Part shown: positions 1 to 64,000 of the stretch, piece after piece
Position numbering within the stretch: position 1 is the stretch's first letter
How the letters are laid out: every line of letters starts with the position of its first letter
Assembly (NCBI RefSeq): GCF_003795145.1
Contig: NZ_CP027786.1
Coordinates: forward strand, 1,488,001-1,552,000
DNA length: 64,000 nucleotides
Source of the DNA: Tetragenococcus koreensis
Lineage (GTDB): Bacteria > Bacillota > Bacilli > Lactobacillales > Enterococcaceae
Direction: 5' to 3'
Notes under the pieces: generated by a model
What the model saw: the letters and a program-made list of their open reading frames with translations, nothing else
Databases searched by the model: none
What the model was told of the DNA's origin: nothing
Program-made: the position numbers and the translations under genes

Positions 1-660
1 ATCACTGATATGCTTAACCATAGACAAATCATGGGCAATGAAGAGATACGTTAGGTTATGTTCTTTTTGTAGATCTTGTAATAAATTAACTACTTGAGCT
101 TGGATAGATACATCCAAAGCAGAAATAGGTTCGTCACAAATAATAAATTTAGGATCTACAGCTAAAGCACGTGCAACTCCGATACGCTGACGTTGTCCAC
201 CAGAAAATTCATGGGGATAACGTGTCCCATGGTTAGGATTTAATCCTACTGTCCTTAGAAGTTCGTTCACTCGCTCAGCACGCTCTTTGTCCGATTTTGC
301 TAAACCATTGATGTCGATTCCTTCAGCAATGATATCCCGAACTTTCATCCGTCCGTTCAAAGAAGCGTAAGGGTCTTGAAAGATCATCTGAACATCTCGT
401 CGGAAAACATTCATTTCTTTTTTTCCATGTAACTTCATGACATCTTTACCGTCAAATTCGATCGTACCATCAGTCGGATGGTTCAAGCGTATGATCGATC
501 GTCCAGTAGTGGATTTACCACTACCCGATTCGCCAACCAAACCAAACGTTTCGCCTTCATAGATGTGAAAAGTAATATCATCGACCGCTTTTACTTCATC
601 TTTTCGGCCCGTATTAAAATATTGTTTTAAATTTTTTACGTCTAATAATACTTTTTTCAT
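1..660 (-). CDS. oppF: Oligopeptide ABC transporter ATP-binding protein OppF (partial)
   Basis: This is the N-terminal part (about 220 residues) of the second ATPase of an oligopeptide importer; the C-terminus lies beyond the left edge. It powers peptide uptake at the inner face of the membrane together with OppD. The Walker A motif GESGSGKST, the Q-loop region [12 protein letters not shown], the signature SGGQRQR and the Walker B region FIICDEP are all present, and the visible part ends just after the switch histidine in FIAHDLS. The ATG overlaps the oppD stop codon as ATGA, so the two genes are translationally coupled. It is the last visible gene of oppBCDF. The call is secure; only the peptide preference is unknown. 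Confidence 0.95.
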
Positions 661-1712
661 TTACTTTCCTCCATTTCCGGCTGCTTTTTCTTTTTGAATT
701 CTTCCCAACGCAACAAAATTTCTTTTGGCGGTTCCACTTTAGGTGCTTGTGGAGCTAATAACCAAGTTGCTGCTTTATGGGTGCTAGTTAATTCAAAAAA
801 TGGTGGTTGTTTTTCCGTATCAATTTTCATAGCATATTCATTTCTAGGATAAAAAGCATCTCCGGTAGGTGGTTCTAATAAATCCGGTGGTGTTCCTGGA
901 ATAGCAGTCAAACGGTCCCCTGTTCCTTCTAAAGTTGGCATAGAACCTAAAAGTCCCCAAGTATAAGGGTGTTGTGGATTATAAAAGATCTCAGTAGCTG
1001 TGCCGATTTCCACAATTTTACCTGCATACATAACTGCAACGCGATCTGCAACATTAGCTACAACCCCTAAATCGTGGGTAATAAAGATAATTGAAGAATT
1101 CACTTTTTGTTGAATATCTTTCAATAATTCTAAAATTTGTGCTTGGATCGTCACATCTAATGCGGTAGTTGGTTCATCAGCAATCAATATTTCCGGATAA
1201 CAAATCAAAGCAACTGCGATAACAATCCGTTGACGTTGTCCACCGGAAAATTGGTGCGGATAATTTTTCAATCGTTTTTTAGCATTGGGAATTCCTACAA
1301 GTTCTAATAATTCCAAAGCTTTTTGTAAAGCATCTTTTTTAGATACTTTGGTATGTTTTAAGAGAGATTCAGCAATTTGTTTGCCAATCTTCATGGTTGG
1401 GTCAAGTGAAGTCATTGGATCTTGGAAAATCATCGAAATTTCTTTTCCACGAATTTTTTGCATTCGTCTTTCAGAATTTTTTAAAATATCTTCTCCACCA
1501 AACAAAATTTCACCATTTTTTACAAGCGCATTACTCGCTAATAGGCCCATGATACTTCTGGTTGTTACTGACTTTCCACTACCTGATTCGCCTACAATAG
1601 CCAGCGTTTCACCTTCATATAAATCAAAACTTACATCACGAATCGCTTGAACTTCTCCGGCAAAGGTAGCAAATGAAATTTCTAAATCTTTTACTTCTAA
1701 AACTTTTTTCAT
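657..1712 (-). CDS. oppD: Oligopeptide ABC transporter ATP-binding protein OppD
   Basis: This ATPase of 351 residues pairs with OppF to drive oligopeptide import. It has Walker A GESGSGKS (about residues 41-48), the signature SGGQRQR, Walker B ILIADEPT and the switch histidine in ITHDLG. The C-terminal oligopeptide/dipeptide extension typical of OppD carries RLTAIPGTPPDL. I place the start at the ATG reading MKKVLEV because a GGAG lies eight bases upstream; the in-frame GTG three codons earlier is too close to that site. It begins five bases after the oppC stop and overlaps oppF by four bases, so oppBCDF is one operon. Confidence 0.96.
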   Translation of the reverse strand: MKKVLEVKDLEISFATFAGEVQAIRDVSFDLYEGETLAIVGESGSGKSVTTRSIMGLLASNALVKNGEILFGGEDILKNSERRMQKIRGKEISMIFQDPMTSLDPTMKIGKQIAESLLKHTKVSKKDALQKALELLELVGIPNAKKRLKNYPHQFSGGQRQRIVIAVALICYPEILIADEPTTALDVTIQAQILELLKDIQQKVNSSIIFITHDLGVVANVADRVAVMYAGKIVEIGTATEIFYNPQHPYTWGLLGSMPTLEGTGDRLTAIPGTPPDLLEPPTGDAFYPRNEYAMKIDTEKQPPFFELTSTHKAATWLLAPQAPKVEPPKEILLRWEEFKKKKQPEMEESK

Positions 1713-1717
1713 CGTAT

Positions 1718-2761
1718 TCACTCCTTCATCTTCGGATCAAACGCATCTCGTAAACCATCTGCCAACAAATTGAATCCGATCATAATGACTGAAAGGACTA
1801 CAGCTGGTATTGCCATTTGATAAGGTAAGAACAAGAATGTTTTATACCCATCATTTAATAATGTCCCAAGAGAAGCAGAAGGTGGCTTCAGCCCTAGCCC
1901 AATAAAGCTTAGGAAGGCCTCGAAGAAAATTGCCTCTGGAATACTAAACATCATCTGGACAATAATAACGCTAGAAATATTAGGTAGAATATGTTTAAAA
2001 GCAATTTTGGACCTACTTTCTCCTAAAGTTGTGGCAGCCAAGACGAACTCTTGATCCTTTAACTTGAGCGTCTGGCCCCGAACAATCCGCGCCATCGGAA
2101 TCCAGTTGGTGATGGCCATCGCAGCTACGATTGAAAAGATCCCGGGTTTAAATATAACTAACATCAAGATCATGACAACCAAGTTCGGAATTCCCGATAA
2201 GACTTCTAAAATCCGCTGCATAATGGTATCAACTCGCCCGCCTAACAAGCCAGAAATGATCCCATAGGTGACCCCGAAAACAATATCCAGTGCAGCCGCA
2301 ATAAAAGCAATCAATAAGGAAATGCGCACGCCCATAAATAGTCGACTTAATAAATCTCTTCCTAATCCATCTGTCCCAAGATAAAAATGGACATCATCCG
2401 GAACGTTGGCAGCCTCATATTTATCAACCATTTGACCACCGACCTCTGAAACTCCATTCAAACCATTAATATCAATTCCCGGAATTTTAGGAGGTAAGTT
2501 TATATAGCTGACATTTTGCTCGGTTGGATCATGAGGTGTAGCAAAAATCGTTACCACCGAAATTAAAATGACAATCAAAAGAAAGATCGATGAGAAGACA
2601 GCCGCTTTATTTTTTTTCAAACGTCGCCATGAATCTTGTAAAAAGTTCAGTGAAGGCGCCGTGATAGCCTCACGCTCAACTTTGGTACTTTTTTCTAACG
2701 GCTCAAATTCAGAAGACGGAATTTGCTCTAATTGGTCTTTAGTATAATTTGTATCTTCCAT
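1718..2761 (-). CDS. oppC: Oligopeptide ABC transporter permease OppC
   Basis: This 347-residue membrane protein is one half of the translocation channel of the Opp importer. A long cytoplasmic N-terminus is followed by a first membrane segment (about residues 52-74), an extracytoplasmic stretch and a block of further helices holding the permease loop (EAFLSFIGLGLKPP region) that docks onto the ATPases. Length and layout are normal for OppC. Its ATG overlaps the oppB stop codon as TAATG. It works with OppB, OppD, OppF and one or both OppA-type lipoproteins encoded upstream. Confidence 0.95.
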   Translation of the reverse strand: MEDTNYTKDQLEQIPSSEFEPLEKSTKVEREAITAPSLNFLQDSWRRLKKNKAAVFSSIFLLIVILISVVTIFATPHDPTEQNVSYINLPPKIPGIDINGLNGVSEVGGQMVDKYEAANVPDDVHFYLGTDGLGRDLLSRLFMGVRISLLIAFIAAALDIVFGVTYGIISGLLGGRVDTIMQRILEVLSGIPNLVVMILMLVIFKPGIFSIVAAMAITNWIPMARIVRGQTLKLKDQEFVLAATTLGESRSKIAFKHILPNISSVIIVQMMFSIPEAIFFEAFLSFIGLGLKPPSASLGTLLNDGYKTFLFLPYQMAIPAVVLSVIMIGFNLLADGLRDAFDPKMKE

Positions 2762-3702
2762 TATCCACGACTCCCTTCTGATACACGAATACGAGGATCA
2801 ACAATACCGTATAACACATCGACAACAAAGATAATAGCCACTAACATTGTTGAATAAAGAATGGTTACTGCCATAATTGTTGGATAGTCATTGGTCATAA
2901 TTGATTTAACAAATTGTTCACCGATCCCAGGTATTGCAAAAATATTTTCTACCACTAGGGAACCTGTCATTAATCCTACTGCTAAAGGACCAAGCAACGT
3001 TAAGATAGGGATTAAACTGTTACGTAATCCATGTCTAAAAGCTGTTTCCCAGCGACTTAACCCTTTTGATTTAGCTAATTCAACCTGGTCACTGTGTAAT
3101 ACTTCGACCATTTCGGTTCGTATAAAACGAGCGGAATCCGCCAAAGGTGACATTGCTAAAGCTAATGTAGGTAAAAGCGTATAAGCAAAACTATCCCATC
3201 TTGCAATTGGTAAAATTTCTAATTTGATAGCAAAAACATATTGTAGTAATACAGCAAATACAAAGTTAGGGATAGAACGACCTAAGATAGCAATTAAGGT
3301 ACTCAAAGTATCCACCCATGTATTTTGTTTCATTGCTGAAATTGTCCCTAAAATGATGCCAAAAATGGTCCCAAAGCCAATTGCTTGCAGCCCTAATTGA
3401 ACAGATGGACCAATACGTCCGCCTAACAAACTGGATACTGCTTGGTTTTTAAATTGGAAGGAGATACCAAAATCACCATGCATAATGTTTATCAAGTAGT
3501 TCCCATATTGTACGATCATCGGCTGATCCAGCCCCATTTGTTTATTTAATAGGGCAATTTGTTCTGGGCTTAATTTTTCAGCGTTAGTATATGGTGTTCC
3601 AGGCAAAAACTGCATCATGAAAAAGGTGATCGTTGCAATCAGCCATAAAGTGATTGCCATGAAAAACACACGCTTTAATAGATATTTAATAAAATCATTC
3701 AC
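2761..3702 (-). CDS. oppB: Oligopeptide ABC transporter permease OppB
   Basis: This 313-residue membrane protein is the other channel subunit of the oligopeptide importer. It starts with the usual N-terminal helix (FFMAITLWLIATITFFMM), has the early GTPYTNAEKLS segment typical of OppB/DppB and the permease docking region near the C-terminus. The start is a GTG behind a G-rich site (GGGG, seven bases upstream). It is the first gene of oppBCDF; a divergent small membrane-protein gene lies 87 bases upstream, so the operon promoter must sit in that short gap or the operon must read through from the oppA genes past a strong hairpin. Confidence 0.95.
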   Translation of the reverse strand: MNDFIKYLLKRVFFMAITLWLIATITFFMMQFLPGTPYTNAEKLSPEQIALLNKQMGLDQPMIVQYGNYLINIMHGDFGISFQFKNQAVSSLLGGRIGPSVQLGLQAIGFGTIFGIILGTISAMKQNTWVDTLSTLIAILGRSIPNFVFAVLLQYVFAIKLEILPIARWDSFAYTLLPTLALAMSPLADSARFIRTEMVEVLHSDQVELAKSKGLSRWETAFRHGLRNSLIPILTLLGPLAVGLMTGSLVVENIFAIPGIGEQFVKSIMTNDYPTIMAVTILYSTMLVAIIFVVDVLYGIVDPRIRVSEGSRG

Positions 3703-3789
3703 GTTTTTTCCCCCTATTTTTTTGACTTCTGAACAATATTTTTATACATTAGTTCTATCCTTATTTTTAAAACAAGAAAGGAAACTATC

Positions 3790-4125
3790 ATGCGAATAAA
3801 AAAAAGTTCTTGGATCATCAGCCTAACAATTTTGTTAGTCAGCTTATTGCTTACAATCATCCAAAAAGATTTTTCCTTAACTGCTCTGTCAGATAATTTG
3901 TTTCTTTTTACACTATTTTTTCTGATCGTCGGCGGTTTTCTTTGGGTATTTTCTTCTGGATTTTTCGATAATTTTCAACGATCTTTCAAGAGAAGAAATA
4001 AAAAAACCAAAACAGCTGGTATGAAATTGTCAGAAGTCGGTCGGTCCAGCTTTCGTTTCTGGCTAGAACCTGCAGGAATTCTATTTTTATTAAGCCTGCT
4101 GACATTGCTATTAGCAATATTTTAA
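3790..4125 (+). CDS. DUF3899 family small membrane protein
   Basis: This 111-residue protein has three predicted membrane segments: residues 9-25, 36-56 and 93-111. Between the last two lies a basic cytoplasmic stretch (KRRNKKTK). The segment GFFDNFQRSFKRR matches the conserved signature I associate with DUF3899, a family of unknown function found in bacilli and lactic acid bacteria. It is the only plus-strand gene inside the opp locus, separating oppBCDF from the oppA genes, and it ends at a bidirectional terminator. The ATG is preceded by AAAGGAAA. No function can be assigned from sequence. Confidence 0.8.
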   Translation: MRIKKSSWIISLTILLVSLLLTIIQKDFSLTALSDNLFLFTLFFLIVGGFLWVFSSGFFDNFQRSFKRRNKKTKTAGMKLSEVGRSSFRFWLEPAGILFLLSLLTLLLAIF

Positions 4126-4130
4126 TCAAT

Positions 4131-4180
4131 AAAGACTGAGACGCTGCTAATTAGCAGTCATTTGTCTCAGTCTATTTTTT
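4131..4180. terminator. Bidirectional terminator between DUF3899 gene and oppA1
   Basis: A ten-base stem AGACTGAGAC / GTCTCAGTCT encloses a second small palindrome (CTGCTAATTAGCAG) and is followed by ATTTTTT on the plus strand. The convergent oppA gene ends 22 bases beyond, so it may serve both directions. Confidence 0.8.
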
Positions 4181-4201
4181 ATCTTGAGATTGTCTTGAAA
4201 A

Positions 4202-5863
4202 CTATTCTTCTATTGTAATCCATTTGAAATCATATTGCGCGCCTGCTGGATGAGCAACCAAACCATTTACTTTATCAGCTCTCATATGCGCAGTAGCTTT
4301 TTGATACAATGGAACAACACCTTGTTCTCCCATAATAATTTTTTCCGCTTCTACCAAGTTATCCCAACGTGCTTCTGAATCATTGGCATTTTCATTCGTT
4401 GCTTGCTCAATTTGTTCGTCATATTCATCATTACTCCAATGACCACGGTTATAGGAATTGCCAGTTTGGAATAAATCAAGGAAACTACTTGGGTCAGCAT
4501 AGTCAGCACCCCAGCCGCCAATAGTTAAGTCAAAGTCACCTTCATTTGAACGATCTAAGCGAACCGAAAATGGTACAGAATTTAAATTAATATTTACGCC
4601 GTCTAAATTTGACTCGATGGATTCTTGAATAAACTCTTGGGATTTTTTAGATTTGTCTGTATCATCGGACAATAAGTCAACGTCTAATGAGTCGATATCT
4701 AATTCTTCTTTAGCTTTTTCCCAATATTCTTGTGCTTTGTCCTCGTCAAATTCTAATTGGTCTCCAGCATCTTCAGTAAACTCGCTATTACCATCAGGAC
4801 TCGTAGACATATCTTCAGGTACTAAACCAACAGGTGCCAATGAACCATCCGCTAAAATTGAATTTACTAAAGCTTCTCTATCAATTGAATAAGAGATTGC
4901 TTTACGTAAGTTTTCATTACGGTATGGTGAATCTTCATCTTCTTGGTTCATTTCTAAATAGAAAGTAGAGGCTTCGGGTTGACTCACATACTCTGGATCA
5001 TTCGCCATCTGTTGAGCTAGTTCTCCATCCAATTTAACGTCATCAGCTTGTCCATCTTGGAATAAATTCAAAGCAGTAGAGGCTTCTTTTACGACGGATA
5101 CGTTAACTCTATCTAGGGCTACGTTATCTTGATCCCAGTACTCATCATTTTTTTCATAAGTCCAGTCAGTATCTGAACCAGGACCATCAAAATCAGCTAA
5201 AGCAAAAGGTCCGTTATAGACTGAGTTTTCGCTAGTAGATGCATAGTCATCGCCAAATTCTTCAACTGCATCTTGATTTTGTGGGAAGAAGATTGGAAAA
5301 GCAAGCAAGTTATCAAAATAATCAAGTGGTTTATCCAATGTGATTTCTAATTCATAATCGTCAACTGCTTCAATACCTAGTTCTTCTGGATCCTTCTCAT
5401 CATTTATAATTTCTTCTCCGTTTTCAACTGCTTCAAAAAGATAGGCATACTCTGCAGCTGTTTCTGGGTCAACGGTACGTTGCCAACCAAAAACATAATC
5501 ATCTGCCGTTACTGGGTCACCATTTGACCATTTTGCATCTTCACGCAATTTGATGTTATAGGTTGTTCCGTCTTCTGAAACGTCCGCTTCTTCTGCCGCT
5601 CCAGCAGGTTGAGGCGTATCATTTTCGTCCAAACGATAAATACCTTCATAAACATTATTTAATGCCGAAAAACTAACCGTATCTGTTGCTTGCGATAAAT
5701 CTGCGGTTGGCATTTCTTGTTCTTCTACAAAGTTAAATTCGTTTTCTCCAGAACCGCCTCCTGCAGCTTCATCATCGCCTGAATCTTGTGTTGAGCCAGT
5801 TGTACAACCAGCAAGAACCAAGGTACATACTGCAAATAAACTAAAAACATATTGCTTTTTCAC
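4202..5863 (-). CDS. oppA: Oligopeptide-binding lipoprotein OppA (copy 1)
   Basis: This 553-residue extracytoplasmic solute-binding protein captures peptides and delivers them to OppBCDF. The signal peptide ends in a lipobox (LVLAGC), so the mature protein is lipid-anchored at Cys19, and is followed by a long acidic Gly/Ser/Asp/Glu linker. The body is a family 5 binding protein (segments WSNGDPVTADDYVFGWQRT and YNRGHWSNDEYDEQIEQA). The surface is strongly acidic, fitting a salt-tolerant host. A second paralogue lies directly upstream on the same strand. The DUF3899 gene separates it from oppBCDF, so its own promoter in 5864-6023 is likely. Confidence 0.93.
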   Translation of the reverse strand: MKKQYVFSLFAVCTLVLAGCTTGSTQDSGDDEAAGGGSGENEFNFVEEQEMPTADLSQATDTVSFSALNNVYEGIYRLDENDTPQPAGAAEEADVSEDGTTYNIKLREDAKWSNGDPVTADDYVFGWQRTVDPETAAEYAYLFEAVENGEEIINDEKDPEELGIEAVDDYELEITLDKPLDYFDNLLAFPIFFPQNQDAVEEFGDDYASTSENSVYNGPFALADFDGPGSDTDWTYEKNDEYWDQDNVALDRVNVSVVKEASTALNLFQDGQADDVKLDGELAQQMANDPEYVSQPEASTFYLEMNQEDEDSPYRNENLRKAISYSIDREALVNSILADGSLAPVGLVPEDMSTSPDGNSEFTEDAGDQLEFDEDKAQEYWEKAKEELDIDSLDVDLLSDDTDKSKKSQEFIQESIESNLDGVNINLNSVPFSVRLDRSNEGDFDLTIGGWGADYADPSSFLDLFQTGNSYNRGHWSNDEYDEQIEQATNENANDSEARWDNLVEAEKIIMGEQGVVPLYQKATAHMRADKVNGLVAHPAGAQYDFKWITIEE

Positions 5864-6023
5864 ATTGCTTGCTCCTTCTTATTGGGAATTTTCAGAATTA
5901 TTTTTCTGAAGTTATATAAGATTGTAATTATTAATTATTAAAAAATCAAGAGAAAAATGCAAATAAAATGAGGAATAAATAAGTTTCATTCAAAAAAGAG
6001 CGGTTTAACAACGTTTCCCATAA

Positions 6024-6053
6024 TAAAAAAATCCCAGATATTTTATCTGGGAT
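6024..6053 (-). terminator. Terminator of the second oppA gene
   Basis: The stem ATCCCAGATA / TATCTGGGAT is followed on the minus strand by seven T residues, 18 bases after the end of the upstream oppA paralogue. It uncouples the two binding-protein genes. Confidence 0.88.
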
Positions 6054-6070
6054 CGTCATTTATTGTAAAA

Positions 6071-7705
6071 TCACTCTGTGACAAAGGTTGTTCGATAAGA
6101 AACCGTTCGACCAAATGGAAAAACTTGTAACCCTTCAAGCCGATCCGATTTTAAATAGGCAACTGCCCCTTGATATAAAGGTAGCACAGCGGCATCTTCT
6201 TCTACTAGCAGTTTTTCCATCTCTAATAATTTTTGCCAACGTGCATCGGGATCATTGGCTAAAGTCGTACGAGCTTCTTCTAATCCTTTATCATAATCTG
6301 GATTGTCATAGCCTGAAGTATTTAATCCGCTCTGAGAATCATAAAAATTCAAAAAGTCGATGGGATCTGCGTAATCAGGTGTCCAGGTGCCAAAAACTAA
6401 ATCAAAGTCACCTTCTGTTTGTAAATCTAGACGATTTTGCAAGGGCACTGATTTTAATGTGATTTTTAGACCAGGAAGGGTTTCTTCTAATTGTCCTTGA
6501 ATGTATTCAATCGTTTTTTTACTCATTGCTGCATCAGCTGAAAGTAATTCTAAAGTAATTTCATCTTGCCCCAGCTCTTCTTTCGCTTTTTCCCATGATT
6601 CTTGCGCTGCCTCTTTATCATAAGGCAAAAGATCACCGTTTTCTTCTCGGAAATCTTCATCTGTTGAAGGGTCCTTAGCAAAATCAGATGCCACAAAACC
6701 ATCTAATGGCTTAGACCCATCAGCTAAAATGTTTTTGGCAAAGTTTTTCTTGTCGATTGCTTGCAAAATAGCTTTTCTGGCATTTACATTGCCAGTGACT
6801 TCTCGTTCTTGGTTAGGGCTTATATAGCCAACCAGCGCTTTAGGTTCGAAGTATGCTTGTTTGGCATCCTGATATTGTTGCGCGTAAGTATCTGCTAATA
6901 AAGTATAATCCAATTGGTCATCGTTAAATAAGTTGGTTCCGGTAGCCACTTCTTTTACTACTTGCACATTGATTGTTTCCATTTGGACATTGTCTTGATC
7001 CCAATATTCCGGATTTTTTTCTAGTGTCCAAGTTTCATTATTACCATCCCAATCGTTAATTACGAAAGGTCCATTGCCAATAAAGTTTTCAGTGCTGGTC
7101 CCATATTGTTTTCCTTTATCTTCTGCAAATTCTTTTTGTTTAGGCATAAAAGGAGTTCCCGTCAGAATTTCAGGTAAAAAAGGCAATGGATCTTCTAGTT
7201 GAAGCTCCAAAGTACTATCATCAGTTGCTTTAGCGCCTAATTCATCCACATTTTTATCGCCCTCACGAATTTTTCGGCCATTTTTTAAAATATCCATTCG
7301 GTTACTACTGCTAGACGCTGTATCAGGATCAACTACCGTTTGAAACGCATAGACAAAGTCCGCTGCTTTAACCGGAGTGCCATCACTATAGTTCGTATCT
7401 TTTAACTTAAACGTATATGTTAGCCCGTCATCGCTAACTTCTGGCTCTTCACTGGCTAAAGCTAATTCTGGTTCACCGCCTTCATCATAACGATACAAAC
7501 CTTCTGTTACTTGACCTATCATATCGGAACTATTCACATCGGTATATTGAGCACTATCTAAAGTGGTCAACTCACCTGAAAGCGAGACCGAAATTTCTTG
7601 TGCCGCTGAACCAGCGCCCGAATTCCCATCTTCAGTATCCTCATTATTAAAACAACCAGTAAGTATAAATAATGTTGTAACCAACAAAAAACCTAACTTT
7701 TTCAT
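6071..7705 (-). CDS. Oligopeptide-binding lipoprotein OppA-like (copy 2)
   Basis: This 544-residue family 5 solute-binding lipoprotein has a lipobox LTGC at the end of its signal peptide (lipidated Cys18) and then an acidic linker. It keeps the same blocks as the first copy (NPEYWDQDNVQMETINV, GSKPLDGFVASDF, PDYADPIDFLNF), but the two are clearly diverged paralogues. It ends at its own terminator and starts 12 bases after the stop of an amidotransferase-like gene, so those two genes are probably co-transcribed. It likely gives the shared OppBCDF channel a second substrate range; this is inference. Confidence 0.9.
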   Translation of the reverse strand: MKKLGFLLVTTLFILTGCFNNEDTEDGNSGAGSAAQEISVSLSGELTTLDSAQYTDVNSSDMIGQVTEGLYRYDEGGEPELALASEEPEVSDDGLTYTFKLKDTNYSDGTPVKAADFVYAFQTVVDPDTASSSSNRMDILKNGRKIREGDKNVDELGAKATDDSTLELQLEDPLPFLPEILTGTPFMPKQKEFAEDKGKQYGTSTENFIGNGPFVINDWDGNNETWTLEKNPEYWDQDNVQMETINVQVVKEVATGTNLFNDDQLDYTLLADTYAQQYQDAKQAYFEPKALVGYISPNQEREVTGNVNARKAILQAIDKKNFAKNILADGSKPLDGFVASDFAKDPSTDEDFREENGDLLPYDKEAAQESWEKAKEELGQDEITLELLSADAAMSKKTIEYIQGQLEETLPGLKITLKSVPLQNRLDLQTEGDFDLVFGTWTPDYADPIDFLNFYDSQSGLNTSGYDNPDYDKGLEEARTTLANDPDARWQKLLEMEKLLVEEDAAVLPLYQGAVAYLKSDRLEGLQVFPFGRTVSYRTTFVTE

Positions 7706-7717
7706 AGCCTCTTCTCC

Positions 7718-8425
7718 TTATAATTTTTTCACCACATAATTAAATATCGTCATTTCATTTGGTTGAACTTCAAACGCAAAATCTGGATGCCATTGCACGG
7801 CTAATAAACGTCGTGGTTTATTTTCCACAGCTTCAATAACACCGTCTGAACAAAAGGCAGACTCTGTCAGAATGCTCGATACACGATTTAATGCTTGATT
7901 ATGAAACGAGTTAACATTTGTTTTTGCTCCATAAATCTGTTGTAAAATACTATCCTCTTGAGTGAGCAGTTCATGTGAAGGTTGTTCTTTAGGGATCGGA
8001 TTTTGCATATGTAAAATCTTGGTAAACGATCGCAGTTCTTGTTTTAAATCACCACCAAAAAAGACATTCATCAATTGCATCCCACGACAAACTGCAAACA
8101 CCGGCTTGTTTTGTAATAATGCTTCTTCTAAAAGTGCTAATTCGAAACGATCGCGAGCTTCAGAATAATCTCCTTGTACGGTTTGGGTCTGTTTATAAAA
8201 TTTAGGCGAGACATCTTGTCCACCTGCTAAAATTAACTTGTCAATTTGAGAAATGTACTCTTTGGCTAAGTCTTCTGCGCCAATAGGTAAAACAAAAGGT
8301 AACCCGCCCGCTTTTTGGACTGCCTTTACATAACCACCAGGCGTATAACTGACAGGTAAATGGTGTAACACTTCACCTGAGTCCATTACTTCATTTGCGG
8401 CAATTCCAATAATTTGGCGCCCCAT
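7718..8425 (-). CDS. Class I glutamine amidotransferase-like hydrolase (peptidase C26 family)
   Basis: This 235-residue cytoplasmic protein belongs to the gamma-glutamyl hydrolase family that includes gamma-glutamyl-GABA hydrolase PuuD. It has LILAGGQDVSPKFY, the nucleophile elbow FAVCRGMQLMN with the catalytic Cys, and a C-terminal VQWHPDF with the catalytic His. The residue after His-Pro is Asp instead of the usual Glu of the triad. The start is the ATG six bases after GGAGG; an upstream in-frame ATG abuts that site and cannot be used. Its place before an oppA-type gene suggests a role in breaking down imported gamma-glutamyl compounds or peptides, which is inference. Confidence 0.85.
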   Translation of the reverse strand: MGRQIIGIAANEVMDSGEVLHHLPVSYTPGGYVKAVQKAGGLPFVLPIGAEDLAKEYISQIDKLILAGGQDVSPKFYKQTQTVQGDYSEARDRFELALLEEALLQNKPVFAVCRGMQLMNVFFGGDLKQELRSFTKILHMQNPIPKEQPSHELLTQEDSILQQIYGAKTNVNSFHNQALNRVSSILTESAFCSDGVIEAVENKPRRLLAVQWHPDFAFEVQPNEMTIFNYVVKKL

Positions 8426-8524
8426 ATGCATCCTCCTTTCTCTTTACTTGGTAAAATCATAGCTTTTTGGTTTACATCTGTCAACAAATGAATCTACAAA
8501 AAATAAAAGACAATTTTTGGCTAT

Positions 8525-8569
8525 TAAAAAGGGCCAAACGATTTCAAATAGCATGAAATCGTTTGGTCC
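8525..8569 (-). terminator. Terminator of ftsK/spoIIIE
   Basis: A 16-base stem (GGGCCAAACGATTTCA with its near-perfect complement at 8554-8569) is followed on the minus strand by CTTTTTAATAG, 45 bases after the translocase stop. Confidence 0.9.
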
Positions 8570-8613
8570 TACTTTTTAATCGTCCAAACAACGTTTAAAC
8601 TAGTCAGCTGAAT

Positions 8614-11034
8614 TTATTCCAGTGGTTCATCTTGATAGCTATCATCAGCAGGATCTTGAGGTTTGTCAATTAAGACTTTACGTGGTTTGCTGCCTTCTGA
8701 TGCACCTACAACATGGTTGGCTTCTAATTCATCAACTAAACGGGCTGCTCGATTATAACCAATTCTAAAACGACGTTGGAGTAAAGAAACGCTGGCTGTT
8801 TGCATGTCAACAACCAATTCCTTGGCTTGATCATACAACTCGTCTTCAGATTCTTCTTGCTTATCTTTGGCCACTTCTTCATCCGTTACCATCATTTTTT
8901 CTTCATAGTTAGCGCCTTGTTGATCAGTAACAAATTTAACGACTTCTTCCACATCATGGTCAGATATAAAGGCGCCTTGAACACGAATCCCTTTATTTTC
9001 ACCCATAGGTAAGAACAGCATATCTCCTCGGCCAAGTAGTTTTTCCGCCCCATTTGAATCAATAATCGTGCGAGAATCGGTCCCGCTAGATACGGCAAAG
9101 GCAATTCGCGATGGCACATTTGCCTTGATAATTCCAGTAATAACGTCAACGCTTGGACGTTGAGTTGCTAAAATCATGTGTATACCTGCTGCCCGCGCCA
9201 TTTGCGCCAAGCGGGTAATGGCATCTTCAACCTCATTACTGGCCACCATCATCAAATCAGCCAATTCATCTACAATGACCACAATAAATGGCATTGTTGG
9301 ATATTTTTGGTCTTCTGTTTGATTTTTTTGTTTGATCATTTCGTTGTAGCCAGTGATATTGCGTACCCCTGTTGCGGCAAATTTTTCATACCGTTCTTCC
9401 ATTTCTTTGACCACTTTTTGTAAAGCTTGCGCAGCTTTTCGCGGATTTGTTACCACGGGGGTCAAAAGATGAGGGATCCCGTTATATACGTTTAACTCTA
9501 CCATTTTCGGATCGACCATCATTAGTTTAACCTCATGAGGTTTTGCCTGCATTAAAATACTCGTGATGATGCCATTAATAGCAACCGACTTCCCACTACC
9601 AGTCGAACCAGCGACTAACAAATGGGGCATCTTAGTTAAATCAACAGTCTGTATTTTTCCAGAAATATCTCGTCCCAATGGAACTTCTAGGATATGATCA
9701 GAATGAGCAGGCGTTTCATCGTTCATTTCTCTAAAAGCCACAGTGCTAACTGTTTCATTAGGTACCTCAATACCAATTAATGATTTGCCTGGAATAGGTG
9801 CTTCCATACGAATATCTTTAGCAGCAAGTGCCAGAGCAATATCATCGGAAAGATTGACAATTTTGCTGACTTTAACACCAATTGCCGGTTCAATTTCGTA
9901 TTTAGTCACAGATGGCCCTAAACTAGCCTTGACCACTTTAGCATTGACACCGAAACTTTTGAAAGTCTTTTCCAGGATTGCAATATTACTTTCAATTTTT
10001 TTATATTCACCGCTTTGATCCGTCGGTTTGGGCTGCGATAAAAGAGTTGACGGCGGTAATTCGTAATCTTCATCTTCTACTTCTTGTGAAATTTCAAATT
10101 CCAGAGGTTTACCGTCATCTACTGGTTCTTCTGTTGATGGCTCATTTTTAGCGTCATTTTCTGTTTTTTTACTAGCGGCCTGACTTTGTTGGTAACTATC
10201 AATAGGAACAAAACTTAATTGTTCTGGCTCGCCGGTAGCTTCTTCTTTTTGCTCCTGTGCTAATTTTTCTGCCTCAGACAGAGAACGAACTTGATTTTTT
10301 TCTTGCTCTTTTAATTGTTGTAGTGCAGCTTCTCGCTCTTGTGCTTGTTTTTGTTCTTTTTCTTCCTTTTTCGCTTGCTTTTTGGCTTCTTTATCCGCTT
10401 GTTTTTTCGCTTTTTTCTCTGGATTACCTTCAATCAACTTTTGCATTTTTTCTTTTACTTCATGTAAAAGTTCTAACAGTTGCTGGCTATCCAGTGAACT
10501 AACAAAGTAACCACCCAGAATAATCAAAAGAACAGCAATCACATAACTGCCGATTTTTGCAACTAAGAAAAATGTTGCTTGATAGAGCAGTGCACCTAAC
10601 ATGCCACCGCCAACATTAGCACTTACTTGATCACCTTGGATGTCACTTAATAAAATTCGCCAAGTTGTTAATAAAATCTGCGGATCATCTGTTTGAATTT
10701 TACCAAATAACTGTGCATGGAAAAAAATTAACACACCTAAATAAATCAGAAGTCCACCAACAATCTTTCTTCCATGAGTTACTTTAGCCTCATTATTTTT
10801 GACCATTACCCATAAACCATAACCTGCTAGCAAGACACAAAGGAAGGGATAAGTATTTCCGCCAATAATCCGAAAACCATTTGCTATTAGCGTTCCAAGA
10901 AAGCCTAATTGAAATAATGCAAATACTGAAAATAAAATAAATAAAAACCCAAATACAATCAGCATTAATTTTTCTTGCTGGCGCATTTGTTTTTTTGTCT
11001 TACGTTTTTTTGAGCGTTTCTTTTTTTGTGCCAT
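8614..11034 (-). CDS. ftsK: DNA translocase FtsK/SpoIIIE
   Basis: This 806-residue septal DNA pump moves chromosome ends across the closing septum. The N-terminus is basic, followed by four or five membrane segments (about residues 25-190), then a charged coiled linker rich in Lys/Glu/Gln, an alpha-beta motor domain and a C-terminal gamma winged helix ([21 protein letters not shown]) that reads KOPS-type sequences. Walker A is GSTGSGKS (about 475-482) and Walker B is [12 protein letters not shown]. The ATG chosen has GAGGG five bases upstream; an ATG nine codons earlier lies directly after the -10 element and lacks a binding site. It is monocistronic. Confidence 0.96.
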
Positions 11035-11059
11035 GTCATCCCTCTTTTCATTCTTATCC

Positions 11060-11088
11060 ATTATACAAAAAAAAAGAAGGGAACAAAA
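11060..11088 (-). promoter_or_regulatory. Promoter of ftsK/spoIIIE
   Basis: A perfect TATAAT lies at 11060-11065 with a 17-base spacer to TTTTGT at 11083-11088. The A/T run of the spacer is at the same time the T-tail of the terminator of the upstream transporter operon. Confidence 0.6.
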
Positions 11089-11098
11089 GTTTCTTCCC
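11066..11098 (-). terminator. Terminator of the amino-acid ABC operon
   Basis: The hairpin GGGAA / TTCCC with flanking partial pairing is followed on the minus strand by an unbroken run of T residues. It lies about 20 bases after the binding-protein gene. Confidence 0.6.
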
Positions 11099-11117
11099 TA
11101 CTTTCTTTAAATTTTTA

Positions 11118-11921
11118 TCAATCAGGTGATACGTCTTCTCCAAACCATTTTTCCGAAATCTCTGCAAATTCACCATTATCTTGTAGTTCTTGTAAACCAT
11201 CATTAATTTCTGCTAATAATTCATCATCATCTTGTCTAACACCCACCGCGAAATTTTCATCCTCATAAGGCGTTTCAACCAAATTAAAATCATCCATCTT
11301 TTCATTTTGGTTTAAATAGTATTCAGCATAGACTCTATCAATCAGAAGCCCATCGATTCGCCCGCTTTCTAAATCAATAAATGCCTCATTAAAACTGTCA
11401 TAAAGCGTGGCGTCCTCACCTTCTACAATATCTTTTAATGCTTCTGGTTCTTGATTGAATGAATTATAGCCAGAGGAGCCTTCTTGAGCGCCCAGTATTT
11501 TCCCATCCATCTGGTCGATTGAATCAATATTACTATCTTTGGAAGTAACTAATAACTGGCTATTGCTCATGTAAGGTTCTGAAAAAGCTACCTCTTCTTC
11601 CCGTTCAGGCGTTTGGCTGTAGCCATTCCAAATCATATCAATCGTTCCATTATTCAATTCTGTTTCTTTCATAGACCAATCAATTGGCTGAAATGCGACT
11701 TCGGTATCATTTAAAGCAAATACAGCTTCAGCTAACTCGATATCAAAACCGGTTAAATTCCCATCATCATCACGAAAACCCATAGGTACAAATGTATCAT
11801 CCAAACCGACAACAACATCTGCATCTTCATTATTTCCTGCTCGCTCGTTTTCTCCAGAAGAACAAGCGCCTAATACAAAGACACTCACCAAAACAAGGCC
11901 TAATCCTTTTAATTTTTTCAT
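11118..11921 (-). CDS. Amino-acid ABC transporter substrate-binding lipoprotein (probable histidine, HisX/Y/Z type)
   Basis: This 267-residue family 3 solute-binding protein is anchored through the lipobox LGAC (Cys20). Typical blocks are FVPMGFRDDDGNLTGFDIEL, a ligand-pocket segment WNGYSQTPEREEEVAFSEPY, and the C-terminal LQELQDNGEFAEISEKWFG. It is the last of three genes (permease, ATPase, binding protein) behind a T-box leader with a histidine specifier, so histidine is the best substrate guess. Histidine-responsive T-boxes ahead of such transporters are known in Firmicutes. The protein is strongly acidic. Confidence 0.88.
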   Translation of the reverse strand: MKKLKGLGLVLVSVFVLGACSSGENERAGNNEDADVVVGLDDTFVPMGFRDDDGNLTGFDIELAEAVFALNDTEVAFQPIDWSMKETELNNGTIDMIWNGYSQTPEREEEVAFSEPYMSNSQLLVTSKDSNIDSIDQMDGKILGAQEGSSGYNSFNQEPEALKDIVEGEDATLYDSFNEAFIDLESGRIDGLLIDRVYAEYYLNQNEKMDDFNLVETPYEDENFAVGVRQDDDELLAEINDGLQELQDNGEFAEISEKWFGEDVSPD

Positions 11922-11932
11922 CTCTCTTCCTC

Positions 11933-12568
11933 CTAGTTAATTTCTGAAACCTCTAACAAATTGTCTGCAATATTTTCAGCAAAAGTCATATCATGCGTAA
12001 CCACCAATTGAGTAACGCCTTGTTGCTTCAGTCCCAAAATGATTCGTTCAACGTGTTCACGTAAAGCAGGATCCAATGCACTCGTAGGTTCATCATAGGC
12101 TAATACTTTAGGATCCATTGCCATTGCTCTAGCAATCGCTACTCGTTGTTTTTGGCCGCCAGATAATTGATAAGGATATTGTTGCAACAACGATTCTATA
12201 CCTAATTGAGCGGCAATATCTTCTGCTTTTTTAGTATAGACTTCCTTTTCTTCTTGTAGCGCTAATCTGGGTGCTAACACAATATTTTCAAAAACATTTA
12301 AATGGGGAAATAATTCAAATTCTTGGAATACAACTCCTACCACTTGTTCTTGATTTTTTGAACTTACTGGATCAAACTTTTCTCCATCTAATAGGAAATC
12401 TCCACTGTCGATCGTTTCTAGCCCTGCCAAAGTTCGCAGCAAAGTCGTTTTTCCACCTCCAGAAGGTCCTACTATAGCTAAAATCGATCCGTCTGGAATT
12501 GTTAGATCTAACGAATTAATCACTTTTTTTGAACCAAAAGATTTACTGACATTTTTAAGTTCTAACAT
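11933..12568 (-). CDS. Polar amino-acid ABC transporter ATP-binding protein
   Basis: This 211-residue ATPase is the motor of the T-box-controlled amino-acid importer. Walker A is GPSGGGKTT, the signature is LSGGQKQRVAIARA, Walker B is VLAYDEPTSALD and the switch histidine lies in VTHDMTF. It is a little shorter than the usual 240 residues of GlnQ/HisP proteins, ending soon after the switch region. It lies 13 bases downstream of the permease gene and 11 bases upstream of the binding-protein gene, each with its own ribosome-binding site. Confidence 0.93.
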   Translation of the reverse strand: MLELKNVSKSFGSKKVINSLDLTIPDGSILAIVGPSGGGKTTLLRTLAGLETIDSGDFLLDGEKFDPVSSKNQEQVVGVVFQEFELFPHLNVFENIVLAPRLALQEEKEVYTKKAEDIAAQLGIESLLQQYPYQLSGGQKQRVAIARAMAMDPKVLAYDEPTSALDPALREHVERIILGLKQQGVTQLVVTHDMTFAENIADNLLEVSEIN

Positions 12569-12581
12569 AGAATTTTTCCTC

Positions 12582-13223
12582 CTAACGATAATAATTCATA
12601 CGTTTTTCTAACATACGAAGAATAAGAGTAAACACAGCTGTCATAAGTAGGTACAAAATCCCTACACCTAACAGAGGAACTAACGAGACGTCACGTTCCA
12701 TCGCCACTTTTCCGATGCGCATCACATCTTGTAGACCTAGAATATAAACTAACGAAGTATCTTTTACCAAATTAATAATTTCGTTTCCAACAGAAGGCAA
12801 AGTGATTTTTACAACTTGGGGAATAATAATTTTTCGTAACGTTTGCCCGTAAGTCAAGCGTAATACCCGAGCCGCTTCATACTGTCCATTAGGTATCGAT
12901 TGAATACCTCCACGAAAAATTTCTGCAAAGTATGCTGCATAGTTAAAGATAAAAGCAATTAATGCTGCTTCAAAACGATCGAATACAATTCCCATAATAG
13001 GTAGCCCATAAAAAACGAAGATTAGCTGGAGCAAAAGTGGAGTCCCGCGCATCAGCCAAACATAAACTTGAATGATTGACTTGAAAATTTTCGACCGACT
13101 ACATAATACGAATGCTAGAATAATACCAATAGGAACTGACCCAATGATAGTTAAACCAAATAAGCGAAAAGTTACTTCCATTCCTGTAAATAATTGCGGA
13201 AAAATAGAAATCAAATAACTCAT
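12582..13223 (-). CDS. Polar amino-acid ABC transporter permease
   Basis: This 213-residue membrane protein of the HisMQ family has about five membrane helices and the docking loop EAARVLRLTYGQTLRKIIIPQ (split here by its EAA motif) with the conserved Gly. The typical RGTPLLLQLIFVFYG segment follows the second helix. It is the first gene of the operon, with GGAGG six bases before the ATG and the double T-box leader directly upstream. It presumably forms a homodimeric channel since only one permease gene is present. Confidence 0.93.
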   Translation of the reverse strand: MSYLISIFPQLFTGMEVTFRLFGLTIIGSVPIGIILAFVLCSRSKIFKSIIQVYVWLMRGTPLLLQLIFVFYGLPIMGIVFDRFEAALIAFIFNYAAYFAEIFRGGIQSIPNGQYEAARVLRLTYGQTLRKIIIPQVVKITLPSVGNEIINLVKDTSLVYILGLQDVMRIGKVAMERDVSLVPLLGVGILYLLMTAVFTLILRMLEKRMNYYR

Positions 13224-13241
13224 ATAAATCCTCCTTTAAAA

Positions 13242-13272
13242 TAAAAATGTCCTCTGGTTTTACCCAGAGGAC
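13242..13272 (-). terminator. Second (distal) T-box terminator
   Basis: Stem GTCCTCTGG / CCAGAGGAC followed on the minus strand by ATTTTTAT, ending 18 bases before the permease start codon. Confidence 0.88.
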
Positions 13273-13343
13273 GCAAAATACGTGGTTCCACCTCAATTTA
13301 TCTTTCCCTTACAGAAAAGACCTCAGTTAGTTACTGATTGAAA

Positions 13344-13378
13344 AATAAAAAAGTCCTTTAGCCAAATGGCTAAAGGAC
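13344..13378 (-). terminator. First T-box terminator
   Basis: Stem GTCCTTTAGCC / GGCTAAAGGAC followed on the minus strand by TTTTTTATTTTT, directly after the first T-box sequence. Confidence 0.92.
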
Positions 13379-13617
13379 GTCAATTACGCGGTTCCACCTT
13401 TATTTATTCATTCTTCGCAGAATAAAACTCAATAAGTCATCAATCAATAACTTTGGCTATAACGGGCTACCCGGACTTTTCTACTTTTTCTTCAAAAAAT
13501 CGACTCCAAGATGTGTTTCACCATAATTTCATTGTCTCTTCTCACCTGCCAGAGACTCTCTTAAAACAAAACTAAAGTTACTCTTCTTTTCGATGTCGTT
13601 TATTTAAGTTGTTCCTC

Positions 13618-13646
13618 ACTTTACGCCCATCAGTTAAAAAAGTCAA
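13618..13646 (-). promoter_or_regulatory. Promoter of the T-box leader
   Basis: TTGACT at 13641-13646 and TAAAGT at 13618-13623 are 17 bases apart, placing the transcript start just before the T-box leader. Confidence 0.8.
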
Positions 13647-13930
13647 GCATTTTTATCAGGAAAATAATTTCTCATAAAAACCAACCAGTTAAAGCAAGGC
13701 GATAAGTGGAGCGGTCATTTATAAAACCGCAAGAATAAAGACATTATGTCATTTTTTAGACCTAAGTGAACAAATGCAAGATCCATAAACGCTGTTACTG
13801 AACCCCAGTCAAGGGCAACAAGGTCTATAATAGTAGTGAGAACCGACAGAATTTACTATTTTCAGTTTGGCGAAATAGCATTTTTTGGTTACAATAGGCA
13901 AAAAGACTCTTTCTATAAGGCGGGTTAAAC
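13647..13930. other. Intergenic region between T-box promoter and PucR-type gene
   Basis: No gene is seen here. It should hold the promoter of the plus-strand regulator; TATAAT at about 13831-13836 and TACAAT near 13892 are candidates without a convincing -35. The segment near 13800-13830 (GAACCCCAGTCAAGG) resembles the end of an IS3-type element, possibly a remnant. Confidence 0.35.
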
Positions 13931-14809
13931 GTGAAACAGCAAAAGTTACAAGAAATTTATCCTACATCTTCTATACATGCTTTTCCAACAGTTGATACAG
14001 ACTATTTATCCATTGCTGTAGCACACGGTTTTTTATGGATACCACAAAAAAATCTATCACCAACTGAAAAAAAGCTGTTGCAAGCCATTGCTATTACTAA
14101 CCCAGCAACTATCCCTACTGCTGGAAAAGAGCGCCCCTGGTATGCTGCTTTGTTCTCTGATACGTCGGCCCCAGCAGACGAGGGAGCTTTTCGTCTGATC
14201 CAAATCAAATGTCACGCTTTGGAAAAAAACGATCTTGCAGCTTTACATGAAGAAATGTCCACGATTTTACCCCATACAGTCGATTTATTTTTTCTTAGTG
14301 AAAGTTATGGGATCATCGTCGAGTCTTTCAGCGAAGATGCATTAACTACAGAAGAACTAGAGGGCCTGTTTTTAGCTTTAGACAGTGACTTTAATAGCTA
14401 CACGCGACTTTTCAGTGGAGCCTTCCATTCTTTTGAAGCTGACTTCACTCAACTTTTATTTGAAGAAGAGCAACTGTTTCTTTATTTACTCGAACATGAT
14501 ACACAAACTAAAAGCTTTGATATGGGAACGGCCATTATCCCATTTTTTGCTATTCATGACGTCACTAAAAGTTATCTGATGCGAACTCTATTTGCCGAAT
14601 GGTTTGATGCAGAACTTGAACAAATCATCTGTACGCTTTGGCAAACACAAGGCAATATTAGTTCAGCAGCCAAAGAACTATTCATGCATCGCAACACATT
14701 GCAATACAAAGTCGATAAATTTCAACAACGGTCCAATACGAACTTGAAAAAAATGGACGATCTATTCTTATGCTATTTACTAGTTCTCTCTTGTGAAAAT
14801 TCAAACTGA
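13931..14809 (+). CDS. PucR/CdaR-type transcriptional regulator
   Basis: This 292-residue cytoplasmic protein ends in the PucR-type helix-turn-helix (residues about 235-290, LWQTQGNISSAAKELFMHRN and TLQYKVDKFQ), which binds DNA in regulators such as CdaR and PucR. The N-terminal 230 residues show no domain I recognise and would be the sensor. The start is GTG with AAGGCGG nine bases upstream. It is followed by a hairpin and, 114 bases on, by an MsmX-like ATPase gene on the same strand, so regulation of sugar-uptake ATPase expression is a reasonable guess, not shown. Confidence 0.78.
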   Translation: MKQQKLQEIYPTSSIHAFPTVDTDYLSIAVAHGFLWIPQKNLSPTEKKLLQAIAITNPATIPTAGKERPWYAALFSDTSAPADEGAFRLIQIKCHALEKNDLAALHEEMSTILPHTVDLFFLSESYGIIVESFSEDALTTEELEGLFLALDSDFNSYTRLFSGAFHSFEADFTQLLFEEEQLFLYLLEHDTQTKSFDMGTAIIPFFAIHDVTKSYLMRTLFAEWFDAELEQIICTLWQTQGNISSAAKELFMHRNTLQYKVDKFQQRSNTNLKKMDDLFLCYLLVLSCENSN

Positions 14810-14815
14810 ATTTAC

Positions 14816-14852
14816 AAGGTGCACAAAAAACACTGACTTTTTTGTGCACCTT
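14816..14852 (+). terminator. Hairpin after the PucR-type gene
   Basis: A perfect 15-base stem (AAGGTGCACAAAAAA and its complement at 14838-14852) with a seven-base loop starts six bases after the stop codon. The T-run is inside the stem's 3' arm, so it can act as a terminator although no long tail follows. Confidence 0.7.
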
Positions 14853-14862
14853 TACATTGAGT

Positions 14863-14891
14863 TTGTAAACCGTTTTCATTTACAGTATATA
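14863..14891 (+). promoter_or_regulatory. Promoter with overlapping operator-like palindrome for msmX-like gene
   Basis: TTGTAA (14863-14868), a 17-base spacer and TATATA (14886-14891) form a promoter 33 bases before the start codon. The 15-base palindrome TGTAAACCGTTTTCA (14864-14878) covers the -35 region and looks like a LacI/CcpA-family operator, though it is one base longer than the cre consensus. Confidence 0.5.
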
Positions 14892-14923
14892 TAACAAATC
14901 AATTTGAAAGAAGGAACAAACTT

Positions 14924-16027
14924 ATGGTAGAAATGTCCTTAAAAGAGATCGGTAAAAAATATGATAATGCCGAGCAATTTTCTGTCAGCGATTTCAATCT
15001 AAATATAAAAGATCGTGAGTTCATTGTTTTTGTCGGACCTTCCGGCTGCGGAAAATCGACCACATTACGCATGATTGCCGGATTAGAAGATATCACAGCC
15101 GGTGAATTAAAAATTGGAGATAAAGTGATGAACGATGTTGCTCCTAAAGATCGCGATATCGCGATGGTTTTCCAAAACTACGCATTGTATCCACACATGA
15201 CTGTCTATGACAATATGGCATTTGGCCTGAAATTACGTAAATACAATAAAACAGAAATAAAAAAAAGGGTTGAAAATGCTGCAGATATCTTAGGGTTAAC
15301 TGAATATTTGGATCGCAAACCTGCTGCACTATCTGGCGGGCAACGTCAACGTGTCGCTTTAGGCCGCGCTATCGTCCGCGATGCAAAAGTATTCTTGATG
15401 GACGAGCCATTATCCAACTTAGACGCTAAATTGCGCGTTGCTATGCGGGCAGAAATCGCTAAATTGCACCGCAGACTTAAAACCACGACGATTTACGTTA
15501 CACATGACCAAACTGAAGCGATGACTATGGCAGACCGGATTGTTATCATGAAAGATGGAATTGTCCAACAAATCGGTACACCAAAAGAAGTGTACAATAC
15601 ACCAGTGAATGAATTTGTTGCTGGGTTTATCGGTTCTCCGGCGATGAACTTCTTCAATGTTACCTTAAAAGACGGTGAAATCACAGACGATTACGGATTA
15701 AAACTTCGCATTCCTGAAGGTCGTAATAAAACACTAGTTGAAAAGGGCTATGATGGCAAAGAAATCACTTTTGGCATTCGTCCAGAAGATATTCATGGTG
15801 AGCAAGTGGTGATCGATGCCGCACCCGAAGCCACCGTACACGCCGAAGTTGTTGTGTCCGAATTGCTGGGTGCAGAAACAATGCTATATACAAAAATTGG
15901 AGATACAGAATTCATTTCGAAAGTCGACGCACGTGATTTCCATGAACCAGAAGAAATGGTCGACTTGAGTTTTAACCTCAACAAAGCACATTTTTTTGAC
16001 AAAGACACAGAAGAAGTCATTCGTTAG
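14924..16027 (+). CDS. msmX: Multi-sugar ABC transporter ATP-binding protein (MsmX/UgpC family)
   Basis: This 367-residue ATPase energises carbohydrate ABC importers and in Firmicutes often serves several of them. Walker A is GPSGCGKST, the signature is LSGGQRQRVALGRA, Walker B is VFLMDEPLSNLD, and the C-terminal third has the OB-fold (MOP-like) domain with FGIRPEDIH. Length fits MsmX/MsmK. No sugar permease or binding protein lies next to it, as expected for a shared ATPase. It is monocistronic with its own promoter carrying a catabolite-type palindrome. Confidence 0.92.
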   Translation: MVEMSLKEIGKKYDNAEQFSVSDFNLNIKDREFIVFVGPSGCGKSTTLRMIAGLEDITAGELKIGDKVMNDVAPKDRDIAMVFQNYALYPHMTVYDNMAFGLKLRKYNKTEIKKRVENAADILGLTEYLDRKPAALSGGQRQRVALGRAIVRDAKVFLMDEPLSNLDAKLRVAMRAEIAKLHRRLKTTTIYVTHDQTEAMTMADRIVIMKDGIVQQIGTPKEVYNTPVNEFVAGFIGSPAMNFFNVTLKDGEITDDYGLKLRIPEGRNKTLVEKGYDGKEITFGIRPEDIHGEQVVIDAAPEATVHAEVVVSELLGAETMLYTKIGDTEFISKVDARDFHEPEEMVDLSFNLNKAHFFDKDTEEVIR

Positions 16028-16114
16028 TTTTTTTAATATAACATTTTCCCATTGCCACTTTTAGGAGAAGCAATGGGAATAAGATTTAGCAAAAAATGGC
16101 AACCAGCTTAAATT

Positions 16115-16388
16115 GAGTAAAAGAATGCTATTTTGTTCCTCGAAATCTTGATAATGAGTAAAGAAAACTAGTTTTGTTACTCAAAAATAAAATAACGAGT
16201 AACGGATAGCTAATTCGTTACTCGTTAATTATTATAAACCACTAAAAAACATCTAATTTGCACGCTAATGTTTAATATTGAGCAATGAACAGCGGATTCG
16301 TTACTCGTTAATGCAATATTGAGTAATCGTTTAACAATTCGTTACTCAAAAATACATTAATGAGTAATAAAAAGCAAAAACGTTACTC
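16115..16388. repeat. Array A: alternating GAGTAA / TTACTC words, 41-bp period
   Basis: The word GAGTAA starts at 16115, 16156, 16197, 16280 (GAGCAA), 16321 and 16362. Its reverse TTACTC starts at 16136 (TTCCTC), 16177, 16218, 16301, 16342 and 16383. Each forward-reverse pair spans exactly 27 bp with 15 variable bases between, and pairs repeat every 41 bp; words thus alternate at 21 and 20 bp. The middle interval is 83 bp and holds a decayed pair near 16240-16265. The array lies in the 452-bp gap between the convergent msmX-like and topB genes. It codes for nothing and its function is unknown. Confidence 0.93.
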
Positions 16389-16416
16389 AATTGACATAAT
16401 TAAAGTGAAAAGATCC

Positions 16417-16452
16417 GAACAATAGAAAGATTACTCGATCTTTCTATTGTTC
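16417..16452 (-). terminator. Terminator of topB, loop carrying the array word
   Basis: A perfect 15-base stem (GAACAATAGAAAGAT and its complement) encloses a loop that reads CGAGTA on the minus strand and with the adjoining base forms GAGTAA, the word of array A. On the minus strand it is followed by CGGATCTTTTC, a weak tail. Confidence 0.7.
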
Positions 16453-16479
16453 ATATATTTTGCTTATACCTAATACTTT

Positions 16480-18558
16480 TTATTCCTTTTCGTCCATTGC
16501 TTCTTTTAACGCAATCGCAAGCGGGCTTTCTTCGGGTTCTTCGGGTTTTGAGTATTTCTTCAAAAGTTGTTTTTCTTCCTGTTTAGATATTTTTTTCTTT
16601 TGATCTTTTTTGTTTGGAATTTTTTCGGTAATGCCATCAAATTTACAACGGAAATAGGCACCATTTTTGCCTTCAATGATTTCCATTTTCTTATGGCATT
16701 GCGGACAACGATGATTACTTACTTTAGGGTCTTTACGACGATGATAGTTACATTCTGAGTTAGAGCAAACATAAATTTTACCATCACGAGTACTTTTTTC
16801 CCGCAAGAAAGAACCACATTCAGGACATTTTTTTTGTGTTAAAGAAAAGTCTTGATATTTTTGCTGGCTTTGTTTGACTTCTTGGACAAGCTGTTTGGTA
16901 TCTTTTTCAATTTGTAGTAAAAACTTGTCACTGGAAAATTTCCCTTGGGCGATCGCCTCAAGCTCGTCTTCCCATTTTTTAGTTAAATCAGGCGTTACTA
17001 ATGATGGATTCACCAAATCTAACAATTGCTTACCTTTTGGAGATACCTGCAAACCACTAGGCGTTCTTTCCATCAATTCAGACCGAAGTAATTTTTCAAT
17101 AATTTCCGCCCGAGTGGCGGGTGTACCTAAACCAAATTTTTCCATTTTTGCCAACAATGTTCCTTCATTCAAAGGTTTTGGCGGTTTGGTTAATTCTTTT
17201 TTGACGGAAAAATTCGGTTGAATTTTTTGGCCTTCCTGCCATTTATTGACAGATCCTGATTTCTCTTCTTGTACTTTCCATCCCGCTTCAATAATTTTAT
17301 TTTGCGTAAATACGAAAGACTCATCAGCAAAGTTAACCGTTGCTTTTTGTTGCAGTCTTTTGTGCGGTTTCGCAAACAACATCAGAAAACGACTTACAAT
17401 CATATTATAGATTTTTTGTTCATCATTTGAAAACTTGGCTGCATTAACACGTTGTTCTGTAGGAATCAAACCCGAGTGATCAGATACCTTGGCATCATTA
17501 AAAACGGCTTTTTGCTGTACGTTAGCTCCTGATTTGATATATTCTTTTACCTCAGGTGCAAAGTTTGCAACAGCTTGCAGGCGCTCTTTCATTGTTTTTT
17601 TCATGTCATTAGTTAAATATTTGCTGTCTGTACGTGGATAAGTAACTACTTTATGGGTTTCGTACAAACTTTGTACCAATGACAGCGTCTTTTTAGCTGA
17701 AAAGCCATATCGTTGGTTTGCTTCTCTTTGAATTTCAGTTAAATCGTAGGGTAATGGCGCGTTTTCTGTTTTAGTTTTTTCTGACACTGAAGTTACAGTC
17801 CCCGCATGTTGTCCCATTTGTTCGATTACCTTTTGTGCCTCTTGCGATTCTTTTAATTCATATGGATTTTTTTGTAGACGGGGCGCTTTTTGTCCGGCCA
17901 CTTCTAGTTCAATAACGTAATAGGTTTGCGGCCGAAATTTATCAATTTGTTTTTCTTGTTGCCGTACAAATGATAATGTAGGTGTCTGAACTCTACCAGC
18001 ACTCAAACTATCATCATATTTTACCGTTAAAGCTCTTGAAATATTCAGTCCCACTAACCAGTCTGCCTTTGATCTAGCCAGTGCTGATTCATAAAGTGCA
18101 TCGTATTCTTTAGCTGGTTTTAATTGTTTAAAGCCCTCTTTTATGGCTTTATTCGTTTGCGAGGAGATCCATAAACGTTTCACTGGTTTATCAAAATGAA
18201 TCCATTCCAGAATCCAACGGGCAACTAATTCCCCTTCTCTTCCGGCATCAGTCGCAATAACAAATTCATTTATATCCTTACGATGAGCAAGTTGCTTAAT
18301 TGCTTTTAGTTGTTGTCCAGTTTTAGGTAATGGTTTAATCCCAATATTTTTAGGAATCATCGGCAATGTTTCCATTTGCCACGTTTGCCAATTTTTATTA
18401 ATATCTTCTGGCATTTTTAGACCCAATAAATGACCGAGGGCCCATGTGACAATCACATTTGGGCCTTCGTAGTAATTCTTTGTCTTTTTATTAGCTCCTA
18501 ATACTTTGCTTAGGTCTTTGGCAACGCTTGGTTTTTCCGCTAGAATTAGTTGCTTCAT
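16480..18558 (-). CDS. topB: DNA topoisomerase III
   Basis: This 692-residue type IA topoisomerase decatenates and relaxes negatively supercoiled DNA. The TOPRIM domain starts with LILAEKPSVAKDL and contains ATDAGREGELVARW; the catalytic tyrosine is in VTYPRTDSKYL (about residue 310); the C-terminus has zinc-type motifs CPECGSFL with CSNSEC and CPQCHKKM, and ends in a basic tail. The ATG has AAAGGA eight bases upstream and lies inside the 3' end of the DUF1033 gene (68-base overlap in another frame), implying coupled translation. Confidence 0.96.
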   Translation of the reverse strand: MKQLILAEKPSVAKDLSKVLGANKKTKNYYEGPNVIVTWALGHLLGLKMPEDINKNWQTWQMETLPMIPKNIGIKPLPKTGQQLKAIKQLAHRKDINEFVIATDAGREGELVARWILEWIHFDKPVKRLWISSQTNKAIKEGFKQLKPAKEYDALYESALARSKADWLVGLNISRALTVKYDDSLSAGRVQTPTLSFVRQQEKQIDKFRPQTYYVIELEVAGQKAPRLQKNPYELKESQEAQKVIEQMGQHAGTVTSVSEKTKTENAPLPYDLTEIQREANQRYGFSAKKTLSLVQSLYETHKVVTYPRTDSKYLTNDMKKTMKERLQAVANFAPEVKEYIKSGANVQQKAVFNDAKVSDHSGLIPTEQRVNAAKFSNDEQKIYNMIVSRFLMLFAKPHKRLQQKATVNFADESFVFTQNKIIEAGWKVQEEKSGSVNKWQEGQKIQPNFSVKKELTKPPKPLNEGTLLAKMEKFGLGTPATRAEIIEKLLRSELMERTPSGLQVSPKGKQLLDLVNPSLVTPDLTKKWEDELEAIAQGKFSSDKFLLQIEKDTKQLVQEVKQSQQKYQDFSLTQKKCPECGSFLREKSTRDGKIYVCSNSECNYHRRKDPKVSNHRCPQCHKKMEIIEGKNGAYFRCKFDGITEKIPNKKDQKKKISKQEEKQLLKKYSKPEEPEESPLAIALKEAMDEKE

Positions 18559-18868
18559 AAAATTTCCTTTCGCTTTCGATTGTGATTGGCTGATAATTTT
18601 TTAGTAATGCCAATCCTTTATATTGCTGCAAATCATCATCGCACTCTTCACACCAACGTTCTTCCCCATCATTCCAGAAAGCGCTCAAAAAGTTGGTTTT
18701 AGAATTAATATATGTATAATTTTTACAAATTAAATCCCATTTTTCTTGAAAAAACTGTATTGCGTCATCTAATGACAAAAAACTGGTCTCTTCTTCAATA
18801 TCTTTTTCCCATTCTTCAAAGAACCACCATGGTTCATTATCGCCATACATGGTTATTACCTGATACAT
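18491..18868 (-). CDS. DUF1033 family protein
   Basis: This 125-residue acidic soluble protein starts MYQVITMYGDNEPWWFFEEW, a pattern typical of DUF1033, a family of unknown function in lactic acid bacteria. It is rich in Trp and acidic residues. The start is the ATG with AGGAGTGAG immediately upstream; a longer reading from 18973 lacks a binding site and is not conserved in character. Its last 68 bases overlap the start of topB, so the two form an operon. A link to topoisomerase function is suggested only by this arrangement. Confidence 0.8.
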   Translation of the reverse strand: MYQVITMYGDNEPWWFFEEWEKDIEEETSFLSLDDAIQFFQEKWDLICKNYTYINSKTNFLSAFWNDGEERWCEECDDDLQQYKGLALLKNYQPITIESERKFYEATNSSGKTKRCQRPKQSIRS

Positions 18869-18973
18869 AGTCTCACTCCTTAAATTACTTTCTAAGGTAA
18901 TCGTATTGAGTTTTAAAAAAAGTTGCAATGAATCAGCTTGTGAAAAAGTACGCCGGTAATGTAATTTATACAA

Positions 18974-18998
18974 TAAAAGACAGGAAAATTTCCTGCCT
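18974..18998 (-). terminator. Terminator of mnmA
   Basis: Minus-strand GGCAGGAAATTTTCCTGTC folds into a short hairpin followed by TTTTATTG, just after the mnmA stop. Confidence 0.65.
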
Positions 18999-19005
18999 TC
19001 TACGA

Positions 19006-20142
<1,137 letters not shown>

Positions 20143-20324
20143 TCAATATAGATTCTGAAATATCTACGATTTGAAGGTCGCAACTTTTCCAGTAATTGCC
20201 ATTATACAGCAGAATCCAAAGAATTTCACGTACGGATTCTTAACTCAAATAATCCAATATAAATTTTTAAAAATTTTACAACTTATAAAATAGTTGCTGA
20301 GCAGATTTTTCTACACTAAAAAAT

Positions 20325-20588
20325 GAGGAAGGAAATGGCGATCTTTTACTCGATAACTGAAAGTTGAGGAAGAAAATTGTAAAGCATTACTCATTAAATC
20401 AACAACGAGGAAGGAAACCAAAATCTATTACTCAAAAACAACTAAAAAACTATTGAAAAAGTTAAAAATAGCTGAAAATGAAGAGGAAAATGGAGGTCTT
20501 TTACTCAATATTTAAAAGATAAGTAAGAGAACAATAAAACGTTCCTCAAAAAATTAATAACGAGGAAAGAAAACAAAATTTGTTACCC
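20325..20588. repeat. Array B: alternating GAGGAA / TTACTC words, 41-bp period
   Basis: Forward GAGGAA starts at 20325, 20366, 20407, 20483 and 20562 (AAGTAA at 20521). Reverse TTACTC starts at 20346, 20387, 20428 and 20501, with TTCCTC at 20542 and TTACCC at 20583. Pairs are 27 bp long and repeat every 41 bp in two triplets; the forward word at 20483 is 3 bp out of step. Forward and reverse words differ at the fourth base in most pairs, so the arms are not full complements. The array starts 198 bp upstream of the mnmA start codon and lies beyond the terminator of the preceding operon. It is the only content of the 640-bp gap apart from that terminator. Confidence 0.9.
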
Positions 20589-20717
20589 AATAAATCGTTA
20601 AGTGCCAAAAGTCGAACTTTCCTCGATCCTTTTTCAAAGCTACACAATATAAGCGTTCATAAAAATACTTTAAAAAACGGTTTATGTTTTGTTAAAAAGA
20701 TATACTTTCTTTGCAAT

Positions 20718-20754
20718 CAAAAAGACTTGCAAATCATATTTTGCAAGTCTTTTA
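20718..20754 (-). terminator. Terminator of the cysteine desulfurase operon
   Basis: Stem AAAAGACTTGCAA / TTGCAAGTCTTTT with an eight-base loop and a T tail on the minus strand, 16 bases after the DUF1831 gene. Confidence 0.9.
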
Positions 20755-20769
20755 ACACTAAGCTATTTT

Positions 20770-21108
20770 TTACGCTTTTTCAAACAAACCACGATCTATA
20801 AAACCGTCCATCAAAAAATAAAACTGTTCTTGCAACACTTCATTCTTATTTTTAAAAATGTTGACTGCTTTTAAACCGTTAGCTGTAGTCACTGACATCT
20901 TTATTTTTTGGATATTTTTATCTACAGTAATTTTCAACTTGAGACCTTCTTTACTCTGTGGAGTTGCTTCAAGGGGTCGAACCAGTTGAAAATTGCCACT
21001 AGATGTTTCGGTAAATCCATTGTCACGCAAAGTATATTTTTTAGCGGTTGGAGCTAATTTATATGTAGTATCTGCGCCTAAAACTGTTGTTTTTTCTTGA
21101 AAAGCCAT
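20770..21108 (-). CDS. DUF1831 family protein
   Basis: This 112-residue soluble protein (start MAFQEKTTVLGADTTYKLAP) matches the DUF1831 family, small proteins of unknown function typically encoded directly after a cysteine desulfurase in lactobacilli and enterococci. It lies 56 bases downstream of that gene and ends at a shared terminator. There are no membrane segments or cysteines. A role in sulfur delivery is suggested only by the conserved neighbourhood. Confidence 0.8.
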   Translation of the reverse strand: MAFQEKTTVLGADTTYKLAPTAKKYTLRDNGFTETSSGNFQLVRPLEATPQSKEGLKLKITVDKNIQKIKMSVTTANGLKAVNIFKNKNEVLQEQFYFLMDGFIDRGLFEKA

Positions 21109-21164
21109 TTTTTCACCTCATTAATTGCTTTTACTTTTATTATAAAGGCTCTCAATTGGTTTTT

Positions 21165-22310
21165 CTAGTGTTTCTTTTTTAAACGTTGAACTATATCAAT
21201 GATGGTTTGTGCAAAAAGGTCAATTTCTTCTTGCGTATTTCCGTAACCAAAGCTAATTCGAACAGATTCGTTAATCGCTGTCGAACCCTGACCATACATT
21301 GCTTCAAGCACATGAGAAGGCTCAACATTGCCCGCTGTACAAGCAGAGCCGGTAGAAATCGCAAAACCTTTTAAGTCCAGATGCATCAACATTAAATCAT
21401 TGGAAATACCGGGAAATTGCAAATTCAATACGTGAGTCAATTTGTTATTTGTATCGCCATTCAAGTGATACTCAATTCCTTGTGCTGCTAAGTCGTCCAA
21501 TAACTTGGTAGAAAATCCCTGATACTTTTCTTGATTGTTGTCTTGGATTTTTGCAGGTAATAGTTCAATTGCCTTAGCCATTGCACAAATGGCAGCTAAG
21601 TTTTGAGTACCTGCTCGTCTTTTTTCTTCTTGCTCACCGCCATGTAAAAAGGACGGCAGCGAGATATCATCACGCTTATATAAAAAGCCAACGCCTTTAG
21701 GACCGTTGAATTTATGAGCAGATACGCTTAATAAGTCTACTAGTAATTCGTTCGGGTGGACAGCGATTTTCCCATAAGATTGAACGGCATCCGTATGAAA
21801 AACTGCTGGATGATCGCGCAATAGTTCACCAATTTCAGCAATTGGAAAAAGATTCCCCGTTTCGTTATTTGCCATCATAACAGAAACTAAAATTGTGTCA
21901 TCGCGCAAAGCTTTTTTTACTTTATCAACGGCCAACTGCCCTTTTTCATCTACCGGCAAATAGGTTACTTCAAACCCTATCTGTTCTAAATATTTTACCG
22001 TATTTAAAACAGCCGGATGTTCAACTGCGGTTGTGATAATATGTTTTCCTTGACCTTGTTTTGCTAGAGCTGTCTCAATTAACGCCGTGTTATCACTTTC
22101 CGTGCCGCCGCTGTTAAAAATAATTTCATGCGGTTTTACTTGCATACTATCGGCAATGACTTGACGTGCATCTTCTAATTTGGCCTGCCCGCTGCGCCCA
22201 TATTGATGAATACTGGAGGGATTACCAAAAGAGTCAGTCATTACTTGAGTCATTTCTTCAATCACAGCTGGATGCATAGGCGTCGTTGCTGCATGATCTA
22301 AATAAACCAT
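21165..22310 (-). CDS. Cysteine desulfurase (IscS/NifS family)
   Basis: This 381-residue PLP enzyme removes sulfur from cysteine as a persulfide for tRNA thiolation or other sulfur transfer. The N-terminus VYLDHAATTPMHPAV, the PLP lysine in SAHKFNGPKGVGFLY and the persulfide cysteine in STGSACTAGNVEPSHVL are intact. It is most like the YrvO-type enzyme that serves MnmA, and mnmA lies close by on the same strand. It is followed by a DUF1831 gene. The start is an in-frame GTG or ATG at 22310 (VYLDHA); the N-terminus is otherwise standard. Confidence 0.93.
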   Translation of the reverse strand: MVYLDHAATTPMHPAVIEEMTQVMTDSFGNPSSIHQYGRSGQAKLEDARQVIADSMQVKPHEIIFNSGGTESDNTALIETALAKQGQGKHIITTAVEHPAVLNTVKYLEQIGFEVTYLPVDEKGQLAVDKVKKALRDDTILVSVMMANNETGNLFPIAEIGELLRDHPAVFHTDAVQSYGKIAVHPNELLVDLLSVSAHKFNGPKGVGFLYKRDDISLPSFLHGGEQEEKRRAGTQNLAAICAMAKAIELLPAKIQDNNQEKYQGFSTKLLDDLAAQGIEYHLNGDTNNKLTHVLNLQFPGISNDLMLMHLDLKGFAISTGSACTAGNVEPSHVLEAMYGQGSTAINESVRISFGYGNTQEEIDLFAQTIIDIVQRLKKKH

Positions 22311-22350
22311 CTTCTCACCTTCTTTGTTTACAACTTAAAACATCATTGCG

Positions 22351-22390
22351 AAAAATACCAATGAAAAAACTTGGTTCATTTTTTCATTGG
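22351..22390 (-). terminator. Terminator of prs
   Basis: Stem CCAATGAAAAAA / TTTTTTCATTGG followed on the minus strand by TATTTTTCG, nine bases after the prs stop. Confidence 0.88.
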
Positions 22391-22398
22391 CTGCTATT

Positions 22399-23370
22399 TT
22401 ATAAAAAGTCTTTGTCCACTTTACTAAACAAGGGGCTCATCGGTGTATTCTCATGAATTCTTTTGACTGCTTCGCCCAAAAGTTTTGAACAAGTAATATA
22501 GGTAATGTTTTTCGGGTGACGACTCTCTTGTGTTAAGCAGGAATCTGTTACACAAACATCAGCAATTTCCGATTGTTCTAGTGTCTCTTTGGCCCCATCA
22601 GAAAGTAAAGCATGAGAAGCACACGCATAAATTTCTTTTGCGCCATTTGCTTTTAAAAGTTCACTAGCATTGGCAAAAGTTTTTCCTGAATTTAGAATAT
22701 CATCAACCAGAATACAGTTTCTATTTTCCACATCGCCAATCACATATCCCTCGTCTGTTTCAGTCTCGCCTTGATCTACAATTGCGATCGTCGTATCCAA
22801 ATATTCTGCTAAGCTGCGTGCCCGTTGAACACCGCTATTTTTAGGTGAAACAACCACATAATCATCGCCACACATTCCTTTTGCTCGATAATACTGAGCA
22901 AATAACGGCATTGTAAATAAATTATCAACCGGAATATCAAAAAAGCCCTGAACTTGAACTGTATGAAGATCTAGCGTCAATACCCGAGTAGCACCAGCTT
23001 CGACAATTAGGTTGGCAATCAACTTAGCCGTAATAGGCTCATGTGGATTTGCTGTACGATCTTGCCGAGCGTATGCATAATATGGTAAGACCACGCTAAT
23101 TGTTTTAGCGCTAGCTCGTTTCATCGCATCAATCATAATCAATAACTCCATATAGTAATCATTGACTGGTTGATTGGTTGCTTGAATGATAAACGTATTT
23201 ACTCCGCGTACGCTTTCCTCAATGCTGATAGAAATCTCTCCATCACTGAAACTTTTTATTGTGCATTCACCTAATTCTGTGCCAAAAACCTGGGCAACTT
23301 TTTTTGCCAACGGGATATTACCATTTAAACTAAAAAATTTCAACGATTCATCTTCATATTTTGCGACCAT
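22399..23370 (-). CDS. prs: Ribose-phosphate pyrophosphokinase
   Basis: This 323-residue enzyme makes PRPP from ribose 5-phosphate and ATP for nucleotide, histidine and tryptophan synthesis. It has the conserved YYAYARQDR flexible loop, the divalent-cation site LDLHTVQVQGFFDIPVDN, and the PRPP loop CILVDDILNSGKT (the classical class I form has DDMIDTAGT, so this is a diverged Prs2-like lactic-acid-bacterial version). The ATG with GGAGG six bases upstream is chosen over an in-frame TTG four codons earlier that lies inside that site. It is followed by a terminator. Confidence 0.92.
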   Translation of the reverse strand: MVAKYEDESLKFFSLNGNIPLAKKVAQVFGTELGECTIKSFSDGEISISIEESVRGVNTFIIQATNQPVNDYYMELLIMIDAMKRASAKTISVVLPYYAYARQDRTANPHEPITAKLIANLIVEAGATRVLTLDLHTVQVQGFFDIPVDNLFTMPLFAQYYRAKGMCGDDYVVVSPKNSGVQRARSLAEYLDTTIAIVDQGETETDEGYVIGDVENRNCILVDDILNSGKTFANASELLKANGAKEIYACASHALLSDGAKETLEQSEIADVCVTDSCLTQESRHPKNITYITCSKLLGEAVKRIHENTPMSPLFSKVDKDFL

Positions 23371-23434
23371 GAGTGCCTCCAATTTAACTATTTTCTTTAT
23401 TTTACCACATTTTCATTCTATTTTACCATGCGTT

Positions 23435-23974
23435 TTAAGGCAAGGAAATCGTTCCATTTATCCACTTTGCCGGAATAACCTTCTGGTAATTCCCCCAGTT
23501 ATCATGAATCTTTAAATAGCGTTTGCCTTCAGTTGTTTCCTTATAAGCGTAAGCAACTACCCAATGATTGCCATAGGTGCTGCCTAGCAGTTTGTTTAGT
23601 CCGACAATTACTGGTTGTCCTTGGTCAATTCGTTTAACCACTCGTTGCCAGCCGCCAATCATTGTCGCACGTGCTCGATAATTAAGCCCAAAATAAGAAA
23701 AATAACTGGATAAACCATGAGCTACTTGATAAGCAACCGTCGGTAATCCTCGTTTTTGAATAAATAAGCGTAAGTAATGAACCAAGTTGCTTTTATCCTT
23801 GCTATATTTGAAACGGATAAAACTAGGAATGATGGTATCATCTAAATTGTCTTGATAAAAAGCCATAAACACACTGGCCGCGTAGGTTCCGCACAAACCG
23901 CCTTTAGGTGTAGTCCAATTTTTATAAGGTTTAAATTTATCTGCAGTTAATCCAATCCACTGATTTTTTAACAT
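23435..23974 (-). CDS. C39-like papain-fold cysteine peptidase family protein
   Basis: This 179-residue protein has the layout of C39-like peptidases: Cys in KGGLCGTYAASVFMA, His in GNHWVVAYAY and Asn/Asp in IHDNWGN. No clear signal peptide or membrane segment is present, so it is probably cytoplasmic, or it is exported by an unseen route. Three ATGs lie close together; the third (MLKNQWIGL) has GGAAG at a workable distance and is chosen. It is separated by 64 bases from prs. The substrate is unknown, and it may be a non-bacteriocin housekeeping member of the family. Confidence 0.65.
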   Translation of the reverse strand: MLKNQWIGLTADKFKPYKNWTTPKGGLCGTYAASVFMAFYQDNLDDTIIPSFIRFKYSKDKSNLVHYLRLFIQKRGLPTVAYQVAHGLSSYFSYFGLNYRARATMIGGWQRVVKRIDQGQPVIVGLNKLLGSTYGNHWVVAYAYKETTEGKRYLKIHDNWGNYQKVIPAKWINGTISLP

Positions 23975-24213
23975 AATCATCTTCCTTTTCCTATAATTAT
24001 ACAATATTTTTTAATAAAAAGTCAGTTTAGCTAACTTCATTGCTTTTATTGTTTCTTCTTTTGCTAACTTAAGTTCGCTAATTCTATTTGCTGACCTTTC
24101 TTTACTGAATTTATAGCCTACGTTTGAGCTATAATTTAGTATTTACGAGGACAATAGACTTGTTTCTCTTTTTTATTTGTATCATAATTGACCACAGGAA
24201 CGGAGGGAAAAAT

Positions 24214-26106
24214 TTGGCAAACTTAAAAGATGATTTTTATGAAGCAATCAACGGAGATTGGTTGAAAACAGCAGAGATTCCGGCTGATAAGCCCGCAACT
24301 GGCGGATTTCAAGATTTAGCCGAAGATATCGAACAACTTTTAATGGATGAGCTCAAAGAAATGAGTTTATCAGAGGATAAAATCCCAGAAGGTAAGTTGA
24401 AAGAGGCGGTAGCTTTTTACCGCTTGGCTAATGATTATGACCAAAGAAATACGTTAAAAGCGGCCCCAATTAAAGACTTACTTGACCGTATTCAAAACAT
24501 TAGTAATTATGACGAACTTAACCAGCAACTGGCTAGTTGGCTTAAAGAAGGACTGCCTTTGCCGTTTGAATTTTTTGTCGATGCAGACATGAAAAATACG
24601 CAGGAACATGCATTATACCTTGCACCAGCTTCTTTAATTTTACCGGATAAAACTTATTATGAAGATGGTAATCAACAAGGAGAAAAATTATTGCAAGTCT
24701 TTTTTGAAATGGTAGTCAAATTGTTGAAATTGACTGGCTGTAGCCAATCAGAAAGTGAGACTATTGCAGAACAGGCCTTGGCTTTTGATCGCAGCTTAGT
24801 TCCTTATGTGCGTAATGCTGAGGAAAATGCGGACTACAGTAAAATCTACAATCCACGTGATCGAAAAACGGTCACTGCTTATTCAGATCAAATGGACTTT
24901 GACATTGCTTTTAATGAATTGTTTGACGAACCAGTCGACCAAGTAATCGTCACAGAACCGGATTACTTCGAGCATTTTAATACTTTTATCACCGAAGGAC
25001 ATCTGCCTTTATTGAAAAACTGGATGTATGTATTAACAGTCGTTTCTTATGCTAGATATTTAAGCGAAGATTTTCGCCAAACAGGCAGCCTATATCGTCG
25101 TAGCTTATCTGGCATTGATGAACTTCCATCGCCCGAAAAAGCTGCTTTTCATTTGACTTTAGGCCAATTTGATCAAGTGATTGGACTTTACTATGGCAAG
25201 AAGTATTTTGGAAAAAAGGCCAAAAACGATGTTGAACATATGGTTCATGCAATGATCCAGGTTTATAAAAATCGCTTAAAACAAAACAACTGGTTGAGTG
25301 AAGCAACTAAAGAAAAAGCAATTTTGAAATTAGATAAAATAGGAATTAATGTGGGATATCCCGATAAAATTCCAGCTGTTTATGAAAAGTTGAAAACTAA
25401 GGAAGAAGACTCCTTAGTAGCTAATGTTCGCCGCTTTTTGCAGTTGATTCGGCAAGATAACTTCAAGAAATTTAAACAACCAGTAGATCGTAATGAATGG
25501 GAAATGGCCGCTTCTACGGTAAATGCCTATTATAATGGTTCGTTAAATATTATTGTTTTCCCAGCTGCCATCTTACAAGCACCGTTTTATAGTCTTAAGC
25601 AATCAGCAAGTGCGAACTACGGCGGAATTGGTGCAGTGATTGCCCACGAAATTTCTCATGCCTTTGATAATAATGGTGCAAAATTTGACGAATACGGTAA
25701 TTTGAATAATTGGTGGACCAAAGAAGACTTAGCTTATTTTGAAGAGCTAGCACAAGGGATGATTGAAGAATTCGATGGCTTAGAAACTACAGGCGGGACT
25801 GTTAATGGTAAATTGACTGTTTCAGAAAACATTGCCGACGCCGGTGGGTTAAGCTGTGCTTTAGAAGCGGCAAAAAATGAAGAACAAACCGATTTGACAG
25901 CATTTTTTAATAATTGGGCGAAAATTTGGCGCACTAAAGCTAGACTACAATATCAACAACTACTACTTGCAATCGATGTCCACGCGCCAGCAAAATTACG
26001 TGCGAATATTCAACTCCAAAATTTGGACGACTTTTTCACGGTTTTTGATATTCATTCTACTGATAAAATGTACCGTAAACCAGAAAATCGCGTGAAGATT
26101 TGGTGA
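24214..26106 (+). CDS. pepO: M13 family metallo-endopeptidase PepO
   Basis: This zinc endopeptidase of 630 residues cuts oligopeptides of moderate size in the cytoplasm. The zinc motif VIAHEISHAFD (His478, Glu479, His482 by my count) and the third-ligand motif ENIADAGGL are present, and the C-terminus has the family's RKPENRVKIW ending. I start it at a TTG with GGAGGG upstream, which gives the usual PepO length and the conserved LKDDFYEAINGDWL beginning; a 30-residue longer reading is hydrophobic and has no binding site. It would process peptides imported by Opp. It is monocistronic. Confidence 0.92.
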   Translation: MANLKDDFYEAINGDWLKTAEIPADKPATGGFQDLAEDIEQLLMDELKEMSLSEDKIPEGKLKEAVAFYRLANDYDQRNTLKAAPIKDLLDRIQNISNYDELNQQLASWLKEGLPLPFEFFVDADMKNTQEHALYLAPASLILPDKTYYEDGNQQGEKLLQVFFEMVVKLLKLTGCSQSESETIAEQALAFDRSLVPYVRNAEENADYSKIYNPRDRKTVTAYSDQMDFDIAFNELFDEPVDQVIVTEPDYFEHFNTFITEGHLPLLKNWMYVLTVVSYARYLSEDFRQTGSLYRRSLSGIDELPSPEKAAFHLTLGQFDQVIGLYYGKKYFGKKAKNDVEHMVHAMIQVYKNRLKQNNWLSEATKEKAILKLDKIGINVGYPDKIPAVYEKLKTKEEDSLVANVRRFLQLIRQDNFKKFKQPVDRNEWEMAASTVNAYYNGSLNIIVFPAAILQAPFYSLKQSASANYGGIGAVIAHEISHAFDNNGAKFDEYGNLNNWWTKEDLAYFEELAQGMIEEFDGLETTGGTVNGKLTVSENIADAGGLSCALEAAKNEEQTDLTAFFNNWAKIWRTKARLQYQQLLLAIDVHAPAKLRANIQLQNLDDFFTVFDIHSTDKMYRKPENRVKIW

Positions 26107-26123
26107 TTTCCAACGAATAAAAC

Positions 26124-26166
26124 AAAAAACGAAGGCGGCAAAAAAATCTTGCTACCTTCGTTTTTT
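26124..26166. terminator. Bidirectional terminator between pepO and mtnN
   Basis: Stem AAAAAACGAAGG / CCTTCGTTTTTT sits between the convergent ends of pepO and mtnN and has T-runs in both directions. Confidence 0.9.
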
Positions 26167-26176
26167 ATCTGCATTT

Positions 26177-26869
26177 TTAAATAGAGTGAATAAAAGTCAT
26201 GACCATTTCAGCTGAACGCTGGCCAGCGTGATCAATGAATTCATCGAAACTTTGAGTTGCGGCATGGTCAGCTGTGTCACTCATGGCCCGGATAACAACT
26301 GCTGGCACATTGAATTGTTGGGCAGTTTGAGCGATTGCTGCCCCTTCCATTTCACAACAAAGTGCCGCAGGAAAATGATTTAAAATTTCGTTAATTTTTG
26401 TTTGATCATCAATAAAAGAGTCGCCAGTAACGATCAGTCCTTTTTTAATCGAAAGGTCTGATTTTTCTGCAGCTGAAGCAATTTGTTCAACCAATTGGCT
26501 GTCTGCTTCGTAGTACAAAGGCATTCCACCAGGAAGTTGTCCATATTCATAGCCAAATCCGGTAGCATCTACATCATAGTACGCCAATTTTTCAGCAATC
26601 ACTACATCTCCTACTGAAAGCCCAGCACCAATGCCTCCAGCCGAACCAGTATTAATTAAAAGATCAACTTTATACTGTTGAATTAAAAGACTCGCGGTTA
26701 GCGAAGCCAACACTTTGCCAATTCCTGATTGGACCACGATGACTTCATGACCTGCCATTTCACCAGAGTAAAAAGTAGCTCCAGCTTTCTCCCATTGTTT
26801 TATTTCTTTAAATGATTCAGTCAAAACTTTTACTTCTTGCGCCATAGCGCCAATAATTCCTATTTTCAT
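26177..26869 (-). CDS. mtnN: 5'-methylthioadenosine/S-adenosylhomocysteine nucleosidase
   Basis: This 230-residue enzyme (Pfs) removes adenine from MTA and SAH, recycling SAM by-products and forming the precursor of autoinducer-2. It has KIGIIGAMAQEV, the NTGSAGGIG phosphorylase motif, the catalytic ALCCEMEGAAIAQ (Glu) and IRAMSDTAD (Asp). Length is normal. It ends the gene set nudF - macP-like - mtnN, all on the minus strand with short gaps, an order I recall from streptococci. Confidence 0.95.
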   Translation of the reverse strand: MKIGIIGAMAQEVKVLTESFKEIKQWEKAGATFYSGEMAGHEVIVVQSGIGKVLASLTASLLIQQYKVDLLINTGSAGGIGAGLSVGDVVIAEKLAYYDVDATGFGYEYGQLPGGMPLYYEADSQLVEQIASAAEKSDLSIKKGLIVTGDSFIDDQTKINEILNHFPAALCCEMEGAAIAQTAQQFNVPAVVIRAMSDTADHAATQSFDEFIDHAGQRSAEMVMTFIHSI

Positions 26870-26894
26870 TTGTTTCTCCCTTTTTTCGTTGAAA

Positions 26895-27179
26895 TTATAA
26901 AAAGAAAACCATCATTAACACGAGTACTAGCAATAAAAATACGATGACAATCCATTTCATCAAAAAACTATTCATTCGACGAGAACGTTGATTTTGGCTA
27001 GAGCGTGTTGCATCGATGGGTTTATTTTTTTTCAATTGTTTCCGATAATAATTATTGATTCGTTTTTCTTCATCGCGATACTCTGTTTCTGCTTGGTCTT
27101 GGACTTGTCGTCGCTTTTCTTCGGCTTGACCGCGATGTTTACGCAGATGTGAGCGAGTAACAAGTGGGTCTTTTGCCAT
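26895..27179 (-). CDS. MacP-like single-pass membrane protein
   Basis: This 94-residue protein has a charged, mostly basic N-terminal cytoplasmic region (residues 1-72) and one membrane segment at the C-terminus (LMKWIVIVFLLLVLVLMMVF). Between nudF and mtnN its position and topology match MacP, the pneumococcal cofactor of penicillin-binding protein PBP2a that is phosphorylated by StkP; its early threonines (PLVTRS) could be such sites. The ATG with GGGAG eight bases upstream overlaps the end of the NUDIX gene neighbourhood by gap of one base. Identity as MacP rests mainly on context. Confidence 0.65.
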   Translation of the reverse strand: MAKDPLVTRSHLRKHRGQAEEKRRQVQDQAETEYRDEEKRINNYYRKQLKKNKPIDATRSSQNQRSRRMNSFLMKWIVIVFLLLVLVLMMVFFL

Positions 27180-27180
27180 A

Positions 27181-27753
27181 TTAAACACTCCCTTGGGCGA
27201 TCAGTAACTTCCACCAAGTAATCGCATAAATTGTTTTAGCATCACAAATTGTTTGCTCTTTTACTGCTTGCTCAGCTTCATCTAAGGTCAGTTCATAGAG
27301 CTCAAGTAGCTCATCTTCATCTTGTGCCTTAGGATGGGCCGCTTTTTCTATATTGTTGGCTAAATAGATATACAACATTTCATCTGAAAAACCTGGAGAC
27401 AAATACATCGAAGAAAGATAGGTCATTGAATCACATTTATATCCTGTTTCTTCTTCTAATTCTCGTTTTCCAGTAACTTCTGGATGAGAATTTTCACCAG
27501 GATCAATTTTTCCAGCAGGAATTTCTAAAATGACCTTTTCCAATGGTTTTCTAAATTGCCGAACAAATACCATTTTATTTTCAGGTGTAAGAGCAATAAT
27601 TCCCACGCCCCCTGAATGAAAAACCAATTCCCGCTTGGAAGTTTGACCATTAGGCAATTTGACATCGTCTAGTGCCACATCGATAATTTTCCCGTGAAAT
27701 ATCTCTTTTCTATTGATTGTTTTTTCTTCAAAATCTTCAAAATTCAGCACCAT
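27181..27753 (-). CDS. nudF: NUDIX hydrolase, ADP-ribose pyrophosphatase
   Basis: This 190-residue enzyme hydrolyses ADP-ribose to AMP and ribose 5-phosphate. The NUDIX box runs from GKIDPGENSHPEVTGKRELE to EETGYK, with the expected REXXEE core (RELEEETG). The preceding VFVRQFRKPL and following LSPGFSDEMLYIYLA are typical of the ADP-ribose subgroup. The ribosome-binding site is weak (GGTGA). It is the first gene of the set with the macP-like gene and mtnN. Confidence 0.9.
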   Translation of the reverse strand: MVLNFEDFEEKTINRKEIFHGKIIDVALDDVKLPNGQTSKRELVFHSGGVGIIALTPENKMVFVRQFRKPLEKVILEIPAGKIDPGENSHPEVTGKRELEEETGYKCDSMTYLSSMYLSPGFSDEMLYIYLANNIEKAAHPKAQDEDELLELYELTLDEAEQAVKEQTICDAKTIYAITWWKLLIAQGSV

Positions 27754-27942
27754 TTCACCAAACTTTCTTTTTTATCTTATATAATTTCTTACATTCTAAC
27801 ACAAAAAAAGGTTATGTTTTTCTAAATTTATTGAAATACACCGCAAGTCGGATTCTTTTATTTGTCATATCATGCTAGAATAAAAGAGTAGAGAAAAGAC
27901 ATGGAGCGTTTATATACGAGGATTTTAGGAGGTTCTAACAAA

Positions 27943-28620
27943 ATGAAAAAATCAAAATGGGTATTATGGATTGCTCTCATTTTAGGAGTCAGCTTTTTCA
28001 TTAACATCTTTGCAGAAAATGGCTTATTTGATTACTTCCCATTGTTGTTTTTTATTGCCGGAGGGCTTTTAATCTATTACGGCCTAAGAGGAAGATCGCA
28101 AGGTACTAACAAAAGTGACTTGCCAACATTATCAAAAAAACGTGAACAAAGCTATGTTAACGCTGGTATGTCAGATAGCGAAATTGATATGTTTCGCCAA
28201 ACGATGAACCAAGCAAAAAAACAAATTGAACATTTACAAGCAACAATTAATAAGAGCGGAAAACTAAGAGCCATTGATTTACGTCATGACACGATTAAGG
28301 CTTCTAAAGCTTTGTTTAAAGAAATTGTTGATTCGCCTAAACGTATGCCTGAAGCCAATCACTTTTTATATACTCATTTACCAAATTTGGTTGATTTAAC
28401 CGATAAATTCATTGACATTAATGAACATCAAATAAAAAGTCGTGATACCTATGAGAAAATCGAAGAAAGTATTCAAATCATCGATCAAATGGCTGCTTTA
28501 ATTACCATCGATTATCAAAAATTCGTATCCGATGATTTAGATGACCTAGATGTTGAAATATCCATCGCCAAACAAAGTTTAAAGCAAAACGGAAATTATA
28601 AAGAACATGAAGCTAGATAA
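27943..28620 (+). CDS. xpaC: XpaC family membrane protein (5-bromo-4-chloroindolyl phosphate hydrolysis family)
   Basis: This 225-residue protein has two N-terminal membrane helices (about residues 5-22 and 30-47) followed by a cytoplasmic helical domain that matches XpaC. The family name comes from a hydrolysis phenotype; its real function is unknown. It is always found with telA, as here, 57 bases downstream, and the pair is linked with resistance to toxic anions, antibiotics and cell-envelope stress. The ATG has GGAGG nine bases upstream; a longer reading from 27901 is not supported. Confidence 0.87.
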   Translation: MKKSKWVLWIALILGVSFFINIFAENGLFDYFPLLFFIAGGLLIYYGLRGRSQGTNKSDLPTLSKKREQSYVNAGMSDSEIDMFRQTMNQAKKQIEHLQATINKSGKLRAIDLRHDTIKASKALFKEIVDSPKRMPEANHFLYTHLPNLVDLTDKFIDINEHQIKSRDTYEKIEESIQIIDQMAALITIDYQKFVSDDLDDLDVEISIAKQSLKQNGNYKEHEAR

Positions 28621-28677
28621 AAGCCCTGCTTTTGTCTTCTTCTATTTATTAGCCTACTCCAAGGAGGAACAACTATT

Positions 28678-29877
28678 ATGGCCGAGCACTCCAATGAAAC
28701 AAAATCCGTTGATAAAACTCTGGAAGACTTAATGAGTGATTCGTTTACTCCAGATTTAAATCAATTAACATCAACTCAACAAGAAGAGCTAGCCAATCTA
28801 CATACGCAAGAGCAAGCCCCTCGGTTAATTGACAAGTTATCTGATGACAGAAAACAACAAGCCAAGCAATTAGCCGACCAAATTGATGCCACAGATCAAC
28901 AAGCAGTATTAAGTTATGGGACAAAAGCTCAGACAAAACTAAGTGAATTTTCCCAATCCATGCTTAATCAGGTGCAAACTTCAGATATTGGTCCTGTTGG
29001 CGATTCCTTAAATGAACTGATGTATCGTCTACAAGAAGCGAACCCTGATGAACTACGCGCAGGTGAAGGAAATATTTTCCAGCGTATGTTTGGCAAAGTC
29101 AAACAATCTATTTACGAAATCACTTCTAAATACCAAAAAATTGGCGCCCAAATCGATAAGGTCGCCGTTAAATTGGACAAAGAAAAAGACGGCTTGCTTG
29201 AAGATCATTTAATGCTTGAACAGCTCTATCAAAAAAATAAGGACTACTTCGATGCGCTAAATCTTTATATAGCAGCTAGTGAATTAAAAATGGAAGAACT
29301 TGAACAAAAAACAATTCCTGAAGCAATGGAAAAAGCACGTCAAACCGGTGAACAAATGGATGTTCAAATTGCTAATGATTATGCGCAGTTTTTAGATCGT
29401 TTAGATAAGCGTACGCATGATTTGCGTTTAACTCGAGAAATCACGCTACAACAAGCACCACAGATACGTATGATCCAAAACACCAACCAAGCCTTAGCAG
29501 AAAAAATCCAATCTTCGATTAATACAGCTATTCCTTTATGGAAAAACCAAGTAGTCATTGCCCTCACGTTATTACGCCAAAAAGACGCGGTAACCGCCCA
29601 ACGGCAAGTTTCTGAGACAACCAACGACTTACTAAAGAAAAATGCGGAAATGCTGAAGGTCTCAGCTATTGAAACTGCAAAAGAAAATGAACGCGGTATT
29701 GTAGACGTTGATACGTTACAACAGACGCAAAATGATTTGGTTGAAACGATTGAAGAAACGTTACGTATTCAAAAAGAAGGTAAAGAAAACCGTCGTCATG
29801 CAGAAGTAGAACTTGGCGAACTGGAAGAAGGATTAAAACAGAAGCTGATCGAATTAACGACTCAAAAAGGCCAATAA
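28678..29877 (+). CDS. telA: TelA family toxic anion resistance protein
   Basis: This 399-residue cytoplasmic protein is almost wholly helical with long coiled-coil stretches (residues about 60-390), typical of TelA. The segment [19 protein letters not shown] followed by [16 protein letters not shown] is the family signature. TelA proteins are tied to tellurite and antimicrobial tolerance, but the mechanism is not settled. It has GGAGG eight or nine bases before ATG and forms an operon with xpaC. The unusual inverted repeat 35 bases downstream probably ends the transcript. Confidence 0.9.
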
Positions 29878-29912
29878 AAAAGTTATTTGGCGCAAGGGTT
29901 ATGATACAAATA

Positions 29913-30011
29913 AAAATATCCGAACTATATTTGATGAAATTCGCTAAGTCGTGCATTTACGACGAGTCCTGCTTGAGTGCAGAAATAATTTCTCTATAGT
30001 TCGGATATTTT
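29913..30011. repeat. Long-armed branched inverted repeat after telA
   Basis: Perfect 17-base arms (AAAATATCCGAACTATA at 29913-29929 and its complement at 29995-30011) enclose 65 bases that contain three smaller palindromes: GTCGT-ACGAC (29948-29963), CTGC-GCAG (29969-29982) and AGAAAT-ATTTCT (29981-29993). Either strand could fold as a four-way junction. T-rich tails follow on both strands, so it may be a bidirectional terminator of telA and the convergent permease gene, a small RNA, or a small non-autonomous mobile element. Confidence 0.75.
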
Positions 30012-30030
30012 ATTATAAAAGGGCCCTATA

Positions 30031-31434
30031 TCACAGGTCCTCGTACTTTATATCAGCGCTTTTTTTATTCAAATCGCTGTGCTGGTAGCCATAACCAAAA
30101 TAAATAAGCAACCCTAAAAGAAGAGCAATAATAAAGACTGTCCAAGTAACTCTATCCAAACGTAGCATTAAAAATACACACGAAAGTACCGAAATAATCG
30201 GCAATACTGGGACAAATGGCACTTTAAATTCACCTTTTTTTGGTTCACCCAACATCTTACGCAAACGGATAACACCCAGAGCCATTAAAGCCAGGCAAGC
30301 TAAGGCGGTAATATTGGTTAATTCAGCTAAAATATTCAAAGGAAAAGCAGCAGCAAAAAATAAACCAATTGCTCCAGCAACGAATGTCGCATTTTTAGGC
30401 GTTCGACGCTTTTCATCAATTTGTTGTAAAAATTTCGGCAACAAGCCATCTTTACTAATCGAATAAATGAGTCTTGCCAAGGAATACAGCATGGAGATAG
30501 TGACTGTTAGTAAAGTTAAAATAGTTCCCACAGAAATCACTGAACCGATAAATCCTTGATTGATATAACGCATAGCAAAAGCTACTGGATCAGCGACGCC
30601 CAATTGAGTAAAGGGCACAATCCCTGTTAAAACTAAGGTCACAACCACGTATAAAACAGTAGCAATTAAAATGGATCCAATAATTCCTCGAGGGACATCT
30701 CTTTGCGGATTTTCGACTTCTTCAGCCGCCATCGAAATAGAGTCAAATCCTAAAAAGGCAAAAAACACTAAAGCAGCTCCGTTAAAAATCCCTTGCATAC
30801 CATAAGGTGCATAGGGCTGCCAATTAGCTGGTTGGACAAAGAATATGCCAACAGCGACAAACAAAATAATGACCCCAAATTTCACCCAAACCATTGCATT
30901 GTTTAACCGCAATGCTTTTTTTGCTTCTTGGGTAACCCATAACGTGACTAGGATCATTACCAATGCAGCAACTAGATCGATATAGGTGCCTCTTTCTGGG
31001 TTATAACCAGCAGTTAATGCTTGGGGTAGTTGGATTCCCCAGTTGCTCAAAAATCCTTGAAAATAGCCAGACCAACCTGCAGCAACAGAGGAAACTGCCA
31101 GCATATATTCACAAATCAATAACCATCCAGCAATCCAAGCCGTCAATTCACCAAAAACGACATACATATAACTGTAAGGTCCACCTGATACCGGTACTCG
31201 TGAAGCAAATTCAGCAAAACAGATCCCGTTTAAAATCACAACTAATGCTGCAATAATAAAGGAAATCATGGAAGCTGGACCCGCATAATCTGCCGAAGCT
31301 TGTCCGGTCACAACGAAAATCCCCGTACCAATAATTGCGCCGATTCCTAGCATGATCAAATCTTTTAATTTTAATTCCCGTTTCAATGTATTGACCGAAT
31401 CTTTTTTTATTGGTCTTTTCCGGAAAACTTCCAT
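30031..31434 (-). CDS. APC family amino-acid permease (cationic amino acid transporter type)
   Basis: This 467-residue membrane protein has 12 predicted helices and the APC signature early on (LGIGAIIGTGIFVVTG). The segments FAEFASRVPVSGGPYSYMYV and FFAFLGFDSISMAAEEVENP match the CAT subgroup (YfnA/YhdG type), which moves amino acids by proton symport. The exact substrate cannot be told. It is transcribed alone, with array C starting 149 bp upstream of its start codon and converging on telA. Confidence 0.9.
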   Translation of the reverse strand: MEVFRKRPIKKDSVNTLKRELKLKDLIMLGIGAIIGTGIFVVTGQASADYAGPASMISFIIAALVVILNGICFAEFASRVPVSGGPYSYMYVVFGELTAWIAGWLLICEYMLAVSSVAAGWSGYFQGFLSNWGIQLPQALTAGYNPERGTYIDLVAALVMILVTLWVTQEAKKALRLNNAMVWVKFGVIILFVAVGIFFVQPANWQPYAPYGMQGIFNGAALVFFAFLGFDSISMAAEEVENPQRDVPRGIIGSILIATVLYVVVTLVLTGIVPFTQLGVADPVAFAMRYINQGFIGSVISVGTILTLLTVTISMLYSLARLIYSISKDGLLPKFLQQIDEKRRTPKNATFVAGAIGLFFAAAFPLNILAELTNITALACLALMALGVIRLRKMLGEPKKGEFKVPFVPVLPIISVLSCVFLMLRLDRVTWTVFIIALLLGLLIYFGYGYQHSDLNKKSADIKYEDL

Positions 31435-31582
31435 TCTTGTCCCTCCATTTTTTCAATTCTTGTTCATTATATAGATTTTTCTTTTCACTTTCAAACTAAG
31501 GTGTAGTGGAGTAGATATGAAAATGTAAATTAGTTCTCTATATTTGAAAAATAACGGACTAGTTTTACATATCAATGCTATT

Positions 31583-31777
31583 TTGGTGAGACATCAAATG
31601 ATGTAGCTCCAATCTGCAAAAATATTGGGGGTACATTTAACGATATACCTCCAATCCATACGTTATCGGTGGCAACTTTCTCGATGTACCTCCAATCCAT
31701 ACGCTATCGGTGGCAACTTTCTCAATGTGCCTCCAATCTGCAAAATATTGGGGGTACATCAAACAATATACCTCCAA
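31583..31777. repeat. Array C: alternating GGnGG / CCTCC words, 41-bp period
   Basis: Core GGnGG starts at 31585 (GGTGA), 31627, 31668, 31709 and 31750; core CCTCC starts at 31606 (GCTCC), 31648, 31689, 31730 and 31771. Steps alternate 21 and 20 bp (one 21). The full half-sites are TTGGGGGTACAT-like and ATGTACCTCCAA, giving 30-bp hyphenated palindromes with six variable bases in the middle. Forward cores have G or T, never A, at the middle base, while the reverse core always reads GGAGG, so the two arms differ consistently. Units three and four are near-identical. It lies between the phosphohexomutase terminator and the APC permease promoter. Confidence 0.93.
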
Positions 31778-31892
31778 TAATTATGGATAATGACGGCATG
31801 TATGAGAAAAAACAAATAATTTTCCAGTTAAGATAACCATTTCTGTTCCTATAAAGACTCAATTCAATAAATTCTATACTTGATTTTCTTTT

Positions 31893-31945
31893 TTAAAAAA
31901 AATCTGAGTCATAAGAAATGTCAATTTCCCTTGCTCAGATTTTTT
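31893..31945 (-). terminator. Terminator of the phosphohexomutase gene
   Basis: Stem AAAAAATCTGAG / CTCAGATTTTTT with a 25-base loop and a long T-run on the minus strand, 25 bases after the gene. Confidence 0.85.
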
Positions 31946-31970
31946 AGTTAACTTGCTATATTTCTAATAG

Positions 31971-33473
31971 TTATTGGCTTTGGATTAATGGCACTAATTT
32001 TTCTTGGTTCACATCCGGATAGTTATTTAAGAATTGCTGCATCTTTTTTAATACAGGTAGGATATGCCCTGCTTCATCATTTTCAACTTGTAAAACTAAT
32101 AAAGGTTCATGCAAACTCATGCGTAATAAAAACCATCCTTGCCCGTATGGCTGAGATAAGCGAAAACGGATGCCTTCTTCGTTTTCTGGATCAACTTCCC
32201 AACCGAAAATATCAATATCGGCAATTTGCTCAATTACTTGTTCACCAAGTGCTCGATAGTCATCGGCTTCTAATTTAAAACGAACTTCTTGTGTTTCAAG
32301 CGGCTGTTTTAAATCCGCAATCAATGATTCCAAAGTTTTTCCTTCAGCTTGTAATTCAGGTAGCAGCATTAGAATTTTAGCGATTACATACGCACCATCG
32401 TCTAGAAAATAATTTTCTTTGAACGCCGCATGTCCGCTGGTTTCAATTGCTAATTGGCTATCAACGCCTTCTTGGTTTAGATCCTGTGCTTTATTGATAA
32501 CATTACGGTAACCAGAAATGTAGCGTACTTGTTTGCCGCCTAAAGCTTCAATAAAAACCTTTAAATGATCAGAAGTCGGTGAATTAGTGACAATACTGGT
32601 CCCTGAATGTTCATTTAAAGTAATCCGGCTTAATACTGCAATCAAGTTATTTCGATTTAATACATCGCCTGATTTGGTTACTACCGCCGAACGATCGACA
32701 TCAGTATCAAAAATCACACCTAGATCGGCCTGATTAGCCAAAACTGCTTTTTGAATACTTTGCATAGCTTCTTTATTATCCGGATTAGGAACATGATTGG
32801 GAAAATTCCCATCCGGTGCTAAAAATTGTGAACCTGAAGTATCCGCGCCCAAAGGTTGTAATACTTTTTCGGCAAAAAAGCCGCCTGCTCCATTTCCTGC
32901 ATCAACTACAATTTTAAAGCCATTCAACGGTTTCTCTTGTTTTTTCTTACTAGCTGTGCGGATCTTTTCAACAAGATCGTTGGCATATACGGTGAGTAAA
33001 TCGGCTTTTGTCACTGTACCCGCACCAAAATGTTCGCTACTTTCGGTGTGAGTCAAAATATAAGCAATGTCTTCTTTTTCTGCCCCACCCTTTTGGCTAA
33101 AAACTTTTACGCCGTTGTAATAATAAGGTAAGTGACTAGCCGTTAACATAATGCCTGCATCACATGAAAATTGCGAAAACTGTGTGCTCATAAATAAAGC
33201 TGGGGTAGTCGCTAAGCCAAAATCATAGACTTCCACGTCATAAGAAGTGAGTACTTCAATGAGTGCTTCTTGCAGTTTTGGACCACTTAAACGACTGTCT
33301 CTGCCCACCCCAATCGTTAATTTATCTTTAATTCCCTTTTCATGCAGCCAATTTACAATGCCCACAGCAATTTCTCTTACCGCAGTAACTGTTAAATTTG
33401 CTTGGTCTTCCTGAGTGTCAATCGCAACACCACGAATGTCTGACTCGTTTTGCAGATCTACTAATTTCCCCAC
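31971..33473 (-). CDS. Phosphoglucomutase/phosphomannomutase family protein
   Basis: This 500-residue alpha-D-phosphohexomutase interconverts sugar 1- and 6-phosphates. The active-site phosphoserine loop is MLTASHLPYYYNG, the metal loop is FDTDVDRSAV (DTDVDR in place of the commoner DGDxDR), and the sugar loop lies in AIETSGHAAFKEN. The start is GTG with GAGGGGG seven bases upstream. It is monocistronic and ends at its own terminator. Whether it acts on glucose or mannose phosphate cannot be decided; glmM is ruled out as likely because the length and metal loop differ from GlmM. Confidence 0.85.
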   Translation of the reverse strand: MGKLVDLQNESDIRGVAIDTQEDQANLTVTAVREIAVGIVNWLHEKGIKDKLTIGVGRDSRLSGPKLQEALIEVLTSYDVEVYDFGLATTPALFMSTQFSQFSCDAGIMLTASHLPYYYNGVKVFSQKGGAEKEDIAYILTHTESSEHFGAGTVTKADLLTVYANDLVEKIRTASKKKQEKPLNGFKIVVDAGNGAGGFFAEKVLQPLGADTSGSQFLAPDGNFPNHVPNPDNKEAMQSIQKAVLANQADLGVIFDTDVDRSAVVTKSGDVLNRNNLIAVLSRITLNEHSGTSIVTNSPTSDHLKVFIEALGGKQVRYISGYRNVINKAQDLNQEGVDSQLAIETSGHAAFKENYFLDDGAYVIAKILMLLPELQAEGKTLESLIADLKQPLETQEVRFKLEADDYRALGEQVIEQIADIDIFGWEVDPENEEGIRFRLSQPYGQGWFLLRMSLHEPLLVLQVENDEAGHILPVLKKMQQFLNNYPDVNQEKLVPLIQSQ

Positions 33474-33633
33474 AAAAATATCCCCCTCTTAAGTAACTTC
33501 TTGTAAGCCTTTTATTTGATATTAAAATCATTATACCAAACTTTATCGTTACTCAACGAGGGGAAATTTTATTTTTTTATTTTTAAACCATAAAATCTGC
33601 TAAACAAACCCATAAGTTTAAACTAAGCCTAAA

Positions 33634-36294
33634 TTAATGGTGATATTTAATTTTGTTAAACAGGCCTACAACCAGTGTAGATAAAACAGCCGCAATTAAA
33701 ATAATTGCCCAAGTACCTAGTTGTAGTGGTGCAGTTCCTAATAGATCATTCATAAATGGCAGATATACAGCTGCTAACTGTAAAGCAACTGATAATACAA
33801 TTGCGCCAACTAATGCTTTATTTTGGAAGAATGACCGATCAAAGCCAAAGGAATTTGTTTTACGTACATTAAAGATATGCATCAATTGGGCAATCGCCAT
33901 AAAAGTAAACACAGCTGTCTGTACATATTCGCCTGATTGGTCGCCATTTAGTAATATTCTAAACACGACAAAAGCGGATATTCCGATAATCACACCACTA
34001 AAAATAATACGAGTTAAAAAGTGGCGGTTGACTAAACTGTCTTTTTTAGAGCGAGGACCTCTTTCCATGACATTTTCTTCTGCTGGTTCATAAGAAAGAG
34101 ACATCGCAGGAGCAATATCAATAATCAAATTTAAGAATAAAATGTGTAACGGAGCAATCGGCATGGGTAGTAAAAAGACCACACTGGCAAAAATTGCAAT
34201 AATTTCAACCATGTTACAAGCGAACAAGAAAGAAACGTATTTTTTGATATTATCAAAAATGATTCTTCCTTCTTCAACCGAATCAACGATTGTGCCAAAA
34301 CGATCATCCGTTAAAATCATATCCGAAGCTTCTTTGGCTACTTCTGTCCCCCTTACGCCCATCGCAACACCGATATTAGCGTCATTTAAAGCTGGGGCAT
34401 CATTCACGCCGTCGCCTGTCATCGAAACAACTTCACTTTCTTTTTTTAAGGCAGAGACAATTTGCATCTTGTTTTCGGGTGAAACTCGAGCAAAAACTGC
34501 TGTTTCATCAACCACTTGGGCAAAGTCATCATTATCTACTTGTTCATCGATTTCTTTACCAGTCATAATTTTTTCATAATCAGCTAACCCAATGTCCTTA
34601 GCGATAATTGAAGCTGTTTTCGGATGGTCACCTGTAATCATTTTAACCTTAATGCCGGCGTTTTGTGCAGTTTCGATTGATTCATAGGCGTCTGGACGCG
34701 GTGGATCAATAATACCTACTAAACCTTGAATTTTCAAACCATCTAATGACTCTTTCAATTCTTCTTCAGACAAGCCGCCATCATAACCTTCAACGCTTGC
34801 GATTGCGATCACACGTTGTCCTTTTTCAGCAAATCTTTCATTTTGCTGTTGTAAATCATCCTTAGTTTTTTGTGATTGGTCGGCCAAGCCTAAGATTACA
34901 TCGAATGCACCTTTAATAATCAATTCACGCTGTTCTTCTTTTTCATAGACCACAATCATGTATTTATTTTCAGAAGAAAACGGTACTTCAGCTATTTTTT
35001 CAAAACCTTCTTCTTCTAAGTCTTGTCGATCTAACCCAACTTTTTTTCCTAAAGTGACCAATGCGCCGTCTGTCGGGTCACCGACAACTTCATATTGACC
35101 ATCCTCATTTTGATCCACGTGTGCAGTGTTGCATAAAACACCTGCTTGAATAAATTGCATCAAATCTTTATTATCCGCTGGGTTAATTTCTTTCTCATCT
35201 TTTTTGATAGTACCATTTGGATCGTAACCTTCTCCTGTGACCTCATAATGAGTTTCATCACTTAGCACTACTTCAGAAGCCATCATTTGGTTTTCAGTCA
35301 ACGTCCCCGTCTTATCACTGGCAATGACACTGGTGGCGCCTAGCGTTTCAACTGCTGGCAAAGTTTTTACTAAAGCTTTACGTTCAGCCATTGTCCGCAT
35401 GCCTTTTGATAACGTAATCGTTTCAACTGCTGGCATCGCTTCTGGTATAGCTGCAACAGCTAAAATGATTGAAATATGAATCATTTCTACAAAAGGCTTA
35501 TCGGTAATCAATCCTGCAATAAGTACTGCAACTCCCGCAATTAAAGCGGCGAAGATAATTGCCTTACTCAACTTATCCAATTCAATATCTAGTGGTGTTT
35601 TATCGTTATTTTCTTCGTCTAACATTCCACTAATTTTACCGACTTCAGTTTCCATACCAGTCTCTGTCACAACAATGTAAGCATAGCCACGCGTCACAGC
35701 TGTTCCGGCAAAAACTACGTTTCCCTGGTCTCCTAAGGGCATTTCTTCTTCGTAAATTTCATCTGCATTTTTTTCAACAGCATCTGATTCCCCAGTTAAG
35801 GCTGATTCGATACAAGCAAAATTATTGCTGGCAATGATCCGGCCATCTGCTGCAATTGCATCTCCTTCCCTTAATAAGAGTATATCGCCTGGAACGACTT
35901 TAGATGCCTCGATGGTTTGCGTTTTTCCATCGCGAATAACTGTAGTAGTGGTATAAATCATACTTTGCAATGACTCAACAGATTTTTGTGCTTTTAATTC
36001 AGTAAAAAAACCAGTAAGTACTGCTAGTAGTAAAGCAAGCAAGATTGCAATCGTCTCAGCTAAATCATCCATAAGAAAAGAAATAACTGCAGCTGCTAAT
36101 AATAAGTACACAATCAAATTATTTATATTATTCCATAATAATTTCCAAGGTGAAGTTTTCTGCCCTTGTTGAATCTCATTGGGTCCGTTCTCGTCTAATC
36201 GTTTATCAGCTGTTTGTTGAGCAAGACCTGTTTTTTGATCTGTTTCAAATTGTTTTATTGTTTCATCAACCGGTATTTGGTAATACTCTTTCAT
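33634..36294 (-). CDS. P-type cation-transporting ATPase (type II, calcium-pump-like)
   Basis: This 886-residue pump has the N-terminal cation-ATPase domain, an actuator TGES motif (ALTGESDAVEK), the phosphorylation site ASDKTGTLTENQ (Asp about residue 325), the hinge MVTGDGVNDAPAL-like MTGDGVNDAPAL, and a C-terminal bundle of six helices. The ion-binding helix 4 reads AIPEAMPAVE where calcium pumps usually have PEGLP, and helix 6 has NLIIDIAPAMSL with the conserved Asp. The substrate is therefore uncertain among Ca2+, Mn2+ and other cations. A small XRE regulator gene lies 29 bases upstream on the same strand and is probably co-transcribed. Confidence 0.9.
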   Translation of the reverse strand: MKEYYQIPVDETIKQFETDQKTGLAQQTADKRLDENGPNEIQQGQKTSPWKLLWNNINNLIVYLLLAAAVISFLMDDLAETIAILLALLLAVLTGFFTELKAQKSVESLQSMIYTTTTVIRDGKTQTIEASKVVPGDILLLREGDAIAADGRIIASNNFACIESALTGESDAVEKNADEIYEEEMPLGDQGNVVFAGTAVTRGYAYIVVTETGMETEVGKISGMLDEENNDKTPLDIELDKLSKAIIFAALIAGVAVLIAGLITDKPFVEMIHISIILAVAAIPEAMPAVETITLSKGMRTMAERKALVKTLPAVETLGATSVIASDKTGTLTENQMMASEVVLSDETHYEVTGEGYDPNGTIKKDEKEINPADNKDLMQFIQAGVLCNTAHVDQNEDGQYEVVGDPTDGALVTLGKKVGLDRQDLEEEGFEKIAEVPFSSENKYMIVVYEKEEQRELIIKGAFDVILGLADQSQKTKDDLQQQNERFAEKGQRVIAIASVEGYDGGLSEEELKESLDGLKIQGLVGIIDPPRPDAYESIETAQNAGIKVKMITGDHPKTASIIAKDIGLADYEKIMTGKEIDEQVDNDDFAQVVDETAVFARVSPENKMQIVSALKKESEVVSMTGDGVNDAPALNDANIGVAMGVRGTEVAKEASDMILTDDRFGTIVDSVEEGRIIFDNIKKYVSFLFACNMVEIIAIFASVVFLLPMPIAPLHILFLNLIIDIAPAMSLSYEPAEENVMERGPRSKKDSLVNRHFLTRIIFSGVIIGISAFVVFRILLNGDQSGEYVQTAVFTFMAIAQLMHIFNVRKTNSFGFDRSFFQNKALVGAIVLSVALQLAAVYLPFMNDLLGTAPLQLGTWAIILIAAVLSTLVVGLFNKIKYHH

Positions 36295-36323
36295 CCATTA
36301 GCCTCCCTATTATTTTCAAGTGC

Positions 36324-36623
36324 TTATTTATTTGGACAAAAAACTTCAATTAAATTTAAAATCGCTGTTTTTTGTTGTGTGTCCATATTTGCGAATTTAT
36401 GAAGTAGCTCGACATCTAAAGGTGCTTCATCTTCTTGAAAAAATTCACTTAATGAAATGTCTAATCCATTACATAGGTATTCTAACGTTGCAATTGAAGC
36501 ACTCGTTGTGTGATGTTCTAGTGCTGAGATAAAAGCAGCAGACACTCCTGCTTTTTTAGCAAGCTCTTTGGCACTCATATTTCGGTTCGTGCGTAAATCA
36601 TAAATTCGTTTGCCGATATCCAC
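36324..36623 (-). CDS. XRE family transcriptional regulator
   Basis: This 99-residue protein has an N-terminal helix-turn-helix of the Cro/CI type (residues 4-58, with KELAKKAGVSAAFISALE as the core) and a short helical tail. It starts with GTG six bases after GGAGGG. It lies directly upstream of the P-type ATPase gene in the same direction, so it likely controls the pump, perhaps together with itself. The tail lacks an obvious metal-binding cluster; a single Cys lies near the end (EVFCPNK). Confidence 0.87.
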   Translation of the reverse strand: MDIGKRIYDLRTNRNMSAKELAKKAGVSAAFISALEHHTTSASIATLEYLCNGLDISLSEFFQEDEAPLDVELLHKFANMDTQQKTAILNLIEVFCPNK

Positions 36624-36876
36624 TTTCGACCCTCCTTGTTTTTTTGGGTTAAGTACAACTTAACATTTTTCAACTAAAAAGTAAAGTGTGAGTTTATTTT
36701 TCTTTATAAAATTAAGTGGCAATGTATAAAAAGACAGTATACACAAAAATAAACTGCTAGCTAACCATTAAAAGTCTAAAGTGGACCCTATGTCAAGGAC
36801 GATATGAAAAAAACCCCTATACTTCTCTTGCAACTTCCTTAGGATAAGGAAGTAAGGAGGAGCGGGGACAAAGCAT

Positions 36877-36910
36877 AAAGCACGCTCTCAAAACTTAGAG
36901 AGCGTGCTTT
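36877..36910. terminator. Hairpin inside the IS3 left end
   Basis: A perfect 13-base stem AAAGCACGCTCTC / GAGAGCGTGCTTT with an eight-base loop lies 95 bases inside the left end and probably blocks transcription entering the element. Confidence 0.8.
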
Positions 36911-36927
36911 TGTCTTCCAGAAATCAG

Positions 36928-37356
36928 ATGGTATTAGATAAGAAAGATGTTAGAAACAGCGATCGTTTGGATTTTGCGCTATTCAGGAAAGAACATGAAA
37001 GAGGGAACTATCCAGGGTTTATGGTGAACTATTTCGAATCCTTAACCTTAGAAGAACAAAGGAACTACTTTAGGGCTTATCAAACCGTGAGAGCCCAGTT
37101 GCGAGACGAACAAGATTTAATCGACCACCTTCTTCCTTTTCTACAAAAAGGGACGGTGGATCCGACGTTTGAACGCGAATTTTTCTTGTATGTCTTATTT
37201 TACGGCCCCAATCTGGATGTGAGCGCAATCTATCGCAAAGAAGCCTTCCTAGAACTGTTAAATAAATATGCCCAAGAAGTAAGCAATGAGCTAGAGGCAA
37301 TGCATGCCCTGCTTACTTCTGATTCAGTGTTTGAAGAGGGTGAATGCCCGTTTTAA
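36928..37356 (+). CDS. Hypothetical protein, passenger gene of the IS3 element
   Basis: This ORF of 142 residues lies between the left end of the IS3 element and the end of orfB, overlapping orfB by 33 bases on the opposite strand. The product is soluble, helical and acidic with blocks MVNYFESLTLEEQRNYF and EREFFLYVLFYGPNLDVSAI. I do not recognise its family. The ATG has no good ribosome-binding site and a strong hairpin lies just upstream, so it may be truncated at the 5' end, poorly expressed, or a passenger that uses another start. It moves with the element if it is real. Confidence 0.5.
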   Translation: MVLDKKDVRNSDRLDFALFRKEHERGNYPGFMVNYFESLTLEEQRNYFRAYQTVRAQLRDEQDLIDHLLPFLQKGTVDPTFEREFFLYVLFYGPNLDVSAIYRKEAFLELLNKYAQEVSNELEAMHALLTSDSVFEEGECPF

Positions 37357-38187
37357 GGTATTGTTCATATTGATGGGCGCACACTTCGCCAAGGCCCATT
37401 GATACCGTTCGTGATTATAGTAATCCATATAATCGTCGATGATTGACTGGACTTGCGCATAAGAATCGATCCCAGCTAAATCCTGGATTTCATCTTTCAT
37501 ATGGCCGAAAAAGGATTCTTGCGGGGCATTGTCCCAACAATTGCCCCGTCGCGACATCGATTGACGAAGCTGTTGGCTGTGTACCAAGGTTTGAAATTGA
37601 AGATTCGTATAGTGCACGCCTTGGTCGGAATGGATCAAGGCGTGAAAATTTTTAGGCAACGCATGGTCCTTATACAATCGATGAATGGTTTCTAATATAA
37701 AATCTTCTTCTAAAGAAGGGCTAAGGGCATAAGCAAGAATTTGGTGTGTGTACGCGTCTTTGATCGTGGATAAATAGGCTTTTTGTTGGCGACCATAAAA
37801 CAGGTACGTCACATCGGTAAGTAAGACCGTTTTGGGTCCTGTTGCCTTAAATTGTCGGTTTAATACGTTGGGAAGAATCGTATTTTCTTTCTTGGCTTTC
37901 GCCATTTTCCGATAAGGGTTGGCTTTACGAATCGGACAAAACAAACGGTATTTTTGCATTAATCGTTGGATTTTTTTCCGGTTCATTCGTGTTCCTGTGT
38001 GAAGTAAACGCATATAAATACTCCGAGAGCCTTTTTGAAAGCCACGATAATTGTAAGCTTCTAAGATCAATTCAAAATCGACCTGGTCTTGGGCCTCTCG
38101 TTGGGCGCGCTTTTCTGCTCGATGCCGCCATGCATAAAATCCTGATCTTGACACTTGGGCAATTTCGCATAACCAAGTGATATTCAA
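37324..38187 (-). CDS. IS3-family transposase OrfB (integrase core)
   Basis: This 287-residue DDE integrase-type catalytic subunit has the N-terminal HTH_21 segment (RSGFYAWRHRAEKRAQ) and the rve core with the Asp residues in VLLTDVTYLFYG and ALIHSDQGVHYT and the Glu in NAPQESFFGHMKDE. It is made mainly as an OrfAB fusion by -1 frameshifting from orfA: the open frame extends upstream of the ATG through KKNEFYQSPSG, typical of this group. It is intact, so the element may be active. Confidence 0.93.
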   Translation of the reverse strand: MNITWLCEIAQVSRSGFYAWRHRAEKRAQREAQDQVDFELILEAYNYRGFQKGSRSIYMRLLHTGTRMNRKKIQRLMQKYRLFCPIRKANPYRKMAKAKKENTILPNVLNRQFKATGPKTVLLTDVTYLFYGRQQKAYLSTIKDAYTHQILAYALSPSLEEDFILETIHRLYKDHALPKNFHALIHSDQGVHYTNLQFQTLVHSQQLRQSMSRRGNCWDNAPQESFFGHMKDEIQDLAGIDSYAQVQSIIDDYMDYYNHERYQWALAKCAPINMNNTLKRAFTLFKH

Positions 38188-38207
38188 TAAATTATGGTCC
38201 CGCGCAA

Positions 38208-38651
38208 TCAGGGTTTGGATGAGTTGGAATTTCGCTTGGGTGTCGCTCGTGCCGCTTGGCGATTGATAAAATTCGTTTTTTTTAGCGCATCAATTTGTTG
38301 TTCCTGTAAAGCAACTTTGTGACGTAAGTAATCCAGTTCTTGTTCGGTCGTATGTTCTTTGTTCCGAGGTCTTCCCGTATTTTGCGCACGGAGGTCCGTA
38401 AATCCTTCTAAACGTTGCGCCATATTCTTTGTTCGTTTCGAAAAATTTTGAATGCGTTGTTTCCCCAGAACGTTTGTATCAAAGCCTGCTTCTTGAAAGA
38501 TGATTGAAGGCATTTTTCCGCCTTGGTATTCCTGGTAGAACCACTGACGGAATGCTTCTGTATAGGTGATCGCTTTGGTGGAAACCTTTTGTACATTGGA
38601 ATTCAAGTTGAGCTCTGCGACTTGTTCTTCCGTGAAATAGTTTTTTCCCAT
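38208..38651 (-). CDS. IS3-family transposase OrfA (helix-turn-helix protein)
   Basis: This 147-residue protein supplies the DNA-binding part of the transposase. It begins MGKNYFTEEQVAELNLN, has a helix-turn-helix around residues 25-60 and a leucine-zipper-like coiled coil near the C-terminus (LDYLRHKVALQEQQIDALKK). It ends shortly after an A8 slippery run where a -1 shift would fuse it to OrfB. GGAG precedes the ATG. A TATAAT element about 110 bases upstream (minus strand, near 38770) is a likely promoter. Confidence 0.92.
   Translation of the reverse strand: MGKNYFTEEQVAELNLNSNVQKVSTKAITYTEAFRQWFYQEYQGGKMPSIIFQEAGFDTNVLGKQRIQNFSKRTKNMAQRLEGFTDLRAQNTGRPRNKEHTTEQELDYLRHKVALQEQQIDALKKTNFINRQAARATPKRNSNSSKP
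38276..38283 (-). other. Programmed -1 frameshift site of the IS3 element
   Basis: Eight A residues on the minus strand follow the codons for DAL in orfA; slipping back by one base continues as KKNEFYQSPSG into orfB, as in related IS3 elements. Confidence 0.85.
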
Positions 38652-38888
38652 CTACTCCCCACTCCTTCTTTTATTAAGGTTCACTTTTCTAGAGGCACTT
38701 CCTGTGTTTTCCCGTCAAGAGAAAAGATATCCACGGAAAGGAACCGAACCCAAACGTTTCTTTGTCTTTATTATACACAAAAAACAGCCCCTATAAAATC
38801 GACCGATAAAATCCTCTTAGGGGGTTTTTTATCAGCGTCTATTTTATAGGGACCATTTTAGTTAACTAACAGTTTATTTTTATTTCAT

Positions 38889-40538
38889 TCACAATTCTTC
38901 TAAAACATGACGCATTGCTTCTTCAGTTTCTTTAGGCAAAGCATCATACCCTTCGTTCTCATCGTTTTCTTTTAAAATATAATCCAAACGATTTTGCAGA
39001 CGAGCTTTAATTTTTTCTACGTATTCTTCATTACTAAAATCAACTTCATACCCTTTAATTGGCAAGTATGACATTTCTTTTACTGTTCCAAATGGCTCAA
39101 ATGCTGTGTCTTCATTAATGATATTTTCAATACTAGACAAGGTCACTTTAGGTGTAACGTCTTTGCCTTGAAAAGCACCTGTATTCAAAATGTAACAATC
39201 AATCTTATTTTTATTAAATAGATCGCGGAAATTACGATAATCTTCAGCTAAAGGATATGCTCGGAAAGGATCAGCGTATGGCTCAATGACTAATTGAGTT
39301 AAATCAATTTTTTCCACAATATTTTCAGCTGTTGATCGTTTCGTCGCTAAGGTTAATCCAAAAACTGCAGCTAAGATCGGATCTTCCACTTTTACGACTG
39401 GCGGTAGACTATCATCTTTCATAATCCAAAAAACCGCATCTAATTTATCATCTAATACATCGACCCGATTTTCTGTAACGTACCGCGATTTTACTGTACG
39501 TCCATTTCCATTTCGGATATCTTGCAAAACAGGAACGGTTTTCCCGCTTTTATCCTTGGTCGCTCCAACATTTTGCATTGTTAGATAGTAATCAACCGTA
39601 GCATGTGATAACGGATAATCTTGTACTTTATCAAAATAAGAGGGCTCTAATGCAATCGTTGCTCCCGTATCGCGATTAATAATAAATGCATCATCATGCA
39701 AAACATCAACTTTATATTTGCCGCCGTGTTTCGTTAAAGTAATCGTTGATTTTCCCGAACCTGAAAGTCCAAATGCCGCCATAGTGTATTTTTTGTTATC
39801 TGGTAGATGGTATTGTTTGATTCCACCATGACAAGCTACGTAGTTATTACGGTGTGCCGTTGCCCAGGCAAGCGTTAATGTTGCTTTTTTCAATTCACCA
39901 AAATAACGTAAACCTAAAATAGCTGCCACGTTATGTTCCGGGTCAAACAAAGCCAAACCGTAAGGAAAATCGGGGTGTTGCCAGTTAGGGTCAGCAAAAA
40001 GATAAATATCATTTTCTTTGTAAGAAACAGAATCTTCATAGCGTTGTTGCCATTGCTCATTTACCATTTGAAAATTCAACAAATAAGAATATAGGTTATT
40101 TTCAAAACCTTCAGGAACCGTTACATGTCCCTTAACCATGAATTTTTCGTCTAAGCCTACAATAATTTCGGCGGAATAAAAATTTTGTTTGGATGATTGA
40201 TATAAAGCTTCGCGTAATATCCCCTGATAATAATCAGAATCTACGCCGGGATGACCAATGACAACACGAGCTGCAGCGGTTCTACCAACTACTTTTCCGT
40301 CATTAAAAATAAGCATCTTGGCCTCTTCCGGCAACCCTAGATCCTTAGTATGTTTCACCGGCAAATCTGTAACAATCGTCCCTGGTACTTGGGTAGCATT
40401 CTCATAAGCTTGCTGTAAATTCGCTAGGTGTGTCACATTGTTCCCATAAAAAGCTGTTTCTACTAATGTCTTAAATCGCGAAAATAATTGATTTTCCTTT
40501 TTAACTTCACTGCTATCAAAATTTCCAATAGTTGCCAT
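38889..40538 (-). CDS. pckA: Phosphoenolpyruvate carboxykinase (ATP)
   Basis: This 549-residue cytoplasmic enzyme interconverts oxaloacetate plus ATP with PEP, CO2 and ADP, the entry to gluconeogenesis or a CO2-fixing step. The P-loop is FGLSGSGKSTITL (about residue 255), the kinase metal site is KVDVLHDDAFII and the substrate arginine region is RGG-like YVTENRVDVLDDK. Length is typical. The ATG follows AGGAGATTGTTT. The promoter about 90 bases upstream is covered by a catabolite-type palindrome, which fits glucose repression. Confidence 0.93.
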   Translation of the reverse strand: MATIGNFDSSEVKKENQLFSRFKTLVETAFYGNNVTHLANLQQAYENATQVPGTIVTDLPVKHTKDLGLPEEAKMLIFNDGKVVGRTAAARVVIGHPGVDSDYYQGILREALYQSSKQNFYSAEIIVGLDEKFMVKGHVTVPEGFENNLYSYLLNFQMVNEQWQQRYEDSVSYKENDIYLFADPNWQHPDFPYGLALFDPEHNVAAILGLRYFGELKKATLTLAWATAHRNNYVACHGGIKQYHLPDNKKYTMAAFGLSGSGKSTITLTKHGGKYKVDVLHDDAFIINRDTGATIALEPSYFDKVQDYPLSHATVDYYLTMQNVGATKDKSGKTVPVLQDIRNGNGRTVKSRYVTENRVDVLDDKLDAVFWIMKDDSLPPVVKVEDPILAAVFGLTLATKRSTAENIVEKIDLTQLVIEPYADPFRAYPLAEDYRNFRDLFNKNKIDCYILNTGAFQGKDVTPKVTLSSIENIINEDTAFEPFGTVKEMSYLPIKGYEVDFSNEEYVEKIKARLQNRLDYILKENDENEGYDALPKETEEAMRHVLEEL

Positions 40539-40624
40539 AAACAATCTCCTTTCATTGTGTTGAATGTAACTTATTTAAGAACGTTCTTTATTAATAAACG
40601 AAAGCTAACTTCTCCTGCCTCTTT

Positions 40625-40653
40625 ATTATCTCACAGTTGTAAAGCGCTTACAA
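40625..40653 (-). promoter_or_regulatory. pckA promoter with cre-like palindrome
   Basis: On the minus strand TTGTAA (40648-40653), a 17-base spacer and GATAAT (40625-40630) form a promoter. The palindrome TTGTAAAGCGCTTACAA (40637-40653) overlaps the -35 element and resembles a CcpA site, matching the cre consensus at about 12 of 14 positions. Confidence 0.55.
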
Positions 40654-40900
40654 ATATTTTTGTTAGTAAAATAAGAAACTTTCCTTTGTTTGATAAAGAG
40701 TCCTCTTCCAAAAAAGTACTAAATTGTGAACAAAACAACAATTCCAGCTTGAAAATCAAACATCAACAAAGTCCTGGTTTAGATTGTAATAACTTTATCC
40801 CAATCGTTAAAAATTAATCACCTTAAGTGAGACAAAGAAGGATATGCAAACTACGCTATTGGACCTTAATCAGTCGAAATAACCTCCATAAAATAGATAA
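40654..40900. other. Intergenic region upstream of pckA
   Basis: I see no gene, repeat or further hairpin here apart from the pckA promoter at one side and the dtd terminator at the other. Confidence 0.5.
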
Positions 40901-40950
40901 AAAAAACTAGTGCTGGTTGCAAGAAACATTTTTCTGCTTACCAACACTAG
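40901..40950 (-). terminator. Terminator of the rel-dtd operon
   Basis: The arms CTAGTGTTGGT and ACCAGCACTAG (minus strand) pair with one bulge and are followed by eight T residues, 48 bases after dtd. Confidence 0.85.
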
Positions 40951-40997
40951 GAATTAGGTTCTATATTTTGCTCAATCAAAATACTTTTTAATCAGCT

Positions 40998-41450
40998 TTA
41001 TTTATGTTCTTCTCGGGTATCATAAATAATAGTCACCGGACCATCATTAACAAGAGAGATCTGCATATCTGCTCCAAACTCACCTGTTAGCACGGGAATT
41101 CCTTGCTGACTTAGACCTTGGTTAAAGGCATCATACAACGGAATTGCCGTTTGTGGTCGCGCTGCTTTTATAAAGCTTGGCCGATTCCCTTTTTTAGTAT
41201 CTGCATATAAAGTAAACTGCGAAATACTTAAAATGCTACCATGCACAGCATCAATACTTAGATTCAACTTGCCGTTTTCATCTTCAAAAACGCGTAACTT
41301 GGAAATTTTTTTAACTAAATAATCCACGTCCTCTTGCGTATCTTCCTCATGAATTCCCAATAAAATCATAAACCCTTGGTCAATTTGGCCTACGATTTCT
41401 TCACTAATTGTGACGCTAGCATTTTTTACCCTTTGAATTACTGCACGCAT
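40998..41450 (-). CDS. dtd: D-aminoacyl-tRNA deacylase
   Basis: This 150-residue enzyme removes D-amino acids (and glycine from tRNA-Ala) from mischarged tRNAs. The family blocks [20 protein letters not shown] (active-site loop) and the C-terminal [12 protein letters not shown] with the Gly-cisPro-type GP motif are present. It starts five bases after the rel stop, so the two genes are co-transcribed, an arrangement common in Firmicutes. Confidence 0.95.
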
Positions 41451-41455
41451 AATTT

Positions 41456-43669
41456 CTATCCTTTCAAACGATGGACACTGTGTACATCTGGAACTTGTTT
41501 AATTTTATCAACAATTGTTTGCAAATGTGCTAGGTTTTTAATCGAAACGGTCAGGCGGATGGTTGCAGTTTTTTCTTTATTGGAACGTGCTTCTACGTTA
41601 ACAATTCGATGATTTTGTGAACTAACTGCTTGTAAAATATCGTTTAATAGACCTGAACGATCATAGCCATGAATTTCGACTTCAGTGTCATATTCTTTAT
41701 TGGTATTACCTTCATCTTCCCACTCAACTTCAATCAAGCGGTCATTCATTTGCTCCGAATTTTGTACATTCGGACAATCTTTGCGGTGAATCGACACTCC
41801 GCGTCCTTTGGTGATGTAGCCAACGATTTCGTCTCCAGGCACCGGATTACAGCAATGACTGATACGAATCAATAAATTTTGGACCCCTTGAATTACCACG
41901 CCGCCATCATGACGAATCTTCATTTTTTCGGGTTCTTTTTTAGGCCCTTTGTTGACCATATCTTGCACACGCTGCTGTTCTTCTTCTTGCTGACGCTTGC
42001 GTCGTTGCTCTTCAGTCAATCGATTGGCTAAAGTGATTGGACTGATCTCACCATAACCAACTCCTGCATACAAATCGTCTTCTGATTGATAGTTGAACCG
42101 TTCTAATGCCTCTTGGATTTTTTCTTTTGAAAGCATTTCTTTGGGTGAAAAGTTCATTTCTTGCAATGTTTTAACTAACAGTCCATGGCCTTTTTCAATG
42201 TTTTCATCACGATCTTGCGCTTTAAAGAAACGTTTAATTTTATTTTTTGCTTTGCTAGTCGCTACAAATTTTAACCAATCACGGCTTGGTCCAAAGGAAT
42301 TGGGCGAAGTCAATATTTCAACAATATCGCCATTTTTCAACTTGTAATCAAGTTGGACCATTTTCCCGTTAATCTTTGCACCAACTGCTTTATTCCCGAC
42401 ATCTGTGTGAACATGATAAGCAAAATCCAAAGGCCCCGAATTTTTTGGTAGTTCTGAGACATCGCCTTTAGGGGTAAATACATAAACTTTATCACTGAAT
42501 ATATCGCCTTTGACGCCTTCCATAAATTCAGAAGCATCGAAACTTTCATCTTGCAGTTCTAATAATTCTTTGAACCAGCCGACTTGGTTTGTCATTTCAT
42601 CTGGTCGGATTTTCTCAGTATGGCCTTCTTTATACGCCCAGTGTGCCGCAACCCCAAACTCTGCAATTTCATGCATTTGGTGTGTCCGTATCTGGATCTC
42701 AACCGGATTGCCATGGGGTCCAATCACTGTCGTATGAATGGATTGGTACATATTAGCCTTAGGAACTGCGATATAATCTTTGAAGCGCCCTGGTAGTGGT
42801 TTCCATTTTGTATGAATAGCCCCTAAAACCGCATAACAATCTTTGATGGAATCAACGATCACTCGAATAGCCAACAGATCATAAATCTCATTAAACTGTT
42901 TCTTCTTATCGACCATTTTGCGATAAACCGAATAAATATGTTTCGGCCGACCATATATCTCAGCATAGATATCTAATTCTTCTGTAGCTATTCGAATGTC
43001 TTCTACCGCTTCACCAACGTACTTTTCCCGTTCTTCACGCTTAGATTGCATCAAATGAACAATACGATAATATTGTTTAGGGTTTAGATAACGCAAAGAG
43101 AGATCCTCTAGCTCCCATTTAATACGGCTAATCCCTAATCGATCAGCCAGGGGTGCATAAATTTCTAATGTTTCTCGCGCAATTCTTCGCTGCTTATCAT
43201 CTCTAAGATGTTTTAAGGTACGCATATTATGCAGACGGTCAGCTAATTTCACCATAATGACTCGCAAATCTTGGGCCATGGCCAAAAGCATTTTACGATG
43301 ATTTTCTGCTAATTGTTCTTCATGCGACTTATATTTAATTTTACCAAGTTTAGTTACACCATCAACGATCATCGCTACATCTGCGCCAAATTCATTTTTT
43401 AGATCAGCTAAAGTTACCTCAGTATCTTCAACCACGTCGTGTAAAAAGCCAGCAGAAATCGTATGTGGATCCATATGTAATTCAGCCAAAATACCAGCCA
43501 CTTGAATGGGATGGATAATGTAAGGTTCCCCTGATTTGCGATATTGTTCTTTATGCGCTTCTGCTGCGTATTCATAGGCTTTTTTTACAAAAGCAGTATG
43601 TTCATCACTCATATAATAGGATACTAATTTAATAACGCTAGGTCCTGAAATCACACTATCTTTTGCCAT
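41456..43669 (-). CDS. rel: Bifunctional (p)ppGpp synthetase/hydrolase Rel
   Basis: This 737-residue protein makes and breaks the stringent-response alarmone. The HD hydrolase domain is at the N-terminus ([20 protein letters not shown], then [11 protein letters not shown]), followed by the synthetase with [19 protein letters not shown], then TGS ([20 protein letters not shown]), a zinc-finger/helical region ([20 protein letters not shown]) and a C-terminal ACT domain. Both activities look intact. The ATG follows AAGGAGGGTCATT; a 30-residue longer reading would start inside the leader hairpin region and is rejected. The leader contains an intrinsic terminator. Confidence 0.95.
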
Positions 43670-43684
43670 AATGACCCTCCTTGT

Positions 43685-43713
43685 TAAAAAGGTCTGGGCA
43701 TTTTTACCCAGAC
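43685..43713 (-). terminator. Intrinsic terminator in the rel leader
   Basis: Stem GTCTGGG / CCCAGAC with an eight-base loop is followed on the minus strand by CTTTTTAACAAGGAGGG. It sits between the rel promoter and the rel ribosome-binding site, only 16 bases before the start codon, so it could attenuate rel. Confidence 0.75.
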
Positions 43714-43803
43714 ACTTTTGCTTATTTATATACAAAAGAAGAAAAAGACAATCAAACAAACACTACTGTAAAAAAGCGCTTGTTCTTGCCAGTCGACAAT
43801 CTT

Positions 43804-43833
43804 ATTATACAATAAATTCTTAGTTTTTTTCAA
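43804..43833 (-). promoter_or_regulatory. Promoter of rel
   Basis: TTGAAA (43828-43833), an 18-base spacer and a perfect TATAAT (43804-43809) read on the minus strand just after rsmE. A leader of about 130 bases follows before the rel start codon. Confidence 0.65.
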
Positions 43834-43842
43834 ATATTCAAG

Positions 43843-44598
43843 CTATTTATTAAGAAGTTCTAGGTGATAACTAATCGCACTCAATACATATAATGGCGCC
43901 GTTTCGGCTCGTAATATTCTAGGGCCTAGTCCACAAAGTAGTGCCTGATTTTGCTCAAAAGAAGTGATCTCTTCTGGTAAAAAACCACCTTCTGGACCAA
44001 AAATTGCTAGCACTCGACTTTTAGGCTGGATTCTTTGCAGCAGCTCGGCCAGCGCGGCAGTCTCACCTTGTTTAGCGGACTCTTCGTAAGCAACTAAAAT
44101 ATAATCAAATTGCGAAAAAAGAGACAAAAAATCTTTTTCGTTAGCTAAAAGCGTAACTTCAGGCAAAAAGCTCCGCTGGGATTGTTCAGCTGCTTCTTGC
44201 GCAATTTTTGTTAATCGTTGTTGTTTTTTAGCTAACTTTTTTTGATCCCACTTTACTACAGAAGTTTTAGCCGGAAAGCCAATAAATTCAGCGGCTCCCA
44301 GCTCGGTTGCTTTTTGCACAATCCAGTCAAATTTATCTCCTTTGGGATAGCCACAGGCAACGGTCACCACTAGCGGCAATTCTTTTTCCTGCTTTTCTTT
44401 AGCAAGTTCTTTAACAAATACTTCATGCTCATTAATCGTCGTAATTTCAGCTTGAATAGTCACTTGGTTAGCAAAAACCAGATAAAACTGGTCACCTTCT
44501 TGCATACGCATCACGCGAATAATATGATGGTAAGCCTCGCCATTTATGCGATAAGTGCTTTTCTTCTCATATATCTCATCCGTAAAATAGCGTTGCAT
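43843..44598 (-). CDS. rsmE: 16S rRNA (uracil(1498)-N3)-methyltransferase
   Basis: This 251-residue SPOUT methyltransferase adds a methyl group to U1498 of 16S rRNA. It begins MQRYFTDE and has the PUA-like N-terminus, VACGYPKGDKFDWIVQKATELG, and the knotted SAM-binding C-terminus with IFGPEGGFLPEEI and LCGLGPRILRAETAPLYVL. It begins one base after the prmA stop, so prmA-rsmE are coupled, an order conserved across Firmicutes. Confidence 0.96.
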   Translation of the reverse strand: MQRYFTDEIYEKKSTYRINGEAYHHIIRVMRMQEGDQFYLVFANQVTIQAEITTINEHEVFVKELAKEKQEKELPLVVTVACGYPKGDKFDWIVQKATELGAAEFIGFPAKTSVVKWDQKKLAKKQQRLTKIAQEAAEQSQRSFLPEVTLLANEKDFLSLFSQFDYILVAYEESAKQGETAALAELLQRIQPKSRVLAIFGPEGGFLPEEITSFEQNQALLCGLGPRILRAETAPLYVLSAISYHLELLNK

Positions 44599-44599
44599 G

Positions 44600-45547
44600 T
44601 TAATTATCCTCCGTTTTTTTAAACGTTAAGGCGTACCAGTCTTTTTGTTGAAAAATCTGATCAATCATAAAACCTTGTGCTTGCATAGCGTCCATAACAT
44701 CTTGTTTTTTGGCTTCAATAATTCCCGAGACAATCAAAGTTCCATTTGATTTTAATAAGCGCCAAGCATCCGGCAGCATTTTGATAATAATATCAGCTAA
44801 AATGTTTGCTACAATGACATCTGCCTTTTGGTCCACATTAGCAAGTAGATCATTCGCTTTGACCTGAATATTTTTGGCAGCTGGGTTAAGTGCCATATTT
44901 TCTTTAGCAGCTTTAACCGCTACCTCATCCAAATCATAAGCGACTACTTCTTTGGCGCCTAGAAAACTAGCAGCAATACTTAACACACCAGAACCGGTAC
45001 CTACATCAAGGACGGTTTCCCCTCCACGCAAAACAGTTTCTAAGGCTTGTAAAGTTAGACGTGTCGTCGGATGAGTTCCAGTACCAAAGGCCATTCCCGG
45101 ATCTAGCGTAATCACTTGTTCTTTGGAATCTGTTGTTTGATATTCTTCCCAGCTAGGTTTAATCGTCAAAAATCGTGAAATTCGCACAGGATGATAGTAC
45201 TTTTTCCAAGCAGTGGCCCAGTCTTTTTCAGCGACTTCTGTCACCTCTATTTCATTGTTGCCAATGGGTAACCCGAAATCAGGTAACTTATTAATCCTTT
45301 CTTTGATAGCAGGCAAAATTTCTGGTACAAAAATTGTTTCAGGAAAATAGGCCTTAACATAAGCGCCCTCGTTTAACGAAGTAATCATTTCTGCTTCGAC
45401 AATTTCACCAAAGCCATCGCTTTGAAAATTTTCAATATCTTTGGCATCTTCAATCGCTACACCACTTGCGCCAGCTTCCATCAAGATATTAGCGACTGCT
45501 TCAACCGCTTCACTGGTAGTTTCTACTTTGATTTCATTCCATTTCAT
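44600..45547 (-). CDS. prmA: Ribosomal protein L11 methyltransferase
   Basis: This 315-residue enzyme trimethylates ribosomal protein L11. The N-terminal substrate-binding domain (residues 1-100) is followed by the class I methyltransferase with LDPGMAFGTGTHPTTRLTL and VLDVGTGSGVLSIAA; VANILADII is the NP/NI-type active-site segment. It lies 17 bases after the DUF3013 gene and one base before rsmE in a run of minus-strand genes. Confidence 0.96.
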   Translation of the reverse strand: MKWNEIKVETTSEAVEAVANILMEAGASGVAIEDAKDIENFQSDGFGEIVEAEMITSLNEGAYVKAYFPETIFVPEILPAIKERINKLPDFGLPIGNNEIEVTEVAEKDWATAWKKYYHPVRISRFLTIKPSWEEYQTTDSKEQVITLDPGMAFGTGTHPTTRLTLQALETVLRGGETVLDVGTGSGVLSIAASFLGAKEVVAYDLDEVAVKAAKENMALNPAAKNIQVKANDLLANVDQKADVIVANILADIIIKMLPDAWRLLKSNGTLIVSGIIEAKKQDVMDAMQAQGFMIDQIFQQKDWYALTFKKTEDN

Positions 45548-45564
45548 CTAAGGGCAACCTCCAA

Positions 45565-46035
45565 TTAATAGTTAGGGTATGGCAGATAAGTAGACGGGCT
45601 TTTTTTTACGTATGTTTCAAAAGCTTTGCTATCAAATGTTAATTCAAACGTTTCTTCTTCGCTTGTTAAAAAGTCTAGTAAATCGCTTTGTCCCTCATCT
45701 AAAATTTCTTTAACATAGTCAACTAATCCAGCGATTTTATTTTGCTCCATTCCTTTTTTTCCCTTAAAAGGAAGCACAGCTAAAAAGTCATCTGGATTAA
45801 ATTGTGATTTTTGCGGATCATAAAGCAAAATAGCATCTTCAAACTCGATGACTTCTTTATCTGAAATTACTCCTTGGACATCATTAATAACCTCTTGCGA
45901 GCGGTTTTCCGCAAATAATTGTACTATAATTTCGAAAGTATGATTTTTAACATCCCAATCAAGTGCTGTCTCATAATCTGCTAATTTGTTTTCCATCTGT
46001 TTTTCTAAAAAACTTAGCATTGTTTCTTTTGCCAT
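45565..46035 (-). CDS. DUF3013 family protein
   Basis: This 156-residue acidic soluble protein begins MAKETMLSFLEKQMENKLADYETALDW (shown here in parts) and matches DUF3013, a lactic-acid-bacterial family of unknown function regularly found just upstream of prmA. It lies six bases after the DNA glycosylase gene and 17 bases before prmA. No motif suggests an activity. Confidence 0.8.
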   Translation of the reverse strand: MAKETMLSFLEKQMENKLADYETALDWDVKNHTFEIIVQLFAENRSQEVINDVQGVISDKEVIEFEDAILLYDPQKSQFNPDDFLAVLPFKGKKGMEQNKIAGLVDYVKEILDEGQSDLLDFLTSEEETFELTFDSKAFETYVKKSPSTYLPYPNY

Positions 46036-46041
46036 AGTGTC

Positions 46042-46674
46042 TTAGTTCCTTTCTTCCCGCCAGCCGCGTTCAGGATCAATCTGATCGCGCCGAATTTTGG
46101 TTATATAAGGGTTGCCTCCTGCAACAAAACGCAAGGGCATATCCGTCCATTCACCTTTATTAGGAATGCCAATACGCGGCAGCGTCTCGATTTGTTTAGG
46201 AATTTTCCTTTTTTCTGGTACTAAATGTAATGCACTAGAAAAAATCGATTGACCGTACAGGTCTTTGGGTATGCCCAAAGCTTCAACCAATTTTCCGGGA
46301 CCATTAGAAAGTTCACGGCCTGATTTGGCGCGTCTTTCTTCCATTTGTTCTTTCCCTTCAACAGGTTCAATGGCACGGATCATCACACCTTGTGGAATAC
46401 CTTCGGGTTGTGTCACCATATTCAAAATTAAATGCGTATGCATCGTATATAAATAAATCGTGCCTGGATTTTGATACATCGCTTTTAAACTAGGTGTATT
46501 TTTCATCCCATAACTATGGGCTGCCATATCATCTGGTCCTAAGTATGCTTCGCAATCAACGATATAGCCTCCAAGTTTTCCTTGGGACGTTTCATGTTCG
46601 AGGTACATACCCACCAAAAAGCGAGCCACGTCCACCGTCGAACTTTTTTCAAAAATTTTTATTGTTTCTTTCAT
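46042..46674 (-). CDS. DNA-3-methyladenine glycosylase (AAG/MPG family)
   Basis: This 210-residue base-excision-repair enzyme removes 3-methyladenine and other alkylated purines. It has the AAG blocks VARFLVGMYLEHETSQGKLG, IVDCEAYLGPDDMAAHSYG (with the catalytic Glu), NPGTIYLYTMHTHLILNMV, VMIRAIEPVEG and SNGPGKLVEALGI. The ATG with AGGTGA six bases upstream is chosen over an in-frame GTG three codons earlier. It is the first gene of a minus-strand run to rsmE and is divergent from rarA. Confidence 0.92.
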   Translation of the reverse strand: MKETIKIFEKSSTVDVARFLVGMYLEHETSQGKLGGYIVDCEAYLGPDDMAAHSYGMKNTPSLKAMYQNPGTIYLYTMHTHLILNMVTQPEGIPQGVMIRAIEPVEGKEQMEERRAKSGRELSNGPGKLVEALGIPKDLYGQSIFSSALHLVPEKRKIPKQIETLPRIGIPNKGEWTDMPLRFVAGGNPYITKIRRDQIDPERGWREERN

Positions 46675-46822
46675 TTGTATCACCTACTGTCATCATACAC
46701 AAAACATAGCACTCACGCCATCCTTTTTATTTAGTACTTAGCCAAAGCCTTTCATATATTAATAAGAAGAAATATGGAGATATGTTATACTGTGGGCAAT
46801 GAAAAAAGAAAGAAGGATAAAC

Positions 46823-48100
46823 ATGCAGCAGCCACTAAGTTATCGTATGCGGCCGCAAAATTTAGATGAAGTGGTCGGCCAACAACATTTGGTGGGTAAA
46901 GGAAAGATTATCCGTCGTATGATTGATGCCCAAATGCTGTCATCTATGATTTTATATGGTCCACCAGGAACAGGAAAAACAAGTATTGCCAGTGCGATCG
47001 CTGGAACTACACAATACGCTTTTCGGATGCTCAACGCAGCGACTGATACAAAAAAAGACCTGCAAATTGTCGCAGAAGAAGCAAAGATGAGTGGTACAGT
47101 GATTTTACTATTAGATGAAGTCCATCGTTTAGATAAAACAAAACAAGATTTTTTATTGCCTCATTTAGAAAGCGGACGAATCATCATGATTGGGGCTACT
47201 ACCGAGAACCCTTATATCACTATCAATCCGGCAATTAGAAGTCGGACACAAATTTTTGAAGTGCTCCCTTTAGATGAGACTGATCTCGCCCAAGCCATAG
47301 ACGCAGCTTTAATTGATAAAGACCGAGGCCTGGGCAATTATTCTGTTATCTTAGATGAAAATGCCAAGCTACATTTGTGTCGTGCGGTTAATGGAGATTT
47401 ACGCAGTGCATTAAATGGGCTCGAACTTGCCGTTAAATCTACACCTGCCAACGAGAGTGACCAAATTCATATCACCTTATCGATTATTGAAGAATGTATT
47501 CAAAAAAAGGCGCTGACCCATGATAAAGGCGGCGATGCACATTATGATGTAATTTCAGCTTTCCAAAAATCGATACGAGGAAGTGATGTAGACGCTGCAT
47601 TGCACTATTTAGCAAGGTTAGTTGAAGCCGGCGATTTAGCTATCATTTGTCGTCGTTTAATGGTCATTGGTTATGAAGATATCGGTTTAGCCAATCCACA
47701 AGCTGCCGCTCGCTGTGTAGAGGCTGTCCTCGCTGCAGAAAAAATTGGGTTACCTGAAGCACGCATTCCACTAGCTGAAACAGTCGTTGATTTGTGCTTA
47801 TCACCCAAATCAAATTCTGCTCATACAGCTTTAGATGAAGCAATCGCGGATGTCCAAGCTGGTAAAGCTGGCGATGTACCGGCTCATTTAAAAGATAGCC
47901 ATTATAAAGGTGCCAAGGATTTAAACCGTGGGATTGGTTATAAGTACCCTCATAATTATGAAGATGCCTGGGTTAACCAACAGTATTTGCCAGATAAGCT
48001 AAAAAATACTTCCTATTATTCTCCTAAAGACACAGGAAAATACGAAAGAGCCCTGGCAATGCGTTACGAACAACTAAGCGAACGCGAAAATAAAGAATAG
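46823..48100 (+). CDS. rarA: Replication-associated recombination protein A
   Basis: This 425-residue AAA+ ATPase (also MgsA) acts at stalled replication forks. It begins QPLSYRMRPQNLDEVVGQQHL and has Walker A GPPGTGKTSIA, Walker B ILLLDEVHRLDK, sensor 1 GATTENP, and the C-terminal tetramerisation region with RGSDVDAALHYLARL and EDIGLANPQA. The ATG preceded by AGAAGGATAAAC is preferred over one eight codons upstream. A 6S RNA gene often follows rarA in Firmicutes; here an insertion sequence separates the two. Confidence 0.95.
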   Translation: MQQPLSYRMRPQNLDEVVGQQHLVGKGKIIRRMIDAQMLSSMILYGPPGTGKTSIASAIAGTTQYAFRMLNAATDTKKDLQIVAEEAKMSGTVILLLDEVHRLDKTKQDFLLPHLESGRIIMIGATTENPYITINPAIRSRTQIFEVLPLDETDLAQAIDAALIDKDRGLGNYSVILDENAKLHLCRAVNGDLRSALNGLELAVKSTPANESDQIHITLSIIEECIQKKALTHDKGGDAHYDVISAFQKSIRGSDVDAALHYLARLVEAGDLAIICRRLMVIGYEDIGLANPQAAARCVEAVLAAEKIGLPEARIPLAETVVDLCLSPKSNSAHTALDEAIADVQAGKAGDVPAHLKDSHYKGAKDLNRGIGYKYPHNYEDAWVNQQYLPDKLKNTSYYSPKDTGKYERALAMRYEQLSERENKE

Positions 48101-48207
48101 TGGTTAAAATAAGTAGTTGTAAAAAAGTTTAACTTAGTTCTAAAAGCACTTCAGGTTGTTGCCTCTTTTGAATTTACCCAAAATCTGAAGGGCCTATCCA
48201 ATAAAAG

Positions 48208-48259
48208 AAAACTGCGCCGTTATCCCCAGTGGGAAACTGGGCAACGGCGCGGTTTTTCT
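48208..48259. terminator. Hairpin at the left end of the first IS4 element
   Basis: Arms AACTGCGCCGTT (48210-48221) and AACGGCGCGGTT (48243-48254), with an inner CCCAGT / ACTGGG stem, are followed by TTTTTC. It likely ends transcription coming from rarA before the transposase gene. Confidence 0.85.
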
Positions 48260-48363
48260 TTATCCACAAGGCCAATCTGTGGACACAAAAAGCCTTCCGC
48301 TATGGTATTATTAAGTTGCACCAAAACAAACCATAAATAACGAAAGGCTAGGTGTATTATACC

Positions 48364-49608
48364 ATGAATCCGACCGATATTTATCAAGTAAAACGAGATT
48401 TTTTTCAATTTTCCCAGAAACTCGCGCAAGGATTGGCCAAACCGGATCAAAAATTTATATTCGATATGATTTTTGGCATGGTCAAAAGCCAGTCCCCGCT
48501 CCTATCTGATATCGCACGCGCTTTAGAAGAGGATACGCGTCTTCTTTATACCGTGAAACGTTTGTCCCGTCGTGGGGCGGATTTTGACGATTTTCATCCC
48601 TTGCACCAAAATTATTTACAAACCATTCAACCTCATTTGCAGGAAGATATGCTGGTCATCGTCGATAACTCCGATATCACGAAGCCTTTCGGCGAACAAT
48701 TTGAAGCGCTCGCTCGTGTTCATGACGGCTCGCGTGATGGCATAGAAAAAGGGTATATGTCAGCCAATATCGCCATTGCCTCCCCCAGGACGAAACATCC
48801 AATCCCGATTTATTCCCATTTGTTTTCGGCTGCGGAAGAATATTTTGACAGTACCAATGTGGAAACCTATAAAGGATTAAACCTGGTGAAGCATTTATTT
48901 CAAGAAAAACCCTATACGCTCGTTATGGATCGTGGGTACGATAGTAACGATATGTTCACATTTATGCACAAGCAAGACGCTTCCTTTATCGTTCGGCTCC
49001 AAGATAAGCGCTACCTAAAGTATCAGAATAAACGGATCAAGGTGCCTAACTTAGCGTTAAGAAGAAAAGGGAAAATCGCGTTTTCTTCGACCATTAAAGG
49101 CAAAAACTATGCGTTGAAAGTCTCTCATATTCCCGTAGAACTTCCCTGTTTACCGAAAGTTCCCTTAAATATGGTGGTCGTCTACGGCTACGGTCAAAAA
49201 CCCATGAAATTATTGACCAATCACCCCATTAAGAACAAAGAAGACGTCCTAACGATCGTCAAAGCTTATATAACGCGTTGGCGGATTGAAGAAAATTTTC
49301 GGGTCCAAAAACAAGAATACCACTTAGAGAAAGTACGTACGCTCCACCTCAATAGCTTACGCTTGATCCATTGTTTCGTGAGTTATTTGATCGGGCATCA
49401 TAGCCTATTATTAGAAAAAGAAACGTGCTATGTCAAACAAGTGCTTCATCGTGCCAAAGCCACGTTCTCGGACCAAAAGATCCGCTTGAAGCTGTACCGC
49501 TTCATTCGAGGGCTGGCCGAGATCCTTCGATTTGATTCGACGGGGATTCAAGCCTATAAAAGGGTGAAAAAACGGCCCAGGGCTCATCAACTCGCGCTCG
49601 CTGTGTGA
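48364..49608 (+). CDS. IS4-family transposase
   Basis: This DDE transposase of 414 residues has the Asp residues in MLVIVDNSDITKPFG and LVMDRGYDSNDMF and the Glu in the YREK signature YITRWRIEENFRVQK (Y-2-R-3-E-6-K). Length is normal and the frame is intact. The start may be this ATG or a GTG four codons upstream; AAAGG lies before both. The C-terminus is basic (KKRPRAHQ). It is unrelated in sequence to the second IS4 element 2 kb downstream. Confidence 0.92.
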   Translation: MNPTDIYQVKRDFFQFSQKLAQGLAKPDQKFIFDMIFGMVKSQSPLLSDIARALEEDTRLLYTVKRLSRRGADFDDFHPLHQNYLQTIQPHLQEDMLVIVDNSDITKPFGEQFEALARVHDGSRDGIEKGYMSANIAIASPRTKHPIPIYSHLFSAAEEYFDSTNVETYKGLNLVKHLFQEKPYTLVMDRGYDSNDMFTFMHKQDASFIVRLQDKRYLKYQNKRIKVPNLALRRKGKIAFSSTIKGKNYALKVSHIPVELPCLPKVPLNMVVVYGYGQKPMKLLTNHPIKNKEDVLTIVKAYITRWRIEENFRVQKQEYHLEKVRTLHLNSLRLIHCFVSYLIGHHSLLLEKETCYVKQVLHRAKATFSDQKIRLKLYRFIRGLAEILRFDSTGIQAYKRVKKRPRAHQLALAV

Positions 49609-49777
49609 AGCGTTCATTGAATATTTTTAAAAAACGCACATTATTTTGTGCGTGCTATTTGTGTGTCTTATTTTCGCAAAAGTAGCCCCTAATAATTGTT
49701 CAAAAGGAAAAACCAATAAAATAACATAGATTGCACGATCTTTTACGTAAAATGGGTAAATTCAAATTGCCTCTCTA

Positions 49778-49806
49778 TTGCCACATTTGAAAGATTGTGC
49801 TACTAT
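49778..49806 (+). promoter_or_regulatory. Promoter of the 6S RNA gene
   Basis: TTGCCA (49778-49783), a 17-base spacer and TACTAT (49801-49806) with an extended TGC just upstream form a strong promoter seven bases before the predicted RNA start. Confidence 0.8.
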
Positions 49807-49812
49807 AGGTTT

Positions 49813-50016
49813 GGGAATTCTGTGATGTACGAGTTATCCATTTTTAGTATTGACCGAACATTTTTATTGATATATTGGGATCTGTTAGGTGCCAGCGTTA
49901 GCAGCACGCCTTTTCATTTGGTAGCTCGACACGTTGGCCATGGAACCCACCTGCTTAGACTTTGCGGGATCAATACTCCAGGACAATAAACGGCATCTAC
50001 GGATATTACCCTTTTT
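49813..50016 (+). ncRNA. ssrS: 6S RNA (SsrS), RNA polymerase regulator
   Basis: A 204-base RNA starts seven bases after a strong promoter. Its ends pair with a closing stem (GGGAATTCTGTGATG against CATCTACGGATATTACCC with single-base bulges) followed directly by TTTTT. Inside are a largely unpaired middle region and a long imperfect apical hairpin built from ATTGAT / ATCAAT, TCT / AGA, AGGTG / CACCT and GCCAGCG / CGTTGGC. This rod with a central bubble is the hallmark of 6S RNA, which mimics an open promoter and holds RNA polymerase. Position near rarA agrees. Similarity was judged by structure and context only. Confidence 0.8.
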
Positions 50017-50027
50017 AAAAAGTAAAC

Positions 50028-50058
50028 CCCTTATCATATTTTGATAAGGGATTTTTTT
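50028..50058. terminator. Terminator between 6S RNA and psiE
   Basis: Stem CCCTTATCA / TGATAAGGG with a five-base loop and ATTTTTTTAT on the plus strand; on the minus strand it lies 20 bases after psiE. Confidence 0.85.
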
Positions 50059-50077
50059 ATATCTACTTTTTCTCCAT

Positions 50078-50512
50078 TTAAAAACCATCTTTTTCTTCTT
50101 CAGACGAACGCCTATGCGTATGAAAAGCTCTTACTCTTTCCAGTAAAAGTAAGTCAACGACCAAAATCAAAATGGCAAATGCTAACATTAAAGCGTCCAG
50201 TCCGCCACCATGTTCTAACAAAAGTTTCCTTGAAACAGCGGTAATCCCAATTAAAATAAGATAACGCACTGGTACATGATGCCCTTCTTTTACATAACGC
50301 AATAACATCAAAAATATTTCTAAAAGAATAAACCAGGTTGCGATCTCTTCAATCACATAATAAAGCTCATTCATTGAAGACATCTCTAGCACATGCGTAA
50401 AAATATCATAGATTGCCGTTCCCATCGCGATCAAAACAACAACAACTAGGACACCCAGCATAATATCAACGATTAAACTTGCAATCTTTTCAAAGCTATC
50501 GAATCGCTTCAT
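50078..50512 (-). CDS. psiE: PsiE family phosphate-starvation-inducible membrane protein
   Basis: This 144-residue inner-membrane protein has four predicted helices (about residues 8-30, 50-72, 78-98 and 105-128). The layout and the segment YYVIEEIATWFILLEIFLML match PsiE, a family named for induction by phosphate starvation in E. coli but of unknown function. GGAGGG precedes the ATG. An IS4 element is inserted 43 bases upstream of the start codon, so the native promoter has been cut off unless it lies within those bases. Confidence 0.88.
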   Translation of the reverse strand: MKRFDSFEKIASLIVDIMLGVLVVVVLIAMGTAIYDIFTHVLEMSSMNELYYVIEEIATWFILLEIFLMLLRYVKEGHHVPVRYLILIGITAVSRKLLLEHGGGLDALMLAFAILILVVDLLLLERVRAFHTHRRSSEEEKDGF

Positions 50513-50554
50513 CCATTCCCTCCTTTACCATTGCAGCTTTATGTTTTTTTAAAT

Positions 50555-52077
50555 ACTCAAGTTTCGCACACCAAATTAGGGAGATAAGCCTTGATATAAT
50601 GAGGCAGAGTATCCACCCAGTGTTGGAGTTGACTTGTAATAAAATCTTGTAATTGTTTTCCAGACTCTTCGCTTACCACTTGGATAATATGAACCAATTC
50701 GATAAGGGCGGCGGACCAATCGAGCTCTTTTATTTGATCGCCCAGTTCATAAAATAAACCGCCTAAAGTCCGCTCGTCATTGGCACAGCGCTGTTGCCAG
50801 CTTAATAAAATGTACCGCGTGAATACAATGGTGGTATGACAAATCAAGGCTTGATAATGCCGTGTTTGCGTTTCTTTGGTTAGATTAAGCAGTGATTTTG
50901 AGGCCTTGAAAAATGTTTCGATGTCCCATCTGACCGAATAGGTTTTGACAATTTCTTGAGAAGATAAATCCAGATCATCGGTCATAATCGCCAACCAAGC
51001 ACTTTTCTTATTATGATTTTTGACAAAAACGATTTTGACGGGATTTTTGCCAGAACTGGGTTTCACCACGATCGAGGAAATAATCGCTTCTTGTGTATAT
51101 TCTTTTGTAGATTTCGCATAAAGTTCTTCCAATTTGTATAAACGTTGGTGAAAAAGATATTGGGTTTTTCCATTTTTCACCATCCCGATGGTGTGAATGC
51201 CCATTTCGTGTAGTTGATCCATCATTTTAGGAGAGGTAAACCATTTATCCATCAACACATGGGTGGCGTAAATCCCTTGGTCCAAGGCACGTTGAACCAT
51301 CTCAAGGGCCACTTCTGGCATCTTTTGACTGGATTCTTTGAACCGTTTCGCTCCTACGGTTCGTTGGTCTTTTTCTGTTATGGCTTGGTTAACTTTTTTC
51401 TGGCCGGAAAGCAAACCAAAATCAATCGGAATAAAAGAATAGCCATCGGAAAAGCCTAAAGTAAGCATACGATACCCTTTGTAACCTTGTTTGAGCGCAT
51501 GATCCCAAAGACGAGCCAAACCCGGCACCTCTTGGCTGCGGTTACGATAAAAGGTCGAATCATCCAGAATCAACGTACGAAGATGGGTCTTCGTATCCGT
51601 TAAAGCATGAAGCTTTTCGATGACAGAGGCACTAAACCGAAGTAAAAACAGACGCCAGTTGTTATGTGGGTCATTCATCCATCGATAAACGATATCTTTT
51701 TTCATATATTGGTCCCCTTCCCGTCCGCTAAGCACTTGATTTAAAGTTTTTCCTTTAAAAACGAGGCTAAAGAGAAAAGTGAAGAGGACAGCCACCGAGT
51801 ACCCTTTTTGTTTACTAATATGGGCTTGTTTTAAAAATTGTGTGACTTTTAATTCAGAAAAAAGGGCTTTTATTTCATTCGGTAATTGATTTTTAACGTC
51901 TTTTAAGTGTACCATAAGGGTAAGAGCTCCTTTGTTTTTGGTTTGTGGTTAAATCAATTATAAAACAAAAGGAGTTCTTTTTGTATAAGAAGATAAGAAG
52001 TCAAGTCTATAATTTTTCCGGCTCAAGAGCTGACGAAACCGTTGTTTAGTATCATTTTACATGTGCGAAACTTGAGT
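50555..52077. mobile_element. IS4-family insertion sequence (second)
   Basis: Perfect 16-base inverted repeats, ACTCAAGTTTCGCACA (50555-50570) and its complement (52062-52077), bound a 1,523-bp element. A 5-bp direct repeat TAAAT flanks it on both sides (50550-50554 and 52078-52082), showing an intact insertion. The transposase gene runs almost end to end and its stop codon lies inside the left repeat. Confidence 0.95.
50557..51915 (-). CDS. IS4-family transposase
   Basis: This 452-residue DDE transposase is intact. The Asp residues lie in LRTLILDDSTFYRNRS and ATHVLMDKWFTSP and the Glu is in the YREK signature YSVRWDIETFFKASK (Y-2-R-3-E-6-K). The final residues VCET and the stop codon are read from the inverted repeat itself. 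It reads toward psiE and could supply read-through transcription to it. Confidence 0.93.
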   Translation of the reverse strand: MVHLKDVKNQLPNEIKALFSELKVTQFLKQAHISKQKGYSVAVLFTFLFSLVFKGKTLNQVLSGREGDQYMKKDIVYRWMNDPHNNWRLFLLRFSASVIEKLHALTDTKTHLRTLILDDSTFYRNRSQEVPGLARLWDHALKQGYKGYRMLTLGFSDGYSFIPIDFGLLSGQKKVNQAITEKDQRTVGAKRFKESSQKMPEVALEMVQRALDQGIYATHVLMDKWFTSPKMMDQLHEMGIHTIGMVKNGKTQYLFHQRLYKLEELYAKSTKEYTQEAIISSIVVKPSSGKNPVKIVFVKNHNKKSAWLAIMTDDLDLSSQEIVKTYSVRWDIETFFKASKSLLNLTKETQTRHYQALICHTTIVFTRYILLSWQQRCANDERTLGGLFYELGDQIKELDWSAALIELVHIIQVVSEESGKQLQDFITSQLQHWVDTLPHYIKAYLPNLVCET

Positions 52078-52321
52078 TAAATATACGAAAAAATAAGGAT
52101 TCATTTTTTAGCAGTTATTAACGAAAAATGAAGAAAACGAGTGGGAAATTAAATATTTAGCTTATAGGATTATGAAAAGGCCTACACATATTATATTATA
52201 AAAAAGAAATAAAAAGAATTATTTTTTTACAAAAAAACAATTTAAATACTTTAAGCTATGAGTTGCCCATTATTCATTCTTCCCTTATAATTTAAGTAAA
52301 TGCAAGCCAAAGGAGTCTTTG

Positions 52322-52594
52322 ATGATTATTATTTTATTATCCATTATGGCAGTGGTTTTAGTTACTATGGGAGTCCTGCTGTATACAAAACAAGCAATCT
52401 TTTTTTCTTTAATCATTGAAAACTCGCAAAATAGAACATTTTTACGTACTTTTGGTATAATATTTATTATTTTAGGTATTTTATGTCTATTCGTTGGTTT
52501 TTTGAATCATTTGGAATGGGCCATTACGTTTCTATGTGGAATGTTAATAGTATCAGGAATTTTTAGCTTTTTGCTTTCCAGAAAAATGCGATAA
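52322..52594 (+). CDS. Small membrane protein of unknown function
   Basis: This 90-residue protein is hydrophobic with three predicted helices (about 1-20, 41-60 and 63-82) and a short basic end (SRKMR). I do not recognise its family; the size and layout recall DUF3784-type proteins but no motif supports that. AGGAG lies six bases before the ATG. It lies 71 bases upstream of uspA on the same strand and may share its transcript. Confidence 0.7.
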   Translation: MIIILLSIMAVVLVTMGVLLYTKQAIFFSLIIENSQNRTFLRTFGIIFIILGILCLFVGFLNHLEWAITFLCGMLIVSGIFSFLLSRKMR

Positions 52595-52665
52595 GTCAAG
52601 AAGTTTTTATTTTTCCAGTAAAAAAGGGTACAATAGAGTTAGAAATAAAGAAAGGTCGTGGTGTG

Positions 52666-53139
52666 ATGTTACAACAATATCAAAAGATTATGGTAGCCGT
52701 TGATGGTTCCAATGAAGCAGAATTAGCATTTCAAAAAGCAGTTAACATTGCCAAGCGTAATCACGCAAGCTTACTGTTGGTTCATATTATTGACACAAGA
52801 GCATTCCAAGATATAAATTCATTTGATTCAATGTTAGCAGAACAAGCGACTGATTTAGCCAAACAATCATTGGCAGACTATAGTGACTATGCCCAAAAAA
52901 GCGGCATTGAAAAAGTTGAAACCGAAATTGAATACGGTTCTCCGAAAGTGATTATTGCCAAACAAATTCCACAGGATAAAGCAGTTGATTTAATTATTTT
53001 AGGGGCAACTGGATTGAATGCCGTTGAACGTTTATTCATCGGTTCGGTATCCGAATATGTAACTCGAAATGCTCTATGCGACGTTTTGATTGTACGTACC
53101 GATGCTGAGAACAAAAAACCAGAAAATGAAGATGACTAA
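52666..53139 (+). CDS. Universal stress protein UspA family
   Basis: This 157-residue cytoplasmic protein has the Usp fold: QKIMVAVDGSNEAELAFQKA at the N-terminus and the nucleotide-binding signature LGATGLNAVERLFIGSVSEYV near the end, the ATP-binding G-2-X-G-9-GS-type motif. Such proteins accumulate under stress and starvation. Start choice is between a GTG and this ATG directly after it; AAAGG lies upstream. It ends at a strong hairpin. Confidence 0.92.
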   Translation: MLQQYQKIMVAVDGSNEAELAFQKAVNIAKRNHASLLLVHIIDTRAFQDINSFDSMLAEQATDLAKQSLADYSDYAQKSGIEKVETEIEYGSPKVIIAKQIPQDKAVDLIILGATGLNAVERLFIGSVSEYVTRNALCDVLIVRTDAENKKPENEDD

Positions 53140-53141
53140 AT

Positions 53142-53178
53142 AAAACCAAGCGAGTTCAAGTGAACTCGCTTGGTTTTT
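53142..53178 (+). terminator. Terminator of uspA
   Basis: A perfect 17-base stem (AAAACCAAGCGAGTTCA and its complement) with a two-base gap starts just after the uspA stop and ends in a T-run. Confidence 0.92.
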
Positions 53179-53245
53179 CAATTTTATTCGTCATTTTTCC
53201 TACTTATCATTCAAACTTCTATCTATTTTAACTTCGCACTGCAGT

Positions 53246-54829
53246 CTATACTAATTTTTTCCAGAAACTTTTTTGATAATGGCGATACCAAAGGAAGCTG
53301 CCTGTGATAAAAACTGCACCAACTGCCATATTAATGCCTAACGGTGATAGTAAAGCTACAGCAAAACCATATATTACCAGTACAATCACACTCAGAAAAA
53401 CCGAACCAACCATTGTAGTCACTAAACCTAAATTACCAGCACCACGAGCAAATAACTGGCTAATTTCTGTCCAATCCAACAATAATAAACGGTAATCGCG
53501 ACTAAAATAACGTAAACTAATCAGATAAGTCCCAACAGCACCTCCGCAAAGTGCACTAATCAAATGCAGCAATGGCATACGAAGCACTAATCCCATGATC
53601 ACAACAACACTACTGGTCAAAGCAAGCTGCAATAAGTAAGCAAAGTGGAATTTCTCTTGCAAATAACCTTTCATTGATAACGGCAAGGATTGGATAAATG
53701 AAAAATTCTCTTTATCCAAGGAAATCATATTCGCTGCAAAAGAAGTTTGGTTTACCATAATACTTGCAAGCGCAACTCCGCCTAAAAATGTTACACCAGC
53801 AAACTGCGGACCAATCATTCTTAAATCAATTTGACCACTAAAAGCAAATGTAATCGTAAAAATTAGTGGCATCAAGATAGAATTAGAAAATACTTGCATT
53901 AGTAAACTCGGATTACGGATCAATTGTACATTATAGTGAAGCAACAATTGGCGCAAACTTTGATTGACTTTATGCCTTCTTTTAGCTGTCCTATTGTTAG
54001 ATGACGAATCAATCAACTGCTCATATAATTTAGGTAATAACAATTTAGCGAACAAAATGATTAAACCCGCCAATAAGACCACTAGGCCAAGTAAACTTAA
54101 TAATCCTTCAGTTCTTAAAGGCTGTGAAGCTGCATAAAAAAAGGGCAATAAGAAACTAATTGTAGATCGATCTGTGAATGTTGTTCCGACCTGAGGGCTT
54201 TGCCAGCTCATAATCAAAATACCTAGTACAGCCACCACTGTAGAAACAATTAAAAGTAAACTTGTCATCATTTGTTTATGTTGTTTGAACAGTTTCGTTT
54301 TGGTCAAACCAAATACAATAAAGCTACAAATACTAAAAATAAGCCCTAAAAATAATAAAAATAGAACAACCGCAAACAAAACTGACCAAAGAACAAATAC
54401 ATTCGATTGTACTCCCGTCAAAACAAACAAGATAAAAACAGGAAGAATAAACGGCATAATCGTTAGCGAAACTACCGCAATTTTGGCCAGAAAAAGTTCA
54501 TTCTGACGAAATGGAAGCGGTAAAAAACTTGGGAGATCCTGACTTTCAAAAAAGACATTATAAATAACTGAAATGCCTTGGGAAAAAGCGATAATACCAA
54601 AAAGCGCAATATAGTAGGTAAAATACCCTGGCAATTGACTAAAATCAAGGCCTAACATGGCAACGCCGTAAACCAATAAAAAAAGCAGTCCGGAACTTAA
54701 ATATTGCATAGTTAAGGAACGTGTCAATGCGGCGCCATTTTTCCCTTTTTTCCTAGACTTGGAGGTTTGTTGCGGATTGGCATAACGTAAATTAACTTTG
54801 AGTAGTTCTTTTAACCGCGTATTACCCAT
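53246..54829 (-). CDS. ABC transporter permease (exporter type)
   Basis: This 527-residue membrane protein has about 12 predicted helices. Its layout, with a paired block of helices at each end and the segment LPLPFRQNELFLAKIAVV, matches the large bacterial ABC permease family PF16949-like. It partners the ATPase encoded upstream, whose stop codon overlaps its start by eight bases. The substrate is unknown; related systems export peptides or lipids or act in cell-envelope stress. The N-terminus is basic and cytoplasmic. Confidence 0.8.
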   Translation of the reverse strand: MGNTRLKELLKVNLRYANPQQTSKSRKKGKNGAALTRSLTMQYLSSGLLFLLVYGVAMLGLDFSQLPGYFTYYIALFGIIAFSQGISVIYNVFFESQDLPSFLPLPFRQNELFLAKIAVVSLTIMPFILPVFILFVLTGVQSNVFVLWSVLFAVVLFLLFLGLIFSICSFIVFGLTKTKLFKQHKQMMTSLLLIVSTVVAVLGILIMSWQSPQVGTTFTDRSTISFLLPFFYAASQPLRTEGLLSLLGLVVLLAGLIILFAKLLLPKLYEQLIDSSSNNRTAKRRHKVNQSLRQLLLHYNVQLIRNPSLLMQVFSNSILMPLIFTITFAFSGQIDLRMIGPQFAGVTFLGGVALASIMVNQTSFAANMISLDKENFSFIQSLPLSMKGYLQEKFHFAYLLQLALTSSVVVIMGLVLRMPLLHLISALCGGAVGTYLISLRYFSRDYRLLLLDWTEISQLFARGAGNLGLVTTMVGSVFLSVIVLVIYGFAVALLSPLGINMAVGAVFITGSFLWYRHYQKSFWKKLV

Positions 54830-55571
54830 CGTCTCCCTCCGCTTCTGTATTGCTTGATTTACCAGTCATTTCCAAGTAAATTGATTCGAGCGATTCATTA
54901 GGTGACTGCGCTAATAGAGCAGTTACTGTCCCATTATAGATCAGCTTGCCTTTTTTTAGTATCGCCAATTCATCGCACAATTGCTGAGCTGTTGCTAGAT
55001 CGTGGGTCGAAAAAATCACTGTTTTCCCTGCATCTGCATGGGCCCGCATCATTTGCTTTAAATCATAAGCAGCTTGCGGATCTAATCCTTGAATTGGTTC
55101 ATCTAAAACCCAAATGGCTGGATCAGACAACAGAGCGCCGATAATAATCGTTTTTTGCCGCATACCATGTGAAAAACTGCCGATCGTTTCGTCTTGATGT
55201 TCAGCCATATCAAAAAGTTCGGTGAATTTTTTTAACTGTGTTTCTTTTTGAGTCTCTTCCAAAGAAAATGCTGCCGCCATTAAATCCCAATATTCAGCCG
55301 CAGTTAATTGTAAAAACAAATCAGGTGTATCTGGAACATAACCAATTTTTTCTTTTATTTGTAAACGGTGTTCCGTTAATTTTTGTTGATCAACGATAAT
55401 TTCACCCGCTGTAGGTTCAATAATACTAACAAGACTCTTGATCGTAGTTGATTTTCCAGCACCATTATGTCCGAGAAAGCCAAAAACTTTGCCCTCTTTT
55501 ATCGTTAAATTCAAATCATCCAGTGCTTTGGTCTGTCCATACTCTTTACTTATTCCATTTAATTCAATCAT
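54822..55571 (-). CDS. ABC transporter ATP-binding protein (exporter type)
   Basis: This 249-residue ATPase has Walker A LGHNGAGKSTTIK, the Q loop in KIGYVPDTPDLF, the signature FSHGMRQK (SHGMRQK in place of LSGGQ, usual in this subgroup), Walker B IWVLDEPIQGLD and the switch His in FSTHDL. It drives the permease it overlaps by eight bases. The ATG with AAAAGGAG upstream is chosen; a 31-residue longer reading lacks support. Confidence 0.92.
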   Translation of the reverse strand: MIELNGISKEYGQTKALDDLNLTIKEGKVFGFLGHNGAGKSTTIKSLVSIIEPTAGEIIVDQQKLTEHRLQIKEKIGYVPDTPDLFLQLTAAEYWDLMAAAFSLEETQKETQLKKFTELFDMAEHQDETIGSFSHGMRQKTIIIGALLSDPAIWVLDEPIQGLDPQAAYDLKQMMRAHADAGKTVIFSTHDLATAQQLCDELAILKKGKLIYNGTVTALLAQSPNESLESIYLEMTGKSSNTEAEGDDG

Positions 55572-55814
55572 TGATTCAACTCCTTTTCCCTTGTTTACCA
55601 TAACTGAATAACGATTGCAATATTCGATTATTTTTTCACCGCTTTTAACTCCTATTTTTCTCACAAGAATGGATTGAAAAAGGATTTACTTGAACTTTAT
55701 ATAAAAAAGCACGAACCATCGTTAAATTATCAATGATAATAGAAAAATATACGGTCTTTTCATTTCACATTTTTGCGACCTTTACCGTAATCCCAACTTC
55801 CATTTAACAAAAAT
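55572..55814. other. Divergent intergenic region
   Basis: This stretch separates the divergent ABC exporter and tetR operons and should hold the exporter promoter, but I see no clear one. It contains no gene, repeat or strong hairpin. Confidence 0.4.
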
Positions 55815-55865
55815 TTGCAAAGAAAGCTTTTTCATACTATAATTAGTAAAACGAACGGTCAGTTT
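55815..55865 (+). promoter_or_regulatory. tetR-family gene promoter with operator-like palindrome
   Basis: TTGCAA (55815-55820), a 17-base spacer and TATAAT (55838-55843) form a promoter. The palindrome AAACGAACGGTCAGTTT (55849-55865), with arms AAAC-nn-AC and GT-nn-GTTT around a central G, covers the transcript start and is a likely autoregulatory operator. Confidence 0.65.
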
Positions 55866-55890
55866 ATAAAGGCAAATGAGGTAAAAACTT

Positions 55891-56493
55891 ATGGCTAGAC
55901 CCAAAGGACAAGGTAAAAAAACAAAAGACCTGATTGCGGAAAAAGCAAAAGTTATATTTGAACAAAAAGGGTACGTGGGGACTTCAATGGAAGACATTCG
56001 TAAATATAGTCAGATAAGCAAAGGTAGCATCTATTATCACTTTAAAAATAAGGAAGAATTATTTTTATATACAGTAGAAAAAACTTCTAAGAACTGGAGA
56101 ACAAGGTGGGAGGACCATGCGAATAACATTGAATCAGCCACAGAAAAGCTTTATCTACTAGCAAAATATTATGCTTCAGACATGCAAAATGCTTTATCGT
56201 ATACCGTTCCAGAATATATGGCTACCCAAAACATAGATACGGTAATGAAAAATAAGATATTTGAGTTGATAAAACCAGAATTTGAAGTGTTTTATCAAAT
56301 TCTTGCTGAAGGCATTCAACATAATGAATTTGAAAGTAGACAATCCCCAGAAAATTTAGCTTATATCCTATATAGCACACTTACTGGTTTAAGCATTACC
56401 CAGTTTATTGGTTATAACGATGAACAATTTTTTGCACTCTATCAAAGCGCTATCGACATTTTTCTAAAAGGAATAGTAACTGAATCGGATTAG
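55891..56493 (+). CDS. TetR family transcriptional regulator
   Basis: This 200-residue regulator has an N-terminal helix-turn-helix (residues about 12-58, KVIFEQKGYVGTSMEDI and SQISKGSIYYHFKNKEELF) and a helical C-terminal ligand domain. It probably represses its own operon through the palindrome just upstream. The next two plus-strand genes, an acetyltransferase and a membrane protein, follow at about 50-base gaps and are likely co-regulated. The divergent ABC exporter may also be a target; that is inference. Confidence 0.9.
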   Translation: MARPKGQGKKTKDLIAEKAKVIFEQKGYVGTSMEDIRKYSQISKGSIYYHFKNKEELFLYTVEKTSKNWRTRWEDHANNIESATEKLYLLAKYYASDMQNALSYTVPEYMATQNIDTVMKNKIFELIKPEFEVFYQILAEGIQHNEFESRQSPENLAYILYSTLTGLSITQFIGYNDEQFFALYQSAIDIFLKGIVTESD

Positions 56494-56547
56494 TGTACAA
56501 GTAGTTATAAAGGTAGATTAAAACAATTAAAGAAAGAGGTGATTTAA

Positions 56548-57171
56548 ATGGAAAGCCATGAAATCAAGGTAATACCAATGATAAACGCCAAAAAAGATAT
56601 ATCACATGAGATTGCCGCCGTTTTTGTTGATGGATATAAAAAAGAATTAGCGTTTCTTTCAGCCAATCAAGAAAAATTAATTGAAGCATTTGAAAAAATG
56701 TTATGTCCAGAGGTATTTTATTTTGCTACATTAAAAGACGAAATCGTTGGGATCTTAGCTTGCTCTAATAATCAGAACCGAGCGCTGACAATCGATGAGA
56801 CAGTCTTGGCAAACTCATTTGGTGATGAAAAAGGAAAGACAATTTATCAGTATATAAAAGACGATTTTAACAAACGACTACCTTACAGTGATAGCACGGG
56901 CTATATTGAGTGTGTCGCTACTGCTACTAAAGCCAGAGGTAGAGGCGTATCAACTGCTTTAATAAACGATGTATTAAAAACAGAAAATTACCACCGTTAT
57001 GTTTTAGAAGTCACCGACACAAACGCCATTGCCTATCGTTTATATAAAAAGTTAGGTTTTGTAGAATTCAAACGTGAAAAAGAGAAATACGCTGGAATGG
57101 TAGACTTTGATGAGAGGATCTTTATGGAACTGTATAATATTAATGAACAAACAGAAAACAATGCCGACTAG
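56548..57171 (+). CDS. GNAT family N-acetyltransferase
   Basis: This 207-residue protein has the GNAT fold. The acetyl-CoA-binding motif A is VATATKARGRGVSTALIND (R-x-x-G-x-G/S type, here RGRGVS), and the final NAIAYRLYKKLGFVEFK is the typical C-terminal block. Substrate unknown. AAAGAGGTGA precedes the ATG. It lies 54 bases after the TetR gene in the same direction. Confidence 0.88.
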   Translation: MESHEIKVIPMINAKKDISHEIAAVFVDGYKKELAFLSANQEKLIEAFEKMLCPEVFYFATLKDEIVGILACSNNQNRALTIDETVLANSFGDEKGKTIYQYIKDDFNKRLPYSDSTGYIECVATATKARGRGVSTALINDVLKTENYHRYVLEVTDTNAIAYRLYKKLGFVEFKREKEKYAGMVDFDERIFMELYNINEQTENNAD

Positions 57172-57223
57172 AGAAACAACTAACAATTTTCTAAACTAAC
57201 GTATTGTACGAGGAGGTTATGTA

Positions 57224-57613
57224 ATGGAAAACGATTTGGTTGCTATATCTTCAATTATTGTAGCGGTTATCTTTGTGTCTCTTGCAATTTTTCAAGAATT
57301 ACTTACACTTGGTTTTCCCCTTGGGGAGTTTACATTAGGCGGATACCACAAGATTCTACCTAAAAAATTACGTACTGTGAGTACTATTAGTTCTTTGATC
57401 CTCTTATTCATGGCGGTAGTTGTTCTAAAACACGCTAAGATATTCAATGGTTTATACTTTTTACCTACCAATATACTCATGTGGATTATCACAATTGCTC
57501 TGGGTTTAATGACTTTAGCAAACTTTATATCTCAAAGTAATAAAGAAAAATATACTATGACTCCACTGTCAGGCATTACTTTTCTATTATGTTTATATAT
57601 TACTTTAGCATAG
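57224..57613 (+). CDS. Hypothetical four-helix membrane protein
   Basis: This 129-residue protein has four predicted membrane helices (about 5-28, 48-68, 78-98 and 108-128) joined by short loops, with GYHKILPKKLR in the first cytoplasmic loop. I do not recognise a named family. GAGGAGG lies eight bases before the ATG, and it follows the GNAT gene by 52 bases, so it is probably the third gene of the TetR operon. Confidence 0.75.
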   Translation: MENDLVAISSIIVAVIFVSLAIFQELLTLGFPLGEFTLGGYHKILPKKLRTVSTISSLILLFMAVVVLKHAKIFNGLYFLPTNILMWIITIALGLMTLANFISQSNKEKYTMTPLSGITFLLCLYITLA

Positions 57614-57692
57614 AAATTTTCGGACAGTTGAATGAAAAACTGCCAAAGCATCAATTTGTTTACTAGCAGCGGAAAATTTCAATCAAGTACAC

Positions 57693-57733
57693 AAAAAAGA
57701 TGGGACTTCTTTGGAGGAAGTTCCACCTTTTTA
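57693..57733. terminator. Bidirectional terminator between membrane-protein gene and HAD gene
   Basis: Arms GGGACTTC and GAAGTTCC with outer AAAAAAGATG / CACCTTTTTA pairing give T-runs on both strands between two convergent genes. Confidence 0.85.
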
Positions 57734-57735
57734 TT

Positions 57736-58572
57736 TTAAGAAAGATATTTTTCTAAGGTATGAGCAATACCATCTTCATTATTAGACAAAGTGATTTCAT
57801 CAGCTATTTGCTTTAGATCTGTTGTAGCATTATCCATTGCTACTCCAACGCCAGCATATTCGATCATCGCTTGATCATTTTGTCCATCACCAAATGCCAT
57901 TAGTTCTTCTTTTCTTAAATTTAACCTAGGTAAAGTCGCAGCAATTGCTTTTGCTTTGGTAATACCTGCATCCGTAAACTCAAAATAAAACGGCGCTGAA
58001 AAAAGTGCACTGACTTGGCCTTCAAACGGTCGCATCATCTCTTTATAATGTTGATTTAAATAATCAGGATCTGCTGCTACCAAAATTTTATACAAAGAAA
58101 AATCGCAAAAACCTGCTAAATCATTGACTTCACATAGTTTGTAACCACCAGCTCTTGCTTCGTATTCAATAATATTCATGTCTCCATCTGGTAAATGAAT
58201 CGTATTATCAAAAACGTCATTAACGTACATATAATTTTGATGACAAATCATCGGTTTTACATCAAATGCTTTTAAATGTTCTAAAATAGCTTTGGAAGTC
58301 TCCGACGGTAAAGGTTGTTCAAACAATACTTCGTTCGTTTGGTAATCAAGAACATGAGCACCATTAAATGAAAGCCCAACGCCATCATACTTTTCCATCG
58401 CCAATTCTTCTGCATATTTGAACAAACCAGGTGTAGGCCTGCCTGACGCTAGTATTACTTTAATTCCTTGCTTTTGCGCTTCAACCAAAGCAGCTTTCGT
58501 TTTTTCAGTTATTCTCTTCTCTTCATTGAGCAATGTTCCATCCATATCCATTGCAATTGCTTTAATTGTCAT
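57736..58572 (-). CDS. HAD superfamily phosphatase, Cof family
   Basis: This 278-residue cytoplasmic phosphatase belongs to the Cof/YidA class IIB HAD group acting on sugar phosphates and related small phosphates. Motif I is AMDMDGTLLNEE, motif II is ILASGRPTPG, the Lys motif is in GITKAKAIAATL, and motif IV is MAFGDGQNDQAMIEYAGVGVAM. The second of two adjacent ATGs is chosen because GGAGG lies six bases upstream. It is monocistronic. Confidence 0.92.
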   Translation of the reverse strand: MTIKAIAMDMDGTLLNEEKRITEKTKAALVEAQKQGIKVILASGRPTPGLFKYAEELAMEKYDGVGLSFNGAHVLDYQTNEVLFEQPLPSETSKAILEHLKAFDVKPMICHQNYMYVNDVFDNTIHLPDGDMNIIEYEARAGGYKLCEVNDLAGFCDFSLYKILVAADPDYLNQHYKEMMRPFEGQVSALFSAPFYFEFTDAGITKAKAIAATLPRLNLRKEELMAFGDGQNDQAMIEYAGVGVAMDNATTDLKQIADEITLSNNEDGIAHTLEKYLS

Positions 58573-58640
58573 CATTTACCTCCAATTTTCCAACTCTTTA
58601 CATAGTAGCGGAAAATTGAAGTAGTTGCAAATCCTCTTAT

Positions 58641-58686
58641 AAAAAGGATAAGGCGTACAGCTCAAGCTCTATACCTTACCTTTTTT
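58641..58686 (-). terminator. Terminator of the first aldo/keto reductase gene
   Basis: Arms AAAAAGGATAAGG and CCTTACCTTTTTT pair around an inner AGCT-rich loop; the minus-strand tail is CCTTTTTATAAG. Confidence 0.82.
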
Positions 58687-58693
58687 ATCATTT

Positions 58694-59503
58694 TTATTGT
58701 TGACTAATCAATTGTTTATCTTCTTCTGTAAGTTCGAAATCGAATACAGCTAGATTTTGTTTCTGCCGTTCTTGATTGTGCGATTTTGGAATAACCACAA
58801 CGCCTCGTTCAATTTGATAACGCAAAACTACTTGGGCCCAGGTTTTATTATATTTTTCACCGATTTTACGCAATGTTTCTTGCGCATCATCACTAACCCC
58901 TTTTAGCGGGCCCCATGCTTCTGGCACAACTTGATGCTCTAAAGAATAATTGACAATCTCATCATTCCAGTTTCCAGGATGAGATTCAACTTGGTTCACA
59001 GCTGGTTTAATCCGGCTATTTTCTATGATATAGCCTAATTCTGTTTCATTAAAGTTAGAAACGCCAATCGCTTTTAATGTTCCTTTATCGACATAGCTTT
59101 CTAACACCCGCCACATCGATAATATTTGATCAAGATTATCCCATGGATGGTGAATCAAATACAAGTCAATATAATCTGTATCTAATGCTTTCAAGCTTTG
59201 TTCGACACCCTTTTTGACTGCCTCTTCGTCAGCATAATATTCTTCTTTTCCCGGAATTTTAGAAGTAATAAAAAACTCACTACGATCTTTATCACTTTCT
59301 TGTAAAGCTTTCCCTAGTACTGATTCATTCCGATAAGAAATAGCCGTATCAAAATGACGATAGCCTGAACGAATAGCTGCTAGAATTTCAGAAGTATCCC
59401 CATTAATTTCGCCCATGTAATTATTATCAACTTTACCAAAAGTATTCGTGCCACTACCGACAATTGGTAATTTTATTCCTGTATTTAATGTCACAGTTTC
59501 CAT
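58694..59503 (-). CDS. Aldo/keto reductase
   Basis: This 269-residue NADPH-dependent oxidoreductase has the catalytic tetrad of the family: Asp and Tyr in HFDTAISYRNE, Lys in FITSKIPG and His in LYLIHHPWD. The C-terminal cofactor site is VVIPKSHNQERQKQN. It is about 10 residues shorter than the second reductase 1.1 kb away and differs clearly from it, so they are paralogues of different subgroups. Substrate unknown. GGAGG precedes the ATG. Confidence 0.92.
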   Translation of the reverse strand: METVTLNTGIKLPIVGSGTNTFGKVDNNYMGEINGDTSEILAAIRSGYRHFDTAISYRNESVLGKALQESDKDRSEFFITSKIPGKEEYYADEEAVKKGVEQSLKALDTDYIDLYLIHHPWDNLDQILSMWRVLESYVDKGTLKAIGVSNFNETELGYIIENSRIKPAVNQVESHPGNWNDEIVNYSLEHQVVPEAWGPLKGVSDDAQETLRKIGEKYNKTWAQVVLRYQIERGVVVIPKSHNQERQKQNLAVFDFELTEEDKQLISQQ

Positions 59504-59745
59504 ATCAAAAAAGCCTCCTTATTATTTCTACAATTTCAGTTTACTAGTATTTGACCAAAGCAGCAAACAAAAGGGTATCTTGCGTAGCCGTACAAATGTT
59601 GACCAACTAAAATCTTCTTCTCAACAATAATTACATCTTTAGACTTTAATAAGCTGATAACTATTAGGCATTATTTGCTTTTTAGTGCCTTTAACTATAT
59701 ATTTAATGATATACATATCAATAACTATGATATTAAGGAGTGACA

Positions 59746-60528
59746 ATGATGTCCATTAACGCTGAACTTGCTTTAAATGATAAGAAAGCTGAAATAACTT
59801 TAACAGATACGGACAGTCAGGTAATTATTTTTTATTCACGAGAAGCTCTCAATTACGATCAAAGCGGTTTTTATCTGTTATTTAAAGAAAAACAGCTCAA
59901 GTCAATTCATTCTGTTTTAGAAGAAAAACTTGCTATAAAAGCAGATACCTTTGTTCAAGTCATCCCTCCAAAAAATTTGGATAGTAATCGTTTAATCCAG
60001 CAACTGGCTGACATAACACAGGAAAATAATGGACAGACAACCCCAGATGGGTTATCAAAAACGTCAAAAAATCGACTACCAGCAATGAATGATTATTTAG
60101 CAGATCTCATGTTACTCTTAGAAAAATTTGGTTTTACACTCGTTCAGAAGAAACGCATTCCTGCTAAAGCCCCACATCGTTGGAATAAAACGTTAAGCGA
60201 AATAGAATTTTTTGTCGACGATTTTGATAGTCAGGCAACTGTCATCTGGCAAAAACGCAATGAAATGTTAATCAAAAAAGGGGCGCAGTTACGTAAGGAA
60301 TACAAATTAAATAAAGATGGTTCCGTTGGTTTAGACGCCCGAATGGGGACACAATTACGTGATGAACAAAAAGACAAAGTACAAAATTTTACTACAACGG
60401 AAGATATTATTTTAAAAAGCGTCAATGAAGTCGGTTTATTTCTTTACTATGGTGGAACCAATAGTTGGCTTGTATTAAAAGATAAGGATAATAAAACAAT
60501 TGATGAATGGTCTGTGGTAAAAGATTAA
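59746..60528 (+). CDS. Hypothetical protein with DUF4357-like C-terminus
   Basis: This soluble protein of about 260 residues is an orphan between two aldo/keto reductase genes. Its last 40 residues (LKSVNEVGLFLYYGGTNSW and LVLKDKDNKTIDEWSV) resemble DUF4357, a domain often attached to GIY-YIG-type and restriction-related proteins, and KGAQLRKEYKLNKDGSVGL before it is also found there. The N-terminal half is not recognised and lacks nuclease motifs. Two ATGs follow AAGGAG; the first is used here. Monocistronic with its own terminator. Confidence 0.6.
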   Translation: MMSINAELALNDKKAEITLTDTDSQVIIFYSREALNYDQSGFYLLFKEKQLKSIHSVLEEKLAIKADTFVQVIPPKNLDSNRLIQQLADITQENNGQTTPDGLSKTSKNRLPAMNDYLADLMLLLEKFGFTLVQKKRIPAKAPHRWNKTLSEIEFFVDDFDSQATVIWQKRNEMLIKKGAQLRKEYKLNKDGSVGLDARMGTQLRDEQKDKVQNFTTTEDIILKSVNEVGLFLYYGGTNSWLVLKDKDNKTIDEWSVVKD

Positions 60529-60591
60529 TGCATATTCAGCTTAAACTATAATTCTAGTAACAAGACTTTTAATAATAATTTTCTTACAAAT

Positions 60592-60633
60592 AAATCCCCT
60601 GCTATTAAAAACACCATAGCAGGGGGATTTTAA
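60592..60633. terminator. Bidirectional terminator between DUF4357-like gene and aldo/keto reductase
   Basis: Stem AAATCCCCTGCTA / TAGCAGGGGGATTT separates two convergent genes, with T-rich tails on both strands. Confidence 0.9.
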
Positions 60634-60637
60634 GTTT

Positions 60638-61480
60638 TTATTTATTATCAGGATCTGGGCCTGTTCCAGCGGTCCCTTTTAAGTTATCAATAGCTTTCAT
60701 GTCTTTATCGCTTAATTCAAAATCAAAAATTTGGGCATTTTCGATAATCCGGTCTTCATGAACAGATTTAGGCAATGGTAAGAAACCATGTTGTAAACTC
60801 CAACGTAAGACAATTTGAGCAATTGTTTTATTATAAACACTAGCTAATACATTTAGTTCATCAACATCAAAGATTTTCCCTGTACCTAGCGGACTGTACG
60901 CTTCACTTAAAATATCATGTTTCTTGTTATAAGCAACAAGTTCTTCTTGCTGGTCACTTGGGTTTAAGAAAATTTGATTGGCAACCGGCTTAATTTTCGC
61001 TGTTTTCAATAAAGCCTCGATATGATGTTCTAAGAAATTTGATACTCCTAAGGAACGAATTTTACCCGCATCCACGGCTTCTTCCATGGCACGCCAAGTA
61101 TCTGCGTTGGCTTCTTGCCAATGATCTTTAAACTCGCTCGGATTAGGCCAGTGGATCAAATATAAATCAACATAATCTAGCCCTAGTTTTTCTAATGATT
61201 CATCAATGGCTTTTTTAGCCAGTTCGTAAGAATGATTGGCATTCCATAATTTGGTTGTGACAAATAACTCGTCACGAGCAACGCCACTTTTAGCAATCCC
61301 GCGGCCAACAGATTCTTCATTGCCATAAATCGCTGCAGTATCTATATGACGATAACCGGCATTTAAAGCTGCTAAAACAGAAGATTCAGCAACATCGCCA
61401 TCCGGTGTTTGCCAAGTTCCAAAACCTACCACAGGAATTTTCACTCCATTTGATAAAGTATACGTATCTGTTAAACTCAT
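60638..61480 (-). CDS. Aldo/keto reductase (2,5-diketo-D-gluconate reductase-like)
   Basis: This 280-residue oxidoreductase of the AKR5 type has Asp and Tyr in HIDTAAIYGNE, Lys in LFVTTKLWN and His in LYLIHWPNP, and the cofactor segment LPLPKSVHEDRIIENAQ. It probably reduces small aldehydes or ketones with NADPH. Array D starts 169 bp upstream of its start codon. It has its own terminator. Confidence 0.92.
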   Translation of the reverse strand: MSLTDTYTLSNGVKIPVVGFGTWQTPDGDVAESSVLAALNAGYRHIDTAAIYGNEESVGRGIAKSGVARDELFVTTKLWNANHSYELAKKAIDESLEKLGLDYVDLYLIHWPNPSEFKDHWQEANADTWRAMEEAVDAGKIRSLGVSNFLEHHIEALLKTAKIKPVANQIFLNPSDQQEELVAYNKKHDILSEAYSPLGTGKIFDVDELNVLASVYNKTIAQIVLRWSLQHGFLPLPKSVHEDRIIENAQIFDFELSDKDMKAIDNLKGTAGTGPDPDNK

Positions 61481-61648
61481 TTAATCTCTCCTTCAATTTT
61501 TGTCCTTATAAAAATCATAAGATGACCACCTTAGAATGTCAACTCTTATGGATGTCCTAGACTTGGCTAAAACTCCCACTCTTAGTGCGCATTTAATTTT
61601 TGGTAATACTTTTTTGAAGCCCTACTGCCAAAATTTAGAAACATCCTC

Positions 61649-61912
61649 GGATAACAAAAGATAAAAACATTGTCTATCTTTTTAATCTTGGATATCAAAT
61701 CCTTGAAACGTTATCCATCTTTGCAACCTCGGATAACGTTTTGGCCTTTTGTTGTCCGTCTTTTGCTTTTTTCAGACCTTTTATGCTAATTTGCCGCTTT
61801 TTCGGATAACAAAAAGCAAAAATATTGTCTATCTTTTTAATCTTGGATATCAAATCCTTGAAACGTTATCCATCTTTGCAACCTCGGATAACGTTTTAAC
61901 TATCTATTATCC
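61649..61912. repeat. Array D: alternating GGATAA / TTATCC words, 41-bp period
   Basis: Forward GGATAA starts at 61649, 61690 (GGATAT), 61731, 61804, 61845 (GGATAT) and 61886. The reverse word TTATCC or TTGTCC/TTGTCT starts at 61670, 61711, 61752, 61825, 61866 and 61907. Pairs are 27 bp and repeat every 41 bp as two triplets 73 bp apart. Offsets equal those of array B at every reverse word and all but one forward word. The second triplet is nearly a copy of the first (155-bp offset). It lies in the 512-bp gap between trmB and the aldo/keto reductase; nothing else is seen there. Confidence 0.93.
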
Positions 61913-61992
61913 GTTCAGTTGCTAATTGAATATTATGTTAGTCTTTCTACTATCTAAAAAATCATGAGAATTTTTAACTACTTGTTAAAAAA

Positions 61993-62643
61993 CTATTGCG
62001 TTTTATCAGGAAACTCTGCTTCCACGCGATAAATAGGTTGTCCTTTATTAGAAAACTTTTCTTCATATTCAGTCATAATATTATTGGTAAATTCACTGGC
62101 GTGTAAATCAAGCCACACTTGTTTAATCGTCATGCCATACTGCGAAAAGCTTGCTAAAGAATACTCAAACAGTCCTTGATTATCCGTTTTAAAATGGATC
62201 TGTCCACAGGGCTGTAAGATTTCTTCATCAACCGCTAAAAAATTCTTTGAAGTAAGGCGCCGTTTTTCATGTTTTTTCTTAGGCCATGGATCAGAAAAAT
62301 TTAAATAGATTAAATCAACCTCACTATCTGCAAAATATTCTGTTAAAGCCGAACCATCAACATGCAATAGTTGTAAATTAGGCAATTCGGCAGCCTGTAG
62401 TTTGTCCAGTGCAAAAGATACCACACTTATTTGTAGATCGATGCCAATGTAATTAATCTCAGGATGAGCCTTGGCCATCTCTGTAATAAACTGCCCTTTT
62501 CCCATGCCAATTTCAATATGTAAGGAATGACCATTTGAAAAGCGCTCTTTCCAATGACCCCGCCAATTTTTAGGGTCAGGTACCACAAATTGTGGGTTGT
62601 TGGCAAGCATTTCTTCAGCGCCGTGTCGTTTTCTAACTCGCAT
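61993..62643 (-). CDS. trmB: tRNA (guanine(46)-N7)-methyltransferase
   Basis: This 216-residue enzyme methylates G46 of tRNAs with SAM. It begins [18 protein letters not shown] and has [15 protein letters not shown] (SAM site) and [18 protein letters not shown] (the DPWPK catalytic motif). The ATG with AAGGAG upstream is chosen; a 17-residue longer reading runs through the preceding terminator hairpin. It lies downstream of the phosphotransferase gene and ecsB, a neighbourhood conserved in Firmicutes. Confidence 0.95.
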
Positions 62644-62658
62644 ACTTAAACTCCTTCT

Positions 62659-62702
62659 AAAAAGGGTGGCTGTTGTCATTTCAGACACACCCACCCTTTT
62701 TT
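62659..62702 (-). terminator. Terminator between the phosphotransferase gene and trmB
   Basis: Arms AAAAGGGTGG and CCACCCTTTT enclose a 22-base loop and overlap the stop codon of the upstream gene; the minus-strand tail is CCCTTTTTAGAAGG, which runs into the trmB ribosome-binding site. Confidence 0.8.
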
Positions 62703-63480
62703 AACCTGTATAAATTCGTTTTAATTGTAAAATTTCTTCATTTGCTTCTTTTAACTTACCTTTGTGGTAACATTTTTTTATTTCTTGCAACATACTCAGC
62801 AAAGCGTACCAATAGATCTTTTCAATATTTTCATCAGTACTTTGAATCCCATAACTCATTAACCACTGACTCCAACTAGAAACTGGCAAATAATTGCCTA
62901 GAATCGTTCCGATATCTACAGCAGAATCAGCAAACATCACAGAATCCCAGTCCACTAAATATAAATAATTTTGACAAACAATCCAGTTCCGACAATTCAC
63001 ATCACCATGAACTACGGTTTTTTCCGCTGCATTAAAAGCAGGAATATTCTTTTTAAGAAATTGAACGACTAATGCTAAAAATTGATTCTTAGCTAATGCA
63101 TCGGGTAAAGTTTCTTCGTATTCCTCCAACATTTTTTTTGGAGGCTTAACAATACCGCCCATTTTTTTTAACATGTCTTTTAAAGAACGGGAATGATGCA
63201 AATGATAGAGTACATCGATGACATCATTTCTTTGTCCAATCTCTTCAGGTTCTAGCAGCCGACCTTCTAACCATTCTTGAGCCGACAGCGTATCACCGTC
63301 TCCTGTTCGTTTCGTCCAAATTAATTTAGGGGTAATTCCTTCTTTTGATAAAGCAGCAAGCATTGGTGTCGTATTACGTTTGATAAATATTTTGTCTTGT
63401 TCTTTTAGCCCAATATATGCTTTTCCCGTGTCACCCTTGATCGGGCGTAGCTGCCAATCATTATCCATACGCATTGTCAT
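62701..63480 (-). CDS. Phosphotransferase family protein (choline/aminoglycoside kinase fold, YtmP-like)
   Basis: This 259-residue protein has the kinase-like fold: Lys region AYIGLKEQDKIFIKRN, the catalytic loop VVHGDVNCRNWI (HGDxxxxN) and the metal motif YLVDWDSVM (DWD). The substrate is unknown; homologues lie before trmB in Bacilli (YtmP). GGAGG lies nine bases before the ATG, and two more in-frame ATGs follow closely. It is downstream of ecsB with a gap of about 100 bases. Confidence 0.85.
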   Translation of the reverse strand: MTMRMDNDWQLRPIKGDTGKAYIGLKEQDKIFIKRNTTPMLAALSKEGITPKLIWTKRTGDGDTLSAQEWLEGRLLEPEEIGQRNDVIDVLYHLHHSRSLKDMLKKMGGIVKPPKKMLEEYEETLPDALAKNQFLALVVQFLKKNIPAFNAAEKTVVHGDVNCRNWIVCQNYLYLVDWDSVMFADSAVDIGTILGNYLPVSSWSQWLMSYGIQSTDENIEKIYWYALLSMLQEIKKCYHKGKLKEANEEILQLKRIYTG

Positions 63481-63579
63481 CAAAGCTTACCTCCTTTATC
63501 GCAGTAATTCTTATTTTAGCTTGCTGGTTTCATATCGTCAAGCACATGTATGTTCGATTTTAGTGAAGAAAGATCTTCC

Positions 63580-64000
63580 TTAATTGTTCATTTTCTTAAT
63601 CCGATAAGGCAAATATCCTTCTACAAAGAAAAGCACCATTACTAAATAACCAATGATCACAATTAAACGCTCACTCCATTGAGTTAAAGAAAATAAAGCG
63701 ATCACTGCAAACACGATGGCGCAAAAAGTTAAAAGTAGGCCTAGTAGTTTCTTTATAGCAGTAAGCTTTTGCTCTTTTTTAAGCGGGTATAATTTCGTCA
63801 GTGGTACAAATTGAAATTGCTGGTATAGCGGCAAAAGTTGAAAGCCAATCAAGTAAATAAACAAGATTCCGATGCCTAAAGCAAACCACTGTTCAGAAAC
63901 AAAATAAAGCAATAAGCCACCTAAAATGACTAATCGTAGATATAAGCCGCTATATTCATTGCCACGAAGTAAGCGACGAGCATACAAGTACAGGTACGTA
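63580..64000 (-). CDS. ecsB: ABC transporter permease EcsB (partial)
   Basis: This is the C-terminal part (about 140 residues) of a membrane protein whose start lies beyond the right edge. Four membrane helices are visible, with the block YARRLLRGNEYSGLYLRLVI before them and FQLLPLYQQFQFVPLTKLYP between. This fits EcsB, the permease that pairs with the ATPase EcsA and in Bacillus affects protein secretion and regulated proteolysis. The order ecsB - phosphotransferase - trmB supports the call. Confidence 0.82.
   Translation of the reverse strand, partial: TYLYLYARRLLRGNEYSGLYLRLVILGGLLLYFVSEQWFALGIGILFIYLIGFQLLPLYQQFQFVPLTKLYPLKKEQKLTAIKKLLGLLLTFCAIVFAVIALFSLTQWSERLIVIIGYLVMVLFFVEGYLPYRIKKMNN

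Follow-up and report, generated by a model that had tools for sequence, protein, structure and literature searches.

The window analysed here, a stretch of 64,000 nt from Tetragenococcus koreensis, carries on its minus strand a leader of ~375 nt situated 5' of an operon for the permease, ATPase and substrate-binding protein of an amino-acid ABC transporter (Table 1). Tetragenococcus solitarius has an identical permease, and those of other Tetragenococcus share 91-96% identity with it. Because the specifier loop of stem I reads GAA-A-CAC-A, with the usual A after the codon, the specifier is CAC (His), at 13515-13513, a codon that suits the amino-acid ABC transporter encoded downstream. In the Lactobacillales, histidine T-boxes have been assigned to hisYZX transporters, and tandems have been mentioned in five Enterococcus species (PMC9413887). 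The window also contains a 6S RNA gene at 49814-50009 on the plus strand (RF00013, 64.1 bits).

Table 1. Leader elements and downstream genes, in window coordinates.
Feature	Position	Strand	Remarks
Stem I, sole tRNA-reading module	13502..13602	-	Rfam RF00230 alignment and sequence
Stem II region	13460..13501	-	F-box CCGTTA at 13465-13460; Rfam alignment and sequence
X, linker hairpin 5' strand and loop	13440..13453	-	AAGTTATTGATTGA; covariation with X' and X''
X', local 3' strand of linker hairpin	13434..13441	-	GATGACTT; places discriminator 1
Stem III, discriminator 1	13407..13426	-	Fold of segment
Antiterminator 1	13372..13401	-	Core GGTGGAACCGCG at 13398-13387
Terminator 1	13343..13378	-	11-bp hairpin 13378-13353 and U-tract
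X'', second 3' strand	13329..13341	-	TCAATCAGTAACT; would place discriminator 2
Stem III, discriminator 2	13300..13321	-	9 bp; purine flank CTGAG 5', AAA 3'
Antiterminator 2	13267..13294	-	Core GGTGGAACCACG at 13292-13281; lacks a stem I
Terminator 2	13240..13272	-	9-bp hairpin 13272-13249 and U-tract
Amino-acid ABC transporter permease	12582..13223	-	hisYZX-type operon, judged by T-box
Amino-acid ABC transporter ATPase	11933..12568	-	
Substrate-binding lipoprotein	11118..11921	-	SBP_bac_3

Anatomy of the leader

The original prediction described two T-box sequences in series, each followed by an intrinsic terminator, and both pairs are present, with T-box core 2 starting 106 nt after T-box core 1 on the minus strand. 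The first pair belongs to unit 1, one complete T-box (13602-13370, minus strand) that aligns with positions 1-219 of the Rfam model RF00230 at 122.9 bits, against a gathering score of 93. Unit 2 matches positions 161-216 of that model only (stem III and antiterminator), at 16.4 bits. The ~50 nt from terminator 1 to T-box 2, which had been judged too short for a tRNA-reading stem I, hold a 9-bp stem III and no stem I; Rfam detects no stem I with a specifier belonging to unit 2. A hidden second stem I in the window is ruled out by Rfam together with a motif search, and a full tandem T-box by the fact that Rfam finds a single complete T-box. Within the window's own genome, such compact spacing of two cores occurs at this locus alone. 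Outside the window, the same genome carries two complete T-boxes 43 nt apart (G000:C1:1562876-1563390, 102.7 and 110.8 bits).

A T-box discriminator is composed of stem III with its purine flanks and the antiterminator (PMC7583486). Unit 2 has these parts in the window, as do nearly all of the 102 related loci described below: stem III, a purine flank on its 5' side, AA on its 3' side, the UGGN bulge and helices A1 and A2. In the window, GAGG/CCTC and ACG/CGT pairs flank a UGGAACC bulge and, with compensatory changes across the 102 loci, they bear out the ability of the second T-box sequence to form an antiterminator. The proposal that only the switch had been duplicated thus stands in so far as stems I and II are missing, and falls short in that stem III has been kept: with a whole discriminator and neither stem I nor stem II, unit 2 amounts to a complete sensor that lacks a reader. 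The base that contacts the tRNA end gives no clue as to its partner. UGG is conserved and the variable T-box base is A in both units; tRNA-His has C73, so neither unit matches the discriminator base, and specificity of unit 2 by this route is uninformative. TBDB omits the discriminator-base match for histidine (PMC7778990).

In unit 1, a linker hairpin of 8 bp, formed by X (13453-13446) and X', separates the F-box from stem III. A second 3' strand, X'', is complementary over 13 bp to X and its loop (13452-13440), and pairs with X in a register equal to that of the hairpin's own X' strand. In 90 of the 102 loci, T-box 2 is 32-39 nt away from the 3' end of X'', and the distance between X' and T-box 1 is mostly 34-38 nt, so that each strand stands in a like register to its own T-box. 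The remaining 12 loci are out of register (L063, L107, L125, L219, L233 and L244 among them), which counts against a hand-off between the two discriminators; the linker may have been lost, shifted or misread there.

Conservation and wider occurrence

The leader was present in 103 of 105 Enterococcaceae genomes searched, and nearly all loci read have a second core 5' of the transporter. We gathered 102 loci with a stem-I-less unit 2, from 24 genera in three Lactobacillales families (67 in the window's own family, 34 in family f9, probably Lactobacillaceae, and 1 in family f8); these are loci collected rather than a survey, and some relatives carry a single T-box. The arrangement, which had been regarded as unusual, is instead widespread. 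Unit 2 is missing from four Enterococcaceae loci (L093, L094, L098, L101).

GGTGG is intact in unit 2 of all 102 loci, a count that owes something to selection since loci were found by a core with ≤2 mismatches, and the base helix of the antiterminator is kept through compensatory changes (AAGG/CCTT, GAGG/CCTC, GGGG/CCCC, TCGG/CCGA). Both features argue that unit 2 is no product of chance. Terminator 2 matches terminator 1 in stability, with medians of -19.8 and -18.2 kcal/mol across the 102 loci. The variable base of UGGN and the ACC are somewhat relaxed in unit 2, which counts against a hand-off. In four loci (L109, L111, L122, L124) insertions of 150-400 nt separate the units, bringing the spacing to 256-259 nt in L109 and L111 and to 394-530 nt in L122 and L124; the inserts contain no stem I, and X'' still adjoins unit 2 and is complementary to X.

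A further 27 relatives, mostly of Enterococcaceae genus g14, carry a complete second T-box that includes a stem I. Among those scanned, nearly all scored 89-112 bits with Rfam, which decided these cases as the motif search alone missed their stem I, and the second specifier is again CAC in most. One second T-box, at L133, reaches only 67 bits and has no clear CAC specifier; its stem I is possibly decaying. In the permease tree the full tandems form one clade, with L133 as a long-branched outlier, beside two stem-I-less clades. Unit 2 may have originated by partial duplication, or a full tandem may have shed a stem I; the arrangement of one reader with two discriminators is old.

Beyond the Lactobacillales, a sample of 398 genomes from across the phylum included 30 with the same core spacing (nearly all non-Lactobacillales), against a single match in the backward control. 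Loci L359-L389, from other classes and mostly from Clostridia, have two T-box cores 80-110 nt apart before other amino-acid pathway genes; in the loci read these genes, judged by their first codons, resemble DAHP synthase, trpD, solute-binding proteins and Ser-pyruvate aminotransferase. Many of them carry a linker GGTATCGGA...TCCCGTACC and, ahead of unit 2, a third strand TCCCGTACCT that again extends into the loop; a locus's own linker pairs are favoured (z -6.7 over 17 representatives). The Clostridial tandems are the same design in a different sequence.

Pairing of X with X' and X''

The sequences of X and X'' vary among groups, yet remain complementary inside each locus, as in L061 (AAGTTATTGATTGA/TTGATCAATAACTT), L092 (GCGGTCGTTGC/GCAACGACTGT), L121 (GAGTCAAGTAGACT/AGTTTACTTGACTC) and L220 (GGAGTTTAGTGATAAA/TTTATCACTAAACTCC). 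Over 76 representatives, the best-helix score was 20.8 for X and X'' of the same locus and 13.2 for pairs drawn across species (z 20.7), and none of 20000 permutations scored as high. With one locus per genus and permutation within family, z was still ~10, and none of the permutations in 20 draws reached the observed value. Measured against dinucleotide shuffles, X:X'' fell below 0.05 in 62 of the 102 stem-I-less loci and in 0/27 of the full tandems, in which each switch has its own reader and its own hairpin.

When the two sides were aligned separately, so that pairing could not steer the alignment, the X:X'' antidiagonal came top at 28.3; the next best reached 10.9, and 25 row permutations gave at most 6.8. 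Column 15 pairs with X'' in 83% of cases, using all four Watson-Crick types, and with X' in 45%, from which it follows that X'' is not merely a copy of X'. A dot plot at fixed register has its highest peak where X:X'' is expected, blurred by offsets of 1-2 nt. Per-site tests on independent pairs in the permease tree mostly point in the same direction, without significance given the few independent pairs.

Folding the leader and comparing orthologous leaders, the checks put forward with the original prediction, both came out in its favour: the whole leader folds better than 100 of 100 shuffles (z -4.4), and unit 2 is conserved in the 102 loci. For the isolated segment from the F-box to T-box 2, the state with X:X'' is predicted to be favoured over that with X'' unpaired by a median of 8.3 kcal/mol, and is favourable in 62 of 64 in-register representatives. 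For the window's full-length leader folded in the absence of tRNA, the calculation puts X:X' and X:X'' almost level, at energies that differ only as -102.1 does from -103.2 kcal/mol, which counts against a hand-off, and the probability of X:X'' ranges from 0.1 to 0.45 with the length folded. Such near-equality, as modelled, fits a bistable element and is no proof of exchange.

In several genera, pairing between the spacer and the 5' flank of unit 1 stem III gives a second helix, Y:Y'', of up to 11 bp (L084, L088, L089, L129, L130, L132 and others; in L130, CTTACGAAG/CTTCGTAAG). It was considered as a universal second helix and rejected, being confined to some genera and weak in the window.

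A probable coupled double switch and its alternatives

We consider it probable that the leader is a histidine-specific T-box in which one tRNA reader (stems I and II) serves two serial discriminators, with an exchangeable linker helix coupling them. Uncharged tRNA-His bound to stem I would first stabilise antiterminator 1. X'', made only in transcripts that have passed terminator 1, would then pair with X and oust X', setting discriminator 2 where discriminator 1 had stood relative to stems I and II. The tRNA, still gripped by its anticodon and elbow, would be tested again at antiterminator 2, and the operon would be transcribed only when both tests are passed; the effect would be to lower leak multiplicatively and to add a delay for proofreading. 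The comparisons establish the anatomy, its wide conservation, and that X and X'' are complementary and covary; that strands are exchanged and the tRNA handed on in living cells, that a single tRNA molecule serves both tests, and that the cell gains by it, we infer. Two options had been offered for the second switch, the same tRNA end or another tRNA without codon reading. The former is the best supported; the latter is unlikely, since X:X'', a covarying helix, anchors unit 2 to stems I and II of unit 1. A double gate, also suggested, is among the best-supported readings given that same helix.

The gate could be simpler, with unit 2 sampling the free end of the same tRNA by proximity and X'' a leftover copy of X', without any exchange of helices. 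The 89-95% identity of X' and X'' in three core columns is what a duplicate would give; however, such a copy does not account for column 15, which pairs with X'' and not X', nor for the frequent complementarity of X'' to the loop, and pairing of X with X'' has been kept in 24 genera despite changed sequence, leaving this reading rather unlikely. More doubtful again is a housekeeping role, in which X:X'' closes off the used unit 1 (for tRNA release, RNA stability or the prevention of interference) and terminator 2 is a plain attenuator or answers to the acceptor end of another tRNA. Y:Y'' would suit such a role as, by covering the flank of unit 1 stem III (z 9.8 over 70 loci), it would dismantle discriminator 1, but the constant register of X'' to discriminator 2, together with the conservation in unit 2 of UGG and of the sequences flanking stem III, points to tRNA contact in the usual geometry. 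That unit 2 is the decaying relic of a full second T-box, its regulation lost, is very improbable: full tandems in related genera, the low score at L133 and the four loci without unit 2 would agree with decay, but unit 2 of the 102 loci retains GGTGG, both antiterminator helices, the flanks of stem III and its terminator, and covariation links X'' to X.

The coupled reading takes much from known systems. Unit 1 has the stem I, F-box, stem III, antiterminator, terminator, CAC specifier and downstream transporter of a transcriptional T-box riboswitch (RF00230); the window's leader differs in adding a discriminator and terminator without stems I and II, and in a linker helix with two alternative 3' strands. 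Vitreschak et al. reportedly described, in 2008, T-boxes with duplicated terminator-antiterminator elements. The window's leader, in which a single specifier domain precedes two antiterminator/terminator pairs, agrees with that class as reported and probably belongs to it; its architecture is therefore probably known. An exchangeable, covarying linker helix in equal register to both discriminators had no description in the literature searched, of which the 2008 text was not part, and as far as that literature shows the coupling helix appears to be new. Full tandem T-boxes (those of trp, ilv and thrS, for example, and in genus g14 those of the his transporter, the last homologous to the window's his leader) likewise place two switches in series and would act as an AND gate; they differ in having a stem I and a linker hairpin for each switch and, in the 27 examined, no X:X''. 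Tandem riboswitches with adjacent aptamers, such as those for glycine, also use repeated parts to sharpen a response, but they join two sensors to one expression platform, whereas the window has one tRNA reader and two sensing and expression platforms. One reader with two expression platforms is not among the arrangements classed in a survey of contiguous riboswitches (PMC12452182).

A 2020 review counts partially tandem T-boxes among those with an unknown mode of action (PMC7583486). The exchangeable linker helix offers a concrete, testable mechanism for them, in many lactic acid bacteria and some Clostridia, and the stem-I-less unit 2 is a natural construct with which to test a discriminator apart from stem I. 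We would give even chances that one decoding module with two sensing modules constitutes a general Bacillota class, in which strand exchange re-docks the decoded tRNA to make a kinetic-proofreading riboswitch. For the cell, coupled switches would provide a built-in double check before the operon is turned on.

Follow-up and report, generated by a model that had tools for sequence, protein, structure and literature searches.

The window analysed here, a stretch of 64,000 nucleotides of the Tetragenococcus koreensis chromosome (G000:C1:1488001-1552000, part of a 2.73 Mb genome), carries four intergenic arrays, A to D (Table 1), in which short words recur in alternating orientation at a spacing that follows the helical repeat of DNA. 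Base pairing between the two arms of a unit is not kept at the level of the single unit, and in the sets searched the arrays are restricted to the salt-loving genus Tetragenococcus. On balance, we regard arrays A, B, C and D as probable landing arrays, helically phased, for a putative symmetric sequence-specific DNA-binding protein.

Four arrays in the window

Array B, the starting point of this analysis, consists of six 27-bp units with steps of 41, 41, 73, 41 and 41 bp. Such arrays are far beyond chance: the gapped pattern GAGGAA/TTACTC had three exact matches against 0.01 expected from shuffles and, with up to three mismatches, 15 matches against 3.6, a number reached in 0 of 100 shuffles. 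The preliminary description had listed four pairs of GAGGAA and TTACTC in B and stated that the same mismatch between the arms returns in unit after unit of B and C. The mismatch is real, but the pair is exact in only three of the six units (1 to 3), and a fourth is reached only by counting unit 4, which has GAAGAG in register, GAGGAA shifted 3 bp onward and TTACTC at its end. Unit 5 (AAGTAA/TTCCTC) carries the opposite mismatch and unit 6 reads GAGGAA/TTACCC, so the regularity was overstated for B. Part of it is also inherited, since the second block of three units copies the first in diverged form: outside the words, similarity is 0.71 within the unit pairs 1/4, 2/5 and 3/6 versus 0.42 for other pairings, and a 119-nt direct repeat in the region is in line with block duplication. 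The blocks of array D are near copies as well (0.78 alike by unit index). In array C the statement stands for all four full units, where the forward cores GGGGG, GGTGG, GGTGG and GGGGG (at 31627, 31668, 31709 and 31750) are each followed 21 bp later by CCTCC, GGAGG on the other strand.

Table 1. Arrays of the window and features adjoining arrays B and C.
Feature	Position	Strand	Remarks
Array A (type I, GAGTAA)	16115..16388	.	units 16115, 16156, 16197, 16280, 16321, 16362; central step 83
mnmA, tRNA 2-thiouridine(34) synthase, downstream of B	19006..20127	-	NF001138, 498.7 bits
Promoter-like site between B and mnmA (GTGAAA, 17 nt, TATAAT)	20201..20229	-	consensus match only
Array B (type I, GAGGAA-rich)	20325..20588	.	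units 20325, 20366, 20407, 20480, 20521, 20562
Array B centre	20434..20479	.	A-tracts about every 10 bp, separating two three-unit blocks
14-nt perfect inverted repeat, T-rich end	20720..20753	-	likely terminator of the DUF1831 gene by its form; absent from the terminator scan list
DUF1831 gene, upstream of B	20770..21108	-	PF08866, 145 bits
Array C (type II, ATYGGNGG/CCNCCRAT)	31582..31778	.	weak unit 31582; full units 31624, 31665, 31706, 31747
Right module of type II element (AATTATGGATAATG...CTATAAAG...CAATAAATT)	31779..31900	.	approximate end
Array D (type I, GGATAA dialect)	61649..61912	.	3+3 units, central step 73

Arrays B and C both lie after the end of the upstream gene and upstream of a promoter-like site. 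Array B sits between mnmA and the DUF1831 gene, both on the minus strand, beyond the terminator-like repeat of the latter and before the promoter-like site of the former. Array A is flanked by convergent genes for a UgpC/MalK-type ABC ATPase and topoisomerase III, and array D is placed between trmB and an aldo-keto reductase gene. Repeated symmetric words upstream of promoter-like sites, as in B and C, are what one would see if the arrays were operators of an ordinary regulon, a reading that we find quite improbable: mnmA is without an array in some sister species, the neighbours that were read share no common function, and, with eight orthologous duplicates left out, 15 of 34 array sites fall between convergent gene ends, divergent starts flanking only two of the 34. 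Against a baseline of 12 convergent gaps in 70, which includes orthologous copies of one region, the excess of convergent gaps has P=0.004, a preference that fits tolerated insertion as well as function.

The window holds other repeats. A dispersed repeat of about 125 bp with inverted ends (AAATATCCGAACTATA) at 29907-30040, beside an amino acid permease gene, has 38 matches in the genome and a fold z of -5.2, and is likely a MITE. A 12-bp tandem repeat (10362-10412) lies within an 815-aa ORF (8614-11061).

Two word families with one geometry

Arrays A, B and D represent a family, type I, of which Tetragenococcus has at least 43 distinct arrays with 225 units by a laxer detector that includes the GAATAA and GGATAA dialects; eight of 51 arrays, near-identical orthologues, were removed before counting. 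A first, stricter detector gave 34 arrays in 39 sequences. The plan is mostly three units, a centre and three units, and the half-site has a core GAGKAA, GAATAA or GGATAA within AT-rich flanks (consensus approximately TATTGAGTAANGAAT). These word dialects differ between arrays, and several are present within one genome. In genome G097 a GAATAA-dialect array (L240, L241 and L242) is carried by a segment (3.3 to 5.8 kb) that occurs in three copies with 99% identity; by eye, it lies between transporter-like and pcp-like genes, close to transposase-like ORFs.

Array C is a member of a second, BOX-like family, type II, with the same 41-bp geometry and other words. At least 58 type II arrays were found in a sample of 60 loci, each made of two to 11 units spaced by 41 or 42 bp and, in three arrays, with one larger step; none was detected at loci L215 and L234. 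In a subset (for example, L176, L177, L185, L186 and L190), conserved end modules surround the variable 41-bp tandem. For array C, empty sites were seen, and the end of its right module is placed approximately. Words of a possible "type III", AGGGAGT/ACTCCCT, were read by eye at the mnmA site of T. halophilus and of G103.

In both families the cores lie 21 and 20 bp apart in alternating orientation, which gives the 41-bp period. Among the 43 type I arrays, the steps within blocks are 41 bp in 141 of 144 cases, and the larger steps are 73 (10), 82-84 (21), 102 (1), 104 (2), 114 (3) and 125 (1); those of 114 and 125 are probably 73+41 and 84+41, with one decayed unit each. At 10.4 bp per turn, the type I steps of 41, 73, 83 and 104 bp correspond to about 4, 7, 8 and 10 turns, and 33 three-unit blocks align without gaps over 137 columns. 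The A-tracts of 25 type I centres (near-identical orthologues L141, L168, L169 and L171 left out) have a power at 10.0 bp of 4.01 versus 1.51 (0 of 200 shuffles), and their phase is locked to that of the words (R=0.64 versus 0.09; 0 of 300 shuffles). Integral-turn spacing and phase-locked A-tracts, the marks by which a helically phased protein-binding array would be recognized, are thus both present. Because all the arrays are homologous, common descent rather than selection may account for their phase and steps, and the classes of steps are few. In a scan of the window for curvature-type periodicity, array B ranked in the top 0.5% at 10.25 bp and in the top 20% at 10.0 bp; array C gave no signal in the same scan.

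Base pairing and orientation of the arms

The preliminary description had argued that base pairing of the arms, in RNA or cruciform DNA, is not what is being kept, and had named as the check an alignment of many units, in which compensatory changes between the arms in relatives would count against this view. We found no compensatory change at the level of the unit among the units compared, 225 of type I and 252 of type II, and the steps and the A-tract phase follow the helical repeat; the argument holds, and DNA-level recognition is thereby supported. The arms differ at word position 4 in about 40% of the 225 type I units, and within arrays no coupling between them is seen for the word, for position 3 or for position 4. 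At the positions compared, 13 in type I and 16 in type II, pairing was nowhere in excess of that from re-pairing between arrays, near-identical orthologues (three of 58 type II and two of 34 type I arrays) having been dropped, and the paired fraction for the type II middle base was 0.319 versus 0.319. In both hairpin registers, covariation in the 33-block alignment was lower than in every one of 500 shuffles; as follows from the inversion of the words, more cells are paired in the true register than in slid registers. The variable-base pairs T-A, T-C, G-A and G-C of type I number 51, 12, 16 and 9 (Fisher P=0.10), and the same test across the linker gave P=0.29; both lean weakly to pairing, shared arrays being uncorrected. 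An apparent match of words that face one another over the 14-bp linker (P=0.001) proved to be an artefact of partnerless end words, a partners-only shuffle giving P=0.12.

Between arrays, the arms do shift together: both change from GAG/CTC to GAA/TTC, with r=0.76 at position 3 across the 43 arrays. Taken alone, this is a change of the kind that had been named as counting against the view; coupling between arrays, with none within them, fits identical half-sites better than a helix, and we read it as one half-site consensus per array, as for the half-sites of a symmetric protein.

Inverted words and a dialect common to both arms between arrays would also be seen if the arrays acted as RNA, each unit being a hairpin in a transcript, or as cruciforms in DNA. 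The minus strand of B (z -3.4) and the plus strand of C (z -5.5) gave better folds than their shuffles, which is usual for inverted words, and the plus strand of B did so weakly (z -1.7). Given covariation below the shuffles and no coupling of the arms within arrays, we reject pairing as the conserved property. With the frequent mismatch at position 4 added, and with B and C placed after the end of one gene and ahead of a promoter-like site, action as RNA or cruciform becomes very improbable indeed. An Rfam scan of the window found only a T-box leader (13370-13602) and 6S RNA (49814-50009), and the arrays matched no Rfam family.

A further suggestion, that the two orientations have slightly different roles, was not supported by the comparison of the families. 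The G:T ratio at the type I variable base is 39:79 in forward words (n=118) and 35:90 in reverse words (n=125; P=0.41), and of 20 arrays compared eight lean one way and five the other; the bias of B is shared by a few arrays, such as L151 (0.83 versus 0.00), and not by type I as a whole. The middle base of type II had been described, from array C, as G or T in forward cores and always A in the reverse complement. This is true of the four full units of C, but in 207 oriented units, nine of 55 arrays without clear orientation having been left out, T/G outnumbers A by 127 to 72 in one arm and A outnumbers T/G by 122 to 77 in the other, a weak majority that descent can explain. Asymmetry between orientations is a property of single arrays and not a general one.

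Distribution, conservation and turnover

A scan of an 84,980-species collection, made with type I words only, found the exact four-word pattern in 13 stretches, all from Tetragenococcus records. With up to two mismatches the type I pattern was present in seven of 105 genomes of the family, all of them Tetragenococcus, and the type II pattern in at least eight of 105, again only Tetragenococcus, G102 being absent among the matches listed. A profile of the three-unit block, R1, matched eight of nine Tetragenococcus genomes and had no match in G102; in 395 Lactobacillales genomes it had weak matches in seven genomes outside the genus, with E values of 1.8e-4 to 9.6e-4, which we take as chance. 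No type I array was found in viral contigs. In the collections searched, the arrays therefore appear to be restricted to Tetragenococcus, with none convincing outside it. G102 (L164), the most diverged Tetragenococcus genome, is without either array type (for type II, among the matches listed), which could point to a missing reader gene.

At a dnaQ-like site (neighbour named by eye) compared between G000 and G098, identity is 91.5% in the words (65/71) versus 66.3% outside them (124/187), and 84% and 79% in the coding flanks; array pairs were found by their words, so word conservation is biased upward. The excess is absent in array A (G000/G104) and in the G100/G101 comparison. Array A is 96.4% identical between G000 and G104, the words about as much as the rest, with flanks at 81% and 86%, which reflects either strong constraint or recent exchange. 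The interval that holds array B is about 477 bp here versus 38 to 144 bp in G101, G104, G097 and G098, and G099 and G103 keep a diverged array on the same 41-bp plan (by eye; in G103 also by the laxer detector). Since sites are gained and lost between species, no single array seems essential.

Variable presence of sites, together with dispersal in intergenic positions, is also expected of non-autonomous mobile or selfish repeats (MITE- or BOX-like) with no host role, whose words would be read by a transposase or copying enzyme or would be relics. In G101, two arrays separated by 6 kb agree at 87% over 253 bp and have dissimilar flanks, type II arrays have conserved ends around a variable tandem, and enrichment in convergent gaps is taken as a sign of parasitic repeats in PMC3049150. 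For type I, however, neither target duplication nor terminal inverted repeat nor partner transposase was found; most copies in any one genome have diverged strongly, yet words and spacing persist, and orthologous arrays persist across species with flanks about 80% alike. We consider this explanation possible though doubtful; it is the strongest rival and is compatible with a protein-covered array.

A putative protein reader

Under the preferred reading, that of a landing array for a symmetric DNA-binding protein, half-sites every 20 or 21 bp in alternating orientation would bring all words onto one face of the helix. A dimeric protein, or paralogues with different word preferences, would bind the words and might cover the array cooperatively along that face, helped by the A-tract-phased and presumably bent centre between the blocks. 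Such binding might in turn have an effect on the chromosome. In the few loci read, where the flanking genes are housekeeping genes, no binding protein or associated gene was seen beside the arrays. More speculatively, and in our view rather unlikely, the bent-centre arrays could form a chromosome-wide scaffold of Tetragenococcus's own, a sequence-specific counterpart of nucleoid proteins, each dialect having its reader among several paralogous proteins by which DNA at the ends of genes would be wrapped or bridged, with words and reader co-evolving.

Comparison with known systems

Dispersed repeats of this general kind are already known; in the openly accessible literature we found no prior description of a fixed helical pitch in two word families, a phased centre or dialects. 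The BOX elements of Streptococcus pneumoniae have a boxA-(boxB)n-boxC plan and are described with RNA folds and terminal inverted repeats (PMC3049150). Type II arrays resemble them in having conserved modules at both ends, tandem units that vary in number and a dispersed, intergenic, lineage-limited distribution (PMC3049150). There are also differences: the repeated unit of type II measures 41 bp, its inverted cores alternating at distances of 21 and 20 bp, and type I arrays depart further from BOX in a 3+3 layout that is mostly constant and in a centre of A-tracts.

In enterobacteria, REP/BIME elements occur between genes, frequently where genes end, as groups of short units whose orientation alternates; the REP units are palindromes of 20-40 bp able to pair. 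The arrays share the intergenic position and the alternating short units but are built of 6-8 bp words at a fixed helical pitch, and pairing is not kept. In parS sites and iterons, repeated sites are set for cooperative binding, as proposed here; unlike those, the arrays occur chromosome-wide near housekeeping genes, with no replication or partition gene seen adjacent and with several dialects per genome. Bacterial short interspersed repeats are commonly interpreted as folding palindromes, whereas here two word families share one helix-pitch geometry. A protein that read these words would represent a new type of sequence-specific binder of long DNA arrays, and the arrays would then offer a system for studying the co-evolution of reader and word.
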